Below are positions 1 to 64,000 of a stretch of DNA of 64,000 bases, piece after piece. A program made the position numbers and the translations under genes. The stretch lies in contig JAJCYP010000049.1 in the NCBI GenBank assembly GCA_029262855.1, positions 62,001-126,000 on the forward strand, in the 5' to 3' direction. Under the pieces are notes generated by a model. That model was not told where the DNA came from, ran no database searches, and saw nothing but the letters and a program-made list of their open reading frames with translations. Position 1 is the first letter of the stretch. Every line of letters begins with the position of its first letter. Source of the stretch: Bacteroidota bacterium (GTDB lineage Bacteria; Bacteroidota; Rhodothermia; Rhodothermales; UBA10348).

Positions 1-2
1 TT

Positions 3-173
3 AATGGTTCTGAGGTAGGGTACGATTCTGAGCCGAAGTTCGCTTCATCTGGTTTGGCCTGCCCGGTGGTCTGGGTATTTGGCGCGGGTGCCATTGATGT
101 CAACGGATCCCACGACTATCAGACAGACAATGACTCGGTTCTATTTCAACTCCAAAGTACCGTCAGCGGCTGA
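3..173 (+). CDS. 3' end of an unidentified gene (partial)
   Basis: An open frame enters from the left edge and runs 56 codons to a TGA at 171-173. The visible C-terminus ends in 'LQSTVSG' and contains 'GLACPVVWVFGAGAIDVNG'; it is Gly/Ser/Asp-rich as in extracellular beta-rich proteins. No domain can be named from this fragment and the start is outside the window. A 45-bp gap separates it from the lipoprotein gene that follows on the same strand, so the two could share a transcript. Alternatively it could be a chance open frame, but the length, composition and spacing favour a real gene end. Confidence 0.45.
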   Translation, partial: NGSEVGYDSEPKFASSGLACPVVWVFGAGAIDVNGSHDYQTDNDSVLFQLQSTVSG

Positions 174-218
174 GTCTCCTGGCGGATCGGGTAGGGACTC
201 CCCTCCGCCAGGTGTTAC

Positions 219-1445
219 ATGAGAAACACTCTATTCCTTTTGCTAGCTTTCTCCGGATGCGACCAGGCGCCCGCACCAACCGCGCCCACGGGGGGCGAAG
301 AGGATTGGCAGTGGCACCCCCCATCCAGGCTGGTTAACATTGGACGCTATTCTGGGACCTTCGCGTCTGGCCCACTAGATGTGGACGTGACTCCGGACGG
401 CCGTGCCCATCTTGTCGTGCGCCAAGGGGCGGATACGCTCGCTACTCATGAGCGATTTGACTTGATCTACGGAACAGTGGAGAATGGCAGTTGGACAGAG
501 GAGGCCCGTTTCTCTGACTATGGGTGGGTGCCCTTCGCATCGGTATCCGCCAACTCTCAGGGTGCCCACGTATTCTGGTCAGGGATCCCCCACGAAAAGC
601 TTGGTGAGGAGTGGCCGATTTGGAGTAGCCCGGCTGTATTTCACTGCTTCGTAGCAACTCGTGGTTGTTCGCCCCTCCCAACTAAGCTCATCGACTTGAG
701 CGAACGTGATCGCCGTAGACGCATAAGAGGCCTACATTCCGGCCTTGGACCGCAGGGGGCAGCTCACATAGTCCTCCAAGGCTCGTTTGATGTGCCACTT
801 ATTACGGTGAGTCCGGACGGGACAACACTAGGTGATCACCGACTTGCGATTCGCAGTTACCCGAATATCTACGCCGTTGAGGATACGGTCCACCACACCT
901 TTGTTGGGACTCCCAACAGTGCGCTCTACCATTCCCTTATCGTCGACCGGCAGGAAAGCACCCCTCAGTTGGTGTTTGCCCGCGAGTCACACCAGGCCCA
1001 TTTCCCAGCGGTAGCGACAGGGCCAAATGGTGAGCTGCACGTGGTCTTCTACGGTCTGGCGCGTACCGAGAGTCGCAATACCCTCTTCTACCAGCGTTCT
1101 GTCGATGCGGGGGTAACGTGGTCTGCTCCGATGAATCTTCAGGAGTCTGGGAGCCTTTTCTTTATTGCTCCCTCCCTCTTTGTCGATACCGATGGCGGTG
1201 TTCACATCATCAGCACCTTTTTCGGCGATGCGGGGCTCGACGCATCAGGCACGCCGGTCACCACCTTAGTAGACAACTTCTACTCCTTCGTCAAAGATGG
1301 CGTGCCCGTCATAAAAGCAGAGACCGTGTTCCAAAGCGTGAACGCCCTCGGGCCGGCCTTTATCGCCAGTGGCGACGGCCAGAGGGGACTTGCTTATTTA
1401 TATGGGGAAGACGGTTACGTTTACGAGTCATTACTGTCGCGGTGA
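219..1445 (+). CDS. Sialidase-like (Asp-box) secreted lipoprotein, function unknown
   Basis: 408 aa. The N-terminus is a short hydrophobic signal ending in a lipobox-like 'LLAFSGC' (Cys at residue 14), followed by a Pro/Ala/Thr-rich linker, so a membrane-anchored exported protein is expected. The body is beta-strand rich. It has one clear Asp-box, 'SVDAGVTWSAP', as found in sialidase/BNR propellers, and repeated 'GPNGELHVVF'-type strands. A sialidase FRIP motif and catalytic set are not obvious, so enzymatic activity is not claimed. Base composition is lower in GC than the genes to its right (for example 32/60 GC at 841-900 against 39/60 at 2341-2400), hinting at a different origin. The start ATG is the first after the upstream stop. 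Confidence 0.7.
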   Translation: MRNTLFLLLAFSGCDQAPAPTAPTGGEEDWQWHPPSRLVNIGRYSGTFASGPLDVDVTPDGRAHLVVRQGADTLATHERFDLIYGTVENGSWTEEARFSDYGWVPFASVSANSQGAHVFWSGIPHEKLGEEWPIWSSPAVFHCFVATRGCSPLPTKLIDLSERDRRRRIRGLHSGLGPQGAAHIVLQGSFDVPLITVSPDGTTLGDHRLAIRSYPNIYAVEDTVHHTFVGTPNSALYHSLIVDRQESTPQLVFARESHQAHFPAVATGPNGELHVVFYGLARTESRNTLFYQRSVDAGVTWSAPMNLQESGSLFFIAPSLFVDTDGGVHIISTFFGDAGLDASGTPVTTLVDNFYSFVKDGVPVIKAETVFQSVNALGPAFIASGDGQRGLAYLYGEDGYVYESLLSR

Positions 1446-1467
1446 GTCACAACGGAACCGCCGTTAC

Positions 1468-1478
1468 ACTCTCGTGAT
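1468..1478 (+). promoter_or_regulatory. 11-bp motif shared by two upstream regions (copy 1)
   Basis: The sequence 'actctcgtgat' lies 33 bp before the response regulator gene at 1512. The same 11-mer recurs at 3722-3732, 69 bp before the spondin-domain gene at 3802. Both copies sit in short intergenic regions on the same strand and flank the same two-component operon. It could be an operator for that response regulator or a core promoter element; I cannot tell which, and chance is possible. Confidence 0.25.
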
Positions 1479-1511
1479 GCTTTCGGCGCCTAAATCTCCG
1501 TTCTTACCCCC

Positions 1512-2228
1512 ATGCGCCGCATCCTCCTCGTTGAAGACGATCCAGACATCGCCAAGTTGATTCGGGTCAACCTGGAGGGCGAGGGATATACGATTCGGCA
1601 CGAGTCCAATGGACGGGCCGCGCTGGAGGTCGCCCAGGAGCGGGAATTCGAATGCATCATTCTGGACCTGATGCTGCCGGGTATGGACGGCCTGGAGTTC
1701 TGCAAGCGATTCAGACGCGACGATCCGGTCACGCCCATCATCATGCTGACCGCCAAGTCTGAAGAGCTTGACCGCGTGCTCGGACTGGAGATCGGTGCCG
1801 ACGACTACCTCACCAAGCCTTTCAGCGTCAGAGAACTGCTGGCCCGAATCAAGGCGATCCAGCGCCGCATGGAGACCAATCTCCAGGAGCAATCGACCCG
1901 AAAGGAACCCGATTCGGCTACCTTCGGCCCGCTTCACATTCACTTTGTCAAGAGACGCGTGACGCTGGCCGAGCAGAACGTGACCCTGACCGCGAGGGAG
2001 TACGACCTTCTGGCCCTGTTCGCCCGTAATCCGGGCCGCGCCTATGACCGCCGGACGCTGCTGGATGCCGTCTGGGGTTACCAGTTTGACGGCTACGACC
2101 ACACGGTCAACTCGCACATCAATCGCCTACGCAACAAGATCGAACTTGACAGTTCTGCCCCTCGGTTCATCCAAACGGTATGGGGCGTGGGCTACCGATT
2201 CGCAGAGCCGGGAGAGGTGTTGATCTGA
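1512..2228 (+). CDS. OmpR/PhoB-family response regulator
   Basis: 238 aa. The N-terminal receiver domain (about 1-120) has the acidic pair 'VEDDPD', phospho-acceptor Asp52 in 'LDLMLPGMDG', Thr80 and Lys102 in 'DDYLTKPFS'. A winged-helix DNA-binding domain (about 140-235) ends in 'TVWGVGYRF', the classical OmpR signature. The length is normal for the family. It precedes and overlaps the histidine kinase gene at 2180, so the two form a two-component system expressed together. Receiver and output domains look intact. The signal sensed and the regulon are not visible; the T9SS cargo gene just downstream is a plausible target but this is inference. Confidence 0.95.
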   Translation: MRRILLVEDDPDIAKLIRVNLEGEGYTIRHESNGRAALEVAQEREFECIILDLMLPGMDGLEFCKRFRRDDPVTPIIMLTAKSEELDRVLGLEIGADDYLTKPFSVRELLARIKAIQRRMETNLQEQSTRKEPDSATFGPLHIHFVKRRVTLAEQNVTLTAREYDLLALFARNPGRAYDRRTLLDAVWGYQFDGYDHTVNSHINRLRNKIELDSSAPRFIQTVWGVGYRFAEPGEVLI

Positions 2229-3688
2229 TTCGCCCCCTCAAGACGCTCTTTGGCCGGCTTGCGCTCGCCTACGTCCTGGTGCTCCTGGTGGTAGGCGCGA
2301 CGGTGGCGTGGTTGGCGCTCGGTGCGCAGGAGGACTTCGCACGCGAAGCTGACCAGAGGCTGCACGTCAGCCTGGCCCAGAATCTGGCCACGGAGTTCGC
2401 CCCGTTCATCCACATGATGCCCGACTACGAGGGCGTCGAGGAGACCATCCACAACCTGATGGTCTACAATCCGCGCATCGAGATCTACGTCCTCGACAGT
2501 ACGGGCACGATCCTCTCCTATTTCTCGGATCCAGCCAAGATTGTCCGCGAGCGCGTGGATCTCGGACCGGTGAACACCTTCCTTCAGGGTGACCACGCGT
2601 TCCCGCTTCTCGGCCCTGACCCCAGAAGCCTCACCGAATCGAAGCCCTTCTCCGTGGCCCCTATCGACCTCGGGAATGGGCAGGGATTCCTGTACGTTAT
2701 TCTCGGAGGCGAGCTGGTCGAGGCCAGCCTCAGCGCCGCCAGCGGTAGCTACATCACGCGATTCCTTCTTCTGGCGATTGGGCTGGTGGTGTTGGCTTCA
2801 GCAGTGATCGGGCTGGGGCTGTTCTTCCTACACACTCGCCGATTTCAGCGCATGCAGCGGACGGTGCGCCGATTCTCCGAAGGTGACCTGGAGGCACGGA
2901 TCGATGTGACCGGCGGGGATGACGTAGCCGACCTCTCCCGAACGTTCAATGAGATGGCCAATCGCATCACGGCCGTTCTGGAGGAATTGCGATTCACGGA
3001 TCAGCAACGCCGCGAGCAGGTCGCCAACATCTCGCATGATCTCAAGACGCCGCTGTCGTCCATCATGGGTTTCGTCGAGACCATCCATTTGAAAGGCGAT
3101 GCGCTCTCGGCCGAGGATCGCGATCAATACCTGCGGGTGATTGGCAACAACGCGGAGACGTTGAGCCGTCTGGTTTCGCAACTTTCAGAACTGGCGCGAT
3201 TGGAGTCCCTCTCGGTGGAACTGAATCCGGAGCCTTTCAATCTGGAAGAGTTGATTCAGGATGTCGCCCTCTCCTTCATGCCCATGGCTGAGGAGAAAGG
3301 CGTGGCGCTGGAGACGGAGCTTTCGGGGGAGCAGCCCCGAGTCCTGGCTGACCTCGGAATGATGGAGCGTGTCGTGAGTAACCTCATCCGGAATGCCATC
3401 CAGTACACCGACCGCGGCGGGCAAATTTCCGTGGTGGTGGGGCAGCACGAGGACCAAATCACCGTGGCCGTCAAAGACACCGGATGCGGAATCGCCCAGC
3501 AAGATCTGGTGATGGTCACAGAGCGATTCTATCGGGTTGACAAGAGTCGCCAGAGCGGGGCGGGAATGGGCCTTGGACTGGCCATCGTCGAGATGATCCT
3601 CCGACTCCACGGCGCCAGTCTCTCCATCCAGAGCGAACTGAATCGCGGCACGACACTCAGTTTTGGACTGACGCCGATGGCGGGCTGA
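2180..3688 (+). CDS. Sensor histidine kinase, HAMP type
   Basis: 502 aa from the ATG at 2180, which overlaps the regulator gene by 49 bp. A later non-ATG start near 2225-2228 is possible, because the sequence 'gggagagg' sits just before it and the protein's first 15 residues there are not membrane-like. Transmembrane helices at about 24-46 and 195-217 bracket a periplasmic sensor region of about 150 residues. HAMP follows ('GDLEARIDVTGGDDVADLS'), then the HisKA box 'NISHDLKTPLSSIMG' with His286, then an HATPase domain with an N box ('LIRNAIQYTD') and G boxes ('DTGCGIA', 'GMGLGLAIV'). It is an intact membrane kinase and cognate partner of the preceding regulator by position. The ligand is unknown. 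Confidence 0.94.
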   Translation: MGRGLPIRRAGRGVDLIRPLKTLFGRLALAYVLVLLVVGATVAWLALGAQEDFAREADQRLHVSLAQNLATEFAPFIHMMPDYEGVEETIHNLMVYNPRIEIYVLDSTGTILSYFSDPAKIVRERVDLGPVNTFLQGDHAFPLLGPDPRSLTESKPFSVAPIDLGNGQGFLYVILGGELVEASLSAASGSYITRFLLLAIGLVVLASAVIGLGLFFLHTRRFQRMQRTVRRFSEGDLEARIDVTGGDDVADLSRTFNEMANRITAVLEELRFTDQQRREQVANISHDLKTPLSSIMGFVETIHLKGDALSAEDRDQYLRVIGNNAETLSRLVSQLSELARLESLSVELNPEPFNLEELIQDVALSFMPMAEEKGVALETELSGEQPRVLADLGMMERVVSNLIRNAIQYTDRGGQISVVVGQHEDQITVAVKDTGCGIAQQDLVMVTERFYRVDKSRQSGAGMGLGLAIVEMILRLHGASLSIQSELNRGTTLSFGLTPMAG

Positions 3689-3721
3689 GAGAGGATTCAC
3701 GAAAGTCCACTTCTCCGTGAG

Positions 3722-3732
3722 ACTCTCGTGAT
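3722..3732 (+). promoter_or_regulatory. 11-bp motif shared by two upstream regions (copy 2)
   Basis: Second copy of 'actctcgtgat', in the 113-bp gap between the kinase stop (3688) and the spondin-domain gene start (3802). See the copy at 1468. A shared element here would be consistent with control of the cargo gene by the adjacent two-component system, but no experimental or comparative support is available in the sequence alone. Confidence 0.25.
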
Positions 3733-3801
3733 ACTCTGTGACGGTGGCGCAACCTGCGCGCCGTTGCTTGAGGAAAAGACACCATCCTCCGCATCGCCGC
3801 C

Positions 3802-6057
3802 ATGTCACCCCGACTCTCGCTTGCCATTGCCCTCCTCCTCGTGACCCTACCAGTATCCGGCCAGTCGCGATTCTTCCGAGTCCAGGTCCAGAATACAGGC
3901 TCGGCCTACTCCTACCTCTCGAGTGGGGCCTTCGATACGCCGGTCGGGGCCACCAGCCCGGCTCCCATCTTTCCGGGAGAGGCGTACGCCTTTGAATTCG
4001 AGGCTGCCGCCGGGTCGAATCTCTCCTTCGCGACCATGTTCGTGCAGTCAAACGATTTGTTCTACGCCCCGGGGGCCAATGGCCTCCCCCTCTGGGACTC
4101 AGCGGGACCGCGCACGGCCGACATTACCTCAGAGCTCATGCTCTGGGACGCGGGAACTGAGGCAAACCAGGAGCCCGGCACCGGTGCGGATCAGGCGCCG
4201 CGGCAATCGGGTGCAAACACCGGGGCCGCCGACTCAGACTCCGCCGTCAGGTTGGTCAACGACGGATTCAGCTATCCGGCAACAGCCGACGTCATCGCCG
4301 CCATGCTTGAGCATCTGGGAGAGACGCGATTCCGCGTCACGCTGACCAACGCTTCCACCGGCTCGACCCTCGCCACGTCAACCGGGACCGTTGCCGTGCC
4401 ACTGTCGCCCGGTGCGTACGCAGTACACGCGCCCAGTGACTCACCGATGTTTGTAAGCGGACAGGCTGATGCTGGAATGGGCTTGGAGGCTCTGGCGGAG
4501 GACGGCGATCCGGCGGGTCTGGCTCTTGCCTTGGCCGCGGAGACGGGCGTGACCAGTATCTTCGCGCCCGGCGTGTGGGTAGTACACCGTGATGGCACTC
4601 CCCTGTTTGTCGATGGGCAGCCCGATTCCGGTGCGGGCCTGGAGGCGATTGCCGAGGACGGTTCGCCCGGCCAACTGGTGGCATCTCTGGCGATGAATGG
4701 CGCGATCTCGGCCGGTGCCTTCGCCGTGCCTGCTGGCGCCGCTGGCGCTGGCGCGCTGCTACCAGGGGCGCAGTATGAGTTTGTCGTGCTGGCCAGCCCT
4801 GGCGACCGCTTGTCCCTGGCGACCATGTTCGTTCAGTCGAACGATCTCTTTGCAGCTACGCCTTCGGATGGCAATGCGCTCTTTGACCAGTCGGGAGCAC
4901 CGGTTTCGGGGTCACTGGGTGCTTCCGTGAGCCTCTGGAACGCCGGGACGGAGGTCGATCAGACGCCGGGTGCCGGCGCGGATCAGGCTCCCCGACAGGC
5001 GGGAGCCGACACGGGAGCCAGTGATCCTAACAACGTCGTCCGGTCTGCGGACGATTCCGGAATTGACGTCGGGCAGGTGCTGAACGTGATGGTCGAGCCC
5101 CTCGAGAGCGTGGCACTGACCGTGACGCTGCGCAATGTGTCGACTGGCACCACAATCACGACCTCGGGCGGCACCGAATCGGCCGTCCCCCTTGCTCCGG
5201 GAGCCTGGGCTGTCCACACCAGCGATATGCTTCTGTTCGCAGCCAACCAGGATGATTTTGGCCGCGGCCTCGAAGCCGTGGCCGAGGACGGTAACCCGAC
5301 TGCGCTGGCCGCGGCGATTGAGCTTCAAGCCGGAGTTGTCGGCGGCGCCTTCAACACACCGGTGGGGGCTACCGGGCCCGCTCCCATATTCCCGGGCGAT
5401 GCGTATGCGTTCACGATTGATGCCGCGCCCGGCGCCCTGCTCTCGCTGGCCACTATGTTCATCCCCTCCAACGATGCCTTCTTCGCACCTGGTGAGAATG
5501 GTATCGCGTTGTGGAATGACGCCGGCCAGCTCCGCTTGGGAGATCTGACCGCTGAGTTCATGCTGTGGGATGCCGGTACCGAGGCCAATGAGGAGCCCGC
5601 CGCCGGTCCAAATCAGGCACCAAATCAAGCGGCAGCCAACACCGGAGACGCAGACACCGACACCCGAGTGCGTCTCATCAGCGATGGATTTACCTACCCC
5701 GCGGTCGAAGATGTGATTGAGGTCACTCTGTCCTTGGCGACGTCGACGGACGTCGATCCCCGCCCTGCCGAGGTCCCTCAGGGCGTGAGCCTCGATCAGA
5801 ACTATCCCAACCCGTTCAATCCACAGACGACGATTCGGTTTGAGCTCGGCGAGGCCGGTCCGGTCAACCTGGCGGTGTTTGATCTTCTGGGGCGCGAAGT
5901 AGCGTCGCTGGCGAATGAATCCCTGAGCGCCGGGGCACACTCCTTTAGTTGGGATGGTCGCGACTTCAGCGGGCTGGGCGTGGCCACTGGGGTGTACGTT
6001 TACCGACTGCGGGCGGGTGGACAGACGGTGAGTCGTCAGATGGTGTTGTTGCAGTAG
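3802..6057 (+). CDS. Triple spondin-domain protein with T9SS C-terminal sorting domain
   Basis: 751 aa. A signal peptide ('LAIALLLVTLPVSGQ', cut near residue 20) is followed by three spondin_N-like repeats, at about 24-170, 177-430 and 437-650. Each carries a 'ATMFVQSNDLF' or 'ATMFIPSNDAFF' strand and a 'LWDAGTEANQEP' or 'LWNAGTEVDQTP' segment, with 'DQAPRQ' and an acidic 'ADTG' loop. The first repeat lacks the 'APGxWxVH...GLEAxAEDG' front half present in the others. The C-terminus from about 663 ('DQNYPNPFNPQTTIRFEL') to 'GVYVYRL' and 'SRQMVLL' is a type A Por sorting domain, so the protein should cross the outer membrane via the type IX system. Spondin domains in other proteins are adhesive; an adhesive surface role is inferred. 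Confidence 0.88.
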   Translation: MSPRLSLAIALLLVTLPVSGQSRFFRVQVQNTGSAYSYLSSGAFDTPVGATSPAPIFPGEAYAFEFEAAAGSNLSFATMFVQSNDLFYAPGANGLPLWDSAGPRTADITSELMLWDAGTEANQEPGTGADQAPRQSGANTGAADSDSAVRLVNDGFSYPATADVIAAMLEHLGETRFRVTLTNASTGSTLATSTGTVAVPLSPGAYAVHAPSDSPMFVSGQADAGMGLEALAEDGDPAGLALALAAETGVTSIFAPGVWVVHRDGTPLFVDGQPDSGAGLEAIAEDGSPGQLVASLAMNGAISAGAFAVPAGAAGAGALLPGAQYEFVVLASPGDRLSLATMFVQSNDLFAATPSDGNALFDQSGAPVSGSLGASVSLWNAGTEVDQTPGAGADQAPRQAGADTGASDPNNVVRSADDSGIDVGQVLNVMVEPLESVALTVTLRNVSTGTTITTSGGTESAVPLAPGAWAVHTSDMLLFAANQDDFGRGLEAVAEDGNPTALAAAIELQAGVVGGAFNTPVGATGPAPIFPGDAYAFTIDAAPGALLSLATMFIPSNDAFFAPGENGIALWNDAGQLRLGDLTAEFMLWDAGTEANEEPAAGPNQAPNQAAANTGDADTDTRVRLISDGFTYPAVEDVIEVTLSLATSTDVDPRPAEVPQGVSLDQNYPNPFNPQTTIRFELGEAGPVNLAVFDLLGREVASLANESLSAGAHSFSWDGRDFSGLGVATGVYVYRLRAGGQTVSRQMVLLQ

Positions 6058-6070
6058 GAGGATCTCCTGC

Positions 6071-6664
6071 CTAGTCCTTCAACTCCGGCGGTACCACTTC
6101 CTCCACCGGTAAGGCAACCTCTGAAACCAGCTTTGCCGAAACCACAGCTCCAGGAAGATGGACGGTGCGGGACGTGTAGCGTCCCTCCGCTGGATCCCGG
6201 TAGACCTCCAGGCACCGGCCAATGAGGTCTACAATCCAGTACTCCGGAATTCCGGATTTAGCGTAGAGACCCTGCTTGGCATGCCGGTCCCTTTCAAGCG
6301 AGGTGTCGGCTACTTCAACGACCAGCAGGACGTCCTTGCCCTGTAAAGGCTTAGCCCAACTGATTCGCTCGGTTGGCACCAGCATCAGGTCGGGTACGAC
6401 CTGTGTATTCTCCCCGATGTTCAGGCCGTTTTGAACATCCACCATCACCTCCTGCGAAACCTGTCGGCGAAGCCGATGCGCCAGTCGGCGCACCGACGTC
6501 ATGTGCGGATTGCCGATTGGGCTCATCGCGACCACCTGGCCGTCAATGAGCTCCACCCTGTCTTCGCGCGAGAGGATTCCTGCTTCTCCCATCGCGAGGT
6601 AGTCCTCGATCGAGAACCGATGCGGTTGGGAATGAACCTCCAGGGTGGGCATTGCGACTTGCAT
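6071..6664 (-). CDS. Uma2 family (DUF820) endonuclease-like protein
   Basis: About 197 aa starting at the ATG at 6664 ('MQVAMPTLEVHS'); a longer frame runs to 6772, but the extra residues do not resemble the family and would nearly reach the neighbouring PIN gene. The PD-(D/E)XK-type core is visible: 'SREDRVELIDGQ', 'VVPDLMLV' with the Asp, 'LLVVEVADTS' with the Glu, then 'RHAKQGLYAKSGIPEYW' with the conserved Lys and Tyr-Trp. These proteins are common in cyanobacteria and FCB bacteria and their biological role is unsettled. It is separated by 94 bp from a VapC-like toxin gene on the same strand, a frequent genomic neighbourhood for mobile small genes. Confidence 0.88.
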   Translation of the reverse strand: MQVAMPTLEVHSQPHRFSIEDYLAMGEAGILSREDRVELIDGQVVAMSPIGNPHMTSVRRLAHRLRRQVSQEVMVDVQNGLNIGENTQVVPDLMLVPTERISWAKPLQGKDVLLVVEVADTSLERDRHAKQGLYAKSGIPEYWIVDLIGRCLEVYRDPAEGRYTSRTVHLPGAVVSAKLVSEVALPVEEVVPPELKD

Positions 6665-6758
6665 GATGTGGTCTCGGTTGTCACGCGGCTCGTTTCGATG
6701 GGTTTCTGCACCCATGGAGCGATGGTCACGCCGAGCGCCAGCCGTTCGTGATTGGAGC

Positions 6759-7169
6759 CTAGCCGCCCACAAACTCCTCCATCGTCACCGCCGTCTCCGG
6801 AAACGCCGCGGCAAGCTTTCGATCTCCTGTCACAAGCGTCGCTCCCAGCATCTGAGCCGTTGCCACGAACTCGCAGTCAAAGGCTGTACAGTTCGATTCA
6901 TCGGCAAGGCGAAGCACATCCGCTGCTGCCGTTGAGAACGTTCGGGCTTGCATATCCAACTCACATCGCTGGACGATTTCGATAGCCTGGTTCACGGTCA
7001 CCAGGCCCTGCCTCATGTAGGTGGCCAGCACGTTTCGTAGTTCTGGTCGCCACTGAGCGGGAGCCAGCCATTGGGAGTCCTTCCTGCGCACCGCTTCGGC
7101 AAGGGCTACTCGGTCTCTCGGAGTGCCGGCCCAGAAATAAGTCAGGACGTCCGTATCAACTACGATCAT
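6759..7169 (-). CDS. PIN-domain ribonuclease toxin (VapC-like), module 1
   Basis: 136 aa from the ATG at 7169; the in-frame ATG at 7190 would add seven non-conserved residues. The PIN acidic residues are visible: Asp in 'IVVDTDVLTYFW', Glu in 'WRPELRNVL', Asp in 'CTAFDCEFVATAQ', and a C-terminal Asp in 'LVTGDRKLAAAFP'. VapC toxins cleave specific RNAs, most often tRNA or rRNA, and are neutralised by a cognate antitoxin. The start codon overlaps the antitoxin stop by 4 bp (ATGA), so translation is coupled. All four catalytic positions are present, so the toxin is probably active. Confidence 0.9.
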   Translation of the reverse strand: MIVVDTDVLTYFWAGTPRDRVALAEAVRRKDSQWLAPAQWRPELRNVLATYMRQGLVTVNQAIEIVQRCELDMQARTFSTAAADVLRLADESNCTAFDCEFVATAQMLGATLVTGDRKLAAAFPETAVTMEEFVGG

Positions 7170-7405
7170 GGCAGTCCCTCCCTCTTCCACTTGGGATCGT
7201 AAGGTGGGAGATTCTCCAAACCAAGCTTAGCCCTGAGCGCGCGGGCCTCCTGGATAACCTCGTCGGCGCTCTGTTCCTCTGGCATCACGATCGAGCGCAG
7301 ACAGGCAATAATCTCCTTGTTCATGCTCCGCCCATTGAGCCGGGCCCGATCCTTGATTCGGTCGACAAGCTCGAGGGGGATCTGTTTGATGGTGAGGTTT
7401 GGCAT
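7166..7405 (-). CDS. Ribbon-helix-helix antitoxin (FitA/Arc-like), module 1
   Basis: 79 aa from the ATG at 7405 ('MPNLTIKQIPLELVDRIKDR'). The N-terminal half is a ribbon-helix-helix fold: a short strand 'NLTIKQIP', helix 'LVDRIKDRARLNGRSMNKEI' and a second helix. The C-terminal half ('RALRAKLGLENLPPYDPKW') would wrap around the PIN toxin encoded immediately downstream with a 4-bp overlap. An inverted repeat lies directly upstream of the start (7410-7434), which fits autoregulation by the toxin-antitoxin complex. A start at 7432 is possible but would include the palindrome in the coding sequence. Confidence 0.88.
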   Translation of the reverse strand: MPNLTIKQIPLELVDRIKDRARLNGRSMNKEIIACLRSIVMPEEQSADEVIQEARALRAKLGLENLPPYDPKWKREGLP

Positions 7406-7409
7406 AACA

Positions 7410-7434
7410 AAATGGTACCGTTGTGAAACCATTT
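7410..7434. promoter_or_regulatory. Putative operator of toxin-antitoxin module 1
   Basis: A perfect 7-bp inverted repeat, 'aaatggt' (7410-7416) and 'accattt' (7428-7434), with an 11-bp spacer, ends 5 bp upstream of the antitoxin ATG. Ribbon-helix-helix antitoxins commonly bind such palindromes over their own promoter. Assigned by position and symmetry only. Confidence 0.5.
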
Positions 7435-7685
7435 AACTACCTCGCGATGAATGATTGGTTTCAGTACCAAGAGTCGTCGACGCCCCTCAGTGTCACACGC
7501 CCTGACAACCGTGCAGATGTCTCGCGCCCGGGGGTTTCGTTTTCCCGATGACACAGCAGAGCCGTGGACCTAACCCCCACACCCCCATGCTGCGGTCATC
7601 GCGGTATGGAGGGAGGCCGTTCCGTGACATCCTGGAAGAAGCCGTCCTCTCATTACCGGAGGAACACAAATTTTACGGATGCATA

Positions 7686-7970
7686 ATGACTGCAAATAGA
7701 TTCATAACGGAACCAGTGGCAACTCTCACGCTAAAGGGCCTCCCTGATTCATTGTTGGATCGTCTCCGCGAGGCGGCCGAGGCCGAACGACGTAGCCTCA
7801 ATCAGCAAGCCATCTTCCTTCTGGAGAGTGCTCTTCCCAACCGGGCGCCTGGGGATTTTCAGTCATTCATGCAGTTATTTCAGGCAGAATGGGGCGTGGG
7901 AGACCTCACTGATTCCGATTTCGAAGGCCTTCGTGTGAGGGATGGATATCGGGACGGATCGGAGCCATGA
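7686..7970 (+). CDS. Ribbon-helix-helix antitoxin, module 2
   Basis: 94 aa from the ATG at 7686. The frame is open to 7548, but the residues before Met47 of that frame do not resemble an antitoxin. A GTG at 7716, giving 'VATLTLKGLPDSLLDRLREA', is an alternative that would start right at the ribbon. The core 'ATLTLKGLPDSLLDRLREAA' plus 'RRSLNQQAIFLLESAL' is the FitA/Arc-type ribbon-helix-helix. The acidic C-terminal tail contains 'DLTDSDFEGLRVRDGY'. The stop overlaps the following PIN toxin start by 4 bp. It faces away from module 1, with a gap of about 280 bp between the two antitoxin starts. Confidence 0.87.
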   Translation: MTANRFITEPVATLTLKGLPDSLLDRLREAAEAERRSLNQQAIFLLESALPNRAPGDFQSFMQLFQAEWGVGDLTDSDFEGLRVRDGYRDGSEP

Positions 7971-8380
7971 TCCGATACCTGCTGGATACGGACATCCTCT
8001 CGGAGCCTGCGAAGCGTCAGCCCGATTCGTTCGTTCTCGGACGACTCCAGCGAGAAGCATGGAGATGTGTTACCTCTGCGGTGGTCTGGATGGAAATGTC
8101 CTACGGGGTTCTCCGAATGCCTGCGGGGACGCGGCGAGACCGATTGCGTGCCTATGTAACTGGAGTAGGTCGCCAGTTCCCCATCGTTTCATTCGACTCT
8201 GAGGCGGCGCTCTGGCTCGCCACCGCCAGAGCCAGGCAGAATGATCGCGGAATCACCCGTCCGCAGTACGATGGCATCATCGCCGCGACCGCGGCTTCGC
8301 GTAGGCTCGTGTTGGTCACCCGCAATGTGAGCGACTTCGCCGATTTTCCGGGGCTGACGGTGGAGAGCTGGCACGGGTAA
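7967..8380 (+). CDS. PIN-domain ribonuclease toxin (VapC/FitB-like), module 2
   Basis: 137 aa. It contains the PIN signature 'YLLDTDILSEPAKR' (first Asp), 'VVWMEMSYGVLR' (Glu), 'ITRPQYDGIIAATAA' (Asp) and 'LVTRNVSDFADF', where Asn takes the usual place of the fourth acidic residue, as in many FitB-type toxins. 'LLDTDILSE' together with the 'YGVLRMP' helix is very typical of this subfamily. Translation is coupled to the antitoxin through the ATGA overlap at 7967-7970. The reaction is endonucleolytic RNA cleavage; the target cannot be deduced. Confidence 0.92.
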   Translation: MIRYLLDTDILSEPAKRQPDSFVLGRLQREAWRCVTSAVVWMEMSYGVLRMPAGTRRDRLRAYVTGVGRQFPIVSFDSEAALWLATARARQNDRGITRPQYDGIIAATAASRRLVLVTRNVSDFADFPGLTVESWHG

Positions 8381-8424
8381 GCGTGGGAGGAATGAAGGCA
8401 TCACCCGGTCACGCCGACCGCGCC

Positions 8425-10470
8425 TCACTTCCCGTCCAACCCCTCCAGAACCCACATCTCATTCCTCGCCCCGTCGAGCACCGTGTAAATCGCCTGCTCT
8501 CCGGACGGGTGTACCTCCAGACCCCAGCCTACCGGAATCGTCCCGCTGACCGGCACCGGTGCCGAGGCACCAACGGGAAGTCTCCAGACCTGGGTCTGCG
8601 GATCTCCCTCCCCCTCCCGCCAGCGCTGAAACATCAAGTTGCTACCGTCGGGCGTATAGACAAACGAGCCATGGATGTTGTGGGCGATGGTGGGCTCGCC
8701 TTCGGGGACGCGCCACCACTCAGTGGCTTCGCCGGTCGCGGGGTCTAGTCTGTACATCACGCGGTAGTCGCACCAGTAGGCCACGGTCCCGTCCGTCGGA
8801 TGCACAGCGGGGCCCTCGCAGTATTCGTCCTCTGGAAGGATCCGCCATGCGGTCACCTCGGGAGCCTTCCCATCGAGAAGCCTTAAGGTCTCCCCCTCGG
8901 GCACGGGCACGTAGCCGATCATATTGCCTATCAGACCCCAGATGACCTCGCCCTCTGCCGACCATGTGGGCCGCTTCATTTCGAGGTCAACCATATCGAT
9001 CGAGGCGATGATGTCGCCCGAAATTGCATCCACGATTCGCGGTCCGCTCTGGGTGGCAACCAACAGTTGGCGCGTTCCGGGCCGCCATACGGGCTTGTCG
9101 ACACGGTGCCTGAGCAGCCGCGTCGCCTCCAGGTCATGCTCGACCTCTCTACCCGTCGTGAGGTCCCGCACCACGAGCACGCTGTTGGGACGCTGCGAGA
9201 CGTAAGACATGTACCGGCCGTCGCTCGAGAAAGACGCTCCCGCGTTGTAGCCCATCCCCAGAAGAGGCATTCGGACCGGGGCTGACGTCGCCGCTGCAGA
9301 TTCGGCGTCGAAGCCCAGCGTATACAGATTGCCGGTGCTTTCGCTCTGTGACCGCTCCACAAATAGGCGCCCGTCGGAGGAGAAGCCGCGCGTGAGGGCG
9401 TGTCGCATGTCGCCGTAGACGAGTTCGGGCTCTCCCACCTGTTGCCCGCTCGCGACCCGGACACGCCAGAGAGCATCGGAGCCGCTGCGATCGGATTCGA
9501 AGACAAAACTCCGGCCGTCCGGATGCCAGTAAGCAAACCGGTCGTCGGCTGGGTGGGCGGCCACTGCCTTGGGCTGCCCGCCCGCGGCGGACACGATGTA
9601 GACTTCGCGCTCGTCGACATCCTCCGCAGGAATGGTGCTGAACAGCACCCATTGCTCATCTGGAGAGAGATCGGCTCGAAGGCCCCTCCTGGACGGCGGT
9701 TCGTAGAGAACTTCCATGGATCCGTGCACCGCCGACACAAACGCCAGCCGCGTCCCATCGCGATCTCCCCACATGCCCAGAATCCGCCCATCTGAGGTCC
9801 ATGCCCACGGAAGGACATACTCCTGAACCACCGTCCGTACGGTCCCGGTGGCAATGTCCACTACCTTCAGATACGCATCGCCCCCGTCCCACCAGGCAAA
9901 GGCAATTTGCGACCCGTCCCTCGACCAGGCGGAATTGTCTGCGAACCTGGAGGGTACGTCCCACGTCCCCTCATCCGTCAGGAGTGTGATCTCCCCAGTC
10001 TCCAGACTCTTGATCCCGAGATCTCCTGTTTCCCATGCCGCAAACGAAACGAATCGCCCGTCCGGCGACGGCTCGCCATCGGTCAAACCGGTGGTGTCGT
10101 TCATGTCCCAAACTACCCGCTTGGTTACATCGCCTGCAGAAGGCGTCGGCACTCCGCGCGCCAGCGCCTCAGAGACCAGTCCCCGTTGCTCCGGAAACTC
10201 TGACACGAGCCGCTGGAACGCCTGCCGCGCCAGGATCCCGTGTCCGAGGGTCTCATGGTTGACCGCGAGCTGGTAGAGTGACCGCGCCGACAGTTCGCGG
10301 TCGGCTGTCGCGTGGCTCTCCAAGATGAGGGTATAGATCTCGTTGGCACGCTCGAGGTTGCCGAGTGCGCGCTCCTGGTAGGCGGCCTCCTGCAGCAGAT
10401 CGTGAGCGTTCTGAGCCGTCGCAGCGGGTGCGGTTACGGCGAGAATCAGGGTCAGGATGTAGCGCTTCAT
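8425..10470 (-). CDS. Exported TolB-like beta-propeller (PD40) protein with N-terminal TPR-like helices
   Basis: 681 aa from the ATG at 10470, giving a clear signal peptide 'MKRYILTLILAVTAPAATAQ'. An upstream in-frame extension to 10815 overlaps the neighbouring regulator antisense and is rejected. Residues about 25-115 are helical and TPR-like ('ARQAFQRLVSEFPEQRGLVS'). The rest is a WD40-like/PD40 propeller with repeated strands such as 'EPSPDGRFVSFAAWETGDLG', 'NSAWSRDGSQIAFAWWDG' and 'DLSPDEQWVLFSTIP'. Such proteins occur as periplasmic scaffold or sensor proteins, and similar propellers form the non-catalytic half of prolyl-oligopeptidase-like proteins, but no hydrolase domain is present. 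The divergently regulated two-component genes just upstream could control it. Confidence 0.82.
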   Translation of the reverse strand: MKRYILTLILAVTAPAATAQNAHDLLQEAAYQERALGNLERANEIYTLILESHATADRELSARSLYQLAVNHETLGHGILARQAFQRLVSEFPEQRGLVSEALARGVPTPSAGDVTKRVVWDMNDTTGLTDGEPSPDGRFVSFAAWETGDLGIKSLETGEITLLTDEGTWDVPSRFADNSAWSRDGSQIAFAWWDGGDAYLKVVDIATGTVRTVVQEYVLPWAWTSDGRILGMWGDRDGTRLAFVSAVHGSMEVLYEPPSRRGLRADLSPDEQWVLFSTIPAEDVDEREVYIVSAAGGQPKAVAAHPADDRFAYWHPDGRSFVFESDRSGSDALWRVRVASGQQVGEPELVYGDMRHALTRGFSSDGRLFVERSQSESTGNLYTLGFDAESAAATSAPVRMPLLGMGYNAGASFSSDGRYMSYVSQRPNSVLVVRDLTTGREVEHDLEATRLLRHRVDKPVWRPGTRQLLVATQSGPRIVDAISGDIIASIDMVDLEMKRPTWSAEGEVIWGLIGNMIGYVPVPEGETLRLLDGKAPEVTAWRILPEDEYCEGPAVHPTDGTVAYWCDYRVMYRLDPATGEATEWWRVPEGEPTIAHNIHGSFVYTPDGSNLMFQRWREGEGDPQTQVWRLPVGASAPVPVSGTIPVGWGLEVHPSGEQAIYTVLDGARNEMWVLEGLDGK

Positions 10471-10600
10471 GGCGTTGGGGTTTGAATTCCTCTGAATCCT
10501 ACCGTTGCGGCACACCCCGAACGTCACGGCCGTCTCCCGGCCGCCTCCGATCTTTGGCCGATGATTCTGGACGCTGTCTCCTGGTAATGTCTGCAAAATG

Positions 10601-11287
10601 TCAGGGGTCCCGAACCAGGCGATAACCGACGCCATGCATCGTGAGCAAGTGTCGGGGACTGCCCGGATCATCTTCCAACTTTGAACGAAGCGAGGCCACG
10701 TGATTGTCGATGGTTCGTGTGCTGGGATACTCGTCCTCGCCCCAGACCTCATCGAGCAGCTCTTCGCGGCGAACCACAATACCGTCACGTGTGGCAAGCG
10801 ACCGTAGCATGCCAAACTCCTTCCGGGAGAGCGGCACCGTATTCCCTGCTTTTTGGGCCTCGAAGCGAAGGAAGTCGACGACTACATTCCCAAACGACAG
10901 CGATACCGGAGCCGCCGAGTCAGGCCGCGTGCGCCTCAGCACGGCCTGCACACGTGCGATGAGTTCAGGCATAGAGAACGGCTTTGTGAGGTAGTCGTCC
11001 GCACCAAGGTTCAGGCCGAGGACCCGGTCCATTTCCTCGGCGCGCGCCGTCAGCATGATGATCGGTACTTGGTTTCCGTCCGATCGAAGCTGGCGGCATA
11101 TCTCGTATCCACTGAGCCCGGGAAGCATCAGATCGAGCACCAGCAGATCGGGGCGCTGGTCGATCGCCGCCTTGAGTCCGCCGAAACCGTCTGATTGCGA
11201 AGTGACCGTGTAGCCGGCCACGCGAAGCGCATCGCCCAGACCACGCCGGATTCCGGCGTCATCCTCTATGATCAGAATCTTGCTCAA
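10601..11287 (-). CDS. OmpR/PhoB-family response regulator (second pair)
   Basis: 228 aa, beginning with TTG at 11287 that overlaps the kinase stop by 4 bp (TTGA). The receiver has 'IIEDDAG', Asp52 in 'LDLMLPGLSG', Thr80 and Lys102 ('DDYLTKPFS'). The winged-helix effector ends 'TMHGVGYRL'. All receiver residues are intact. The gene order is kinase then regulator, the reverse of the pair at 1512-3688, and the sequences are clearly related but not recent duplicates. 130 bp downstream on the same strand is the TolB-like propeller gene, a reasonable target or co-transcribed partner. Confidence 0.94.
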   Translation of the reverse strand: MSKILIIEDDAGIRRGLGDALRVAGYTVTSQSDGFGGLKAAIDQRPDLLVLDLMLPGLSGYEICRQLRSDGNQVPIIMLTARAEEMDRVLGLNLGADDYLTKPFSMPELIARVQAVLRRTRPDSAAPVSLSFGNVVVDFLRFEAQKAGNTVPLSRKEFGMLRSLATRDGIVVRREELLDEVWGEDEYPSTRTIDNHVASLRSKLEDDPGSPRHLLTMHGVGYRLVRDP

Positions 11288-13053
11288 ATTGACCCTACTG
11301 GCACGGTCAGGATGAAACGACTCCCCTTTCCGGTTTCGCTCTGAACCTCCAAACTGCCCTTATGGGCCGCGGCGATGTGACGGGTAACAGAGAGTCCGAT
11401 CCCCGCCCCTACCACCCCTTCGGCCTGCGGGCCGCGGTAGAACGCTTCGAAGATCCGCTTTTGGTTTACAGCGTCGATACCGGGGCCGTCATCTGCCACC
11501 GTGATGCGAGCGTCCTCCCCGATGCGTTCCAGCCTGACTTCAATTCGGGATCCGTTCGGTGAGAACTTGACCGAGTTGCTGACCAGGTTGATCACCGCCT
11601 GCTCCATTGCGTCTTTGTCTGCCACCGTTTTCACCGAATTGGCCCGGCATACCAGACCGATGTCCTTGTCCTCCGCTGCCACCTCAACCGCTCGGCAGGC
11701 CGCCTCGACCGGAATCCTGAGGTCTGTGAGTTCCATGCGATAGCTGCGCACACCCCGCTCGATGGCGGACAAATCGAGAACGTTGCCTATCAACCGGCCG
11801 AGTCGCGCAGACTCGGAGACGATGGTCTCAAGGTATTCCCTTTCCTGCTGCTCGTCTGAGATCCAGCCATTCAAGAGGGACTCGCCAAATACGCCAATGG
11901 TGGTGAGGGGGGTACGCATCTCATGGGAAACGCTCGCCACAAAGTTAGCGCGGGTGGCAACCAACTCCCTGTCGCGGCGGACCTCGCGCCAGAGCAGAAC
12001 TCCGGCCATGAGAGGTAGCACGATGGCGAGGAGCACGACCAGGCTGACGAACCTCCGGTCCTGACCTCCGGCTCGGGTAGCCGGCAGGACGATGTGCGCG
12101 GACAGACCATCGAACGGATCGATAGAAACGCCTTCTTCTCGCAGCTCTGATCCATTCAGCCCCAGGGCTGAAGCCGCTTGCCGGAACACCGGTTCTGCAC
12201 GGATGGCCACCACGGAGCGGCGGCCGTCGTTGGACTGGACCGCCCGAACCAGTCGGCCGTCCAGGCTGACCCACTCGTCGGGTCTCGCATCGAGTCGAAA
12301 CTGCAGGTCATCCCAAGCAGCAACAATCTGTTCGGCCCAAAGTGCTTCCGTGGTCCACCCTCCCAGGTCGGGCGGCAGCGAGAGGCCATCCGCCGTTAGA
12401 CCTGACCGGAGCATCGCCACGGCGGTTGGTGAGAGCGCCGCCCCTTTGGTGAATCCGGCGATCACTTGGGACCAATCCCCCAGCTGCCTGGCGGCGTAGA
12501 GGGCATACGGAATCCCGAGATCGTCGACAATTCCCAGGGGGGTGGCCAGCAGCTTGGCCCAGGCCGCACCGGCCTCCTGAGTCCGCCCTGATCGTCCGAC
12601 GACGCGGGCAAGCCCGAGGGTCGATGCGGCCTGGACTTCCGTTGACGGGTCCGATTGAAGGCGCCGGTACTGACGTTCCGCATCGCCGAGACGGCCACCG
12701 AACTCCAGTCCGCGCGCGTGGGTCAGGTCGCTGATGGCCTTGCCTTGACTGGACCAGGGAAGACGCGGGCCCACATCCGTGTCATCGATGATGATGGATA
12801 CCGGTGCACCGGGCCGGACTGCGGCCTCGGGGGTTTCCCAGTGCCGCCCAAGGTGCTCCAAGGCCAGCAGCTCCAGCCGGATCGCCATCGAACCGCCGAT
12901 GTCGCGAGCGGCCTGCGAAACGGCGGCCGTCCGTCTCAATGCCTCCAGGTCCGACTGCTGGCGCAGGAATCGCCCAAGCAGGAGGGCAAGCATGATCGCG
13001 GGCAGGAGTACCGCAATGGCGGCGAGGGTGATTTTCTTTCGCTGCGTCTGCAC
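11284..13053 (-). CDS. Sensor histidine kinase with large extracytoplasmic domain
   Basis: 589 aa with a GTG start at 13053. A transmembrane helix at about 8-28 is followed by about 300 extracytoplasmic residues that contain TPR-like helical repeats ('RLGDAERQYRRLQSDPSTEV', 'GRTQEAGAAWAKLL'). A second transmembrane helix lies near 335-355 ('LVVLLAIVLPLMAGVLLW'). The HisKA box 'VSHEMRTPLTTIG' holds His377 and the HATPase domain shows 'NLVSNSVKFSPNG', 'DDGPGID' and 'GAGIGLSV'. It is an intact kinase without a HAMP domain, translationally coupled to the regulator downstream. A helical-repeat sensor suggests binding of a protein or peptide rather than a small molecule; this is inference. Confidence 0.92.
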   Translation of the reverse strand: MQTQRKKITLAAIAVLLPAIMLALLLGRFLRQQSDLEALRRTAAVSQAARDIGGSMAIRLELLALEHLGRHWETPEAAVRPGAPVSIIIDDTDVGPRLPWSSQGKAISDLTHARGLEFGGRLGDAERQYRRLQSDPSTEVQAASTLGLARVVGRSGRTQEAGAAWAKLLATPLGIVDDLGIPYALYAARQLGDWSQVIAGFTKGAALSPTAVAMLRSGLTADGLSLPPDLGGWTTEALWAEQIVAAWDDLQFRLDARPDEWVSLDGRLVRAVQSNDGRRSVVAIRAEPVFRQAASALGLNGSELREEGVSIDPFDGLSAHIVLPATRAGGQDRRFVSLVVLLAIVLPLMAGVLLWREVRRDRELVATRANFVASVSHEMRTPLTTIGVFGESLLNGWISDEQQEREYLETIVSESARLGRLIGNVLDLSAIERGVRSYRMELTDLRIPVEAACRAVEVAAEDKDIGLVCRANSVKTVADKDAMEQAVINLVSNSVKFSPNGSRIEVRLERIGEDARITVADDGPGIDAVNQKRIFEAFYRGPQAEGVVGAGIGLSVTRHIAAAHKGSLEVQSETGKGSRFILTVPVGSI

Positions 13054-13206
13054 GTTCGGGATGGCTCGACAGGAATGTCACTCATCGGAGGCTGGCCAAT
13101 GTCACGAAAATGTAGGTTTGCGGCGGCGGCGGGGTTGGGCGCTGTGTTTCTGCACCCAAAGAGATCAAACGGGGTGGTGGTGTAACGGGGGCGTTGCCCG
13201 AGACGG

Positions 13207-13242
13207 AACTGTAGCAACGTAATCCGGTACGTTGCTACAGTT
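13207..13242. promoter_or_regulatory. Perfect 15-bp-arm palindrome upstream of toxin-antitoxin module 3
   Basis: Arms 'aactgtagcaacgta' (13207-13221) and its exact reverse complement (13228-13242) are separated by 6 bp. An outer 8-bp inverted pair, 'ggtgtaac' (13179-13186) and 'gttacacc' (13243-13250), frames it. The element sits 30 bp before the antitoxin ATG at 13272 and is most likely the operator for autoregulation. Because the arms are long and the loop short, it could also form an RNA hairpin in the leader. Confidence 0.6.
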
Positions 13243-13271
13243 GTTACACCGGTCTGAGTCGAGGCTCTATC

Positions 13272-13565
13272 ATGGCAAGAGACAATCAAGTTTGGTTCGG
13301 TATGCGCCTCACTCCCGAAGAAAAGTCTGGCATCAAGAGGCTGGCCCGTCTGTGGGGGATGACCGCCAAGGCTGCCATTCTCGAGCTCGTAGGGCGTGAA
13401 CTGGAAGCGCAGGACAGTCAGAAGGGGAACTTCCTGGATGGCATCGAGGACCTGATCGGTTCGGTCGAGGGTCCCGGCGATTTGTCAACCAACCCCAAGT
13501 ACATGGAGGGCTATGGCGAGGACACGATTCCTATTAGACACCGGCCCTCTGGTGGCTCTGCTTGA
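13272..13565 (+). CDS. Putative antitoxin (ribbon-helix-helix type), module 3
   Basis: 97 aa. The N-terminal part 'QVWFGMRLTPEEKSGIKRLA' followed by 'LWGMTAKAAILELVGRELEA' reads as a ribbon strand plus two helices, compatible with a ribbon-helix-helix DNA-binding domain. The acidic, Gly-rich remainder ('FLDGIEDLIGSVEGPGD') would contact the toxin. It overlaps the PIN gene by 53 bp, much more than the 4 bp of modules 1 and 2. The family is not one I can name; the antitoxin role is inferred from size, order, overlap with a PIN toxin and the upstream palindrome. Confidence 0.75.
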   Translation: MARDNQVWFGMRLTPEEKSGIKRLARLWGMTAKAAILELVGRELEAQDSQKGNFLDGIEDLIGSVEGPGDLSTNPKYMEGYGEDTIPIRHRPSGGSA

Positions 13566-13929
13566 CACGCGGGACCAGTGGAGTCGATGGTCCCGTGAGG
13601 CCGTCTCGACGCTTCCAGCACCTTTCGAGACTTGCGAGTCTGTAATCTCTGAGGCCCACTTCCTTCTGAGTGCCAGGACCCACGATGGAGGTTGGCGGCT
13701 GAACCAGTTGATTGAGAGGGGCCGCCTGAAAATCTCTTTCTCGTTCGCTGAGCACCAGACTGAGGTGTTCGCACTCATGAAGCGATTTGAGGAAGTCCCA
13801 ATGTCGTTCGCGGACGCGTGCTTGGTCAGGATGGCCGAGCAGGCCCCCTCACGCATCATCACCACCGACGGTGGATTCGAGCGATACCGAACTTCTCATC
13901 GCAAGCGGCTGTCACTGGTGATGCCCTGA
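13513..13929 (+). CDS. PIN-domain ribonuclease toxin, module 3
   Basis: 138 aa. Catalytic positions are visible: Asp in 'RFLLDTGPLVALLD', Glu in 'CESVISEAHFLL', Asp in 'PMSFADACLVRMAE' and Asp in 'IITTDGGFERYR'. The 'DTGPLVAL' opening and 'SFADACLVRMAE' box place it in the PIN subgroup distinct from the FitB-like module 2. The start lies inside the antitoxin frame (53-bp overlap), so the two reading frames share sequence and translation is probably coupled. All active-site residues are present. Confidence 0.9.
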   Translation: MARTRFLLDTGPLVALLDTRDQWSRWSREAVSTLPAPFETCESVISEAHFLLSARTHDGGWRLNQLIERGRLKISFSFAEHQTEVFALMKRFEEVPMSFADACLVRMAEQAPSRIITTDGGFERYRTSHRKRLSLVMP

Positions 13930-14056
13930 CGAACGAGCCACGGCCAGCCCCCAGCCTTCTTTGTGGTTCGATCCGTTGCGAGCGATGGTGGGGACTCTGA
14001 CCGGGGCAACGCGTAGCAGGCAGCTGCCGCCGGAAACCACCCCTCCCCTGGTACGA

Positions 14057-14743
14057 ATGACTCTCGAATCGCCGCGCACGCCCCCTGAACGCCCACTCGG
14101 TTTCTACTCCAAGATGGCCGCGGTCGCGTTCGCCGTTTGGCTGGTATACTTCCTCACCATGGGGAATCTGGCGGCCAGGCTCCCCACCCACGACCTTCGA
14201 ACGGCCTGGGACAAGGCGATCCCGCTCTGGGAGTGGACGGTCTGGATCTACGACTTCTGCTACCTGATCCCGGTTTTTGCCATATTTGCCATCAAAGACG
14301 GCCACCTCCTGAACCGGCTTCTCGTTGCCATCTACACCTCCACGCTTCTGGCAACGGTGGTGTACTTCCTGATTCCGATTTCCTATCCAGATCCCGTATT
14401 TGGCGATTCGATCGCTGCCCGATTTCTGGAATGGCAGTTCAGGATCGACTTCCAGCCGGGCGCCAACAAGATGCCCAGCCTGCACGTGGCGAACGCCTTC
14501 ATGGTTTGGCTGGCGGTGCGAAATCGAGGCCGAAGCTGGTCTGCCTGGTATCTGAGTGGGGCGATTCTGATCGCCCTTTCGACGCTGACAACCAAGAAGC
14601 ACCTCATGGCGGACGTCGCCCTGGGGACGGCCTGGGCCTTCGGAGCCTGGTACCTGTCGGGGTACATCTACAACCGCTACTTTGACCAGAGCATCCCGCC
14701 GCAGGATGCCCTGATGAAGCGCATCGGTCTGCTCAAGAAATAG
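14057..14743 (+). CDS. PAP2-superfamily membrane phosphatase / phosphosphingolipid synthase-like protein
   Basis: 228 aa from the ATG at 14057; the frame is open further upstream with an ATG at 13985 and a TTG at 13961, and no start has a convincing ribosome site. Five to six transmembrane helices are evident ('FAVWLVYFLTMG', 'FCYLIPVFAIFAIK', 'TSTLLATVVYFLIPI'). The PAP2 catalytic motifs are 'MPSLHVANAF' (SLHxA) and 'KKHLMADVALG' (second His and Asp), as in the PAP2_3/inositol-phosphorylceramide synthase-like group. Such enzymes transfer or hydrolyse lipid phosphate groups at the membrane. Since some Bacteroidetes-related bacteria make sphingolipids, a head-group transferase role is possible, but the substrate is not visible. 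Confidence 0.8.
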   Translation: MTLESPRTPPERPLGFYSKMAAVAFAVWLVYFLTMGNLAARLPTHDLRTAWDKAIPLWEWTVWIYDFCYLIPVFAIFAIKDGHLLNRLLVAIYTSTLLATVVYFLIPISYPDPVFGDSIAARFLEWQFRIDFQPGANKMPSLHVANAFMVWLAVRNRGRSWSAWYLSGAILIALSTLTTKKHLMADVALGTAWAFGAWYLSGYIYNRYFDQSIPPQDALMKRIGLLKK

Positions 14744-14805
14744 CGCCGAACGCTTACACAGCGGGGAGCGGTACCGGTAGGGATCGCCATGGGGTGCCCG
14801 ACAGC

Positions 14806-15699
14806 CTACCAGCTGACGTACTTGTACATCAGCCGAATCACCCGGTAGGCCCGATCCATGTTCTCGGTCTCGATTTCCACCGTAACCCCATCGACACGGG
14901 TCATGCCGGGGATTGCCTGCAGGATGTCCGCCCGAGTCGTCGTGGCGAAGCGCATCCGGACGGTAACAGGCCCAGACACCTCGCGATGCCGGGCGTCGGC
15001 CAGACCGGCAAGTGCAGCGTCCGTCCCAGCCCTCAATCGCTCGCGGACCACTTCGGGATGAACAAGCTGGGCCACCTGCGCACCGACGGCTTCCTTGACG
15101 GCCACCGTCGTGACCCCTGGGAGGATCTCCTGAATCTGCTCCGTAAACACCCGGTCACCGGTGGCCAAAATCACAGGGACACCAAGCGAGGCCGCAAAGA
15201 AGGCATTCAGACCGCCCTCCCCGACCTCCGTCCCGTTCAGCCACAGGCCTTTCACGGAGCCGGACCCGGTATGAGCGAGAAAGCCGCCCTCAGTACCTGC
15301 TCTGGCGTGGTATCCGAGGAAGATCACGGCGTCAAATGAGGCGTCGAGCCCCTGCACCATCCCCAGCGGTTTGATGTTGCCCTGGATGTACTCAACGCTC
15401 GGATCCAGTTGGGTGTGGAGCAGATTGCGCATGTCGCCATGCGAGTCGTTTACCAGGATTTCCGCCGGCCCGTGCGCAAGAATGGCCTCGACTACGGTAT
15501 TCACCTCATCGGTCATCAACTGACGCCCGAGGGCGTAGTCCTTGCCCGAAGAACTCGTCATGGCGGACGTACCGACGCCGCCTATCCCCTCCATGTCGAC
15601 CGAAATGAAGACCCGCGTTTGAGCGGAGCCCGGCGCGGGAGCTACCGCCATCAACAACACCAGAACGCACCCGAAGCGAATCGTGTTGAGGTACTTCAT
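14806..15699 (-). CDS. Exported M55-family D-aminopeptidase (DppA-like)
   Basis: 297 aa from the ATG at 15699. A signal peptide ('FGCVLVLLMAVAPAPGSAQ') precedes an M55 domain. The metal-ligand stretches correspond to DppA: 'VFISVDMEGIGGV' (Asp, Glu), 'VNDSHGDMRN' (His), 'FLGYHARAG' (His) and 'NGTEVGEGG' (Glu). DppA is a zinc-dependent D-aminopeptidase; well-studied members are cytoplasmic, so export is worth noting. The ATG overlaps by 4 bp the stop of the upstream FAH-NHL fusion gene, so the two proteins are made together and both exported. Substrates would be D-amino-acid-containing peptides or amides, possibly peptidoglycan fragments. Confidence 0.88.
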   Translation of the reverse strand: MKYLNTIRFGCVLVLLMAVAPAPGSAQTRVFISVDMEGIGGVGTSAMTSSSGKDYALGRQLMTDEVNTVVEAILAHGPAEILVNDSHGDMRNLLHTQLDPSVEYIQGNIKPLGMVQGLDASFDAVIFLGYHARAGTEGGFLAHTGSGSVKGLWLNGTEVGEGGLNAFFAASLGVPVILATGDRVFTEQIQEILPGVTTVAVKEAVGAQVAQLVHPEVVRERLRAGTDAALAGLADARHREVSGPVTVRMRFATTTRADILQAIPGMTRVDGVTVEIETENMDRAYRVIRLMYKYVSW

Positions 15700-17603
15700 C
15701 GCTTGACCGGCGCAAATTTCTGGACCCGTTTGTAGGTGTCTACCTCGGTCGTGTAGATGTTGCCCGCAGCGTCTATCGCCACGTTGTGGATCCAGCCGAA
15801 CTGGCCGGCCTGCCTGCCGCCTCGCCCGAAGGAGCCCACCACCTCCAGGCCTTCCCGACGAACCACCCAAACGGTTTGATTCGTGCCGTCCGGGATGTAC
15901 AGATACGTCTGGTTCGCGTCGGGGGAAAGCTCCACGTCCCAGACTGAGCCCATCGCCAGCGTGTTCGGGGCCACGAAACCCTCCTCGAGGAACTCGCCGA
16001 GCTTCGAAAACACCTGAATCCGGTTGTTGACCCGGTCCGCCACGTACACCTTGCCATCATTTGAGATTCTCACGGCATGGACCGGACTGCGGAATGACTC
16101 CTGGTCTTGCCCCGGCTCGAAGGCCACCAGTTCATCGTCATGGGGCTCGCTCCCGTATGCCCCCCAGTGGCGCAGGTACCCTCCCGTCGTAGCGTCGAAC
16201 ACCACAATGCGGCGATTTCCGTAGCCGTCTGCGATGTAGACCTCACCATCATCCACAGCAATGTCCGCCGGCTGGCCCAGGAGGGACTGATGCATGGAGC
16301 CTCCCGTCTCGCCCCACTCGCCGATCTGGAGCAGCTTCTCTCCATCCGGCGTGAACTTCATCACCACCTGATCCCGGCCACCGTTACTCCCAATCCAGAC
16401 GTTGCCCTCGCCATCCACAAACAACCCGTGCTCGGAGCGGGGCCACTGCATGCCTGAGTCCGGGCCACCCCAGGCGCGAAGGACATCGCCTTCCGGAGAG
16501 AACTGAATCACCGAGGGGGCGGGGACACAGCAGGCAGAAAGTGGAGGATCCTGAACGGCACCGGCCTCGCGCTCGGTAAGCGTCAGCGGCCGGTGCAAGA
16601 CCCAGACGTTGCCGTCGGCGTCTACATCCACACCCGAGGCCTGGCCGATGATCCAGTTGTTGGGAAGGGGTTTGGGCCACGACGCGTCCACTCTGAAGGA
16701 GGTCGGCGCCTGAATTACGGACGGAGACGCGCGATGCGCCACTTCCATCATGTTGACGATGGGATTTCGCAGCAGTCCCAGATGTTCGATCTCGACCTCA
16801 ATGTCGTCGCCGTGCTCCATGACGCGGCGTGCTCCCTGCACGCGCCCCACGGTGCCGGTAAAGATCAAGTCGCCCGGCTGGAGCGTCATGTACCGGCTGA
16901 TGTAGGCGATGAGGTTGGGGACGCCGTTGGCCAACTCACTGGTTCGGCCGGACTGCACGACTACTCCATTCAGTCGTACTTCGACGCCGAGATTCAGGTA
17001 GTCGATTCCCGTCACAATGGAGGGCCCAATGGGTGCCCAGGAATCGGTCCCCTTGGAGATCAGCCGTGTGGGCTCATCCACGCCGTTCCGCTCGCCGTAC
17101 CAGGTGTTCTCGCTGAAGTCGTTCCCCACCGTGACACCGAAGACGTGCTCCATGGCGCTTTCGGCCGGAATGTGCCGTCCGCGCTTGCCGATCACGAGCA
17201 CAAGCTCGCCCTCATAGTTGAGGTTCCCGGCCTCCGGAGGCAGTTCTACGGCATCGCCGGGGCCCCGCAGGCTGGTGGGCATCTTGGCGAAGAACCGCGG
17301 ATTGGGAATCGGTCCGGTCCGGCCTGCCCCCATCGTGTTGACGGCGACTCCGATGACCTTTGGAACCTGCGCGGGATCAATCGGCGAGAGCAACTTCACT
17401 TCGGCAGCCGAGAAGGTTCGACCGGTCCGGGTGCCAGGCGTGAGCAGGTCGTAGCCCGACAGTTCGTGGACCGTGCCTCCGACCAATTCGCCGTAGGCCA
17501 GGGTGCTACCCGACTCGAATCGAACGAAATGGTGCACATCCTGCGCCGTGGCAGGCAGAGCGTAGAGCAGAAAGGCCGCGAGGATACTGAGGCGCGTCTT
17601 CAT
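15696..17603 (-). CDS. Exported fusion: FAH-family hydrolase domain plus NHL beta-propeller
   Basis: 635 aa. A signal peptide ('ILAAFLLYALPATAQ') is followed by a fumarylacetoacetate hydrolase-fold domain (about 25-300) with metal ligands in 'NYEGELVLVIGKRG' (E-x-E) and 'VTVGNDFSE' (Asp), plus 'QPGDLIFTGTVGRV'. From about 315 to the end it is an NHL propeller resembling peptidyl-alpha-hydroxyglycine alpha-amidating lyase-like proteins ('ASGVDVDADGNVWVLHRP', 'SEHGLFVDGEGNVWIG', 'YIADGYGNRRIVVFD', 'VYVADRVNNRIQVF'). FAH enzymes are normally cytosolic and act on acylpyruvates or 2-oxo acids; an exported FAH fused to a propeller is unusual. It is coupled to the M55 gene downstream and lies 56 bp from the PQQ dehydrogenase gene, suggesting a periplasmic degradative pathway. 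Confidence 0.88.
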   Translation of the reverse strand: MKTRLSILAAFLLYALPATAQDVHHFVRFESGSTLAYGELVGGTVHELSGYDLLTPGTRTGRTFSAAEVKLLSPIDPAQVPKVIGVAVNTMGAGRTGPIPNPRFFAKMPTSLRGPGDAVELPPEAGNLNYEGELVLVIGKRGRHIPAESAMEHVFGVTVGNDFSENTWYGERNGVDEPTRLISKGTDSWAPIGPSIVTGIDYLNLGVEVRLNGVVVQSGRTSELANGVPNLIAYISRYMTLQPGDLIFTGTVGRVQGARRVMEHGDDIEVEIEHLGLLRNPIVNMMEVAHRASPSVIQAPTSFRVDASWPKPLPNNWIIGQASGVDVDADGNVWVLHRPLTLTEREAGAVQDPPLSACCVPAPSVIQFSPEGDVLRAWGGPDSGMQWPRSEHGLFVDGEGNVWIGSNGGRDQVVMKFTPDGEKLLQIGEWGETGGSMHQSLLGQPADIAVDDGEVYIADGYGNRRIVVFDATTGGYLRHWGAYGSEPHDDELVAFEPGQDQESFRSPVHAVRISNDGKVYVADRVNNRIQVFSKLGEFLEEGFVAPNTLAMGSVWDVELSPDANQTYLYIPDGTNQTVWVVRREGLEVVGSFGRGGRQAGQFGWIHNVAIDAAGNIYTTEVDTYKRVQKFAPVKR

Positions 17604-17659
17604 TGTGTCAGGATCTGATCAGTCGTGGGGTGGGGGCGGCGGGAGCGGAAGCTGGTGCG

Positions 17660-19600
17660 TCAGTCAGGAAGAACCAAGGCGATCAGTTCGGCCGGATGGT
17701 CAGGCGCCGAGGCGATCGACAGCAGGATATACTGACGCCCCTCGTGCATGAAGGACATCGGTGCCGTGTTGGTTGTAGCGGGAATATCTATGCGTGCCAA
17801 CTCTTCTCCGGTGGCCTTGTCAACAGCGTGAAGGACTGGATCGCCGGAGCGCCCCTCCCCGTAATACAGCAGCGAGCGGGTTACCAGTACGTTGGCGTGT
17901 GACCGCTTTCCGGTCGTGGGAAGGTCGACACCCTCCAGGGCCGGGTGGTTGGTGACGGACTCGGGCGTGTCACCGTTGGGGATGGACCATGCCAGCGTGC
18001 CGCGGTTGAGATTGAGCGCGACCACCGAGCCGAAGGGTGGCTTCAACAGCGGCAACCCCTGCGGCCCTCGAATGCCGCCGGGACCCAGCGAAACGTAGCG
18101 GGATTCGGACGGCCCCCGAATGGTGCGGTCCTTCCCTTCTATCAAAGCAATCACGCTGTGCCCGCGCTCCGTGGCCACGTATAGCATTCCCGTCTCGGGG
18201 TCGACCGCCGAGCCACCCGGAATGTTGGCCCCACCGTTGGCGCCAGGCACCACGAAAGCACCGCTCGTGCCATCAGGATGATTGGCGAGCGACGGCGGCG
18301 TGTACAGCCCTCCCATTCGGTACCGGGAGGCGAGCTCAATCGCCTGCGCCTTGATCTCCGGCGTGAAGTCGATCAGGTCATCCTCAGTGATGCCCTGCAG
18401 CTCGAAGGCGGGCGGCCTGGTCGGGAACGGCTGCGTGGGCCAGGCCTCTTCCCCTGGAGCATCGGAGCCCGCCACGGCCCGCTCCTCCATCGGCCAGACC
18501 GGCTCACCGGTCTCACGGTTCAGTACATAGGTGAAGCCCTGCTTGGTGGTCTGTGCAACAATCGGCACGCGAGCCCCATCGACCGTCACATCCATCAGCT
18601 TGGGTGCGTTGGGCGTGTCGTAGTTCCAGATATCGTGGTGCACCATTTGGAAATGCCAGCGCCGCTCGCCGGTCTGGACGTCCAGGGCAATCAGGCTGGT
18701 GCCGTAGAGGTTTTGCCCCAGCCGTTCGCCCCCGTAATAGTCGTTGGTCGGAGTGTCGGTCGGGATGTAGACCAGGCCCAGTTTCGAATCGGCCGAGAGC
18801 GGAGCCCAGGCCGAGACATTGCCTGAGTACTTCCAGGAGTCATCCTCCCACGTCTCGTTGCCGAACTCGCCAGCTTGCGGCACCACGTTGAAACGCCACT
18901 TCATCATGCCCGTCCGGACATCGTATCCGCGAATGTGGCCGGGGACGTTCTCCTTCCGATCCGGGTAGTACCCGCGGTCGTGCGAATTGCCGACAACGAT
19001 CACGCCATTCACCACAATCGGCGGAGACGACGAGGTGATGTCTCCCGAGTCCAGGATGCCACGATCCGCATCGACCGGGTAGTCCCCCATCCCGAGGTGA
19101 AGGTCCACAATGCCGTTCATCCCGAAGTACGGCACGGGCTGCCCCGAGTCCGCATCGAGCGCCACCATGTAGTAGCCTGGCGTGATCAGAAAGATGGTCG
19201 GACGGCCGTCCACGAGCGCATAGGCCACGCCCTTTCCGTAGTTCTTGCGGGTCGAGGCCTCCCACCGGGGGTTGTCCCGCATGCGCCACATCCACAGCGT
19301 CTCGCCTGTCTCGGGATCAATGCACACGGCCGTACGGCGCTCGCCCGCTACCGTGTACAGCTTTCCGTTTACGTAAAGCGGCGTCGCCCGGTAGATGTAC
19401 TGGGGCGATGGGCCGAAGCTGTTGGCACTCCATCGCCAGGCGATCTCGAGGTCTTCGAAGTTGGCCCCGTCGATCTGATCAAGCGGCGCATACCGTGCCT
19501 GGCCCTCGTTGCCTCCCCAGTGGGTCCACTCGACAGTCTGGGCGAAAACGGGCGCGCTGAGGAGGGCGCCCATGAACAGGAGGGAGAGAATCTGTCGCAT
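17660..19600 (-). CDS. PQQ-dependent dehydrogenase (quinoprotein), periplasmic
   Basis: 646 aa from the ATG at 19600, giving the signal peptide 'ILSLLFMGALLSAPVFAQ'; the frame's upstream extension overlaps the divergent gene. The eight-bladed quinoprotein propeller is recognised from 'WTHWGGNEGQARYAPLDQI', 'AVCIDPETGETLWMWRMRD', 'GTSLIALDVQTGERRWHFQ', 'HHDIWNYDTPNAPKLMDV' and 'PGANGGANIPGGSAVDPETG'. Proteins of this kind oxidise alcohols or sugars with PQQ and Ca2+ and pass electrons to cytochrome c or quinone. There is no C-terminal cytochrome domain, but a separate small cytochrome c gene lies 0.9 kb away (20538-20951). The first gene of a three-gene minus-strand cluster with the FAH-NHL and M55 genes. 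No PQQ biosynthesis gene is in the window. Confidence 0.92.
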   Translation of the reverse strand: MRQILSLLFMGALLSAPVFAQTVEWTHWGGNEGQARYAPLDQIDGANFEDLEIAWRWSANSFGPSPQYIYRATPLYVNGKLYTVAGERRTAVCIDPETGETLWMWRMRDNPRWEASTRKNYGKGVAYALVDGRPTIFLITPGYYMVALDADSGQPVPYFGMNGIVDLHLGMGDYPVDADRGILDSGDITSSSPPIVVNGVIVVGNSHDRGYYPDRKENVPGHIRGYDVRTGMMKWRFNVVPQAGEFGNETWEDDSWKYSGNVSAWAPLSADSKLGLVYIPTDTPTNDYYGGERLGQNLYGTSLIALDVQTGERRWHFQMVHHDIWNYDTPNAPKLMDVTVDGARVPIVAQTTKQGFTYVLNRETGEPVWPMEERAVAGSDAPGEEAWPTQPFPTRPPAFELQGITEDDLIDFTPEIKAQAIELASRYRMGGLYTPPSLANHPDGTSGAFVVPGANGGANIPGGSAVDPETGMLYVATERGHSVIALIEGKDRTIRGPSESRYVSLGPGGIRGPQGLPLLKPPFGSVVALNLNRGTLAWSIPNGDTPESVTNHPALEGVDLPTTGKRSHANVLVTRSLLYYGEGRSGDPVLHAVDKATGEELARIDIPATTNTAPMSFMHEGRQYILLSIASAPDHPAELIALVLPD

Positions 19601-19717
19601 GGGTCGATTGGGCTGGTCTCCAAATGTATTCGGTCGCAGGCATCGAGTACAGTCTCCGCGTCTGAATCCCGGCGGGTGCTTATTCGTACGGGCACAAGAA
19701 GCGCAACCTCCTCCCCG

Positions 19718-20533
19718 ATGCCCGACCAGATTCGCTACGACGAAGAAGCTATCACCGAGATCTTTCGCCAAGCGGCGGAGGCGCAGACGGAGGCTCAGAA
19801 CAAGGCCGGCAGCGCCGGCGGACTGACGCTGGAGGAACTCCAGGAAATCGGAGCGGAAGCTGGACTGTCCCCCGAATTCGTTGCGCGTGCGGCCACGAAC
19901 ATGGCGCGGGAAATCCAGGAGCCACCTCTTCCCACGTTCATGGGCCTGGACATCGGCGTCCGCCGGTCCGTTGCCCTGCCGGGTCCCATGTCGGACGAGG
20001 AGTGGGCGTTATTGGTGGCAGATCTCAGACAGACCTTTGGCGCCCGGGGCAAGATCCAGCAGGCCGGCGAACTGCGTGAGTGGTACAACGGAAACCTGTT
20101 CGCCCACGTCCAGCCAGATGGTGATGGCTACAGGTTGAATATGGGCAGTACCAAGGGCATGGCACGCGAGCTGATGATGTCCGGAATGACCATGGTCGCG
20201 ATGAGCCTGGTCACCATGCTGTTGCTCGTCACCTTCAAAGGCGAATCTTGGGCCAGCGCTCTGCCGATCTTGACCATTGCTCTTGCCGGGCTGGGGGTGG
20301 GGGGATTCGGCTATCTCCAACTCCCGAATTGGCGTTCCACTCGGGAGTCCCAGATGGAGGCCATCGGCCGTCGTGCAGTGGAACGATCAGACGAAACGCG
20401 GCAGCGGGTCCAGGCGGAAGCGGCCGTTGCTGAGGTAGCGCCAGCGGCGCCAGCCTCAGATTTGGACCTCGCCGACGCGGAGGGTTTCGAAGCGCCTGCG
20501 GATGAACGGATCAGGCCGCGCGAGCGCTCTTGA
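19718..20533 (+). CDS. Conserved-looking membrane protein of unknown function
   Basis: 271 aa from the ATG at 19718 ('MPDQIRYDEEAITEIFRQAA'); upstream sequence in this frame is antisense to the PQQ gene and is excluded. The N-terminal 60 residues are helical and contain 'GLTLEELQEIGAEAGLSPEF', a segment often seen at the start of small Bacteroidetes-like membrane proteins. Two adjacent transmembrane helices at about 150-200 ('VAMSLVTMLLLVTF', 'PILTIALAGLGVGGFGYL') are followed by a charged Ala/Glu-rich tail. Divergent from the PQQ dehydrogenase with a gap of 117 bp and convergent with the cytochrome c gene (4-bp gap). No family assigned. Confidence 0.72.
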   Translation: MPDQIRYDEEAITEIFRQAAEAQTEAQNKAGSAGGLTLEELQEIGAEAGLSPEFVARAATNMAREIQEPPLPTFMGLDIGVRRSVALPGPMSDEEWALLVADLRQTFGARGKIQQAGELREWYNGNLFAHVQPDGDGYRLNMGSTKGMARELMMSGMTMVAMSLVTMLLLVTFKGESWASALPILTIALAGLGVGGFGYLQLPNWRSTRESQMEAIGRRAVERSDETRQRVQAEAAVAEVAPAAPASDLDLADAEGFEAPADERIRPRERS

Positions 20534-20537
20534 ATCC

Positions 20538-20951
20538 TCAGGAGTCGCCGGCTTTTTCGCCCTCGGGCAACGCGATGAGGATCTCCTTGAGCCTCCGCGT
20601 CGATCCAGGCAGATTCTCTTCGCCAGCCTCAAGCCCGTTCAGCTGAAACAGGAAGGCGATGACGGCTGCGTACTCACTGGAACGCAGGCTTCCCGGAGAG
20701 TCCTCCGGCATGGTCGCGCGGATTTCCTTGAACAACACGTCGGCCGTCTGACCGGCCCATCCCTCAAGGAATCCTTCAAGGAAATCTTCCGGCTGGTGAC
20801 ACTCTCCGCAGACCACGGTAAAGAGCTCCTGCCCCTTCAAGGCCTGCTCGGCCGTGAATACGCCGGTCCGAGTCGAGATTGGCTGAGGCCCGTCCTCCTG
20901 GGCGGCGGCCGATAGCGGAATGAGGCAGCAAACAAGGAAAACGAATCGCAT
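20538..20951 (-). CDS. Periplasmic mono-heme cytochrome c
   Basis: 137 aa. A signal peptide ('FVFLVCCLIPLSAAAQ') is followed by a class I cytochrome c domain: a single CXXCH at Cys48-Cys51-His52 ('VVCGECHQPEDF') and a probable distal Met81 in 'IRATMPEDSPGSL', then the closing helix 'SEYAAVIAFLFQLNG'. It would carry one electron in the periplasm. The nearby PQQ dehydrogenase is a sensible donor, although the two genes face each other's flank rather than forming one operon. The C-terminal tail after about 115 ('STRRLKEILIALPEG') is extra relative to minimal cytochromes. Confidence 0.88.
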   Translation of the reverse strand: MRFVFLVCCLIPLSAAAQEDGPQPISTRTGVFTAEQALKGQELFTVVCGECHQPEDFLEGFLEGWAGQTADVLFKEIRATMPEDSPGSLRSSEYAAVIAFLFQLNGLEAGEENLPGSTRRLKEILIALPEGEKAGDS

Positions 20952-21018
20952 GGCAGAAAGCTACGCGCCCTGGGTCGGGGCTTCAACGGTGGGGCCACCG
21001 GCCACCAAGGGACCGCCT

Positions 21019-21054
21019 GCCACCTCGGGTTCACCGGCCACCTCGGGTTCACCG
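21019..21054. repeat. Two tandem copies of an 18-bp unit
   Basis: 'gccacctcgggttcaccg' occurs twice in perfect tandem (21019-21036, 21037-21054) at the 3' end of the sialate O-acetylesterase gene, with partly related sequence just before it. It begins 30 bp downstream of the gene's stop and reaches its last two codons. Probably slippage-generated; no function is evident. Confidence 0.6.
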
Positions 21055-22458
21055 GCCCGTCCGGAACGGCGAAGCCGGAAGCCCGGCACCGTTGTAGAGA
21101 TTCGCCCTGTCCGGGTTGTCGGCCCAGGCATACCGAACGTGGAACGGCTGATCGATGCCCGGCGCCGACAGGATTACGGCGTTGCCATCGATCCGGCCTT
21201 CGGCCCACTCAAACGGACCGTCCTCAGCCGCCAGCGCAAACCCGCCGACCGGCCCGCCTCGGGCCCGAAGTCCCTCTGCAAAGGAAAATCGAACCAGGAC
21301 TTCGCTTCCGCGCAGTTCGTGTCCTGTGTAGACCGGGCCCGAATGAACCACCTGTTGTCCGTAGGCCAGTGCCCTGGCCGCCAGCGACAGTCTCAAGCCC
21401 ACGTCCTGTTTGTTGCGGGGATGAATGTCGGCAGCCTCACCGATGTCAATGATGACCGCCTCGGCAACACCCTGCAAAGCCAAGGCCGCCGACTGCGACT
21501 CACGAAGGATGGCCCAACTGCTCTCGGTTGGCACCACCGAGGGCGCCATGTAGTTGGCCAACTGAACAAACAGAAACGGCGCCTCTGGCGCCCGCCAGAG
21601 CTCGCGCCAACGCTGAATCATGGCCTTGAACTGGCCGGCATATCGGGGAGCGTCATCGACGCCGGCATTCGACTCACCCTGATACCAAAGAAAACCGGTC
21701 ACCGGAAAATCAACAATCGGATGGATCATCTGATTGTAGAGCAGAGTCGGGACCCGATTCTTGCGGGATCCGGCCCGGAAGAGCGAATCCTGTTCGGCCT
21801 CCGTCATGCCCAGTGACTTCGAATCCATCCAGGGCTCGATGCGAGAACCGCCCCAACTGGTATTGATAATCCCGATCGGGACCGGGACGTGGCGTCTCAG
21901 TTCTCGCGCGAAGAAGTACGCGACCGCGGAGAAATCTCCAACCGCCTCAGGTGTGGCGCTGCTCCACGCTCCGCCAGCGAGTTCTTCCTGCGGCTGATAG
22001 GCCCAGGTCAGCGGAACTTTGAACTGACGAATGGCAGGGTCATTCGCCGCGGCAATTTCCGTCGCGGCATCACGCGAGTTGGCAACGACCCACTCCATGT
22101 TGGACTGGCCCGAGGCCACCCAGACGTCTCCGTAGATGAGGTCGGATATCTCCAGCGCGTCTTCGCCGGCCGTGATGGTCAGCGTGTGCGGACCACCGGC
22201 CGAACGAGGCTCCATCTCAATGCGCCACCTGGCGGACGCGCCGGTTCGAACGGTGTGTATCTCATCGTCGAGCTTGACCGTCACGTCAGTCCCGGGCGGC
22301 GCGATCCCCCATACGGGCAGGGCGGAAGCCCGCTGGGCTACCATCCCATTCTGGAAAATCCGGGCTACACGAAATGACGTGTCTTCGGGCGGCGGAAGGG
22401 ACTCGCTCGGGGAGCAGGCTGCAACACCAAGAATTAGAGCTATGAGAATCAGACGCAT
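21049..22458 (-). CDS. Sialate O-acetylesterase family lipoprotein
   Basis: 469 aa. The N-terminus 'LILIALILGVAAC' is a lipoprotein signal (Cys15). The SGNH-type SASA domain shows block I 'VASGQSNMEW' (nucleophile Ser), the 'GFLWYQGESNAG' block and 'AADIHPRNKQDVGLRL' with the Asp-x-His catalytic pair. The enzyme removes O-acetyl groups from sialic acids or from acetylated plant or algal polysaccharides; in marine bacteria the second use is common. Both ends look complete. It lies downstream on the same strand of an ExbB-like gene (80-bp gap) and upstream of the cytochrome c gene. A carbohydrate-processing role on the cell surface is inferred from lipidation. Confidence 0.9.
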   Translation of the reverse strand: MRLILIALILGVAACSPSESLPPPEDTSFRVARIFQNGMVAQRASALPVWGIAPPGTDVTVKLDDEIHTVRTGASARWRIEMEPRSAGGPHTLTITAGEDALEISDLIYGDVWVASGQSNMEWVVANSRDAATEIAAANDPAIRQFKVPLTWAYQPQEELAGGAWSSATPEAVGDFSAVAYFFARELRRHVPVPIGIINTSWGGSRIEPWMDSKSLGMTEAEQDSLFRAGSRKNRVPTLLYNQMIHPIVDFPVTGFLWYQGESNAGVDDAPRYAGQFKAMIQRWRELWRAPEAPFLFVQLANYMAPSVVPTESSWAILRESQSAALALQGVAEAVIIDIGEAADIHPRNKQDVGLRLSLAARALAYGQQVVHSGPVYTGHELRGSEVLVRFSFAEGLRARGGPVGGFALAAEDGPFEWAEGRIDGNAVILSAPGIDQPFHVRYAWADNPDRANLYNGAGLPASPFRTGR

Positions 22459-22538
22459 TCGATCCGGGAATTGGGCGCGACAGGGTCTCTATTATCGAGA
22501 ATATGTCGGTACCGAACCCGGACACCAGCGATCAGGCC

Positions 22539-22883
22539 CTACTCAGCCCTTTTCCGGTATCCCAGGATTGTCCAGCCGGCGAGAGCGATAACCAAGTTCC
22601 CCAGGCCAAACAACGTCGAGATGAAGGAAACTTTCAGCCCACCCGCCAGCATCCGTGGCGATACGCCACCGACCTGCTCGATGACGCCCATCGCTTGATA
22701 CAGCCCCATCGCCTGTCCAAGGATTCCCCACACTGCGGAAAACACGCCGATGTGCAGAAGCAGACTTCGGTGTCGCCTCTCGCCTTTGAGGCCGGAGACG
22801 GCGATGAGGCCGAGGATCGCCAGGAGCAGCAGGACCAGCGGATAGGTGAACATGGGGCCACCCATTTGGATGAAATCAAACAT
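22539..22883 (-). CDS. Minimal MotA/TolQ/ExbB-like proton channel protein
   Basis: 114 aa from the ATG at 22883; a longer open frame to 23048 is antisense to a plausible divergent promoter. Three transmembrane helices are visible: 'YPLVLLLLAILGLIAVSGL', 'IGVFSAVWGILGQAMGLYQA' and 'FISTLFGLGNLVIALAGW'. The 'VWGILGQAMGL' helix and the 'SPRMLAGGLKVSFISTLFGL' block are the core of the MotA/TolQ/ExbB domain, but the N-terminal periplasmic part and the cytoplasmic loop of full ExbB (about 220-240 aa) are missing. No ExbD/TolR partner is adjacent. Divergent from a LytTR regulator, a pairing seen in FCB-group genomes. Confidence 0.78.
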   Translation of the reverse strand: MFDFIQMGGPMFTYPLVLLLLAILGLIAVSGLKGERRHRSLLLHIGVFSAVWGILGQAMGLYQAMGVIEQVGGVSPRMLAGGLKVSFISTLFGLGNLVIALAGWTILGYRKRAE

Positions 22884-22920
22884 GAGTTCGCGGACTGGTT
22901 CGTTTGCGTGGTTCAACCTA

Positions 22921-22990
22921 CCTCTTGAGGGGGCCGGCAACGCCGGCAGGCAGGGGTTGTCTATCGACCAACACGTGTCGTTCAACGACA
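22921..22990. promoter_or_regulatory. Cluster of three short inverted repeats in a divergent promoter region
   Basis: Between the ExbB-like start (22883) and the LytTR gene start (23029) lie 'cctcttgagg' (22921-22930), 'gccggc' twice around 'aac' (22933-22947) and 'tgtcgt'-'tca'-'acgaca' (22976-22990). These are candidate operators or leader hairpins; LytTR proteins usually bind direct repeats, so these may belong to another regulator. Assignment rests on symmetry and position only. Confidence 0.3.
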
Positions 22991-23028
22991 GAGTCCTTCC
23001 TGAAGGCCTCGCGACCCTATTTTGGGGC

Positions 23029-23892
23029 ATGACTTTCAACAGCCGCACCCTGGTGCAGGTGGCCTTTTGGTTCGGCGCCGCACACTTCTACATCTGGTAT
23101 GTCGGACGCGGTGCGGACGCCTATCTGGACGCGCTCCCGCTGGCTGTGCCGCTCCTGCTGGTCGCGATGGCCACGTCCTGGGTGGTTGGCTGGATCTTGG
23201 TGCCGAGATACCTATTGACCGGACGACGAGTACGGTTTGGCCTGTACACGCTCTATGCGCTGATAGTCAGTGCCTACCTGGTCCTGGGGATCATCGTCGG
23301 AGACTTTGTCCTGTCGGGCTACCGGGTATCTGACCGGTCTCCCGTCTCGCTCGACAGGCCGGCCTTGTTCCTGGGCGTTTACGTGGTGGTTGCGACGGCC
23401 GTGATTCTCAGAATGGTCAGCCACTGGGACGACATGCTCGCCGCACACCAACGGGACCGCGCACAGGCCGAGGCTCGACTCTCGGAGGCGTCCCGCGTGG
23501 CCGCCCTCGGGCGCCTTGAGATCCTGGTGGATCGTGAGACGGTCCGGTTGGATATCGCGAGCATCAGTCACCTGGAAAGCGCAGGCGACTACGTCATCGT
23601 CCATACCGACAAGAAACCCCTGATGACGAAAGCCCGCCTGGGTGACCTCGCGGATCGGCTGGTGCCGGCCGGGTTTGTCCGCGTACATCGCTCGTTCGTG
23701 GTGCGGATCGATGCCATTCGCTCGCGGACCGCTGCCGCCCTGTCGGTGGGCCATGTCTCTATCCCAATCGGGCGGAGCTATCGGGTCGGGGTCCGGGCCG
23801 CCGTGGAGGCCGCCGGGAGTCTGGGGCCGACCGGCGGCCTCGACCCGTCAGGCACCGCTCTGGAGAACGCTCATCCGCACCCTGGCGCCTGA
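23029..23892 (+). CDS. Membrane-bound LytTR-family transcriptional regulator
   Basis: 287 aa from the ATG at 23029, preceded by 'ggggc'. Four transmembrane helices occupy about 5-135 ('VQVAFWFGAAHFYIWYV', 'AVPLLLVAMATSWVVGWIL', 'LYALIVSAYLVLGIIVG', 'LGVYVVVATAVILRMVS'). A short coiled linker ('QRDRAQAEARLSEASRV') leads to a LytTR DNA-binding domain (about 160-265) with 'ISHLESAGDYVIVHT', 'FVRVHRSFVVRIDAI' and 'IPIGRSYR'. There is no receiver domain, so the membrane part itself probably senses the signal. The C-terminal 45 bp overlap the Ppx/GppA gene on the other strand. The divergent ExbB-like gene is a likely target. Confidence 0.87.
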   Translation: MTFNSRTLVQVAFWFGAAHFYIWYVGRGADAYLDALPLAVPLLLVAMATSWVVGWILVPRYLLTGRRVRFGLYTLYALIVSAYLVLGIIVGDFVLSGYRVSDRSPVSLDRPALFLGVYVVVATAVILRMVSHWDDMLAAHQRDRAQAEARLSEASRVAALGRLEILVDRETVRLDIASISHLESAGDYVIVHTDKKPLMTKARLGDLADRLVPAGFVRVHRSFVVRIDAIRSRTAAALSVGHVSIPIGRSYRVGVRAAVEAAGSLGPTGGLDPSGTALENAHPHPGA

Positions 23893-25377
23893 TACCGACT
23901 CCAGAAGGGGCACCGCCCGTCGCTCGGCGTCCCACTCCTCTACAGAGGCATCGCCATCGGTCGAGAGCAGAATCTCCATCCCCCGGGAGCCCCAGTCGGT
24001 GACCTCCACATTCGTCACTGTCCCGCGCCGGCCCCGCTCGAGGTATTCGGCCATCCGGAGAAACGCCGACATCCACCGCAGGGCCGGGAGATCTGCCCCT
24101 CCGAGAAGCCTCCGGTACCCTCCGGGAGTTGGTGTGCCTTTCCGATGGTACCGGGTCAAGAGGGCAACCAGGGCGGTTTCCCTTGCCGTGTATCCGGGAA
24201 GACCGTTGAGCGTGATCAGATACTGCGAATGTCGATGGTGGTCATGATAGCCTAGGACGCCCCCGACGTCGTGCAGGATCGCAGCCGCCTCGAGCAGTTT
24301 CCGATATGACGCGTCCAGGCCGTGTCGCCCGGCGAGGTCATCGAACAGCCGGGTCGCCAGATGGCGGACCCGTTCGGCGTGATCCCGATGCAGTCCGTAC
24401 CGCCACGCGAGAATATCCACCGACAGCGCTCGAAGTTCGTCCCCCTTCGGAGGCGTATCGCCGTGAAGATGGCCCAGTAACAGGCCCTCGCGAAGACCGT
24501 TCACGGAGGTGTGACATCGTGTGGCGCCAACCCGACGCATCACCTCCTGAAGCACCAACGAGCCGGCCGGAAGGATATCGGCGCGGTCCGGATTCAGACC
24601 GGGAATGCGAGCCCGCCTGGCGAGACTCACCGAGAGCATCTGCTCAATCAACTCGTCCACCCTCTCGGCCGAGATCTGAAAGCCGCGAAGCGTGGGGAGC
24701 GGCCAACCGAGCTGTGCGTGCTCCATGTAGCCCAGATTCCGGATTGAGCCCCCGAGCCCGGCGATTTCCTCCTCGGGACCGAGCGGTCCCAGCCACTCCA
24801 CGGAATCGAGCATCTCGTTGATATGTGACCGCAGGGCCCCGACCTCGTCCGCCGTGGGCGTATCCGACATTCGAAAGAGTTCTGTGAGGCGAAGGGCCCC
24901 GAGCGGTAGCGACACACCATCGAACCAGCGTCCGTCCCGCACGCGGCTGACCTGGGCGCTGCCTCCTCCAATGTCCAGGACAATTCCGGTCTCAAGAGGC
25001 ACCTCCCCCAGGACCCCAAGCACACCCAGTCTCGCCTCCTCCTCGCTGGACAAAACCCGCAACTCCCAGCCGGACGCCTCCCTGGCACGCCTCAGGAAGT
25101 CAGGCCCGTTGGCGGCGTCCCTGACCGCACTGGTGGCCGTGGCAATGACGGTGTCCACCCCCACGTTCTCACAGAAGCGTCGAAACAGCCGCAGTACGGC
25201 GATGCCTCGCTGCACGGCCTGACGCGCCATGCCGTCGGCCGTCATCCCGGCCCTCAGCCGTACCACCTCCCGAATCTCGTCTTCCAGATACCAGCCACCA
25301 TCTCCCAGCAGCCGAAAGACCACCAGGCGACCGGTATTCGATCCCATATCGACGACGGCTACTCTTTTGGGGGCCAT
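23848..25377 (-). CDS. Ppx/GppA family exopolyphosphatase / guanosine pentaphosphate phosphatase
   Basis: 509 aa, the normal length for the family. The N-terminal actin-like ASKHA domain has 'VVDMGSNTGRLVVF', 'VIATATSAVRDAANG', 'VLSSEEEARLG' and 'TGIVLDIGGGSAQV' (phosphate-binding Gly-rich loop). The C-terminal half (about 310-509) is the HD-like helical domain with 'AAAILHDVGGVLGYHDHH' supplying His-Asp. It hydrolyses polyphosphate or pppGpp in the cytoplasm; which one cannot be decided by sequence alone. Elsewhere in the window a polyphosphate glucokinase gene (46938-47693) suggests polyphosphate is actively used. The 3' end overlaps the LytTR gene by 45 bp, convergently. Confidence 0.92.
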   Translation of the reverse strand: MAPKRVAVVDMGSNTGRLVVFRLLGDGGWYLEDEIREVVRLRAGMTADGMARQAVQRGIAVLRLFRRFCENVGVDTVIATATSAVRDAANGPDFLRRAREASGWELRVLSSEEEARLGVLGVLGEVPLETGIVLDIGGGSAQVSRVRDGRWFDGVSLPLGALRLTELFRMSDTPTADEVGALRSHINEMLDSVEWLGPLGPEEEIAGLGGSIRNLGYMEHAQLGWPLPTLRGFQISAERVDELIEQMLSVSLARRARIPGLNPDRADILPAGSLVLQEVMRRVGATRCHTSVNGLREGLLLGHLHGDTPPKGDELRALSVDILAWRYGLHRDHAERVRHLATRLFDDLAGRHGLDASYRKLLEAAAILHDVGGVLGYHDHHRHSQYLITLNGLPGYTARETALVALLTRYHRKGTPTPGGYRRLLGGADLPALRWMSAFLRMAEYLERGRRGTVTNVEVTDWGSRGMEILLSTDGDASVEEWDAERRAVPLLESVSGARVRMSVLQSGA

Positions 25378-25445
25378 GCACTTGGATGGGTTACGGCGGC
25401 GACCTCGCGGCCCGGCTCGCCGGCAGGCTGCACGCCTGGTCCGGC

Positions 25446-27236
25446 CTACCTCCTCTCGAAGTAGAAGAGCCCCCCCGACACCCCTCCGACGAACAGATCT
25501 TCGTCCCCGTCTCCATCCATGTCGGCGAACTCGGGGGTTGCCAGCACGGGCGTCGGAATGTCCAGCGCGCCCCGAGCCTCAAAGACCGGTTGGCGGACAG
25601 ACCCGGTGTTCTCGAACATCAGTATCCCGTCGAGCTCACTGCCAACGAACAGGTCGAGGTCCCCATCGGAGTCCCAATCCGAAAACACGGGGACGCTTCG
25701 GCGACCGACGTCGATGTCCAGGTACTCGTCGGAGACCAGCTCAAAATTCGGAGCAGTGGCCGACCCAACATTGCGGTAGAAGTTCAGCGTGCCTGATGCC
25801 TCACCAATGAACAGGTCCAGGTCACCGTCGGCATCGATATCCGCCAGCGTCGGCGCACTGTTGGAGCCACGCGTCAACTGCAGGTATTTCGACTTCACAT
25901 GGGTGTAGCCCTCACCGTCGTTGCGGAAATAGGCCACGTCGCGGTTCCACTTCCCGACCAGGAGATCAACGTCTCCATCCCCGTCCAAATCACCGGGTGC
26001 GACGGTCTGGTGGAACGTGTCTGCCAGCGCAATGAAATCTCGACCGACCATGGACGGACTCGCGACCGAGCCCACGTTCTCCCACAGGTAGACCCGCCCG
26101 GCACTGTTGTCATCGGGGAGGATCTTGTTGGCAACCGTCAGGTCAAGGTCGCCGTCGCCATCGATGTCAAATACCCGAGGCACGCTATCCGAGCCCACGT
26201 CCAGCATGGGAATAAGACGTGACGTCCGATTCTCAAAGACCCCGTTCTCGGTCTGTTCGAGAAAATACAGGTTCTCGACGGTCGATGAGTTGGCATTGAA
26301 GGCACCACCGAGGACGCCAACGGCCATGTCCATGTCTCCGTCCCCATCGATGTCTCCGGTTGAGGGCGCATTGTACCCGCTGGTCTCAAGCGCTTCATTG
26401 AGCGGGAACGGTGTCGGCTCTCCACGCATGGAGGGCTGGGTGCGGCTGCCGCGATTACGAAGGAGCAAAACGCCGGCCTCGAAAAAATCACCCCAGAAAA
26501 GGTCTTCGTCCCCGTCGCCATCCATGTCGCCGAAGGTCATGGTGTTGGCGCCGTGGCGGGACTGACGCTCACCGATGATTTCGATGTCCTCAAACCGGTC
26601 GGTGACGAGCTGGAATTGCGGCACCATGTTGTCGTCATAGCCCACGGCCTCGAACCGCTTGACCATACCGGTGACAAGCCCGACAAAGAGATCCAGGTTG
26701 CCGTCCCCATCGATGTCGGTCAGGTTCGGGATATTCTGCCGATCCGAGAAGAGCGGCTTCCCATCGGCCATCATCAGGGTATCCACGGCCAACTCGAACT
26801 GCGGAGTCTCGGCCGAACCCTCGTTCCGGAAGTACCGGATATGGCTGAACCGCTGCTCCGCCATCAAGTCGTGATCGCCGTCTTTGTCGACGTCCGCAAA
26901 CCGGTACCACTCGCCGATGTCCAGGTCCTGGTAGTGATCGGTTCTCCAGATGTACTCGCCGCCGGTCCGCTCGAAAAAGCGCAGCATCCCGGACTCTTCC
27001 TGAATGAAGAGATCCAGGTCTCCGTCTGCGTCGATGTCCACATACTGGGGACGCGGCACGTTGAAACCGCCCAGAAAGGGCTGCGACAGCTCCTGGCCGT
27101 CCAGTGAAACGACTGGAAACGGTCCCACAACACGGGCAAAGTCGGAAGCCTGCTCCGAGTCTGCGGGCGTCAGGACGGATGTCCCCGCGGCACAGCCGGC
27201 CAGGACAAACAGGGAGGCAATCGCCAATCTCATCAT
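25446..27236 (-). CDS. FG-GAP/VCBS repeat lipoprotein with ten Ca-binding loops
   Basis: 596 aa. A lipoprotein signal ('LAIASLFVLAGC', Cys15) precedes a beta-propeller-like body carrying ten acidic loops of DxDxDGDxD type, for example 'DIDADGDLDLFIQ', 'DVDKDGDHDLM', 'DIDGDGNLDLFVG', 'DMDGDGDEDLFWG' and 'DLDGDGDVDLLVG'. Such integrin-alpha-like repeats bind Ca2+ and are common in surface proteins of marine FCB bacteria; the role is usually structural or adhesive. Start at the first of two Met codons, overlapping the stop of the YVTN propeller gene upstream by 4 bp, so the two lipoproteins are co-translated and probably form a surface pair. No enzyme domain is seen. Confidence 0.9.
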   Translation of the reverse strand: MMRLAIASLFVLAGCAAGTSVLTPADSEQASDFARVVGPFPVVSLDGQELSQPFLGGFNVPRPQYVDIDADGDLDLFIQEESGMLRFFERTGGEYIWRTDHYQDLDIGEWYRFADVDKDGDHDLMAEQRFSHIRYFRNEGSAETPQFELAVDTLMMADGKPLFSDRQNIPNLTDIDGDGNLDLFVGLVTGMVKRFEAVGYDDNMVPQFQLVTDRFEDIEIIGERQSRHGANTMTFGDMDGDGDEDLFWGDFFEAGVLLLRNRGSRTQPSMRGEPTPFPLNEALETSGYNAPSTGDIDGDGDMDMAVGVLGGAFNANSSTVENLYFLEQTENGVFENRTSRLIPMLDVGSDSVPRVFDIDGDGDLDLTVANKILPDDNSAGRVYLWENVGSVASPSMVGRDFIALADTFHQTVAPGDLDGDGDVDLLVGKWNRDVAYFRNDGEGYTHVKSKYLQLTRGSNSAPTLADIDADGDLDLFIGEASGTLNFYRNVGSATAPNFELVSDEYLDIDVGRRSVPVFSDWDSDGDLDLFVGSELDGILMFENTGSVRQPVFEARGALDIPTPVLATPEFADMDGDGDEDLFVGGVSGGLFYFERR

Positions 27237-28309
27237 CGGGTCACGCCCCGGCTGCCGACTCCACTGGGCATTGCGCCCACCTCGATCACCTTGGCAATCT
27301 CATTCGTTGCGGTGTCGATCACCACGAGGTGCCCGTTGTGGGACATCCCGGCCATGTTCATTCCGCCCGACCCAGTGTTCTGCTGCGAGATGTAGACATA
27401 GCGGCCGTCCGCCGATATCGCGCTGCCATGCGGCTGGGCCATTCCCTCGCCGGCAATCGTTGCCGATATCTGGCCGTTGCGGATATCGACAACCGTCACC
27501 GTGTTCGCGCCCTTGTTGCCCAAATAGGCGTGATACCCATCGGCTCCAAAAATGGGGTGCCAGGGCCGGGATCCGACCTCGATTTCGCTCCGAACCGAGA
27601 CCTCGGGCAGCGCCGAGAGGTCGAGGAAGAACAGTTTGTTGGTCAACTCTCCGCCTACGATGGCCGTGTTTCCGTCGGGCGAAATGGCGAACTGCACGAG
27701 CGTATGGATGTCGCCGTCAAACTCGTGAAAGGTCCCATCGCCAGAAGACTGATCCAGCACGATCATCCGGTTCTCCGCGAGGGATGCCGAAAAGACGAAG
27801 TTGCCATCCGGCGTCACAGCCAGGGCATGCGGACGTGGGAAGAACACATCCACCTCATCCATATCCATCGAACCGCGCGTGATCACGCCAATGCTCTGGG
27901 GCGGGTTGACGGCGCTCATGGACCGACCCACGTAGAGCACGTCGTCTGTGTAGTTCAGGGCCATCATCCCGGGGACCTGAAACTCGGCGGAGCCCACCAC
28001 CTCGTTGGCCCGATTGAACTTTAGCACGCGATTCGCCCCGATCATCGACAGGTACCAGTGGGATCCGTCAGGCTCGACCACCACGTGGTGCGGCTTGGCG
28101 TTCTCGGGATAGCCCATCGTCTTGAGGTCGACGGTGGCAACTACCTCGTTGAGGGAAGCGTCGATGACAGACACGGTGGCCTCGCCCTGATTGCAGACGT
28201 AGATGTAGTCCGGGCCCGCGTCGGCGGTCATCTGGGAGGCACTGGCGCAGCCGCTCAGGACGGCGACAGTCAACAGCAGGAAGCTGGCAAAGAAAATTTT
28301 CATCGGCAT
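27233..28309 (-). CDS. YVTN-type beta-propeller lipoprotein
   Basis: 358 aa. The signal 'FFASFLLLTVAVLSGC' ends at a lipidated Cys. The rest is a seven-bladed YVTN/surface-antigen-type propeller with blades such as 'YIYVCNQGEATVSVIDASLN', 'PHHVVVEPDGSHWYLSMIGA', 'PHALAVTPDGNFVFSASLAE' and 'GYHAYLGNKGANTVTVVDIR'. A Met/His-rich loop near the C-terminus, 'SGGMNMAGMSHNGHLVV', is unusual for these propellers and looks like a possible copper or other soft-metal site. It is translationally coupled to the FG-GAP lipoprotein that follows. Function unknown; YVTN proteins often act as periplasmic scaffolds or metal-reductase accessory proteins. Confidence 0.88.
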   Translation of the reverse strand: MPMKIFFASFLLLTVAVLSGCASASQMTADAGPDYIYVCNQGEATVSVIDASLNEVVATVDLKTMGYPENAKPHHVVVEPDGSHWYLSMIGANRVLKFNRANEVVGSAEFQVPGMMALNYTDDVLYVGRSMSAVNPPQSIGVITRGSMDMDEVDVFFPRPHALAVTPDGNFVFSASLAENRMIVLDQSSGDGTFHEFDGDIHTLVQFAISPDGNTAIVGGELTNKLFFLDLSALPEVSVRSEIEVGSRPWHPIFGADGYHAYLGNKGANTVTVVDIRNGQISATIAGEGMAQPHGSAISADGRYVYISQQNTGSGGMNMAGMSHNGHLVVIDTATNEIAKVIEVGAMPSGVGSRGVTR

Positions 28310-28390
28310 TTATGGGGGTTCAGGGTACCCGACAAAACGAGTCCGCTCAGAAGAAGATGCGCCGCCGCTCGGATCACATCGAACGCGATT

Positions 28391-29866
28391 TTAAGGAAGA
28401 GCCGGGGCGGGGTATGTAGGGGAATCCCGTTTTGCCGCGTTGAGAAGCTCTCGTGCCCCGGCGGCGGCACCGGTCGCGATACCAAACATGAACATCGGAT
28501 CGTTGATGTAGAAGGGGTTCGAGGTGATGGCCGAGATGACGAGCGATATCAGAATACCGGCCACGCCGAGGTTGGTCAGACGGAGAAAGAGGGCCCCTTC
28601 TGCCCGGTAGCCCTTGATGGCATGCCAGATGGCGGAACCCCAGAAGTAGAGCACCATGCCCAGGCCCCAGATGCCGAATTTGTACCAGAGCGCCACGTAC
28701 CCGTTGTGGAGGAAAGTGGTCACGTGGTGGAAGGGTGGCAGAAACGTCAGATCCCAGAAACTGAAGGGGACCCCCATTCCGTAGCCCAGAACGGGGTTTT
28801 CCCAGACCTTCTCCATCACGACCGCCGTCTCTCGGAAACGGTTGATGAGCGAAATGTCGGTCGTGGCCGCACTTCCAATCGACAGCACGCGGTCCAATAG
28901 ACCGGTCGCGACCAGTATGAACACGTCCCCCAGCACCAGATAGCCCAGCACCACGATACCGGCAACCGAGGCCGCCCCAATCCCGAACAGGCGAACACGT
29001 TGGCGGCCGGGCATAACGAGGAGCAGCACTATGCACGCCCCCGCGAAGGCGACCCAGTATCCCCGGCTCTGGGAGATGATCATACCGGCAAAGAACACGG
29101 CAAAGACCGATCCTGCCAACCGGGCTGAACGCAATTTGGGCGCGTGAAGGAGAAACACCAGGCTCACGAACAGGGGCACCATGAGGATGCTGGTGTTCGT
29201 CACGGCCCGGCCGCGGGTCACCTGCCACGCGTAGGCGGCATCCAACAGGATCTCCTGGTAGTTGAGCACGTTCCGCGTAAAAACCCAGAGGGCGAGAATC
29301 AGGACGGCGGCCATCACGGCGTGAAGGCCGTACCGGTGACGGCTCACCACCTCTCGCACCGGGAAGTAGAGCGCAAAGAACGAGAGGCTCAGCCATTCTC
29401 CGATGTAGAAGCGCAGATCTCCCCCGAAGAGCAGTGTCAGACCCACAGAGGCCGTCGCCAGTACCAGAAATACGGCCAGGACACGTGACTCTCTCGTCTC
29501 GAAAATCGGTTCGCGATAGAGAAATATCCGTGTCAGAAACCAGTGTCCGAGAAACGCCAGGTAGTACAGTCCGTAGATGACCTCGGTCGGCTGCGTGCCT
29601 TCCTCGAAGCCGGCAATCAGAGCAAATCCAAGAATCAGCGTACACAGATTCAGCACCGGGTGCTGGAAGAGCCAGCAGGCTCCGACGGCGGCGATCACAA
29701 AGCCCAGAAAAAGCAGCAACAGCGTCACGGACTTCCAGACCGCAAACAACACGATCACTAGGCCCATACCCAATGCCAGTTGAAGGACCAACAGACCCAG
29801 CGCGCGAAAGACGTCCGGCTGCAGCGGATCGCGGATCGCTTGGTATAAGGCTCTCGTGGCAGTCAA
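28391..29866 (-). CDS. O-antigen ligase / Wzy-like polymerase family membrane protein
   Basis: About 491 aa if the TTG at 29866 is used. The frame continues to 30073, but that part is antisense to the divergent gene; an ATG at 29767 would cut into the first helix. About eleven to twelve transmembrane helices are visible, with the Wzy_C-type loop containing 'INRFRETAVVMEKVWENPVL', 'GYGMGVPFSFWD' and 'TFLHNGYVALWYKFGIWGLG' (conserved His in 'LHNGY', typical of O-antigen ligases). The enzyme would join or polymerise surface polysaccharide at the outer face of the inner membrane. Its neighbours, two methyltransferases and a T9SS cargo, fit a surface-glycan region. Confidence 0.84.
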   Translation of the reverse strand: MTATRALYQAIRDPLQPDVFRALGLLVLQLALGMGLVIVLFAVWKSVTLLLLFLGFVIAAVGACWLFQHPVLNLCTLILGFALIAGFEEGTQPTEVIYGLYYLAFLGHWFLTRIFLYREPIFETRESRVLAVFLVLATASVGLTLLFGGDLRFYIGEWLSLSFFALYFPVREVVSRHRYGLHAVMAAVLILALWVFTRNVLNYQEILLDAAYAWQVTRGRAVTNTSILMVPLFVSLVFLLHAPKLRSARLAGSVFAVFFAGMIISQSRGYWVAFAGACIVLLLVMPGRQRVRLFGIGAASVAGIVVLGYLVLGDVFILVATGLLDRVLSIGSAATTDISLINRFRETAVVMEKVWENPVLGYGMGVPFSFWDLTFLPPFHHVTTFLHNGYVALWYKFGIWGLGMVLYFWGSAIWHAIKGYRAEGALFLRLTNLGVAGILISLVISAITSNPFYINDPMFMFGIATGAAAGARELLNAAKRDSPTYPAPALP

Positions 29867-29879
29867 TGGAGGCGCGTAA

Positions 29880-32306
29880 ATGAGGGGTCTTGGCAGACGG
29901 TCCGTTCCAGCAGCCCGCAAGGTAAAGCCGACGGCCCAAATCGTTCCGGCCGCCGCAGTGCTTCTGCTGGTTTCCGGGTTGCTTTGGGGTTTTCCGTCAC
30001 CCGACAGGATCGCCGCAGCCACCTTGCCGGCCCCGGCCCCGCCCTCCAATCTCGTCGCCGTTCCCGCCAGCACGGGGATCTATCTCCAGTGGGATGCCAG
30101 CCCAACGCCTGCCACGGACATTTCCGAATACCGACTCGAGCGATTTCGGGAGGGCGACTCGGCCGCGGTCATCATCCAACGGCTTCCTGCCGGGCGCCTG
30201 TCCCACTTCGATTCGACCGGACTGGGCGGCATTCCTTATCGCTACCGGGTCCGCGCTCGTGACTGGTTTCTGAACGACAGTCCCTGGTCGAACCCGGTTG
30301 TCGCCACCTACAGGGACGCTGTCCTCCCCAGTCGTCCGGACAGCATATCTGTTACCGGAAATCCCCAGGGGCTGTTTGTAGATTGGGCGCCAGTGCGCGA
30401 AGAGGACCTGGCGGGCTACCGGGTTTATCGCGCCACTCAGGGATCGGCCTGGCAACTGCTTGCGGAACCCGCCCAGTCCGAGTATCTCGACCGCTCCGCG
30501 GAGACGGCCATACCGTATCTCTACGCGTCCACAGCCCTGGATTTTTCGGGGAACGAAAGCGTGCGTTCCGATACGGCGCGCGGCGTCATTCTGGATGGCG
30601 TCCCACCCGCCGCCGTCCCCGTATTCACGGCGGTCGGTGAACCCACAGGAATCAGGCTTCGGTGGCAGCCACCGGCCGATCCAGATCTCGCCGGGTTTCG
30701 CATCGCCCGGAGCACCGACCCGGTTTTCAGCGACCCGCTCGTGCAACTGGACGCGACCGCCACTGAGTTCGTGGACACCACGGCTCTCGAGCGGCACTTT
30801 TACATCTACCGCATCGCAGCGATCGATCGGAGTGGCAACGCGGGCCAGGTGGTCTTTGCCCAGGCCATTCGGCCTGATGCTTCCGCACCCGCTGCGCCGG
30901 CCGGTCTGCAGGCGGAACGATCCGATGCGGCGCTGAGGCTTTGGTGGGCGCCGAGCCCCTCGCCGGACCTGGCCTACTACCGGCTGTACCGCGAGAGTCT
31001 GATCGATACGACCCGCACCGTAACCCGCCTGGACGCGTCCATCACCGAGTACCGTACGTTCCCGTTCGGTCCCGGCCTGCCACGGCGCTACTATGTCACG
31101 GCGGTTGACAGTGCGGGCAATGAGAGCGACCGCCTGGCCACCGTCGAGACCGCCCTTGTGCCAGACTCATTTTCGCGCAGATGGCCTGATGTCGATAGTC
31201 GCTTCCGCCTGGTGGCCCTCCCAGGCGCAGCTCCGGGCGTATGGGAGTTTCCCGGCGAGAGAGGCGTCGACTGGGAAGCCCTCGACCCGCTGACGCTGGG
31301 GCCAGCCTCCCGGTCTTCCCAACCCGGAATGCCGGTCTGGGCGTGGGCTGGGCAGGTGCCCAGCGTGGCTTTGGAGGTGTCGCCGCAGGTCGTGGCCGGC
31401 GGACTGGAATTCGTCCAGACCTTGCCCGTGCGGCGAGGCTGGAATGCGCTTTCGAGTCCATTCGACATTCCGCTGGACTGGAATCTCGTGCTGGCCTGGA
31501 ACGAGGTCTCCGGCCCACTTCTCCACTACACGGGTCGTTGGGAAGAAGGTCACCTTCTGGACCCCTACGAAGGTGCCTACTGGTACAACCGGTCCGACCA
31601 GACCAGCCTCGACCTTCCGTATGCCGTGGAGCGGGTCCCGGGAGACACGCTGGTGGCCGCGCCGCCCAGAGTCGTGATCCGGGCTCGACCGGCGTCGGGT
31701 GGCGCGAGCCAGTTCGTGGAGTTGGTCCGAGGTCCTGACCTGCCGCTGCCACCTACCCCTGCCGCCCTTTCGGTACTCACATTGGAAGGCGACACGGGCG
31801 AGTCCCTCCTGAGGAAATCCGTGGCGCAGCTGCCAGGATCGCGCGCACGGCTTCGCTGGAATGGGAACGAGGAAATCATCAGAGTGGCCGTGGTGGAGCA
31901 GCCCACGGGTCTCTCCGTGCGCATCACTGATGAACTGGGAACGCCTCATCTGCTGACCGACAGCGGGACCCTGCTGAATGTTATGAGCGGCACGTTCCTG
32001 ATGGAGGTCGTGCAGTCCGGAGAAGCGCCGACTCCGCCCCAGCGGTTTGGGCTCTCCCATGTCTTCCCACGACCGGCAGCAACACAGGCGACAATGGTCT
32101 ATCAGGTCTCCGCTCCGGGCCCGATCACCCTGGAGGTCTTCGACTTGTTGGGTCGACGCGTGGCCACGCTTGAGAACCGTCAGCGGACGCCGGGACAGTA
32201 TCAGGTGCGATGGGAGCCTTCTTCAAGACTCCCGAATGGCACCTATCTGATCAGTCTGGTCGGACCGGAAGGGCGAAGTACGCAGGCGCTCCAGGTGGTG
32301 CGTTAG
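29880..32306 (+). CDS. Fibronectin type III-repeat surface protein with T9SS-type C-terminus
   Basis: 808 aa. A signal/anchor segment 'PAAAVLLLVSGLLWGF' lies at about 23-40. Four fibronectin type III domains follow at about 54-146, 150-240, 245-335 and 338-430, each opening with a 'PxxPxxLxV' strand and containing 'YRVYRA' or 'YRLYRES' type strands. A unique beta-rich region (430-725) precedes a C-terminal Por sorting domain ('GPITLEVFDLLGRRVATLEN', 'NGTYLISL', 'STQALQVVR'). It should be secreted by the type IX system and attached to the cell surface. Its start is only 13 bp from the likely start of the divergent O-antigen ligase gene. The last codons contain the 33-bp sequence that is repeated at 33371. 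Confidence 0.9.
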   Translation: MRGLGRRSVPAARKVKPTAQIVPAAAVLLLVSGLLWGFPSPDRIAAATLPAPAPPSNLVAVPASTGIYLQWDASPTPATDISEYRLERFREGDSAAVIIQRLPAGRLSHFDSTGLGGIPYRYRVRARDWFLNDSPWSNPVVATYRDAVLPSRPDSISVTGNPQGLFVDWAPVREEDLAGYRVYRATQGSAWQLLAEPAQSEYLDRSAETAIPYLYASTALDFSGNESVRSDTARGVILDGVPPAAVPVFTAVGEPTGIRLRWQPPADPDLAGFRIARSTDPVFSDPLVQLDATATEFVDTTALERHFYIYRIAAIDRSGNAGQVVFAQAIRPDASAPAAPAGLQAERSDAALRLWWAPSPSPDLAYYRLYRESLIDTTRTVTRLDASITEYRTFPFGPGLPRRYYVTAVDSAGNESDRLATVETALVPDSFSRRWPDVDSRFRLVALPGAAPGVWEFPGERGVDWEALDPLTLGPASRSSQPGMPVWAWAGQVPSVALEVSPQVVAGGLEFVQTLPVRRGWNALSSPFDIPLDWNLVLAWNEVSGPLLHYTGRWEEGHLLDPYEGAYWYNRSDQTSLDLPYAVERVPGDTLVAAPPRVVIRARPASGGASQFVELVRGPDLPLPPTPAALSVLTLEGDTGESLLRKSVAQLPGSRARLRWNGNEEIIRVAVVEQPTGLSVRITDELGTPHLLTDSGTLLNVMSGTFLMEVVQSGEAPTPPQRFGLSHVFPRPAATQATMVYQVSAPGPITLEVFDLLGRRVATLENRQRTPGQYQVRWEPSSRLPNGTYLISLVGPEGRSTQALQVVR

Positions 32307-32307
32307 A
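32275..32307. repeat. 33-bp perfect direct repeat, copy 1
   Basis: Begins 'gaagtacgcaggcgctcc' and ends 'ggtggtgcgttaga'; it comprises the last codons and stop of the fibronectin-domain gene. Identical to 33371-33403. The two copies flank the class I methyltransferase gene and a methyltransferase remnant, indicating duplication during insertion of this segment. Confidence 0.9.
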
Positions 32308-32444
32308 TGATCTGCGCATGCGTCGAAATCTCGGGCGACCGGAGTCTTGAGTCGCTGCTCACCAGCAATGGCGTCAAGTCGTTTGATCTGGCGTCGATTG
32401 ATGTAGCTTCTCAAAAACAACCAGAAACTGGTCTTCCGCGGTAA
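32307..32444 (+). pseudogene. FkbM methyltransferase remnant (45-codon frame)
   Basis: An ATG directly after the stop of the fibronectin gene opens a 45-codon frame. Its first 33 residues ('ICACVEISGDRSLESLLTS' onward) match residues 84-116 of the FkbM-like gene at 33463. At DNA level 32308-32406 aligns without gaps to 33713-33811, with 11 differences in 99 positions by my count. After that the frame runs into unrelated sequence and stops at 32442. It lacks the N-terminal and C-terminal thirds of a methyltransferase and cannot be an enzyme. It is therefore a diverged fragment of a second FkbM-type gene that once stood here. Confidence 0.8.
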
Positions 32445-33333
32445 TCCAGATGGGAGGGGTATCGGCGAGGTCGGGACTGGACGCAACGTCCACTCCGCCC
32501 CACCCCTTTCTTCTCAATCCGCGGAAAGCTGAAGGAGCAAATCTGTAGAGCAGGTTCTTAATCGTTTCGGGGAGGCGCTGTCGCAGCCCGCGAACGGAGG
32601 CGTGCGAGAAATATCGAATTTCCTGGACTGTCAATCCGCATTGGGCTGCCACGGCACGGCTCCATCTGGGGCTCAGGAAGCTCAGGTGCTCCGGAAGTGC
32701 GCAATACCAATATCTCCCACCCATGAGTCTCCAGGAGCGCGAGTCTAGATTTCCGGTGCTCAGTACAAGTTTTCCGCCCGGCTTGAGCAGCTCGGATAGT
32801 CGGGCAAGGAAGCTCACTGGGGCAGCCAAATGCTCGATGATATCGAATGCCACTATGGCATCGTAGCACGTGCCCCCTGAAATCTCGTCAGCATCGGACC
32901 CCACCATAGTAATCCCAGCTTCCTGGGCGACACGGGCGGCTTCAGAGTTAAGTTCGATACCGAACAACTGCCAGGCTTCTGAGTCCCGATTGACAAAATT
33001 GAGGAACGCGCCGTCAAAGCAACCGACATCCAGGAGGCTTCCTCTGCTTCTACCGTCCAAGAGGATTCGGCGTGCTGCTACCCAATCGGGCCGGGATTCT
33101 GGGTCGTAGGTCCAAACCGCGAACTCAGCTGCCTGGTAGTACTCATTGAGCTCATGCTTCGGCAATTGCGGCCACTTGAAGCCGACGTAGCAGGTTTGGC
33201 ACCGAAACAGGCTGCCTCCCGGCAAGGGCGACTCCAAGGGTCGGCCAGCAAAGACGTAGCCATGGGGGATGTCTCCGATGAGTTCAGTGCTATCCGAATG
33301 ACAGGACGGACAGGTTTGTGTGGCGGTTGTCAT
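32374..33333 (-). CDS. Zinc-ribbon class I SAM-dependent methyltransferase, chimeric C-terminus
   Basis: 319 aa from the ATG at 33333 ('MTTATQTCPSCHS'). The frame is open to 33432, but that extension is only the antisense of the 33-bp repeat. An N-terminal zinc ribbon (Cys8-x2-Cys11 and 'FRCQTC') leads into a Rossmann fold with SAM motif I 'SLLDVGCFDGAFL', 'YDAIVAFDIIEHLAAP' and 'LKPGGKLVLSTGN'. Enzymes with this layout methylate nucleotide-sugar or glycan substrates. The last dozen residues ('KLHQSTPDQTT') are encoded by the antisense of the FkbM remnant, so the original C-terminus was replaced. GC is low (26/60 at 32941-33000), pointing to transfer. Confidence 0.86.
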   Translation of the reverse strand: MTTATQTCPSCHSDSTELIGDIPHGYVFAGRPLESPLPGGSLFRCQTCYVGFKWPQLPKHELNEYYQAAEFAVWTYDPESRPDWVAARRILLDGRSRGSLLDVGCFDGAFLNFVNRDSEAWQLFGIELNSEAARVAQEAGITMVGSDADEISGGTCYDAIVAFDIIEHLAAPVSFLARLSELLKPGGKLVLSTGNLDSRSWRLMGGRYWYCALPEHLSFLSPRWSRAVAAQCGLTVQEIRYFSHASVRGLRQRLPETIKNLLYRFAPSAFRGLRRKGWGGVDVASSPDLADTPPIWITAEDQFLVVFEKLHQSTPDQTT

Positions 33334-33370
33334 TCTTTGGGGTGCCTTTGGCTTCTTGTGGGAGAAGGGT

Positions 33371-33403
33371 GAAGTACGCAGGCGCTCCAGGTGGTGCGTT
33401 AGA
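33371..33403. repeat. 33-bp perfect direct repeat, copy 2
   Basis: Second exact copy of 32275-32307, lying in the 129-bp gap between the class I methyltransferase start and the FkbM gene. Here it is non-coding on the plus strand and directly followed by unrelated sequence. This copy marks the right edge of the inserted or duplicated segment. Confidence 0.9.
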
Positions 33404-33462
33404 CCGGCATGCCCTTCTTGCTCGACCGCCATATCTTCTGATCGACTAATTACTCATGATAC

Positions 33463-34359
33463 ATGACCGACTTCGCTGTTGCCGCACGGAATGTCCATTC
33501 GCAGTACGGGGAGGATGGGGTTCTGGAATGGGTCCTGGAGCGAATTGGCTTACAGGATGGCTATTTTGTGGAGTTTGGGGCCTGGGACGGGATTCACCTC
33601 AGCAACTGCCGACACCTCTATGAGAACGGCTGGTCAGGTTGTCTTATCGAGGGCGACCCAACTCGTTTCAAAGACCTTGAGACGACCTACCAGGGCGAAG
33701 AACGCGCAGACCTGATCTGCGCATACGTCGAAATCTCGGGCTCGAGGAGTCTTGACTCGCTGCTCACCAGCAGTGGCGTCAAGTCGGTCGATCTGGTGTC
33801 GATTGATATAGATGGCGACGACTACGCGATTTGGCGAAGCCTGGAGTTGTACCGCCCGAAAGTGGTGATCATCGAGTACAATCCGACAATCCCCTTCGAC
33901 ACGAGGTATGTGAACCCCACTGGCTTGAACCGCGGGAACTCTGCACTCTCGCTCGCTGAGCTTGCCACCGAAAAGGGGTACGACCTGGTCGCGGGCACCA
34001 GGGCAAACCTCGTCTTTGTTGACAAGGACATTAGACCACCCACGCTCGAGCCGGTTACGCTTCAGCTGCTGAAGGATGTTGTTGGAGGCGGCCTCAGGTT
34101 CTTCTTCGGCGTGGATGGGACCTTCCTTCGTGAGGCGGGACATACCATGCGAGAGACCGAAGTCTATCGCGTGCCGTGGACAGACTACATGGCCGCGCAA
34201 CCTGTGCCAAGGTTTCTTCGCCGATTTGATTCCCGGTCAGGGTTGAAGAAGACCATAGGTCTTGTTCTGCTACTCTTGACGAGGCCGGTCGCTGCCCTTC
34301 GAATGGTGCTTGATGAGCGTGTTAATCCACGACCTCCGGAGAAGCAGATCTATGATTGA
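33463..34359 (+). CDS. FkbM-family SAM-dependent methyltransferase
   Basis: 298 aa. The FkbM-type core is visible: 'SQYGEDGVLEWVLER', 'GYFVEFGAWDGIHLSNC' (SAM-binding), 'GWSGCLIEGDPTRF' (acidic end of strand 2) and 'VDLVSIDIDGDDYAIW'. Members methylate hydroxyl groups of sugars or polyketides; near an O-antigen ligase-like gene, sugar methylation of a surface glycan is the natural guess. An Arg-rich C-terminus with a hydrophobic stretch ('KTIGLVLLLLTRPVAALRM') might bind the membrane. GC is lower than in the flanks (32/60 at 33541-33600). A fragment of a closely related gene lies 1.2 kb upstream (32307-32444). Confidence 0.88.
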   Translation: MTDFAVAARNVHSQYGEDGVLEWVLERIGLQDGYFVEFGAWDGIHLSNCRHLYENGWSGCLIEGDPTRFKDLETTYQGEERADLICAYVEISGSRSLDSLLTSSGVKSVDLVSIDIDGDDYAIWRSLELYRPKVVIIEYNPTIPFDTRYVNPTGLNRGNSALSLAELATEKGYDLVAGTRANLVFVDKDIRPPTLEPVTLQLLKDVVGGGLRFFFGVDGTFLREAGHTMRETEVYRVPWTDYMAAQPVPRFLRRFDSRSGLKKTIGLVLLLLTRPVAALRMVLDERVNPRPPEKQIYD

Positions 34360-34376
34360 CTCTCCGCCGACCAGTG

Positions 34377-36365
34377 CTATCGCTCGGAGGTGCTGTTTGC
34401 CTCCTCCGGGCGGGTCAGGTGCCAGAAGTAACCCATCAGGGCGGCGAACACGGCGGCTGCCAGCCACACGCCCGCACTGCCGGCCCAATCACTTCCGATG
34501 CCTTTCGGGGCCACCTGCGTGTAGGCGGCCCACCCGGCAATCACAACCATGAACAGGCCCTCGCCTCCCACGAGTCCAGATCCGAAGAGAATGCCCCGCT
34601 CGCGACGATCATCCAGTTCCTCCGGCGTGCGGGAGCGCTTCTCGACAAACATGCGCATCAGCCCGCCGAGGTAGATGGGCGTCATCGTTGCAACCGGGAG
34701 ATAGACCCCTACGGCGAAGGCCAGGCTCGGAATACCCAGCAGTTCAATGATGATGGCCAGCCCGGCACCGATGCCCACGAGACCCCACGGGAGAGACTGA
34801 TCCAGAACACCGTCGACCACCACCTTCATGAGCGTGGCCTGCGGAGCCGGGATTTCGGTATTCCCGAAGCCCCAGGTGCTGCCGATCAACTGGAACGTCC
34901 AGACAATTACGCCGACGCAGGCAATTACGCCGATCATTTCGCCCATCTGTTGCCTGCGCGGTGTGGCGCCCAGCAGGAATCCGGACTTCAGGTCCTGACT
35001 CGTGTCGCCGGCGATGGACGCCGCAATGGCCACGACCGTACCAATGGTGAGCGCGGCGGCCTTTCCGGCCAGGTCTGTCCATCCAAGCAGCAGGAACAGC
35101 CCGGCCGCACCCAGAAGCGTGGCAATCGTCATTCCACTGGTAGGATTGGACGTCACGCCTACCAATCCGACAATCCGGCTGGAGACGGTCACAAAGAAAA
35201 ACGCGAAGACGATGACGAGTACCGCGGCGGCGGCCCGGAATCCCATCGACTCGATATTGAAAGCCTGCGGCACCAGCGCCAGGATCAGGAAGATCCCCAC
35301 GGCGCCAATCCCGACCCACTTGAGGGGAAGGTCCTCTTCGGTACGCTTGACCGCGACGGGAACGGCGGTCTTCAGACGCGATCCTAACTGGCTCCCGCCG
35401 ACCCGGAAACTCTCGATCATTGTGGGCACGGACTTGGCAAGCGTCATCAAGCCGGCGGCGGCCACCGCGCCCGCGCCGATGTATCTCACGTAGCGGGTCC
35501 AGATCTGCGACGCGCTCATGTCGGCAATCAAGTTGACGGCCTCCGGAAACACGGGAGCCGTCAGGCCTTCGCCAATCAGCGCGATGGTCGGGATAATCAC
35601 GACCCAGGAGAGGAGCCCTCCGCCGACCATGACGGCCGCAGTCTTGGGCCCCAGGATGTAGCCCACGCCGAGCAGGGCGGATGACATCTCCACGCCCACC
35701 TCGCCCTTCTTCAGGAACGGCAAATGGAGTACGACCTCGTCCGGGAGCGCCTTCAGGAAACCGAACAGGGCCTTGAAGGCCGCGCCCACGCCGAGTCCCA
35801 AGAACACGTTTCGAGCCTTGCCGCTGCTTGTCTCTGCGGCCACAAGAACCTCGGCGCACGCCGTCCCCTCGGGATAGGGCAGTTTGCCGTGCTCTCCCTT
35901 GATGAGGAAGCGCCTCAGCGGGATCATGAACAGGACGCCGAGGAGGCCGCCGCACAGGGCAAGCAGCGTCATCTGCCCCCAGGCCGGGTTGAACCCCCAC
36001 ATGTAGAGGGCCGGAAGGGTGAAGATGATGCCGCTGGCCAATGAGCTGGATGCCGAGCCCACGGTCTGGGACATGTTCGCCTCCAGCAGGGTCGACTTGA
36101 CCCCCATGGTCTCAAGCGAACGAAAGAGCGCGATGGACATAACGGCCACCGGAATCGACGTGGAGATCGTCAACCCGACGCGAAGTCCCAGGTAGGCGTT
36201 GGCGGCCCCGAACAGCACACCGAAGATCACACCCGCCACGATGGCCTTGAGCGTGAATTCGGCCGTGGAGACTTCGGCAGGCACGAAGGGCGGATACGCC
36301 TTGCCGGCGGGGATCTCGGTATAGGCCAACGGATCGAGTCCCTGGCGCATTTGTAGTTCAGACAT
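34377..36365 (-). CDS. OPT-family oligopeptide transporter
   Basis: 662 aa from the ATG at 36365 ('MSELQMRQGLDPLAY'), normal for bacterial OPT proteins. About fifteen transmembrane helices are seen. Family-typical stretches are 'VIFGVLFGAANAYLGLRVGL', 'SIPVAVMSIALFRSLE' and 'GEHGKLPYPEGTACAEVLVA', the last being the strongly conserved 'LPYPEGTACAEVL' box, plus 'GDTSQDLKSGFLLGATPRRQ'. OPT proteins take up tetra- to hexapeptides or metal chelates, driven by protons, in the inner membrane. It is convergent with the FkbM gene (17-bp gap) and divergent from tdh. No regulatory site is obvious. Confidence 0.93.
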   Translation of the reverse strand: MSELQMRQGLDPLAYTEIPAGKAYPPFVPAEVSTAEFTLKAIVAGVIFGVLFGAANAYLGLRVGLTISTSIPVAVMSIALFRSLETMGVKSTLLEANMSQTVGSASSSLASGIIFTLPALYMWGFNPAWGQMTLLALCGGLLGVLFMIPLRRFLIKGEHGKLPYPEGTACAEVLVAAETSSGKARNVFLGLGVGAAFKALFGFLKALPDEVVLHLPFLKKGEVGVEMSSALLGVGYILGPKTAAVMVGGGLLSWVVIIPTIALIGEGLTAPVFPEAVNLIADMSASQIWTRYVRYIGAGAVAAAGLMTLAKSVPTMIESFRVGGSQLGSRLKTAVPVAVKRTEEDLPLKWVGIGAVGIFLILALVPQAFNIESMGFRAAAAVLVIVFAFFFVTVSSRIVGLVGVTSNPTSGMTIATLLGAAGLFLLLGWTDLAGKAAALTIGTVVAIAASIAGDTSQDLKSGFLLGATPRRQQMGEMIGVIACVGVIVWTFQLIGSTWGFGNTEIPAPQATLMKVVVDGVLDQSLPWGLVGIGAGLAIIIELLGIPSLAFAVGVYLPVATMTPIYLGGLMRMFVEKRSRTPEELDDRRERGILFGSGLVGGEGLFMVVIAGWAAYTQVAPKGIGSDWAGSAGVWLAAAVFAALMGYFWHLTRPEEANSTSER

Positions 36366-36473
36366 GGCGCTTGCGGTGAGTGGCACGAGAATACGGGCCG
36401 CCGGGCCGCACCGACAAGTACTCAATTCGCAGTTGCTTGACGAGTGAGCTATCTGACGCTCCTATCTTTTGAT

Positions 36474-36492
36474 GGCTGGGATCCTGCCAGCC
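36474..36492. promoter_or_regulatory. Short inverted repeat upstream of tdh
   Basis: 'ggctgg' (36474-36479) and 'ccagcc' (36487-36492) with a 7-bp spacer end 28 bp before the tdh ATG, in the 155-bp divergent region shared with the OPT transporter. It could be an operator or a leader hairpin; the short arms make chance possible. Confidence 0.25.
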
Positions 36493-36520
36493 TCCCTTCA
36501 ACCAACTGGAAGCGTTTCCA

Positions 36521-37468
36521 ATGATTCTCGTAACAGGCGCCGCGGGGCAATTGGGCAGTGATCTCGTTGACGGGCTCGTCGCCCGCCACGGAGGTTCTGC
36601 GGTTCTTGCCACCGACTTGCGCTGCTGCGACCAGTTGAAGCGCTCCGGTGCCGATACGGCATCGCTGGATGTCACCGATGCGGACGCCGTTCGAATGATG
36701 ATCCAGGATGGCGTCTTCGAGCAGGTCTATCACCTGGCCGGCATCCTGTCCGCGCGAGGCGAGAAACAGCCGGATCTCTGCTGGACCGTCAATGTCGACG
36801 GCCTGAAGAACGTGCTCAATGCAGTGCGGGATACCAGGACCCGCGTGTTCTGGCCCAGTTCGATTGCCGTTTTCGGTCCGGCCACCCCGCGTCACCGGAC
36901 ACCGCAGGTCACCGTCAAGGATCCCAGCACCATGTATGGGGTGGCGAAGGCTTCCGGAGAACTCCTCTGTGACTACCACGCCAGCAAGTTTGGGGTGGAC
37001 GTGAGGAGCATTCGATACCCCGGCATCATCAGCTCGAGCGTCCCTCCCGGCGGTGGCACCACGGATTTCGCTGTAGACATGTTTGTCGAGGCCGTCAAGA
37101 GCGGGCAATACACCTGTTTTGTGCGCGAGACGACTCGCCTCCCGATGATGTACGGGCCTGACGCGGTCAAGGCTGCCCTGGACCTGATGGATGCCTCGCC
37201 GTCACGAATAACCATCCGGACCAGCTACAATCTGACAGCGTTCTCCTTTTCGGCCGAAGAACTCGCAGAGGCCATCGCCTCTCGCGTGCCCGGCTTCGTG
37301 TGCGAGTACGAGCCCGATTTCCGCCAGGCCATCGCCGACACCTGGCCGGAGGTCATCGACGATTCCAAGGCCCGCGAAGACTGGGGCTGGCATCCGGAGT
37401 ACGACATCACAGCCATGGTCGATGACATGTTGAGCCACCTCGTAGACCCTGCCTCCAGCCATGTTTGA
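36521..37468 (+). CDS. tdh: L-threonine 3-dehydrogenase, SDR type
   Basis: 315 aa. The extended short-chain dehydrogenase fold starts with the NAD-binding '[15 protein letters not shown]' and has the catalytic '[13 protein letters not shown]' (Tyr-x3-Lys), '[12 protein letters not shown]' and '[17 protein letters not shown]', which match SDR-type threonine dehydrogenases. The product oxidises L-threonine to 2-amino-3-ketobutyrate. The next gene, overlapping by 8 bp, encodes the ligase that splits this with CoA, so the pair turns threonine into glycine and acetyl-CoA. The context makes the assignment firm. The start is the first ATG, 5 bp after 'ggaag'-like purines. Confidence 0.93.
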
Positions 37469-38651
37469 TTCCGCCCAACCGCAGTTTCGGGAGATCCTTG
37501 ACGAGATCCGTGATTCCGGACTTCACAAGGAAGAGCGCGTCATCACCTCACAGCAGGCCGCCGACATTCAGGTCCAGGGCGGCGGCGAGGTAGTCAACTT
37601 CTGCGCCAACAACTACCTGGGGTTGGCGAATCACCCAAGCCTGATCGAGGCGGCCCGGGAAGGCCTCGAGAGGTACGGGTTCGGGCTGTCCTCGGTCCGC
37701 TTCATCTGTGGGACGCAGGACATCCACAAGGAGCTCGAAGCCCGGGTGGCGGAGTTTCTTGGGACGGAGGACACCATCCTCTACGCGGCATGCTTCGACG
37801 CGAACGGCGGTCTGTTCGAGACGCTGCTGGACAAAGAATGTGCGATCATTTCCGACCAGCTGAACCACGCCTCGATCATCGACGGCATCCGCCTGTCCAA
37901 GGCGCAGCGCTTCAGGTACAACAACGGTGACATGGATCACCTGGAAACCTGCCTGAAGGAAGCCGAGTCCGCCAAGCGGACGCTGATTGCCACCGATGGC
38001 GTGTTCTCCATGGACGGCTCCGTGGCGAAGCTGGATCAGATCTGCGACCTCGCCGAGAAATATGGCGCCATGGTGATGTTCGATGATTGCCATGCCACGG
38101 GCTTTTTCGGCCCGACAGGACGCGGGACGCACGAGCATTGTGGCGTGATGGATCGGGTTGACATCATCACCTCCACACTTGGCAAGGCCCTCGGGGGCGC
38201 CATGGGTGGCTTCACCACGGGCAAGAAGGAGGTCATCGAGCTGCTTCGCCAGCGGTCCCGTCCCTACCTCTTCTCGAACTCGCTGGCTCCAGCCATCACG
38301 TACACGAGCATCAAGGTTCTGGAGATGCTCAGCGAAACGACGGCGCTGCGGGACACACTCGAGTCCAACACGGCGTGGTTCCGCAAGTCGATGACCGAGG
38401 CCGGCTTCGACATCAAGCCGGGCGTCCATCCGATTGTGCCGATCATGCTCTACGATGCCCGATTGGCTGCAGGCATGGCGGCCGACCTCCTCGCCGAGGG
38501 CATCTACGTGATCGGGTTCAGTTTTCCGGTTGTCCCGCGCGGCGAAGCCAGGATCCGGGTTCAGATCTCGGCGGCGCATACGCAGGTCCACCTCGAAAAG
38601 GCGGTAGAGGCCTTCACCCGCATAGGCCGGAAGCACGGTGTCATCAGTTAG
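37461..38651 (+). CDS. kbl: Glycine C-acetyltransferase (2-amino-3-ketobutyrate CoA ligase)
   Basis: 396 aa, the standard length. It is a fold-type I PLP enzyme of the alpha-oxoamine synthase family: '[14 protein letters not shown]', '[20 protein letters not shown]', '[13 protein letters not shown]' (PLP-binding Asp and His) and the Schiff-base Lys242 in '[14 protein letters not shown]'. It converts 2-amino-3-ketobutyrate and CoA to glycine and acetyl-CoA in the cytoplasm. It is translationally coupled to tdh. Its 3' end overlaps the GTG start of the following amidase gene by 14 bp. Confidence 0.96.
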
Positions 38652-39486
38652 GGCAACGAGCGCACGGCGGTGGCCTCGCGCACGAGGGTGGTCTCGCGCA
38701 CGGCGGTGGTCTCGCGCACGGCGGTGGCCTCGCGCCCTGCCGCGGCTGCCGGCCGGACCTCGTGGCGTCCCGCGGCTGCCCGCGGGTCTCCCGCGGGCCG
38801 CCAGCCCCTGGCTCGTGCTCGCCCTGGTCACTCTAACGCTGACCGGATGCCGCTCAGAGTTCGAAATCCGTGACCGGCCGATCCCGTTCACCGATGCCAG
38901 GATCGCGCAGACCGAGTCCTACGCGCTGGCCCGATACGGCCTCGATACCCACCGGATTACCCCACGGGTCATCGTCCTGCACTGGACGGCGATCCCCACG
39001 CTGGAGGACTCCTACGCGGCCTTCGTTCCCGAGACGCTGCCCGGCGCCCGCGGCGATATCGCCACGGCCGGGGCCGTGAATGTTTCGGTGCAGTTCCTGG
39101 TGGGCAAGGATGGCGAGACCTTCCGCTTAATGCCGGAGACCTGGATGAGCCGCCACGTGATCGGCCTGAATCACGTCTCCATTGGCGTGGAAAACGTGGG
39201 CGGCGACGATGGGGTCGATGACCTGACCGACCAGCAGATTGCCTCGAATGCCGCTCTGGTCGAATACCTCGTAGCGAAATATCCCACCATCGAGTACCTG
39301 ATCGGGCACCACGAGTACCGCCGGTTCGAGCAGCACCCACTCTGGCTCGAGTCGGATCCGGATTATCGGACCGAGAAGTCCGACCCCGGCGACCGCTTCA
39401 TGCAGGCGGTTCGCGACCGTGTGCGTGGCCTGGGGCTCAAAGGATTGGCGGAAATTGCCGCCGAATCCGAACGCATGCCCGACTGA
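38638..39486 (+). CDS. N-acetylmuramoyl-L-alanine amidase-like lipoprotein with Arg-rich leader
   Basis: 282 aa from a GTG at 38638; no other good start exists before the signal sequence. The first ~55 residues are Arg/Trp/Pro-rich because they are written by a tandem 18-bp repeat. They are followed by '[14 protein letters not shown]', a lipoprotein signal. The amidase_2 domain has zinc-ligand positions in '[10 protein letters not shown]' (His), 'GHHEYRRF' (His) and 'SDPGDRFM' (Asp region), plus '[11 protein letters not shown]' with the catalytic Glu. It cleaves the amide between MurNAc and the stem peptide, for recycling or remodelling. Whether the repeat region is translated or the true start is a rarer codon further in cannot be settled here. 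Confidence 0.82.
38660..38731. repeat. Four tandem 18-bp repeats
   Basis: Units start at 38660, 38678, 38696 and 38714, with consensus 'gcgcacggcggtggtctc'; units 1 and 4 are identical. They encode an RRWxRA-type repeat in the amidase frame. Since 18 is a multiple of three, changes in copy number would not shift the frame. Confidence 0.85.
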
Positions 39487-39511
39487 GGTCCGCTTGCCGT
39501 AGTTTCGGGCG

Positions 39512-42250
39512 ATGTCCGAATCTGCTCCCCGTACCCCAAGCCGGCTGGCACTCTGGCTGACTCTCCTGGTGATTGCAAACAGCCTGTACCTGTATCTGCA
39601 GGATGCGGCGAGTCTGTTCTACATCGCCAACGTGGTCGGGCATCTGGGCCTTGGAGTTGCGGCCTGTGTGATCTGGCTGAGGTCGGGGGCTTCGTGGCCC
39701 GCTCGAACTGCCGCCGTCGGCGCGGTGCTGGCTATTCTCAGCGGTCTGCTGCTCGCCAAGGAGGGCAACCTGATCCCCAATCGTGGGATCCTCCATCTGC
39801 ACCTTGGATTCTCGGCCTTCGGAGCGATGGCGGCCCTGTGGTGGCTGCACGTTGCCCTTCCGCGGGCCCGCGGCGCGGTGCTGGCCGTCAGCGCGGCCAG
39901 TCTGATTGCGCTCGTGGTGGTGCCAAGGCTACCCCTGCCGGAAACAGATGTCATCACGAATCCGCTCTTACCACCCGCATCGATGGCCGAGGAGGCGATG
40001 GGTGGGGCCGATGGTCCCTTCTTTCCCAGCGCAGTGAAGACCGTCGACGGAAAACTCATTCCCTCGGAGTTCTTTCTGGAGTCGCAGAGCTGCGGACGAT
40101 CGGGTTGTCATGAGGACGTGACCGCCCAGTGGGAAGCGTCGGCGCACCACCTCTCCAGCTTCAACAACCAGTGGTACCGGAAGTCCATCGAGTACATGCA
40201 AGACGTGGCAGGACTCGACCGGCCTCAATGGTGTGCGGGGTGCCACGACCACGCGCTGCTGTTCAGCGGGAAGATGGCGCAACCGGTGGCAGACTTCGTC
40301 AGGTCCGAGGAGGCCCAGGCCGGACTGGCCTGCGTCTCCTGTCACGCGATCAGGGAGGTCAACAGCACGATGGGCAATGCCGATTTCACGCTTGAATTCC
40401 CCCCGCTGCATGATCTCGCGACCAGTGAAAACCCGGTCATTCAAAAGGTCCATGACATCCTGCTGGAGCTCGACCCGGCGCCCCATCGCGAGACCTTCCT
40501 TCGGCCCTTCATGCGCGACCAGCCGGCGGAGTTCTGCTCAAGCTGCCACAAGGTCCATCTGGACGAGCCCGTCAACGACTACCGGTGGCTGCGTGGATTC
40601 AACACGTACGACAATTGGCAGGCCAGCGGTGTCTCGGGCCAGGGCGCGCGGTCCTTTTACCAGCCCGCCGATCCAAAGAATTGCGTTTCGTGCCACATGG
40701 TGGATGTGCCCAGCCACGACGCCGCCTCGAAGGGCGGTTTTATCAAGGCGCACCATTTCCCGGCCGCCAACACGGCCTTGTCGACGGCCAACGGCAATGA
40801 GGCTCAATTGGAAGCGACTGGGAGTTTCCTGAAGGCCAACCAGATTCGGGTGGACATCTTTGCCGCTGGCGAGCCCTCCGAGATCAGTGAGGAGCCTGCC
40901 GCCTCCAGCGATGCCATGGGACAGTTGGCGACTACCTTTGCGGTGGGCCTGGAGGGTGGAGACGCGGCGGGGACCGGCCGGACCCGGGAGGCCCGAGCCG
41001 TGCGAGCACCGCTGATGGACGGCGACCCCGTTCTGGTACCGGGCACGGAAATCAGGCTGGACGTGGTGGTTCGCACGCTCGGCCTGGGTCATTTCTTTCC
41101 CTCCGGGACCGTGGATGCGCAGGAGGCCTGGCTCGAGTTCAAGGCCGTTGCGGACAACGGCGAGGTGCTCCTATGGAGTGGCTCCCGGGATGATGCCGGG
41201 CGCGTCGACAAGGAAGCCCACTTCTATCGCAACTTCATGGTGGATGCCCACGGCAACCCGATTGACAAGCGAAACGCCTTCGCCTCGCGGGCGGTGGTCT
41301 ACGTCAATCTCATTCCTCCCGGCACGGCCGATGTGGCCCACTTCACGCTTCGGGTCCCCGAGGGTCTGACGGGCTCCGTGTCCGTCTCGGCCAAACTGCA
41401 TTATCGCAAATTTACCTGGGAATACACCCACTTCTCGTTTCGGGGAAAGACCGATGACACCGGCCCCCCGCCCACCGTGGGGTACGATGACCGCACCTGG
41501 ACGCTTGCCGATCAGGTCCTGGACGTCACAGGAGGCCTCAGCGAAGTCCCGGACGTCCCCGTCGTGACCATGGCCGCGGACTCACTCCTGCTCAGAATCG
41601 CCGACGTCGTCGACTCCACTCCGAACAGTCTGACCGCCGATCGGACCGAATGGAACGACTACGGAATCGGACTCCTGCGGCAGGGCGACCTGAAGAGCGC
41701 CGAGGCGGCCTTCAAAATGGTTACGGAGATCGATCCCTCCTACGCGGACGGCTGGGTGAACCTGGCCCGTGTCTATACGGCCGAAGGGGATGTCGAGCCG
41801 GCCGCCGAGGTCCTGGAACGCGCCCTCGAGGTCGAGCCCGGATTCTACAAGGCCCTCTACTTCCGTGGGCTGTATTGGAAAACCCTCGGAGAGTATGAGC
41901 GTGCCGACCAGGATCTGTCGGCCGTTGCCGCGCAGTTCCCTCGTGACCGCGTAGTGCAGAACCAGCTCGGCCGAGTCCGCTACCTGGACTCTCGCCTGAT
42001 GGAGGCCGTCCCGCCGTTCGAAGCCGTCCTGGCCATCGACCCTGAGGACCTGATGGCGCACTACAACCTGATGCTGGTCTTTCGGGCGTTGGGAGAAACC
42101 AGCCGTTCGGAGGCCCACGAAGGGCGATACCTCAGATTCAAGGCCGATGAGGCCTCGCAGTCACTGGCCCGTGCGTATCGAAGCGAAGACCCGAACGTAA
42201 ACCGCGAATCGCAGCCGATTCACGAGCACGTGGGAAGCCGCCGCCGCTAG
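39512..42250 (+). CDS. Multiheme cytochrome c with membrane domain and C-terminal TPRs
   Basis: 912 aa. About five transmembrane helices occupy residues 10-150. An extracytoplasmic region then holds five heme-binding motifs: an unusual CX4CH at 194-200 ('SCGRSGCHED') and CXXCH at 241 ('WCAGCHDH'), 274 ('ACVSCHAI'), 342 ('FCSSCHKV') and 391 ('NCVSCHMV'). A beta-rich domain (about 470-700) is followed by TPR repeats at about 712-870 ('YGIGLLRQGDLKSAEAAFKM', 'LARVYTAEGDVEPAAEVLER'). The heme region resembles the cytochrome c554/NapC-NrfB-like multiheme group. It would pass electrons at or outside the inner membrane, with the TPRs docking a partner. The 3' end overlaps the convergent CRTAC1 gene by 4 bp. 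Confidence 0.88.
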   Translation: MSESAPRTPSRLALWLTLLVIANSLYLYLQDAASLFYIANVVGHLGLGVAACVIWLRSGASWPARTAAVGAVLAILSGLLLAKEGNLIPNRGILHLHLGFSAFGAMAALWWLHVALPRARGAVLAVSAASLIALVVVPRLPLPETDVITNPLLPPASMAEEAMGGADGPFFPSAVKTVDGKLIPSEFFLESQSCGRSGCHEDVTAQWEASAHHLSSFNNQWYRKSIEYMQDVAGLDRPQWCAGCHDHALLFSGKMAQPVADFVRSEEAQAGLACVSCHAIREVNSTMGNADFTLEFPPLHDLATSENPVIQKVHDILLELDPAPHRETFLRPFMRDQPAEFCSSCHKVHLDEPVNDYRWLRGFNTYDNWQASGVSGQGARSFYQPADPKNCVSCHMVDVPSHDAASKGGFIKAHHFPAANTALSTANGNEAQLEATGSFLKANQIRVDIFAAGEPSEISEEPAASSDAMGQLATTFAVGLEGGDAAGTGRTREARAVRAPLMDGDPVLVPGTEIRLDVVVRTLGLGHFFPSGTVDAQEAWLEFKAVADNGEVLLWSGSRDDAGRVDKEAHFYRNFMVDAHGNPIDKRNAFASRAVVYVNLIPPGTADVAHFTLRVPEGLTGSVSVSAKLHYRKFTWEYTHFSFRGKTDDTGPPPTVGYDDRTWTLADQVLDVTGGLSEVPDVPVVTMAADSLLLRIADVVDSTPNSLTADRTEWNDYGIGLLRQGDLKSAEAAFKMVTEIDPSYADGWVNLARVYTAEGDVEPAAEVLERALEVEPGFYKALYFRGLYWKTLGEYERADQDLSAVAAQFPRDRVVQNQLGRVRYLDSRLMEAVPPFEAVLAIDPEDLMAHYNLMLVFRALGETSRSEAHEGRYLRFKADEASQSLARAYRSEDPNVNRESQPIHEHVGSRRR

Positions 42251-43902
42251 CCTTTACCGGCCGGCTCGGTGACCACCAGGCGTGTGCCGATGGCAACCTG
42301 GGACTCCCGGGAAACCCGGCCCGAAGGCCAGTGCACCACCACGGAATCAACCGATGAAGCGTCTCCGAGACCGAACACCGGATTCAACTGGGACTGCGCC
42401 AGATAGCTTTCGCCAGCCCGAACGAAGCGCCGCTGCCGTCGACCGTCCAGCCAGACCTCGACCTCGGCGCCGATGCGCTGCCCACGCAGATCCACTGTGA
42501 TGCCGCGGCCGCCCTCGGTATCGTTCCTCAGCAGGTGGACCGGGCCTCCGTTCTCCGTGACCAAGAGATCCGGATCTCCGTCATTGTCGAAGTCCGCCCA
42601 CGCCACACTGCGAGCCAGCCAGGAGTCGTCGCCAACCGTGCCTGCCGTGTTCCAGACATCTTCGAAGGTGGCGTCTCCGCGGTTCCGAAACAGGTGGGGA
42701 AACTGCCGAAACCGAATGTTTTCCTTCACCTGCTCGATGTGCGGCTGGACGTGGCCGTTGGCCGTGAAGAGATCCAGGTCCCCATCCAGATCGAAGTCCG
42801 CCAGCGCCATCCCGAAGGTCAGCGTGAGAAGACTCGGACGGCCAATGCGAGATGCGGCAGCGCGGTCCAGAAAGACATCGTTTCCGAGATGGCGGTAGAC
42901 CCCAATCATCTCTGAGGAGAAGTTGCCGACGAACAGCGTCTCCTCTCCCGTGTCATCGACGACCCCTGCTGCCACACCCATCCCGGCCCGGGCACGCCCG
43001 CGTTCATCGAACGCGATGCCCGAGATGACGCCGATCTCGTTGAAGGTGCCATCGCCCAGATTCAGATACAGTTCGTCCGGCTCCGTGTCATTGGCCAATA
43101 TCAGGTCGGGAAATCCGTCCCTGTTGTGATCGAGGACCAGCGCCCCGAGCGTCTTGCCGAGAGCCTCGCCGAAGCCGGCCGCAGCCGTCCGATCCTCGAA
43201 GGTGCCATCGCCCCGATTCAGGTAGAATTGCCCGGGTAGCCCCGGATACAATTCCGGTGTGCAGTAGCCCTTTTTCTGACCGTCCTGCGAACAATAAATA
43301 TCGGTCTCCGGCGTCCAGTCAACGTAGCGCGCGATGTAGAGGTCGAGCCATCCGTCACCGTCGGCATCGAAGAGCGTGGCGGCCGTGCTCCAGGCTGCCT
43401 CCACTGCTATCCCGGAGCCAGCCGTGACATCCGCAAACCGTCCATTGTCATTGCGAAGGACAGCATCCCTGCCCATCGCCGTGTAGACCAAGTCGGCGTC
43501 TCCGTCCCCATCGAGGTCTCCGGCCACAACCCCGAAACCGTACTCGGCCAGGCCTTCAGGCTCGGCGGTTCTATCCCTCGTGAAGGTCGCCGCACCGTCG
43601 TTGATCCAGACCTGAAGCGCGGGCTCCTGAGTACCCGTCCACGCGCCTCCTGCAACCAGGATGATGTCCTCGGCGCCGTCACCGTTTACATCGACAACGG
43701 CAGCCCCCGCTCCCATGGTCTCCGGAAACCAGTAGTCTCCGAGTGCCCCATTCTGATGTCGGAAACCGCCCAGCCCCGCTTCTTTCGTTGCGTCCGCAAG
43801 GGTGAGGGCAGGACCGGTGGCCGGTACCATTTGCTCGGGCTGCGCGCAGCCGCCCGAGCAAATGGCACCAAGCACAAGCAGGAAGGAGGCTGATCGGCGC
43901 AT
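42247..43902 (-). CDS. CRTAC1-family lipoprotein (FG-GAP repeats plus ASPIC/UnbV domain)
   Basis: 551 aa from the ATG at 43902; the frame extends to a TTG at 43926. The signal 'SFLLVLGAICSGGC' is a lipobox. FG-GAP/VCBS repeats follow with loops such as 'DVNGDGAEDIILVAGG', 'DLDGDGDADLVYTAMG', 'DADGDGWLDLYIARY' and 'DFDLDGDLDLFTANG'. The C-terminal ~80 residues are an ASPIC/UnbV domain ('GQRIGAEVEVWLDGRRQ', 'LAQSQLNPVFGLGDAS', 'VVHWPSGRV'). These proteins occur widely in marine bacteria next to TPR proteins, including the convergent multiheme cytochrome here. Their biochemical role is unknown. The first part of the gene contains a very long hairpin (43823-43869). Confidence 0.92.
   Translation of the reverse strand: MRRSASFLLVLGAICSGGCAQPEQMVPATGPALTLADATKEAGLGGFRHQNGALGDYWFPETMGAGAAVVDVNGDGAEDIILVAGGAWTGTQEPALQVWINDGAATFTRDRTAEPEGLAEYGFGVVAGDLDGDGDADLVYTAMGRDAVLRNDNGRFADVTAGSGIAVEAAWSTAATLFDADGDGWLDLYIARYVDWTPETDIYCSQDGQKKGYCTPELYPGLPGQFYLNRGDGTFEDRTAAAGFGEALGKTLGALVLDHNRDGFPDLILANDTEPDELYLNLGDGTFNEIGVISGIAFDERGRARAGMGVAAGVVDDTGEETLFVGNFSSEMIGVYRHLGNDVFLDRAAASRIGRPSLLTLTFGMALADFDLDGDLDLFTANGHVQPHIEQVKENIRFRQFPHLFRNRGDATFEDVWNTAGTVGDDSWLARSVAWADFDNDGDPDLLVTENGGPVHLLRNDTEGGRGITVDLRGQRIGAEVEVWLDGRRQRRFVRAGESYLAQSQLNPVFGLGDASSVDSVVVHWPSGRVSRESQVAIGTRLVVTEPAGKG
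43823..43869. repeat. Long intragenic hairpin (18-bp arms, one mismatch)
   Basis: Arms 43823-43840 and 43852-43869 ('ggtaccatttgctcgggc' and its reverse complement) differ at one position; the inner 14 bp pair perfectly, and the 11-base centre can pair further because 43838-43851 is itself a 14-bp palindrome ('ggctgcgcgcagcc'). It lies 33-79 bases inside the CRTAC1 gene, over the lipobox codons. On mRNA it would form a very stable stem close to the start codon. Confidence 0.75.
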
Positions 43903-43984
43903 TTTGCGTGGAGTTTGGCCCCTCAACGGCGAACTCCGTCCGTGGTGCCCGAACGCGTTACTACCTTCACAGTCACTTGAAAAT

Positions 43985-43992
43985 GGAGTAGG
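43985..43992 (+). promoter_or_regulatory. Ribosome binding site deciding a TTG start
   Basis: 'ggagtagg' sits 2 bp before the TTG at 43995. With no in-frame ATG upstream and the conserved N-terminus beginning here ('ILILESDVDESA'), it supports TTG as the start of the DAHP synthase gene. Confidence 0.6.
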
Positions 43993-43994
43993 CC

Positions 43995-45119
43995 TTGATT
44001 CTGATTCTTGAGTCCGACGTCGATGAGTCCGCCGGCGATTACGCCCAGCTGCTGACCTTCCTCGATGGAATGCGGCCGGACATCCAGCACCGGATGCATG
44101 TCGAGCAGGGCACGGAGAAGCGGCTGACGGAAGTTTACCTGATCGGAGACACCTCCGTTCTGAATGCCGATTCCATGCGGACGCTTCCCTGCGTGGAGCG
44201 GGTGGTCAGGGTCTCGGAAAACTACCGGGTTCTCGGTCGACACAAGAATGACCGCCGGCCCACCCACTTTGACTACCAGGGACTGCGATTTGGTCAGGAC
44301 ACGCTCCACGTATTCGCAGGACTCTGTGCGGTCGACAACCGGCAGCACGTCGAGATCATGATGCGGGCGTTGGCCGCGGCCGGCCAGCCGTGCACACGCA
44401 TGGGTGCGTACAAGCCGAGGACGAATCCGTATTCGTTCCAGGGACACGGCAAGGAGTGCCTACCGTTTGTCTTTGAACTGGCGGGAAAGCACGGGATCCG
44501 TGTCGTGGCCATGGAGGTCACCCACGAGAACCACGTCGACGAGATCGACGAAGCGCTGGAGGCGTCCGGTCGACCGACCGGGGTCATTCTCCAGATTGGA
44601 ACGCGCAACACCCAGAATTTCGAGCTTCTGAAGCGCGTGGGACACCAGACCCGGTATCCAGTCTTGTTCAAGCGCGGCTTCGGCATCACGCTCGATGAGA
44701 GCCTGAACGCGGCGGAGTACCTTGCCAGCGCCGGTAACCGACACGTGATCTTCTGCCTCCGGGGCATGAAGACAAACCTCGGAGATCCGCATCGCAATTT
44801 CGTGGACTTCTCCCACGTGCCGGCCGTCAAGGCACTGACGCGAATGCCCGTTTGCATTGATCCCTCCCACTCTGTCGGCAGTCGGCGCGTGGGTCCTGAC
44901 GGGATTCTGGATACCATGCACGTCACTGCACAGGGCATCATCGCCGGGGCCAACATGGTTCTCGCCGACTTTCATCCCGCACCGGCCAAGGCGCTGGTGG
45001 ACGGTCCGCAGGCCCTTCGGCTTCACGAGCTGGAGCACTTCCTGGAGGATATCCAGATCGCACGTGAGGCGTTCCTGGCTCGGCAGGCCCTGGCGAAGAG
45101 GCAGTCCTCCGAGGCGTGA
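43995..45119 (+). CDS. aroF: 3-deoxy-7-phosphoheptulonate synthase (DAHP synthase, type I-beta)
   Basis: 374 aa. An N-terminal ferredoxin-like regulatory segment (about 1-95, the I-beta type extension) precedes the TIM-barrel catalytic domain: 'FAGLCAVDNRQHVEIMMRAL', 'MGAYKPRTNPYSFQGHGKE', 'LQIGTRNTQNFELLKRVG', 'VLFKRGFG', 'VCIDPSHSVGSR' and 'IIAGANMVLADFHPAP'. The first committed step of aromatic amino acid synthesis, joining PEP and erythrose 4-phosphate in the cytoplasm. The usual 'GPC' at the barrel start reads 'GLCAVDNRQ' and the usual 'GGAFKPRTSPY' reads 'MGAYKPRTNPY', small departures from the family pattern. Standalone: flanked by a divergent CRTAC1 gene and a convergent pgm gene. Confidence 0.9.
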   Translation: MILILESDVDESAGDYAQLLTFLDGMRPDIQHRMHVEQGTEKRLTEVYLIGDTSVLNADSMRTLPCVERVVRVSENYRVLGRHKNDRRPTHFDYQGLRFGQDTLHVFAGLCAVDNRQHVEIMMRALAAAGQPCTRMGAYKPRTNPYSFQGHGKECLPFVFELAGKHGIRVVAMEVTHENHVDEIDEALEASGRPTGVILQIGTRNTQNFELLKRVGHQTRYPVLFKRGFGITLDESLNAAEYLASAGNRHVIFCLRGMKTNLGDPHRNFVDFSHVPAVKALTRMPVCIDPSHSVGSRRVGPDGILDTMHVTAQGIIAGANMVLADFHPAPAKALVDGPQALRLHELEHFLEDIQIAREAFLARQALAKRQSSEA

Positions 45120-45142
45120 ACGTTCCGTGGCCTCGACCTCAA

Positions 45143-46783
45143 CTAGGCCGCCGCGAACACCCCCGCCACCAACTCCCGGGCTTCCTCCTGAATCCGGCGC
45201 AGATGGTCGGCATCCCGGAAGCTCTCCGCGTAGATCTTGTAGATCGCTTCGGTACCGCTGGGGCGCGCGGCAAACCAGCCACTCTCGGTGACCACCTTCA
45301 GGCCGCCAATTGCGGCATCGTTTCCGGGGGCTCGAGTCAGCTTGGCCAGGATGGACTCGCCTGCCAGCGTGTCCGCCTTGACATCCTCGGGCGACATCGC
45401 GCTCAAGACAGCCTTCTGCGCCGTATCGGCTGGAGCATCAATCCGCTCATACAGGGGAGATCCAAAGCGGTCGACCAGATCGCCATAATGCTCTGCCGGG
45501 TTTCTCCCGGTCTTGGCGGTGATCTCCGCGGCCAGGAGGTCCATGATGATCCCATCCTTGTCCGTAGACCACGGCAATCCGTCCTTCCGTAGGAATGACG
45601 CCCCCGCGCTTTCCTCCCCACCGAAGCCGAGGGACCCGTCCGCCAATCCGTCCACAAACCACTTGAACCCCACGGGCACTTCGTAAAGTTTGCGTCCGAT
45701 GAGTCCCGCCACGCGATCGATCATCCCGCTGGATACCAGCGTCTTCCCGACCGCCGCAGCCTGCGGCCACACGGGCCTGTTCGTAAACAGGTACTGAATG
45801 GCCACGGCCAGATAGTGGTTCGGATTCATCAGTCCGGCCGGGGTGACGATGCCGTGTCGATCGAAGTCGGGATCGTTGCCGAAGGCGATGTCGTACCGGT
45901 CGGCCAACTCGATGAGTCCGGCCATCGCATACGGGCTGGAGCAGTCCATGCGGATCTTGCCGTCGTGATCCAGTCGCATGAACGAGAACGTCGGATCGAC
46001 CCGCCGATTGACGATGTCGAGCTCGATGTCATAGCGGTCGGAAATGGGATCCCAGTAATGGACGCCGGCGCCGCCCAACGGATCGACTCCAATGCGGAGC
46101 CCTGCGCCGGCAATCGCATCCATGTCCAGCACGTTCGACAATCCGTCCACATAGGGTGTGACATAATCCCATTCGTGAACAAAGCCGCTGCCCATGGCCT
46201 GGGCAACCGTTACCCGCCGGACCTCTGCATTGCCACGCGCCAGGATGGCGTTGGCCCGATCCTGGATCATGCCCGTTGTGGCCGAATCGGCCGGCCCGCC
46301 CGTCGGCGGATTGTACTTGTAGCCCCCGTCTTTCGGAGGATTGTGCGAGGGCGTGATAATGACGCCATCGGCCCGACCTCCTGAACCGGATTTGTTGTGC
46401 GTCAGGATGGCGAATGAGACGACGGGGGTCGGGGTGTAGCCTCCACCCTGGGCAATGCGAACGTGTACCGCGTTGGCCGCGAACACCTCAATCGCCGTAG
46501 CGTGTGCCGCTTCCGAGAGCGCGTGCGTGTCCATGCCCAGAAACAGGGGGCCGGTGATCCCGGCCTTGCGCCTGAACTCGCAGATGGCCTGCGACGTGGC
46601 CAGGATATGCGCCTCGTTGAACGTCCCGTTGCCGGAGGTGCCCCGGTGGCCTGAGGTCCCGAATGATACGCGTTGAGCGGAATCTGCTGCATCCGGACGG
46701 ACCGTGTAGTAGGCGGACATGAGTTGCGGGATACGGTCGAGTCGGTCTTGCGGAACGGGTTTTCCCGCCAGTTCGTGCGCCAT
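45143..46783 (-). CDS. pgm: Phosphoglucomutase (alpha-D-glucose phosphate-specific)
   Basis: 546 aa from the ATG at 46783; the long upstream extension is antisense to the glucokinase gene and is rejected. This is exactly the length of E. coli Pgm. The phosphoserine Ser146 lies in '[15 protein letters not shown]', the metal-binding loop is '[11 protein letters not shown]', the sugar-binding loop is '[17 protein letters not shown]', and the phosphate-binding loop is '[16 protein letters not shown]'. It interconverts glucose 1-phosphate and glucose 6-phosphate, linking glycolysis to glycogen or nucleotide-sugar synthesis. Divergent from the polyphosphate glucokinase gene, so a shared 154-bp promoter region may control both. 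Confidence 0.97.
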
Positions 46784-46937
46784 GGGGTCCAGTCGTTGGG
46801 TGTTGTTCAACTTAACGGGGACGGCCGACCGCTCGGATGAAGAGTGAGCGTAAGCAGCCTCACCGACGTAATCGTCCAGCTGCCATGATTTAGTTTGCCG
46901 GCGCGGAAAACTCAAGCATCGAATCGCAAGGCAAGGC

Positions 46938-47693
46938 ATGGATGTACTAGGAATCGATATCGGCGGCTCGGGTGTCAAGGGAGCCATTGTGGATGTCAAG
47001 CGTGGCGATATGCTGACGGAGCGGTACCGACTTCCAACTCCACAGCCCGCCACACCGGCGGCCGTGGCTGAGACTGTTCGAAAGGTGGCCCGCCACCACA
47101 AGTGGGATGGCCCCATCGGGTGTACGCTTCCGGCACGGATCCAGCGAGGCGTTGCCAAGACGGCGGCAAACATTGACGAGACCTGGATCAACACGCCGGT
47201 TCGTTCGCTCCTTCAGGAGGCCACAAAATGCCCGGTCGCGGTGCTCAACGATGCCGATGCTGCAGGCGTGGCGTCGATGGAATTTGGTGCCGGTCGCGGC
47301 CGCAAGGATCTGGTCATCATGCTCACGGTGGGCACGGGAATCGGCTCAGCCATGTTCAACCGGGGACGACTGATCCCTGGTTCGGAACTGGGCCACCTCA
47401 CGCTCCACGGGGAGAGTGCCGAGCGATATGCGGCAGACAGCGCACGAAAGCGCGACGGTCTCTCCTGGGCCGACTGGGCCGGGCGCTTCCAGGAGTATCT
47501 GGATCACGTCGAGTTCCTGTTCGCACCCGATCTGATCATAGTCGGGGGCGGCGTGAGTCGCCCCTCAAAGGTCAAGTCGTACTGGCATTTGCTCAGCGCG
47601 CAGTCCGAGTTGGTGCCTGCCGAACTGGAAAACGAGGCCGGCATCATCGGCGCCGCCGTTGTCGCCCGCAAGAAGGCCCGGAAGCGGAAGTAG
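46938..47693 (+). CDS. ppgK: Polyphosphate glucokinase (ROK family)
   Basis: 251 aa. ROK/ASKHA fold: phosphate loop '[17 protein letters not shown]', a middle region '[20 protein letters not shown]', catalytic Asp in '[15 protein letters not shown]', and '[20 protein letters not shown]'. The short length and the 'ELGHLTLHG' segment without the usual ROK zinc-finger Cys set match polyphosphate glucokinases, which phosphorylate glucose with polyphosphate or ATP. It starts at ATG 46938 after 'aaggcaagg'. The neighbouring pgm gene uses its product. A convergent SPOR-lipoprotein gene ends 2 bp after its stop. Confidence 0.9.
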
Positions 47694-47694
47694 A

Positions 47695-48216
47695 CTACCG
47701 CCGGATAGTGACCCGGTCCGGCACTACGAAAGCGCCGTCGAAAGCCCGGGATACCATCGACAGAAGCTCTTCGGCTTCCTCACGACGGGCCAAATCGCCG
47801 ATTCGGATGCGGTAGTAGGGCTGCCGGTACTGGCGGTAGACCTTCATTTCCGCGGGTAGCGCACTGTCCGGGGACAACATGTCGGATCGCCGCGACCACC
47901 AGTTCGTCAGGCGTGCCTCCATGGCCTGCGCCTCTGTGGGGTCCAGCGTCGCAAGGACCTGAACGCGATACCCGGCAACCTCGACCTCCACCCCGGCATC
48001 GGCCCGATTCTGCATCAGGGATTCCGGTACGTCGTGGACCAGTTTCTCCGGTGCGGCCACCGGGGTATCCTCATACTTGGTCACGTCGAACGTCTCGTAG
48101 TCCGCGTGGACGAGCGGAGCTGTGACGTTCGGATCCGAATTCGGCACCACCAATTCCTTGGAGCCGCCGCAGGCGGCCAAGAAGACCATCGCAATCAAAC
48201 TGAAAAATCGCATCAA
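47695..48216 (-). CDS. SPOR-domain lipoprotein
   Basis: 173 aa. The signal '[13 protein letters not shown]' is a lipobox with Cys16. A linker of about 60 residues precedes a C-terminal SPOR-like domain ('[20 protein letters not shown]', '[19 protein letters not shown]'). SPOR domains bind denuded peptidoglycan glycans, typically at the septum. The gene follows the deoxyribose-phosphate aldolase gene with a 4-bp overlap, so both are translated from one message although their functions look unrelated. It is convergent with ppgK (one spare base between the stops). Confidence 0.86.
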
Positions 48217-49139
48217 TAGCTTCCTGTTCCCTGTTCACCTCTTACAATTGCAACGGAGGCACTGGCGCCTATTCGCGTGGCTCCGCGGGCAATCATACGC
48301 TCAGCGTCCTCCTTGGATCGCACCCCGCCTGAGGCTTTCACGCCCATCCGGGGACCCACGGCACGCCGCATAAGCGCAATGTCTGACTCGGTGGCTCCGC
48401 CACTGGCGAATCCTGTGGATGTCTTGACGAAGTCGGCTCCTGCGTTCTGGGCCAGCACGCAGGCAATGACCTTCTCGCGGTCCTGGAGGAGTGCCGTCTC
48501 CAGGATTACCTTTACGATGATCCCTGGCGAGGCGGCCCGCGCCACGGTGACGACTCCGCGAATGTCGGCCTCGACGTAGTCATAACGGCCGCTTCTCATC
48601 ATGCCGATGTTGATCACCATGTCGATCTCGGTGGCACCATCCCGAATCGCACGATCCGCTTCGGCCGCCTTCGTCGAGCTCTGTGTCATTCCGTGAGGAA
48701 AGCCAATGACCGTACACGTTGCCACCGGAGTCCCACGAAGCAGTTCGGCCGAAAGCGGGACATAGCAGGGGCTCACGCACACGGAGGCGAAACAGTATCG
48801 GCGGGCCTCATCGCACAGTTCCCGAATGTCGGCCTCCCGGGTCTGCGGCTTGAGGGCTGTGTGATCGATCATCCGGGCGAGAGGCGGCGCAAGATCGCAG
48901 GCTGAGAAACCGGCATCCTCGGGACGATCGGCCCGAACTCCAAAACGGCAGGCTCCGGCGGAGACCATCGAATCCAACTGCCGGTCCGGTACGCCAGATA
49001 ATCCACGTCCGCCCGAGAGGGGCACCGCGTTGTGGCCAGCCGCAGACTGGCGGTGTTCTCCCGCGCCCACCGGTGCGTTCCCGCCTCCCATCCTGGCGGC
49101 CAGTTGTTCGACGATCTCGTCCCGTTCCTTCTCTGTCAC
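48213..49139 (-). CDS. deoC: Deoxyribose-phosphate aldolase with N-terminal extension
   Basis: 308 aa. The TIM-barrel DeoC domain starts near 85 with '[18 protein letters not shown]', followed by '[15 protein letters not shown]', '[19 protein letters not shown]', the Schiff-base Lys in '[16 protein letters not shown]' and the activating Lys in '[16 protein letters not shown]'. It cleaves 2-deoxyribose 5-phosphate to glyceraldehyde 3-phosphate and acetaldehyde. The first ~85 residues are Gly/Ala-rich and end with a short '[10 protein letters not shown]' motif; similar extensions occur in some other bacterial DeoC proteins, so I keep the long form, though an internal start is possible. The next gene is the SPOR lipoprotein. 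Confidence 0.95.
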
Positions 49140-49232
49140 TCGACGTCCGGTTTAGAACCCAAAAGGTACGAACATTCTGCAAGCCTCCGTGAGGACTGTC
49201 GTTGAAAGAGCGGGATTCCCGATCTTGCCCAC

Positions 49233-50120
49233 ATGAAGATCTGCTCGCCCCTGATTCTGCTACTACTCCTTGCCACTGGATGCACGCCTGAGGCTCCCGT
49301 GCCTGCCCGCACGATACTGGATGATCTGGGACGGTTGGTCATGGTCGAGGAGGCGCCGCAACGCCTGATATCGCTCTCTCCCGGCACGACCGAGATGCTG
49401 TTTGCCGCGGGTCTCGGTGAACGCATCGTAGGAGTAACCGACGCCGACAACTACCCGCCCCAGGTGTTGGAGTTGGTGAGGATCCAGGCCCTACCCCTCA
49501 ACCACGAAAGCGTCGTCGCCCTGAGTCCAGACCTCGTCGTGGCATCGGATCAGGTGAACGACCCGAGAGATGCCGATGCCCTGGCGGCCGTGGGCATCCC
49601 CACCTATTTCGTCTCCGTCCAGTCATTGCCCGATCTCTCCCGTGGAATCAGGGCGCTTGGGCATCGATTCGGGACTCCGGATGCAGCGGATGTCTACGCG
49701 GACTCATTGGAGCGCACAGTGGCAGAACTGGATGCGCGTCGACTGGAGTTCGGCGATACCCTCTCAACGCTGTTCCTGATCGGAGACGAAACGCTCTTCG
49801 CCTTCGGCCCGGAGAGTTATGTCCACGACATGATTGCCATTGCAGGCGGCAGGAGCCTCACGGAAAACATGGACACGGAAGCGCCCATCCTCAGCGAGGA
49901 GTTCGTGTTGGCAGCCCAACCCGAGGTGATCCTCACGGCCTTCGAGAGTGACGCCGCCCGGTTGGTCGAGCTGCACCCGTCGTGGCGGGGTATCCCGGCC
50001 ATCAGAAATGGCCGGGTCCATCAGATTCCGGCAGACGAGGTACTCAGGCCGGGACCCCGACTCGTGGCTGGCACGCGCGCCATGGGTGAGGCCATCCAGC
50101 AGAGGAGCCGACAGCGATGA
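49233..50120 (+). CDS. BtuF/FepB-type substrate-binding lipoprotein of an ABC importer
   Basis: 295 aa. Lipobox 'LLLLATGC', then a helical-backbone binding protein of the cobalamin/siderophore group: 'PQRLISLSPGTTEMLFAAGL', 'VVALSPDLVVASDQVND', 'AAVGIPTYFVSV' and a 'LAAQPEVILTAFESDAARL' second lobe. It would capture cobalamin, heme or an iron chelate; the substrate is not decidable. It overlaps the permease gene by 4 bp. No TonB box or receptor and no cobalamin riboswitch-like leader is visible upstream (93-bp gap). Confidence 0.88.
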   Translation: MKICSPLILLLLLATGCTPEAPVPARTILDDLGRLVMVEEAPQRLISLSPGTTEMLFAAGLGERIVGVTDADNYPPQVLELVRIQALPLNHESVVALSPDLVVASDQVNDPRDADALAAVGIPTYFVSVQSLPDLSRGIRALGHRFGTPDAADVYADSLERTVAELDARRLEFGDTLSTLFLIGDETLFAFGPESYVHDMIAIAGGRSLTENMDTEAPILSEEFVLAAQPEVILTAFESDAARLVELHPSWRGIPAIRNGRVHQIPADEVLRPGPRLVAGTRAMGEAIQQRSRQR

Positions 50121-51154
50121 CCCGACCCTGGGAATCCCGGCCGTGGCTGGTCGGTCTGGTCGGAGTACCCCTTCTGGTGGTTACCGTTATCGCCGGCGTG
50201 GCGATCGGTAGCGTCGACATTTCGTCGACGGACGTGGTGGCCGTGTTCGCCAGGCATTTGGGATTGGGGGGCACGGTGGACCCCACCGTGGACGCCATTG
50301 TCTGGCAACTTCGCCTTCCACGCGTACTGCTCGCCCTCATTGTGGGTGGTGGACTGGCCGTGGTGGGTGTCGCCATGCAGGCCCTTGTCCGGAATCCGCT
50401 GGCTGAACCCTATATCCTGGGGCTATCCAGCGGGGCCGCAGCGGGAGCGGCCACATTCTATCTGGGGTACCTACCCGGCTTCCTGCTCGGGATACTCTCG
50501 TTGCCGCTGGCTGCATTTCTGGGTGGACTCGGTACGATCTCCGTGGTCTACCTGGTGGCTCGCTCCGGGTCAGGCCTTTCGGTCACCCGACTGCTCCTGG
50601 CCGGCGTCGCGATGTCCGCGCTGATGGCCTCCATCACCTCACTGGTGCTGCTGACCTCTCCGGAGCCGAATCGCATGAGGGCCATTCTGTTTTGGCTCAT
50701 GGGCTCCCTCAGCGCGACCCGGTGGGCCATGCTGCCCCTTCCGGCCATCGCGACCGCGGCAGGGACGCTGGTCCTGATGGGTCTTGCACGGCCGCTGGAC
50801 GCACTGCTGCTCGGCGAGGAGCCGGCGCGGTCTCTCGGTGTGCCGGTCGAACGCATGAAACACCTCCTCATTGGCCTGTCCGCCCTCATGACGGGCGTGC
50901 TGGTGGCCTACTCTGGCAGCATTGGCTTCGTAGGCCTGATCATTCCGCACGCGGTCCGGTCTCTTGTCGGCGTCAACCACCGTCACGTCATACCTCTTTG
51001 TGTGCTGGGCGGAGGACTTTTTCTGGTGTGGGCCGATCTGGCAGCCCGAAGTGTCCTGCCCGGGCAGGACCTGCCCGTCGGCATCGCAACCGCCATCGCC
51101 GGCGTCCCCTTCTTCCTCACCCTGCTGCGCAAACACCGCTATCCATTCGGGTAG
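50117..51154 (+). CDS. FecCD/BtuC-type ABC transporter permease
   Basis: 345 aa with about ten transmembrane helices. The family pattern is clear: 'VWQLRLPRVLLALIVGGGLA', 'GVAMQALVRNPLAEPYILGL', 'SGAAAGAATFY' and the coupling-loop area 'LGVPVERMKHLLIGLSALMT' plus 'GSIGFVGLIIPHAVRSLVG'. It imports the ligand of the binding protein encoded by the previous gene. The ATPase that must energise it is not encoded next door; the following gene on the strand is a polyprenyl synthase. Either the ATPase is shared from another locus or the set was split by rearrangement. Confidence 0.92.
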   Translation: MTRPWESRPWLVGLVGVPLLVVTVIAGVAIGSVDISSTDVVAVFARHLGLGGTVDPTVDAIVWQLRLPRVLLALIVGGGLAVVGVAMQALVRNPLAEPYILGLSSGAAAGAATFYLGYLPGFLLGILSLPLAAFLGGLGTISVVYLVARSGSGLSVTRLLLAGVAMSALMASITSLVLLTSPEPNRMRAILFWLMGSLSATRWAMLPLPAIATAAGTLVLMGLARPLDALLLGEEPARSLGVPVERMKHLLIGLSALMTGVLVAYSGSIGFVGLIIPHAVRSLVGVNHRHVIPLCVLGGGLFLVWADLAARSVLPGQDLPVGIATAIAGVPFFLTLLRKHRYPFG

Positions 51155-51213
51155 TCCTTCACACATTCATCAGCAACCGCGCTGTTTGACCCGCGTACGG
51201 GTTTCAGTCAAAA

Positions 51214-52263
51214 TTGAAAACCAGAACGGCCCCTTCGATCGAAACCGCCGTCACCAGTGAAGCCTCTCCCGTGGACGTGCTGCAGAAAGCGGTGCCCTCC
51301 ATGGATGAGATACAGGCTCCGGTAGCCGATCATCTCAAAGCCTTCCGCGGGTACTTCCGGGAGGCGATGAGCACCGATGTCAGACTGCTTGATGCGGTGG
51401 TGCGATACGTCCTCAGGTCAAAGGGCAAGCAACTCCGCCCCCTGCTGGTGCTTCTTTCGGGCCAGGCTTCCGGTGGCGTGACCGAGTCCACCTACCGGGG
51501 TGCCGCTCTGGTCGAACTGCTGCACACGGCCACGCTGGTCCACGACGATGTGGTGGATGACTCCGAGCGCCGCCGCGGCCAGTGGTCGATTCAGGCGCTC
51601 TGGAAAAACAAGGTGGGAGTTCTCCTGGGCGACTTCCTGCTCAGCCGAGGGCTGCTGCTGGCTCTTGACGCCCAGGATTACCAGCTGCTGCACACCGTAT
51701 CCGACGCCATGCGCCGCATGAGCGAGGGCGAGCTGCTCCAGTTGGAAAAGGCGCGCCGTCTGGATATCGACGAGGCCACCTACTTTCGCATCATCTCGGA
51801 CAAGACGGCATCGCTGCTGTCCGCCTGCACGACCTGTGGGGCGCTGAGCGCGAATGCCGATCCGGCCGACGTGGATCGAATGCGGCAATTCGGGGAGACG
51901 CTGGGACTGGCCTTTCAGATCCGAGATGACCTGTTCGACTTCGGCGTGACCGATGTCGGCAAGCCCCTCGGCATTGATCTCCAGGAGAAGAAGATGACCC
52001 TCCCGCTCATCCACTCCCTGTCAGGCGCCACACGGGCGGACAAACGCAGAATCATGCGCATTGTCCGTCGAAGGAAGAAGTCCACCGAGGACATTCGGGA
52101 GGTTTCGGACTGGGTAAACCAGACCGGCGGCATCCGCTATGCCCGCGACCGGATGTTCGACCTCGCGCGACAGGCCATTGACTGCCTCGCACCGCTTCCG
52201 ACCTCACACGCCCGCACTTCGCTGGAAGGCCTTGTTGCGTTTACGGTACTCAGGACACGCTGA
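51214..52263 (+). CDS. Polyprenyl synthetase (trans-isoprenyl diphosphate synthase)
   Basis: 349 aa from a TTG at 51214; an ATG at 51301 (Met30) begins nearer the conserved fold and may be the real start, as the first 29 residues are not conserved-looking and neither start has a clear ribosome site. The first Asp-rich motif 'LVHDDVVDDSERRRG' (DDxxD) and the second 'IRDDLFDFG' (DDxxD-type) are intact, as are 'KGKQLRPLLVLLSG' and 'GEGELLQLEK'-like helices. It elongates isoprenoid diphosphates with IPP, probably to the octaprenyl or longer chain for quinones. It is near the MBL gene (one spare base between stop and ATG). Confidence 0.93.
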   Translation: MKTRTAPSIETAVTSEASPVDVLQKAVPSMDEIQAPVADHLKAFRGYFREAMSTDVRLLDAVVRYVLRSKGKQLRPLLVLLSGQASGGVTESTYRGAALVELLHTATLVHDDVVDDSERRRGQWSIQALWKNKVGVLLGDFLLSRGLLLALDAQDYQLLHTVSDAMRRMSEGELLQLEKARRLDIDEATYFRIISDKTASLLSACTTCGALSANADPADVDRMRQFGETLGLAFQIRDDLFDFGVTDVGKPLGIDLQEKKMTLPLIHSLSGATRADKRRIMRIVRRRKKSTEDIREVSDWVNQTGGIRYARDRMFDLARQAIDCLAPLPTSHARTSLEGLVAFTVLRTR

Positions 52264-52264
52264 C

Positions 52265-53008
52265 ATGCCGGCTCTGCATCTTCTCGGAACGGGTTCTGCT
52301 GTCACCGACCCTCATCGAACCACGACGATGCTTGCGTTGGAAGCCGAAGAGCGGTCCATCCTGATCGACTGCGGTGGTGACCTGTTTCAGCGTGCTCTCG
52401 TCGCCGGCCTGGATCCGGAAGGCATCGATGGCCTCATCATCACGCACGAACATCCGGATCACGTCGGCGGCTTTGCGCTCTTCATGCTCCGCATTTGGCA
52501 GGCGGGCCGTAGCCGCCCCCTTCCGGTCTACGGGATCGCGCGGGCCCTGGATCAGGCCCGCCGCCTGCTGGGATCCTTCGAGACAGACGGATGGAGTCTA
52601 CCGGAGATTGAGTGGATCGAAGTCGATTGCGCCGAAGGCGTGTCCGTGGTGGACAGCGATCTCTGGAGCATCACGGCAGCGCCGGGAATCCACGGAGTTC
52701 CGACCATTGGACTCCGCTGCCAGCATGTGGACTCCGGATTCGTTATAGCGTATTCCTGCGATACCGAGCCCTGCCCCGCCATCGACAGGTTGGCCCTGGG
52801 TGCAGATTTGCTCATTCACGAGGCCACCGGCGAAGTACGCGGACATTCCTCTGCTGCCCAGGCCGTCGATGTCGCACGACGCGCGGGTTGTCCGCAGCTG
52901 GTTCTCGTCCACTTGCCACGCGGATTGGATCGGGAGGACATGGACCGCCTGGAGACCTCAGGCGTCCAGGTTGTGGTGGGCGAGGAACTCGATCGATTCG
53001 AATTCTGA
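52265..53008 (+). CDS. Metallo-beta-lactamase-fold hydrolase, RNase Z-like
   Basis: 247 aa from the ATG at 52265. Zinc-binding 'ITHEHPDHVGGFALF' (HxHxDH), 'LLIDCGG'-type strand 'SILIDCGGDLFQRA', downstream His in 'AAPGIHGVPTIGLR', Asp in 'YSCDTEPC' and His in 'IHEATGEVRGHSSAAQAVD', all like the RNase Z/Elac group, but the protein lacks the long flexible arm of true tRNase Z. It follows the polyprenyl synthase with one spare base. The 3' end overlaps by 51 bp the next gene on the opposite strand. Substrate unknown: tRNA 3' processing or a small phosphodiester are both possible. Confidence 0.87.
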   Translation: MPALHLLGTGSAVTDPHRTTTMLALEAEERSILIDCGGDLFQRALVAGLDPEGIDGLIITHEHPDHVGGFALFMLRIWQAGRSRPLPVYGIARALDQARRLLGSFETDGWSLPEIEWIEVDCAEGVSVVDSDLWSITAAPGIHGVPTIGLRCQHVDSGFVIAYSCDTEPCPAIDRLALGADLLIHEATGEVRGHSSAAQAVDVARRAGCPQLVLVHLPRGLDREDMDRLETSGVQVVVGEELDRFEF

Positions 53009-53716
53009 TTCAGCAGGGGCAGGAGCACGCTCCAGCGTCCTGATCGTCACATGTCGTGCGGAAGGGTCGAACCAGTGGTAGCGTCCCGGTAGGACCCGAT
53101 CCAGGCGATCGCGCAGCGCGTCGACGGCGGGAATCGGTGCCGACTGGTAGGAGACCAGGGTGTGGGCACGGCAAGGACGGTGGTAGTGATCTCGACCGTG
53201 TCCGGTTTTCCGCAGAATGGACCGATACCGCTCGGATGGGTCCGATCTCCACTGGGAGAGCACAGTGCCTACATAGGCTCTCTGTTCCTCGGGAACGGTG
53301 CGCTCATTCCAGGATGCCAGCGGGATTCGCGCATAGCGTCCCTTCATTTCCAACGACCTGGTCAGGGCCTGAACGACCATCAGTTCCCTGACCTCAAGCT
53401 CCGGAGCCTCGGCCAGAATCACGGAATCGGCATAAGACGTGGCGCCCCAGAGCACGCTCAGTTCTTGGTCAGAGAGCGGAATCGGATCAGCCAGCGCCGC
53501 CAGGGTGATCTTCGGCCATGTACTCCCAGGATACTCCGGCGCCAATCCCTCGACGATCTGGCGCTTGATTCCGAGCAGTCCAGCTGTGAACCCCTCGAAG
53601 GCCAGCGTCAAAACGCCGGATCCGGCCACAAAAAATCGGGACACCCGCAGTTGCGCCGTGGGCGTCTGTGGACCCAGCGTCCGCAGGAGGCTAAGGGTGT
53701 CGTCGATTGGTTTCAT
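52958..53716 (-). CDS. Unknown protein with a 2H-phosphoesterase-like HxTxR segment
   Basis: 252 aa from the ATG at 53716, after an 'aggaatg'-type purine stretch; a longer frame starts at 53740. I do not recognise the family. The first half is mainly helical ('PLSDQELSVLWGATSYADSV', 'LEVRELMVVQALTRSLEMKG'); the C-terminal half has 'CRAHTLVSYQSAPIP' and 'SARHVTIRTLERAP', where 'RHVTIRTL' resembles one of the two HxT motifs of 2H phosphoesterases. A second motif is not convincing, so enzymatic activity is doubtful. It lies between two MBL-fold hydrolases and its 3' end overlaps the first by 51 bp. Confidence 0.7.
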   Translation of the reverse strand: MKPIDDTLSLLRTLGPQTPTAQLRVSRFFVAGSGVLTLAFEGFTAGLLGIKRQIVEGLAPEYPGSTWPKITLAALADPIPLSDQELSVLWGATSYADSVILAEAPELEVRELMVVQALTRSLEMKGRYARIPLASWNERTVPEEQRAYVGTVLSQWRSDPSERYRSILRKTGHGRDHYHRPCRAHTLVSYQSAPIPAVDALRDRLDRVLPGRYHWFDPSARHVTIRTLERAPAPAESEFESIEFLAHHNLDA

Positions 53717-53782
53717 GAGGCATTCCTTTAAAGACTCCACCGCTCAATGTGTTCTGTGGGAGTCCCCGCTTACATTTGCTTA

Positions 53783-54610
53783 ATGGCGCCAGATGTCACT
53801 TTTTGGGGTACTCGTGGATCGATTCCGACATCGGGTCCGGAGTTCGCCGCGTCCGGTGGAGATACCTCCTGTGTTCTGGTTGGCCTGCGGGATCATGTCG
53901 TGATCCTGGACGCCGGGACCGGTATTCGCCGTGCGGGTGAGTCTCTCGAGGATGACGCGAGAGACATCATCCTGGTACTCAGTCACCCACACTGGGACCA
54001 TATCCAGGGATTCCCCTTCTTCGCACCGCTCTACCAGAAGGGTCGTCGAATTACGCTGGTTGCGCCGAATCATCCGCACTGGCTGGACCTCCTGGTAGGG
54101 CAGATAGACGGGATCAGATTCCCCGTCACGAAGGACTTCCTCAGTTGTACGCTGGAGTTCTCGACCGACCTCGACGATGCCCTTCGCCCGACAGGCATCA
54201 GCGCGAGCCAAATCAACACGAACCACTCTGGAGATGGACTGGGCTACCGGTTGACAATCGGCCGCCGTTCGATGGTCTATCTGACTGACAATGAGTTGCT
54301 GCCACCGTCGCCAGCCACGACCAGCCTGGCGGAGTTCGCGCACTTCTGCGCCGGAGCCGACCTGCTTATCCACGATGCGCAGTACGTCTCCGATGACCTG
54401 CCAGACAAGGCAGGATGGGGCCACAGCACGGCCCGTCAGGTCATTGATCTGGCCCTTGCTGCCTCGGTCTCGCGCGTCGCGCTGTTTCACCACGACCCCG
54501 CAACAACCGATTGTGAACTAGCGGAACGAGCCGCCTCCTGGCGCACCCGGCTGGAGGTTCGCGGCATCGAACTCGTTGTCGCCACAGATGGACTGTCGCT
54601 CATCCTCTGA
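53783..54610 (+). CDS. Metallo-beta-lactamase-fold hydrolase (phosphodiesterase-like, 'GTRGS' type)
   Basis: 275 aa from the ATG at 53783. The opening 'VTFWGTRGSIPTSGPEFAAS' followed by 'GGDTSCVLV' is the signature of the MBL group often called class II cAMP-phosphodiesterase-like. Zinc ligands are 'VLSHPHWDHIQGFPFF' (HxHxDH), 'TNHSGDGLGYRL', 'YLTDNELL' and 'FHHDP'. Members of this group are found next to or fused with signalling proteins; here a large hybrid histidine kinase follows 87 bp downstream on the same strand. The cognate substrate is unknown. Proteins starting at 53747 would add a non-conserved leader. Confidence 0.9.
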   Translation: MAPDVTFWGTRGSIPTSGPEFAASGGDTSCVLVGLRDHVVILDAGTGIRRAGESLEDDARDIILVLSHPHWDHIQGFPFFAPLYQKGRRITLVAPNHPHWLDLLVGQIDGIRFPVTKDFLSCTLEFSTDLDDALRPTGISASQINTNHSGDGLGYRLTIGRRSMVYLTDNELLPPSPATTSLAEFAHFCAGADLLIHDAQYVSDDLPDKAGWGHSTARQVIDLALAASVSRVALFHHDPATTDCELAERAASWRTRLEVRGIELVVATDGLSLIL

Positions 54611-54697
54611 AGGGGTGCGAGAACGTGGACTTTCTGTCTAAAGAGAAAGCCCGGACGGCCGATAGTGACGGTGTAGCGAAGCGTACAATCCCCGTCC

Positions 54698-57430
54698 ATG
54701 GAACTGCTTGAAGTTGAATCCGGCATAGCCAGCGAATCCCGCTCGGGATGGAAAATGAAGGGTCGCGACTCCGATGCCGCGTCCCTTCTGCGGGTCAGCC
54801 TGATCCTTCTGGCGGCCGTGACAGTCGGCTTCCTGGCTGTCTGGGCCATGTTCATGGCAACCATGGAACTCACGGCTGTGGGGCATCTTTCCCTCCTGCT
54901 TCCAGCCGCCGTAACGGGTTTCAGCGTTTTCCTGATATGGAAGTCACGCTCTCAATTCGTCGACGAATTCCAGGATCTGGATTTCGAGGCGGAGACGGCC
55001 CGGGCAAGGCTCGGGGCGGCCGAACAGGGATTGCACGCCTATCGCGAAGTACTGCAGCAGGCAGGCATCGGCTGGTATCGGGTCTCGGCTCAGGGACGCC
55101 TGATCGCGGCCAACGAGCCCATTGCCACGGCACTCGCCTACCCCTCGCTGAACGCACTTCGGGAAGCGTTCTCCAAACGCGTCTTTCCCGATTGTGAAAA
55201 GCGGTCGGCGTTCTCTCAGGCCATCAAGGCGGTGGGCGAAGTCAAGAATTACTCGTCGGACTGGAAGCGCGCCGACGGAAACCTGCTCTCCCTCGCCGAG
55301 ACGGCTCGTGCAATGCGGGACGATCAGGGCCGGGTCATGTACATCGAAGGATTCGTGTTGGATGGATCCGTTCGCAAGCCGCTTGCTGACCTGAAGGTGG
55401 AGGCCGAATCTCCGCCGCCTCCCGCCCCTGTGGCGACTGCGGCACCAACGGCACCGGTTGGTCCGCCTGCCGGAGCACCCGCCAACGATGATGTATTTGT
55501 GGCCCACATGAGCCACGAATTGCGAACGCCGATCAATGCCATCGTGGGCATGACAAGCCTGCTCCTGGACACCCAGATGGATGCGGAGCAGCGGGACTTC
55601 GTGGACACGATCCGCATCAGCAGTGAGAGTCTGCTCTCGATCGCGAACAACGTACTCGACTTCTCCAAGATCGAGGCCGAGAGCCTTGAGCTGGAACGGC
55701 GCGAGTTCGCCGTCAGATCGGTAGTCGAAGACGCGCTCGATCTGGTCGCACTCCGGGCAGCCGAAAAGAAACTGGAAATCCTCTACCAGATCGACCCCCA
55801 GGTGCCGGACGTCCTCATCTCGGACGACACGCGCCTGCGTCAGATTCTGGTAAACCTGCTCACCAATGCAGTGAAGTTCACCGAGGAGGGTGAGATAGAA
55901 GTTACCGTCCAGGCCAAGCAGCTCGAGGGTGCCTCGTATCGATTCCATTTTGGGGTCACCGATACCGGAGTGGGTATTCCGGTAGAGAAGCAGGCCGCAC
56001 TGTTTCAGCCTTTCTACCAGACCTCTTCCTCGACGTCGCGGCGGTTTGGTGGCTCCGGTCTGGGCCTTGCCATCAGCAAGCTGCTGGCCGAGCGAATGGG
56101 TGGAAGCATGTCCGTAGAGTCCATGCCGGGTCATGGATCCACCTTCCACTTCACGATTGTCGCCGACATCTCGGATACGAAAATCCCGTCACCGGTGGAC
56201 GAGCATCTGCCCAAGCTGGATGGACTCAAGGTCCTGGTTCTGGACGACAACGACACGTCGCGCAATCTGACCATGCGCCTCCTGGAGTCGATTGACATCC
56301 GGGCTTCCTCGACTCGATCGGTGGATGAAGCGCTCGGGCTCCTCAGGGATCCTGAGGCCTTCGATGCCGCCGTCATCAGTCTCACGCACTTTGGTCAAGA
56401 CTCGGTGGTCTTTGCCAGGCGCGTGCGCTCGTTCGACTCGGACAACCCGACGCCCCTCATTCTGGTCAGGTCGCTGACCGCCTCACCCGTCTTTGACAGG
56501 CCCTACCGCTCGGTCTTCCTCCAGAAACCCATCAAACGCGATCGCCTGGTCGTAGCCCTATTGCGCGGCATCGACGGCGAGGACGATCAGTTGGAAATGT
56601 CGGCCACGCTGGATGGCCGGATTTCGCAGTCCGCGGACCCCCTCAGTATCTTGGTGGCCGAGGATGATCCCGTGAATCAGAAGGTGATGCTCAGAATTCT
56701 TGAGCGGCTGGGACATCACGCTGACGTTGTTGGGACCGGTGACTCTGCGCTCGAGACCCTGCGCCATACACACTACGACTGCGTCATTCTGGACGTGCGG
56801 ATGCCAGGGTTGAGTGGCCCAGAGACCGCCGAAGCCATTATCCGGCGTCAACCGGATGAGAGTCAACGACCGCGCCTGATTGGAATGACCGCGTCCACGG
56901 CTGCGGCAGAGCGCGATCGATGCCTGTCCGCCGGGATGGACGTCTGTCTGATCAAGCCCATCAATCTGGAGGCGCTCGTTCAGGAACTGAACTCCGTACG
57001 CAGTGCCCAGAGCGACTCGAAGGCTGTCGGCGGACCAAGCGACGGAGAGATCCGGTCTTCCCTGCGCAAACTCATGCAGTCCGCGCACGGAGACGAGCCG
57101 GCCTTCATGGCCGAATTGCTCACCAGCTTCATCCGTACCGGCCCCACCCTCCTGGGAAATCTGGAGGACCAGTTGGGCCGCGACGACGCGAAGGGGGTCC
57201 ACCGCACGGCGCGAACGTTGAAATCCAGTTGTCAGTTCATCGGACTCATGCGACTCGCAGCCCTCTGCAAGGCGCTCGAGGTGGCCGCCTCAGGGGAGGC
57301 AGGCCGAGCCGAACTGGAGCCATTCGTCAGGACGATCAGTTCCGAGTTTGGCCGCATCCAGCCGGTGCTCGTCGAGGAGCGCAATCTCATGCTGACGCGC
57401 GCGGGACTGACCGACGAGCACGCAGCCTAG
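54698..57430 (+). CDS. Hybrid sensor histidine kinase with degenerate receiver and Hpt domains
   Basis: 910 aa. Two transmembrane helices (about 30-52 and 57-80) precede a PAS-like domain (about 105-225), then HisKA ('[18 protein letters not shown]', His273) and HATPase ('[14 protein letters not shown]', '[10 protein letters not shown]', 'GSGLGLAIS'). A first receiver (about 510-625) has Ser561 where the phospho-acceptor Asp should be ('[10 protein letters not shown]'). A second receiver (about 645-770) is intact with Asp699 ('[12 protein letters not shown]'). The C-terminal Hpt-like domain has '[12 protein letters not shown]', with Arg839 at the normal phospho-His position and a His four residues before it. 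The phosphorelay must therefore end at the second receiver or use another Hpt. Confidence 0.92.
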
Positions 57431-57437
57431 CCTTAGC

Positions 57438-58199
57438 CTATAGCCTAAACGCCTGGCCTGCCTTCAGGTAGACGTGCAGGTGATCCGCGGTGCCCACATG
57501 CCGCAGGACCGAAAGACCCACCGACCGCAGATAGAGCGTGGTCAGGACCGTCAACCACTCGGGGCGCCCTCTCGTTCTGAGGTCTACCGCATACACAAAG
57601 CCATCCGGTTGCCGATAGTGCAACGACCGCTCATTCACCGGCAGGCCCATTCGCGCATAGTCCTCAGGCACCCGAGCGCCGTCGGTCACCACGACCCCGG
57701 AATCCACAAGAACCATCGCGGACAGGGATAGCCGAATCACCGGATGCAGCGAGGTATAGGTCTCGGCAATGTCAGGATCCCCCAGGTGCCGCGGGGAAAT
57801 GAAGACCAGGCCATAGAAGCAGTAGGCAAGGACGATGGCCAGACTGACCTTGGGAATCCATGTGCCCGGACGAGGGCCGAGTCTCCGGGTCGCCGCCCAT
57901 ACGTAGAGCCCAACCAGACACGACGTTGCCAGGCCAGCGACCACAAGCGACATCCAGGGCCCCGCATCGAGGGCTTCGGCTGCGATTGTCGAGCCCAGAA
58001 TCAGGACCCAGAACGGGAGCAGGCACGCGGCGATGCCGATCAACATCCGGCGAATGACCCACCACTGGAATGCCGCGCCTTCGCCAGCGCCTCTCCCACC
58101 GCGCCAGGCCTGGCCCCTCGGGTTGTCCCCGAGCGCTGAGGCGGCCGCGGCTTTGATTTCCGCAAGCGCTTTGGCAATGGCGTTGGCAGGATCAGGCAT
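57438..58199 (-). CDS. Membrane protein of unknown function
   Basis: 253 aa. A hydrophilic N-terminus ('NAIAKALAEIKAAAASALGD') is followed by about four transmembrane helices between residues 50 and 175 ('MLIGIAACLLPFWVLILG', 'SLVVAGLATSCLVGLYVW', 'KVSLAIVLAYCFYGLVFI'), with a hydrophobic stretch 'LHPVIRLSLSAMVLV'. The C-terminal 80 residues are mixed and contain 'DGFVYAVDLRTRGRPEWL' and 'VGTADHLHVYL'. I know no family for it. It sits 36 bp downstream of the HTTM-like gene on the same strand and is convergent with the hybrid kinase (7-bp gap). Confidence 0.72.
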   Translation of the reverse strand: MPDPANAIAKALAEIKAAAASALGDNPRGQAWRGGRGAGEGAAFQWWVIRRMLIGIAACLLPFWVLILGSTIAAEALDAGPWMSLVVAGLATSCLVGLYVWAATRRLGPRPGTWIPKVSLAIVLAYCFYGLVFISPRHLGDPDIAETYTSLHPVIRLSLSAMVLVDSGVVVTDGARVPEDYARMGLPVNERSLHYRQPDGFVYAVDLRTRGRPEWLTVLTTLYLRSVGLSVLRHVGTADHLHVYLKAGQAFRL

Positions 58200-58235
58200 T
58201 GAGACTCCGAGGGAGAGGTACTTGATGACTCGACG

Positions 58236-59891
58236 TCATTCCAAGCCAGGAGTTGCGGACGAGGCTCTGTCCGCGGATTCACCAACGCGGAAGCGGCCAA
58301 GCCGGATGCTTCGGATTTCCCGGCGCGACTCCGGCCGGATATCCATGTGCACCATCAGCACGTCCACCGAATCGCCCGGAACCAGGCGGTTCTCGTACGG
58401 CGCAAACGCCTTGAGGACGGCTCGAGCGCGGCCCGGAGAGTCTTCTCCCACGCGGCCAAGTTGCCACGTGAGACCCATGATTCGCGATTGTCCGAATGCC
58501 GAACGAAGACCCTCCGACCTGTAGGGGTCGATGCGCTGGCTATCGGATGTCTCAAGCATCAGCGTCGCATACAAATCGTCCGGGATCCCGGCAAATGTCG
58601 GATACACGGCCACTGGCCAGGTGTCGAGTCCGGTCAACCCTACAATGAGCATCAGTGCGACCAGCGCCGCGCCGAGACGATCTACAACGCGATTGGAGCT
58701 CGGGATGGAGGGCAGCGGGTCTCTTCGCACCCCCCGCAGCCCCTCCAGAAGGCGTCCGACGGGGACAAGAGCCACGAGGCAGACGGCCAGAGACCAAAAG
58801 TTTATTCCGGCCAGAAGAAATACACCGAGATGAAACAGGGCGGCACCAAAGACAAATACAGCCCTGGAGCGCGGGTTCACCAGCGCAAAAATGAACCCCA
58901 CCTCAAAAACCAGAACGGCGGTGCCGGCCAACATGCTCAGGGCACCCAGATCCACTCGTACTGCCGGAACGGCGTCCATGCGAAACCACTGCGCGTGGAG
59001 CATCGTGGCGAGGGCGCTTCCGTCGATCCACGCGGGGGCATCCACGGCAATCTTCCAGAAGCCCGGAAAGAAATACATCAAACCGATGAGGAGCCAAACC
59101 CAGATCAACGGCCTTCCGTAGTCGACTCGGCGTGAGACCCCCGCCATCCGACTCCGACCGCCACTCAGGGACCAGACGTCCCAGGCAGGGGAGACCGCCA
59201 AGATGGCCGCGAACCAAACCAGATGATGGAAGTGGTTGATCTTGCCGTAGAACTGGGGGATGCCCAGGACGAGGACCCCCAGGCCCACAGCCACCCAGGA
59301 AGTTATGTTTGGACGGAATCCGACCGCAGCCGCCACCGACGCTCCGATCAGGATCCAGGCCAGTGGCACCGCCCAGACTGAACTGAGCGGAGCGATACTG
59401 AGCAGCCAACCCCAGCCAACAGGTGCCACGAGCAGATCGGGCGGGAGGTCGGCGAAGCGCCCAATCTCCGAAGGCTGGGTGTACATCGCCAACGACAGGA
59501 AGACGACCACCCGGAAGAGGGCCAGGTCGCGGGCGTCCGCCTGCCGTTCGAAAAGCCTGGCGAGAGCGGCAGACCACCGCGACCGGGCCAGGACTATTCC
59601 GGAAAGACCAGTCAGCGCGAACAGGCGCGTCCCGGCGGGGAGGGTGATCGCGAGGAAGTAGTCCATATTGCGGGCCTCGGGATCCAGCGAGGCATGCAGC
59701 CTCATCAGGGAGGGCGCTCCGGAAAGGTCCGGTCGCAGCCACGCCCGTACCAACCACTCTCCTCCCGCCCACCAGACCGCCAGGCCAACCCCGCCGAGGG
59801 CTACGAGGGCCCAGCCCAGACCACGAATCACTCGCTCGGCGGCATGTCGGCCCGCGGGGGGGATCAGATTACCGGGGTCTGCCTGTAACAT
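58236..59891 (-). CDS. HTTM-like / vitamin K-dependent carboxylase-like membrane protein
   Basis: 551 aa from the ATG at 59891; the frame is open to 59951. About twelve transmembrane helices are visible, among them 'WALVALGGVGLAVWWAGG', 'PLIWVWLLIGLMYFFPGFWK' and 'TAVLVFEVGFIFALVNP'. The pattern 'ALFRVVVFLSLAMYTQP', 'INHFHHLVWFAAILAVSPAW' and 'ALFHLGVFLLAGINFWSL' is reminiscent of HTTM (horizontally transferred transmembrane) proteins, which are related to the vitamin K-dependent gamma-carboxylase; I assign it at family level only. The C-terminus is soluble and ends in a Pro/Gly tail. The start codon sits on the same CATG as an alternative start of the divergent TlpA gene. Confidence 0.75.
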   Translation of the reverse strand: MLQADPGNLIPPAGRHAAERVIRGLGWALVALGGVGLAVWWAGGEWLVRAWLRPDLSGAPSLMRLHASLDPEARNMDYFLAITLPAGTRLFALTGLSGIVLARSRWSAALARLFERQADARDLALFRVVVFLSLAMYTQPSEIGRFADLPPDLLVAPVGWGWLLSIAPLSSVWAVPLAWILIGASVAAAVGFRPNITSWVAVGLGVLVLGIPQFYGKINHFHHLVWFAAILAVSPAWDVWSLSGGRSRMAGVSRRVDYGRPLIWVWLLIGLMYFFPGFWKIAVDAPAWIDGSALATMLHAQWFRMDAVPAVRVDLGALSMLAGTAVLVFEVGFIFALVNPRSRAVFVFGAALFHLGVFLLAGINFWSLAVCLVALVPVGRLLEGLRGVRRDPLPSIPSSNRVVDRLGAALVALMLIVGLTGLDTWPVAVYPTFAGIPDDLYATLMLETSDSQRIDPYRSEGLRSAFGQSRIMGLTWQLGRVGEDSPGRARAVLKAFAPYENRLVPGDSVDVLMVHMDIRPESRREIRSIRLGRFRVGESADRASSATPGLE

Positions 59892-59919
59892 GGCAACGGC
59901 GAGCACTACGTATGGACCT

Positions 59920-60555
59920 ATGGAAGAGACCGACAAGATCGTCAAGCCCACGCAGCCGTGGTGGAAAAACGGATGGGTGGCCGGCCTGCTGATCCTGGGC
60001 TTGCTCCATGCGACCGGAATGGCCGTTCACGTCCAGGCTGGATTCCAGCGAATACTGCTGGTGACGGGCCTCTTCAATCCGGACCTGGTACCGGAGGGGC
60101 AACGCCTTGAGGCAGACCTCCACTTCATGGTGGTTGACGCTGCCGGAGACGTTCGCTCTCCCGGCTCCTCCATCGGCCAGGTCAGGTTTATCAATTTCTG
60201 GGCCACGTGGTGCGCTCCCTGTCTGGCCGAGATGCCCGCCATTGCCCGTCTGCACCGCGACTATGGAGACCAGGTCGAGTTCATCATGGTGTCCATGGAC
60301 GAAGACCTGGACCTTGCGGAACGGTTTCTCGAAAGCAAGGACTACCGTTTGAAGGCCGTTCGACCGGCATCATCAATCCCCCGGTCCCTCACGACAGGAC
60401 TGATTCCGACCACGGTCGTGGTGGACCGGAAGGGCCGCATCGCGGTCCACGAAGCAGGCATGGCCGACTACGATTCCCGGGAATTCAGGAACGTCCTGGA
60501 CCGACTGCTCCAGGAGTCCAGACCCGACAACCGTCAGGCATCCTTGCGGAGGTAG
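59920..60555 (+). CDS. TlpA-like membrane-anchored thioredoxin-fold protein
   Basis: 211 aa from the ATG at 59920 ('MEETDKIVKPTQPWW'); another ATG at 59890 is in frame but collides with the divergent start. One transmembrane helix at about 18-40 ('WVAGLLILGLLHATGMAV') anchors a periplasmic thioredoxin domain with the active site Cys98-Ala-Pro-Cys101 in 'NFWATWCAPCLAEMP' and the cis-Pro area 'LIPTTVVVDRKG'. It probably reduces disulfides in the periplasm, for example apocytochrome cysteines, which would matter for the many c-type cytochromes here. The last 22 bp overlap the cupin gene on the opposite strand. Confidence 0.88.
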   Translation: MEETDKIVKPTQPWWKNGWVAGLLILGLLHATGMAVHVQAGFQRILLVTGLFNPDLVPEGQRLEADLHFMVVDAAGDVRSPGSSIGQVRFINFWATWCAPCLAEMPAIARLHRDYGDQVEFIMVSMDEDLDLAERFLESKDYRLKAVRPASSIPRSLTTGLIPTTVVVDRKGRIAVHEAGMADYDSREFRNVLDRLLQESRPDNRQASLRR

Positions 60556-60905
60556 GCGTCCGTTTTGTCAATCCAGTCCTGCCTTGGCGGAGAAAACATA
60601 TCCAGATCCAGGGTGTCCTCCAGGGCCACGGCCTCGTGCGGGACATTGGACGGAAGATGAAGCACCTCACCGGCACGGACATCCACTGTCCGCGGGTTGT
60701 CGCCGCCAATGGTGAACCGGAGCGCGCCCTCGAGGATGTAGGTGACCTGCTCGTTGTGGTGACTGTGCATGGGGACAACGGCTCCCTTCTTGAGAAAGAC
60801 CTGCGCCACCATGACGTCATCGCCCGTGATCAATTTCCGATCCAGCGTTGTTCCTACCGATTCGAGCGGGATGTCGGACCACCTGTAATGCGTGGCATCT
60901 GCCAT
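60534..60905 (-). CDS. Single-domain cupin protein
   Basis: 123 aa. A small conserved cupin with motif 1 'VPMHSHHNEQVTYILEGALR' (metal ligands His, His, Glu) and motif 2 'GEVLHLPSNVPHEAVAL' (His). This fold serves as a metal-dependent oxygenase, isomerase or sensor domain; with no extra domain the function cannot be assigned. The start is a good ATG and the length normal. Convergent with the TlpA-like gene (22-bp overlap) and separated by 94 bp from the membrane-protein operon at 61000. Confidence 0.88.
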   Translation of the reverse strand: MADATHYRWSDIPLESVGTTLDRKLITGDDVMVAQVFLKKGAVVPMHSHHNEQVTYILEGALRFTIGGDNPRTVDVRAGEVLHLPSNVPHEAVALEDTLDLDMFSPPRQDWIDKTDAYLRKDA

Positions 60906-60999
60906 GAGCTGCTAACGTTTTGTTGTTGCGGAGAGTATACCTCGGCCATTGCTCACGCACCACCAACCGAATAGATTGCACCTCCCCACCGGTACCTGA

Positions 61000-61368
61000 A
61001 TGACCGTCCCCATCGCCTCCGGGATTGCCGTGCTACTTGCCCTCTACGCCGTAGTGGGGATTGGCACCGCCGTGTTCGTCCACGCCCGAGGCATCGACAA
61101 TCGGGATTCGGATGTGGTCGGCGGGTCGATCGGGTTTCGGATACTGGTCACTCCAGGACTCGTGGCGTTGTGGCCGGTCGTGCTCCGAGCGATGCTCAGG
61201 CACGGCGGAATCGGTCCGGCTGCATACTCGGCACCCCACGATGGACCGGGTCACCGACTGCCTCACCGGCGACATCGGTCGGCCATTCTGGCCATGGTCG
61301 TTGCGATCCTGGTGCTCCTCACGCTGGGGTGGATGTCCTTGAACACCTCCGGAAACCCACCGGGCTGA
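61000..61368 (+). CDS. Small two-helix membrane protein, unknown function
   Basis: 122 aa. Two to three hydrophobic segments: 'ASGIAVLLALYAVVGIGTAV', 'ILVTPGLVALWPVVLRAM' and 'ILAMVVAILVLLTLGWMS', with a His/Arg-rich loop between ('GPGHRLPHRRHRSA'). Its TGA overlaps the ATG of the following ferric-reductase/Rieske gene (TGATG), so it is the first gene of that operon and probably a partner protein. No family is recognised. The unusual His richness of the loop could bind heme or metal; this is speculation. Confidence 0.78.
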   Translation: MTVPIASGIAVLLALYAVVGIGTAVFVHARGIDNRDSDVVGGSIGFRILVTPGLVALWPVVLRAMLRHGGIGPAAYSAPHDGPGHRLPHRRHRSAILAMVVAILVLLTLGWMSLNTSGNPPG

Positions 61369-62429
61369 TGGGACACGCGTATCAGGCAGTAGGTTGGAAC
61401 CGCAACAAGAAGCGGTATGACGCGGCCATCGCGTCCGCCGTTCTGGCCTACCTCGGCGTATTCGTGGGCGGTGGCCTGGCGCTCTTTCCGGATGCAACCA
61501 TTGAGACGCTGCTGATCCGTGGACTCGGATCGGCAGCCTTTCTGATGCTCCACGTGATCCTCGCGATCGGCCCTCTCCACCGACTCGTCCCCGCCTCTGC
61601 TCCGCTGCTGTACAATCGGCGACATCTGGGGGTGACCATGTTCATCCTTGCGCTGGCTCATGCGACGATTTCAACCATCCAGTTCCACGTGCTGGGCGTG
61701 TTGAATCCGCTCGTCTCGATCCTCTCCGGTGGGGGCGCCCCACCCGGGACCGGAACGGTGCCGTTCCAGATTTTTGGCTTCGCGGCGCTGATCCTCCTCT
61801 TCCTCATGGCGGCTACCAGTCACGATTTCTGGTTGAGCCGGCTTTCCCCAGAGACGTGGAAGCGACTCCACATGGGAGTCTATGCCGCGTATACGCTGCT
61901 GGTGGCCCACGTCATCTTCGGCATCACTCAGCAGCCGGGATCGAGTGTCTGGTTCTGGTTCACCGCTGCGGGCGCCACCCTCCTCGGCGGGCTACATCTC
62001 ACGGCTGCCAGGCAGAGTGCCGCAACCGCGACCACGGCAGGTAGGGACGCTGCCCACTTGGAACCGGCCGGGGCTGACTGGCTACGGGTCTGCAACGCCT
62101 CAGACATCGCGGAGGGCCGGGCCCGAATGGTCGAGGCCGGGGGCGATCGTATCGCCGTCTTCCGGCACGAGAATCGGCTCTCGGCCGTGTCCAATACCTG
62201 CCGCCACCAGGGTGGTCCGCTGGGCGAAGGCCGCGTCATCAATGGATGCATCGTGTGCCCCTGGCACGGATATGAGTACGATGTCCTTTCTGGCTGCGCC
62301 CCATCGCCGTTCACCGAGAAGGTCCCCACATTCCGAGTCAAGGTGGAGGCGGGCACCGTATTCGTCGACCCGACTCCCCACCCACCCGGAGAGCCCGCTC
62401 GGCCCAGCGGCACCCCAATCGATGCCTGA
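61368..62429 (+). CDS. Fusion of a ferric reductase-like transmembrane domain with a Rieske 2Fe-2S domain
   Basis: 353 aa from the ATG at 61368. Residues about 20-215 form six transmembrane helices with heme-ligand-like His: 'LHVILAIGPLHRLVPA', 'ILALAHATISTIQFHV', 'KRLHMGVYAAYTLLVAHVI', as in YedZ/MsrQ or ferric reductase-like proteins. Residues about 235-335 are a Rieske domain: Cys278-x-His280 ('SNTCRHQGGPLGEG') and Cys297-x2-His300 ('CIVCPWHGYEYD'), all ligands present. Electrons could pass between membrane heme b and the soluble cluster. There is no flavin domain. The next gene overlaps by 8 bp. Confidence 0.9.
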   Translation: MGHAYQAVGWNRNKKRYDAAIASAVLAYLGVFVGGGLALFPDATIETLLIRGLGSAAFLMLHVILAIGPLHRLVPASAPLLYNRRHLGVTMFILALAHATISTIQFHVLGVLNPLVSILSGGGAPPGTGTVPFQIFGFAALILLFLMAATSHDFWLSRLSPETWKRLHMGVYAAYTLLVAHVIFGITQQPGSSVWFWFTAAGATLLGGLHLTAARQSAATATTAGRDAAHLEPAGADWLRVCNASDIAEGRARMVEAGGDRIAVFRHENRLSAVSNTCRHQGGPLGEGRVINGCIVCPWHGYEYDVLSGCAPSPFTEKVPTFRVKVEAGTVFVDPTPHPPGEPARPSGTPIDA

Positions 62430-63132
62430 TTCCTACTTCATCGGCTATCTGGATCATGTCCCGGCACCGTCGCGGCGCGTCCTGCGCTGGACACTGCCCA
62501 TTCTGGCAGGTCTGCTGGCCGTCAGCCTGACCCTCCTGGTCCGAGCCCAGGAGTTTGACGAAGCGCGATTTGAGTTCGGGACCGTGGACGCCTTCAAGGG
62601 TGTTTTTCGGTCGCTCCCGTATCCCCATCTGCTGAAAGACGATGGCCAGATCCTGCTGCTGGTAGGCGCGGGAAAGCACGAGGTTGACCTCTCAACCGTG
62701 GAGGGTCTCGAGCCCGGGATGACCCTCGGCCTCCGCGGAACGCGAATCATCCGGGGATCCACTGTCATGATTGAGGTTGAGCCGGGCTCGGCGGCGGTAT
62801 CGGGACCGCGCGAGTTCCAACCGCTTCCGTCCCGCGGAAAGGCCGTGGTCCTGACTGGCGAGATTGTCGGTTCGAAGTGCTTCCTGGGTGTGATGAACCC
62901 GGCCCGGGGACCCGTTCACGCCGCGTGCGCCCGGCACTGCATCCTTGGAGGGATTCCCGCGCTGCTGTATCCAGATTCCGGTGAGGACGTATCACCGATC
63001 CTCTTGACAGGACTCGACCGCAACGAACTGGCACGCCTGGCCGCGCGACCGGTGACTCTGTCCGGGATCTCCTGGTCCCTTCCCGGGATAGACTGGGTGG
63101 AAATCACCTCGTCCGAATCCTCCTCACCGTGA
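62422..63132 (+). CDS. Membrane-anchored protein with a conserved 'GSKCFLG...CARHCI' cysteine motif
   Basis: 236 aa from the ATG at 62422, inside the end of the Rieske fusion gene (8-bp overlap). A transmembrane helix at about 22-42 ('TLPILAGLLAVSLTLLV') anchors a periplasmic or extracytoplasmic domain. The strongest feature is at about 150-180: 'GEIVGSKCFLGVMNPARG' followed by 'VHAACARHCILGGIPALL', three closely spaced Cys and several His that could bind metal. Similar motif pairs occur in uncharacterised proteins next to redox genes, as I recall; a role in the same electron-transfer chain is inferred from coupling. It is followed by an OlsB-like gene 4 bp later. Confidence 0.82.
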   Translation: MPDSYFIGYLDHVPAPSRRVLRWTLPILAGLLAVSLTLLVRAQEFDEARFEFGTVDAFKGVFRSLPYPHLLKDDGQILLLVGAGKHEVDLSTVEGLEPGMTLGLRGTRIIRGSTVMIEVEPGSAAVSGPREFQPLPSRGKAVVLTGEIVGSKCFLGVMNPARGPVHAACARHCILGGIPALLYPDSGEDVSPILLTGLDRNELARLAARPVTLSGISWSLPGIDWVEITSSESSSP

Positions 63133-63136
63133 GATC

Positions 63137-63922
63137 ATGACCGCGATGCCTGCCAGGACACACGTCATGGGTCAGATTCCCCCGCTCCCGGCCAGCACGG
63201 GTCGGTATCAACTGTCCTTTGTCAACTTTGGCCCAGACCTGGACCCGGTCCAGCGACTCCGATACGAGGTCTTTAATCTCGAGTTGAATGAGGGGCTTGA
63301 TGCCTCCCACAAGACCGGGCTGGATCAGGATGAGTTTGACCCGCACTGTCACCACCTGATTATTCGCGACACCAGCGATGGGCGGGTAGTCGGGACTTAC
63401 CGGATGCAGACGGCCGCCATGGCCGAGCGCGGCGCCGGGTTCTACGCGGCCACCGAGTACGACCTGTCGGGCCTCCCGGATGATGTGCTTGGAGACGCCC
63501 TGGAAATCGGACGGGCGGCGATTGCGCGCGACCATCGAAACCTGAAGGTGCTGTATCTCCTCTGGCAGGGACTCGGTCGGTATATGGCCCACAATTCGCT
63601 CGGATACCTGTTCGGGTGCTGCAGTTTGACCAGTCAGGATGCACACGAGGCCACGCGGGTTTATCGGCGGCTCAAGCAGTCCGGACAGACCGACGACCGC
63701 TATCTGGTTCGACCGCTCCCCGAGCTGGCCTGCCTGGTGCAGGAGCCTGAGCCGGGTAAAACCCACATCCCGAGGTTGATGCGGACGTACCTGAGCCTGG
63801 GGGCCACCATCTGCAGCGAGCCCGCCATGGACACCCAGTTCAAGACGGTGGACTACCTGGCGCTCTTTGACCTGGGCTCCATGCATCCCTCGCGGCTGGC
63901 GTTCTTCCAATGCATTCCCTGA
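63137..63922 (+). CDS. OlsB-like acyltransferase (GNAT/hemolysin-type N-acyltransferase)
   Basis: 261 aa. GNAT-fold enzyme of the ornithine-acyl-ACP N-acyltransferase/acyl-homoserine-lactone-like group: 'VQRLRYEVFNLELNEGL', 'DEFDPHCHHLIIRD', 'GRVVGTYRMQTAA', 'ALEIGRAAIARDHRN' (conserved Glu-Ile-Gly-Arg) and 'LFGCCSLTSQDAHEA'. OlsB adds a hydroxyacyl chain to ornithine; a neighbouring OlsA-type acyltransferase completes ornithine lipid. The next gene begins here and looks like one. It starts 4 bp after the Cys-motif protein, so it shares that operon. Ornithine lipid or another acylamino acid is the product; hemolysin-like activity is not implied. Confidence 0.85.
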   Translation: MTAMPARTHVMGQIPPLPASTGRYQLSFVNFGPDLDPVQRLRYEVFNLELNEGLDASHKTGLDQDEFDPHCHHLIIRDTSDGRVVGTYRMQTAAMAERGAGFYAATEYDLSGLPDDVLGDALEIGRAAIARDHRNLKVLYLLWQGLGRYMAHNSLGYLFGCCSLTSQDAHEATRVYRRLKQSGQTDDRYLVRPLPELACLVQEPEPGKTHIPRLMRTYLSLGATICSEPAMDTQFKTVDYLALFDLGSMHPSRLAFFQCIP

Positions 63923-64000
63923 CCCACGTACGGGCATGGGTTCGCCTGGTCCTGATCCTGATTGTGGCGTTCCTTGCAGCCGTGTCGCTGCTCGTGGCCG
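63910..64000 (+). CDS. 5' end of a membrane protein, likely lysophospholipid acyltransferase (partial)
   Basis: An ATG at 63910, 13 bp inside the end of the OlsB-like gene, opens a frame to the window edge. The visible 30 residues ('MHSLTHVRAWVRLVLILIVA' then 'FLAAVSLLVA') form one N-terminal transmembrane helix with a basic start, as in 1-acyl-glycerol-3-phosphate acyltransferases. OlsB-OlsA pairs are frequently adjacent, which makes OlsA/PlsC the best guess, but the catalytic HxxxxD motif is outside the window. Confidence 0.5.
   Translation, partial: MHSLTHVRAWVRLVLILIVAFLAAVSLLVA

Follow-up and report, generated by a model that had tools for sequence, protein, structure and literature searches.

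A probable recombination scar around a methyltransferase gene at a variable, glycan-associated locus in a Rhodothermales genome

The window analysed here, a stretch of 64,000 nucleotides with a mean GC content of 62.1%, lies inside a 180,743-base contig of a draft genome from the order Rhodothermales (4.74 Mb in 146 contigs; estimated contamination, 4.29%). Near its middle, a gene for a fibronectin type III protein is followed by a class I S-adenosylmethionine (SAM) methyltransferase gene (MT) on the opposite strand and then by an FkbM-type methyltransferase gene. The genes and features of this region are as follows.

27233-28309, minus strand: lactonase-like gene.
28391-30073, minus strand: O-antigen ligase gene (Wzy_C; Pfam PF04932, E = 6.7e-14).
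29880-32306, plus strand: fibronectin type III protein (PF00041) with a T9SS type A sorting domain (TIGR04183, above cut-off).
32268-32307, plus strand: repeat copy 1, the native one, comprising the coding 3′ end of the fibronectin gene with its stop codon and one further base.
32308-32406, plus strand: FkbM remnant (codons 85-116), 11/99 differences from the intact gene, joined flush to repeat copy 1.
32374-32403, minus strand: foreign C-terminus of MT (HQSTPDQTT) and its new stop, antisense FkbM sequence.
32374-33333, minus strand: coding sequence of MT (Methyltransf_23; PF13489, E = 3.2e-19).
32407-33363, minus strand: putative inserted or relocated MT segment, comprising the whole reading frame without its stop plus 30 bp upstream, with bounds taken from the repeats and the homologue ends.
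33364-33403, plus strand: repeat copy 2, not fibronectin-coding, 59 bp before the FkbM start.
33463-34359, plus strand: intact FkbM-type methyltransferase gene (PF05050, E = 5.5e-5, just above cut-off).
34377-36425, minus strand: OPT transporter gene.
36521-37468, plus strand: epimerase gene.

A promoter and terminator scan gave no signal exceeding that of shuffled sequence. Elsewhere, the window carries three PIN-domain genes (at 6759-8380 and 13513-13929), one of which is paired with a FitA-like antitoxin gene (7548-7970); these are candidates for toxin-antitoxin systems of the VapBC/FitAB-like type.

MT is flanked by collinear repeats of 40 and 99 bp. A first-pass annotation of this DNA had reported that 32275-32307 and 33371-33403 are identical over 33 bp, which we confirmed; allowing one mismatch lengthens the repeat to 40 bp (32268-32307 versus 33364-33403, 39/40 matching), and its sequence is no more than the 3′ terminus of the fibronectin gene. 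When the window was simulated 30 times with a first-order Markov model, the longest exact repeat measured 15 to 18 bp, compared with the 33 bp observed. On both sides of MT, the repeat leads into an FkbM piece in the same order and orientation, with a gap between the two pieces of 309 bp in the right copy (the 59-bp spacer and the first ~83 FkbM codons) and of 0 bp in the left copy. Collinear repeats of this kind are far beyond chance.

The remnant had been described as a gap-free match to 33713-33811 with 11 differences in 99 positions, and exactly this number was found (88/99 matching). Its derivation from FkbM also holds at the protein level, where the FkbM frame gives ICACVEISGDRSLESLLTSNGVKSFDLASIDV versus ICAYVEISGSRSLDSLLTSSGVKSVDLVSIDI; most of the 11 differences change the residue. 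With an orthologue from a related genome (G002) as outgroup, five of the differences fall on the remnant side and three on the intact side, three being assignable to neither, and the distances to this orthologue are about equal (remnant, 34/99; intact FkbM, 32/99). That both copies carry changes of their own is compatible with a diverged donor allele. The remnant is also more diverged from its counterpart than the repeat is (11/99 versus 1/40), which would fit such a donor, although the two divergences do not differ significantly (binomial p = 0.054; Fisher p = 0.18). A 45-codon reading frame at 32307-32444, in frame with the remnant, begins with the ATG that abuts the stop of the fibronectin gene (TAGATG). 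It holds just a domain fragment, and we put it down to chance.

The stop codon of MT, at 32374, falls within the FkbM remnant, as the first-pass annotation had stated. That annotation had further proposed that the last dozen residues of MT are antisense FkbM sequence; the antisense origin stands, and the length is corrected to nine residues plus the stop. In the suggested comparison with MT proteins elsewhere, seven homologues from the order end at the junction, within about two residues of the end of the conserved part of the window protein (VVFEKL), and the tail HQSTPDQTT is found in the window protein only. At the DNA level, the best homologue, in genome G013, reads AAG AAG CTG TAA where the window reads GAG AAG CTA CAT, placing the junction at the stop codon; accordingly, the G013 protein ends in KKL and the window protein continues from EKL into the tail. 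MT has lost its stop exactly at the junction and reads on into the FkbM remnant. The join between MT and the remnant shares at most three bases (TAG).

In a structure model of MT (mean pLDDT, 85), confidence persists up to the last strand (residues 302-309) and drops to 60 in the last block, which contains the tail. Invariant alignment columns are retained in the window protein. Because the model is confident to the last strand and poor in the tail block, the enzyme looks intact and the tail is probably a neutral appendage.

To place the locus in context, we compared it with related genomes; the comparison base is one draft genome and one informative congener (G001). In G001, the gene order is lactonase, MT homologue, ligase, two glycosyltransferase-type genes, fibronectin gene, another FkbM-domain gene (opposite strand), and epimerase. 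The interval between its fibronectin and epimerase genes thus lacks MT, the window-type FkbM gene, and the OPT transporter and holds a different FkbM-domain gene. Since the content of this slot differs between the two congeners, the fibronectin-epimerase interval is variable, as is usual for glycan-associated genes. The OPT transporter (34377-36425) has its nearest copies in G027 (66%), G009, and G005 and may be a separate acquisition. G001 also carries a gene of the STELLO glycosyltransferase family (PF03385; L049:11581-12558) between ligase and fibronectin gene, which is absent from the window interval.

MT homologues have a different usual home. In four other genomes of the order (G032, G045, G054, and G075), the MT homologue lies directly after the ligase gene on the same strand, with an overlap of 4 bp in G045 and G075; in G001 the ligase-MT neighbourhood is present in convergent orientation. 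As the homologue adjoins the ligase in all five genomes, the ligase neighbourhood is the usual home of MT and its window position is derived, with MT moved or imported to its present place. We looked for a leftover piece of MT beside the window ligase and found none. The pairing of ligase and class I methyltransferase recurs in several families of the order (L076:7164-9622, L077:5459-7836, L075:1901-4251, and L054:8587-11020), and the methyltransferase of this pair is a candidate modifier of the ligated glycan. Given that its relatives adjoin an O-antigen ligase, the window MT probably remains an enzyme acting on a surface glycan, here without its usual operon partner.

G002 resembles the window in that its ligase adjoins the lactonase gene, and MT was not found in this genome (88% complete). 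None of the relatives was found to carry FkbM immediately downstream of the fibronectin gene. In G002 the contig breaks off within the fibronectin gene, the 3′ part of which is indistinguishable among many matches to T9SS sorting domains, and the FkbM relative in this genome sits elsewhere, on contig C400.

The first-pass annotation had singled out the MT segment as lower in GC. It is not lower than FkbM (MT, 56.9%; FkbM, 56.3%): both lie under the window mean, and the GC and GC3 of both genes are lower than those of the flanking genes. Sequence identities of the ligase track relatedness (G002, 76%; G001, 55%; G013, 42%). For MT, by contrast, G013 is the nearest (55%), ahead of the congener G001 (45%). 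This discordance suggests that MT was imported. The MT tree likewise places the window with G013, although a grouping of window and G001 was not rejected (AU test, p = 0.19).

The intact FkbM gene reached a PF05050 score of 23.8 bits against a cut-off of 22.7, in a partial match covering profile positions 100-156. Because its TIGR01444 score is below cut-off, it is best classed, on profile scores, as a peripheral member of the FkbM methyltransferase family. Of the 245 class genomes searched, only G002 yielded a close relative (E = 1e-60; 73% identical), and this restricted distribution indicates that FkbM was itself probably acquired. Searches of phages, plasmids, and viral contigs returned only distant matches to FkbM, and MT had no match in viral contigs, so a viral or plasmid origin was set aside. 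In G002, the FkbM orthologue (L050:7110-8039) lies ~3 kb from a gene (L050:10970-12349) with weak matches to Toprim- and AAA-type domains; this setting resembles a mobile element and might explain the spread of the rare FkbM.

Parts of the history proposed earlier agree with these observations. The fibronectin gene was most likely once followed immediately by an FkbM gene, because the duplicated pieces are collinear and repeat copy 2 still lies 59 bp before FkbM. The placement of MT between these two genes is likewise supported, as is its chimeric C-terminus, with the seven homologues ending at the junction. We consider it probable (roughly 0.7) that the locus is the scar of a past rearrangement, in which homology-anchored illegitimate recombination or the crossover of a circle added MT, together with a deletion. 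The ancestor would have had the arrangement fibronectin gene, 59 bp, FkbM. The incoming DNA would have carried MT beside a piece of the same fibronectin-end/FkbM region, and that piece could have served as a homologous anchor on one side, with an illegitimate join on the other; alternatively, a circle could have integrated by a single crossover. Either route would leave MT in front of the resident FkbM gene with the anchor duplicated, from the fibronectin end to FkbM codon 116, and a deletion before or after integration would have removed the 5′ portion of FkbM on the left side. A single rare event, not recurrent or site-specific exchange, is most likely. The unequal divergence of remnant and repeat fits a single event slightly less well unless the donor had diverged, and no intermediate or donor arrangement was found among the relatives compared.

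The same collinear layout could be produced with no incoming anchor, by tandem duplication of the fibronectin-end/FkbM segment within the genome (replication slippage or template switching). MT would then have inserted into the duplicate, and the FkbM copy on the left would have decayed. The lack of a statistically significant difference in divergence between repeat and remnant would suit this history. However, separate events would be needed for the duplication, the insertion of MT, and the deletions on both sides of the remnant, and MT would have had to land exactly at the edge of the duplication. We regard this course of events as unlikely.

A further concern is that reads of different strains in the metagenome were joined at the 33- to 40-bp repeat during assembly or binning. 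Short repeats can mislead assemblers, and the genome is in 146 contigs with 4.29% estimated contamination. The junction between remnant and MT, however, lies in unique sequence, where no repeat could lead an assembler astray; even a join made at the repeat would presuppose a real junction between MT and the repeat; and the contig is 180,743 bp long. An artefact is very improbable on these grounds.

The first-pass annotation had favoured a cassette-exchange site. This goes beyond the evidence, because no reuse of the repeat, no inverted repeats, and, among the 28 window genes scanned, no recombinase were found. The genome search that it proposed for additional 33-bp copies returned only the two at this locus, even at up to 3 mismatches, and Pfam matches to the 28 window genes included neither a recombinase nor a transposase. 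For an integron or invertible-cassette type of site-specific system, a nearby recombinase or sites elsewhere would be expected; neither appeared among the 28 window genes or in the genome-wide search for the 33-mer. Transposition fits poorly as well: inverted repeats are absent, the segment consists of one methyltransferase gene, and the duplicated edge is composite. That the fibronectin 3′ end is a reusable edge for swapping methyltransferase cassettes is the least credible reading, for although the slot holds another FkbM-domain gene in G001, the edge occurs in only two copies genome-wide, the window lacks inverted repeats and, among its 28 scanned genes, a recombinase, the G001 fibronectin 3′ end has no DNA match to the edge, and only one congener is comparable. 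It is similarly very doubtful that fibronectin/T9SS 3′ ends serve repeatedly in the genus as anchors for swapping glycan-modifying methyltransferase genes; if they did, slot content would differ between strains and alter surface glycan or protein modification.

Homology-facilitated illegitimate recombination has been described in several bacteria, the work cited in one report being in Streptococcus, Acinetobacter, and Pseudomonas (PMC3240628). As in the process outlined there, homologous anchoring at one end combined with an illegitimate join at the other would account for a non-homologous gene beside a duplicated edge, and the non-homologous insert at this locus is indeed bordered by a repeated homologous stretch. 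Unlike the cases in that report, which come from transformation or conjugation experiments, the present one is read from one sequence and needs an extra 309-bp deletion. The same mechanism has been proposed for displacement scars of T6SS effector-immunity modules in Vibrio cholerae (PMC5361080), where, as here, a new module sits beside a homologous anchor and older genes or fragments are shifted downstream. In contrast to that system, the locus contains no toxin or immunity genes, shows a single event and no array, and takes its anchor from the 3′ end of an adjacent, unrelated gene.

The gene content of O-antigen and capsule loci varies between relatives. The region studied here is similar in that ligase, glycosyltransferase, and methyltransferase genes vary between relatives and GC is below that of the genome; it differs in being small, without a full polysaccharide cluster or a transposase remnant. 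Transposase remnants occur in cps loci (PMC6332807). A search of the literature on T9SS loci in Rhodothermales and on O-antigen gene remnants found nothing on such an arrangement. As a recombination scar at a variable, glycan-associated locus, it is of a kind already known.

Taken together, the locus is a well-preserved case of gene shuffling, of an ordinary sort, in a region of a bacterial genome concerned with surface glycans. Being a single event seen in one draft genome, it exemplifies a process that is already known and leaves the view of that process unchanged. It offers a base-by-base record of a single gene entering such a region without a visible mobile element, and it shows how a protein can gain a new C-terminus from the antisense strand of a gene fragment.
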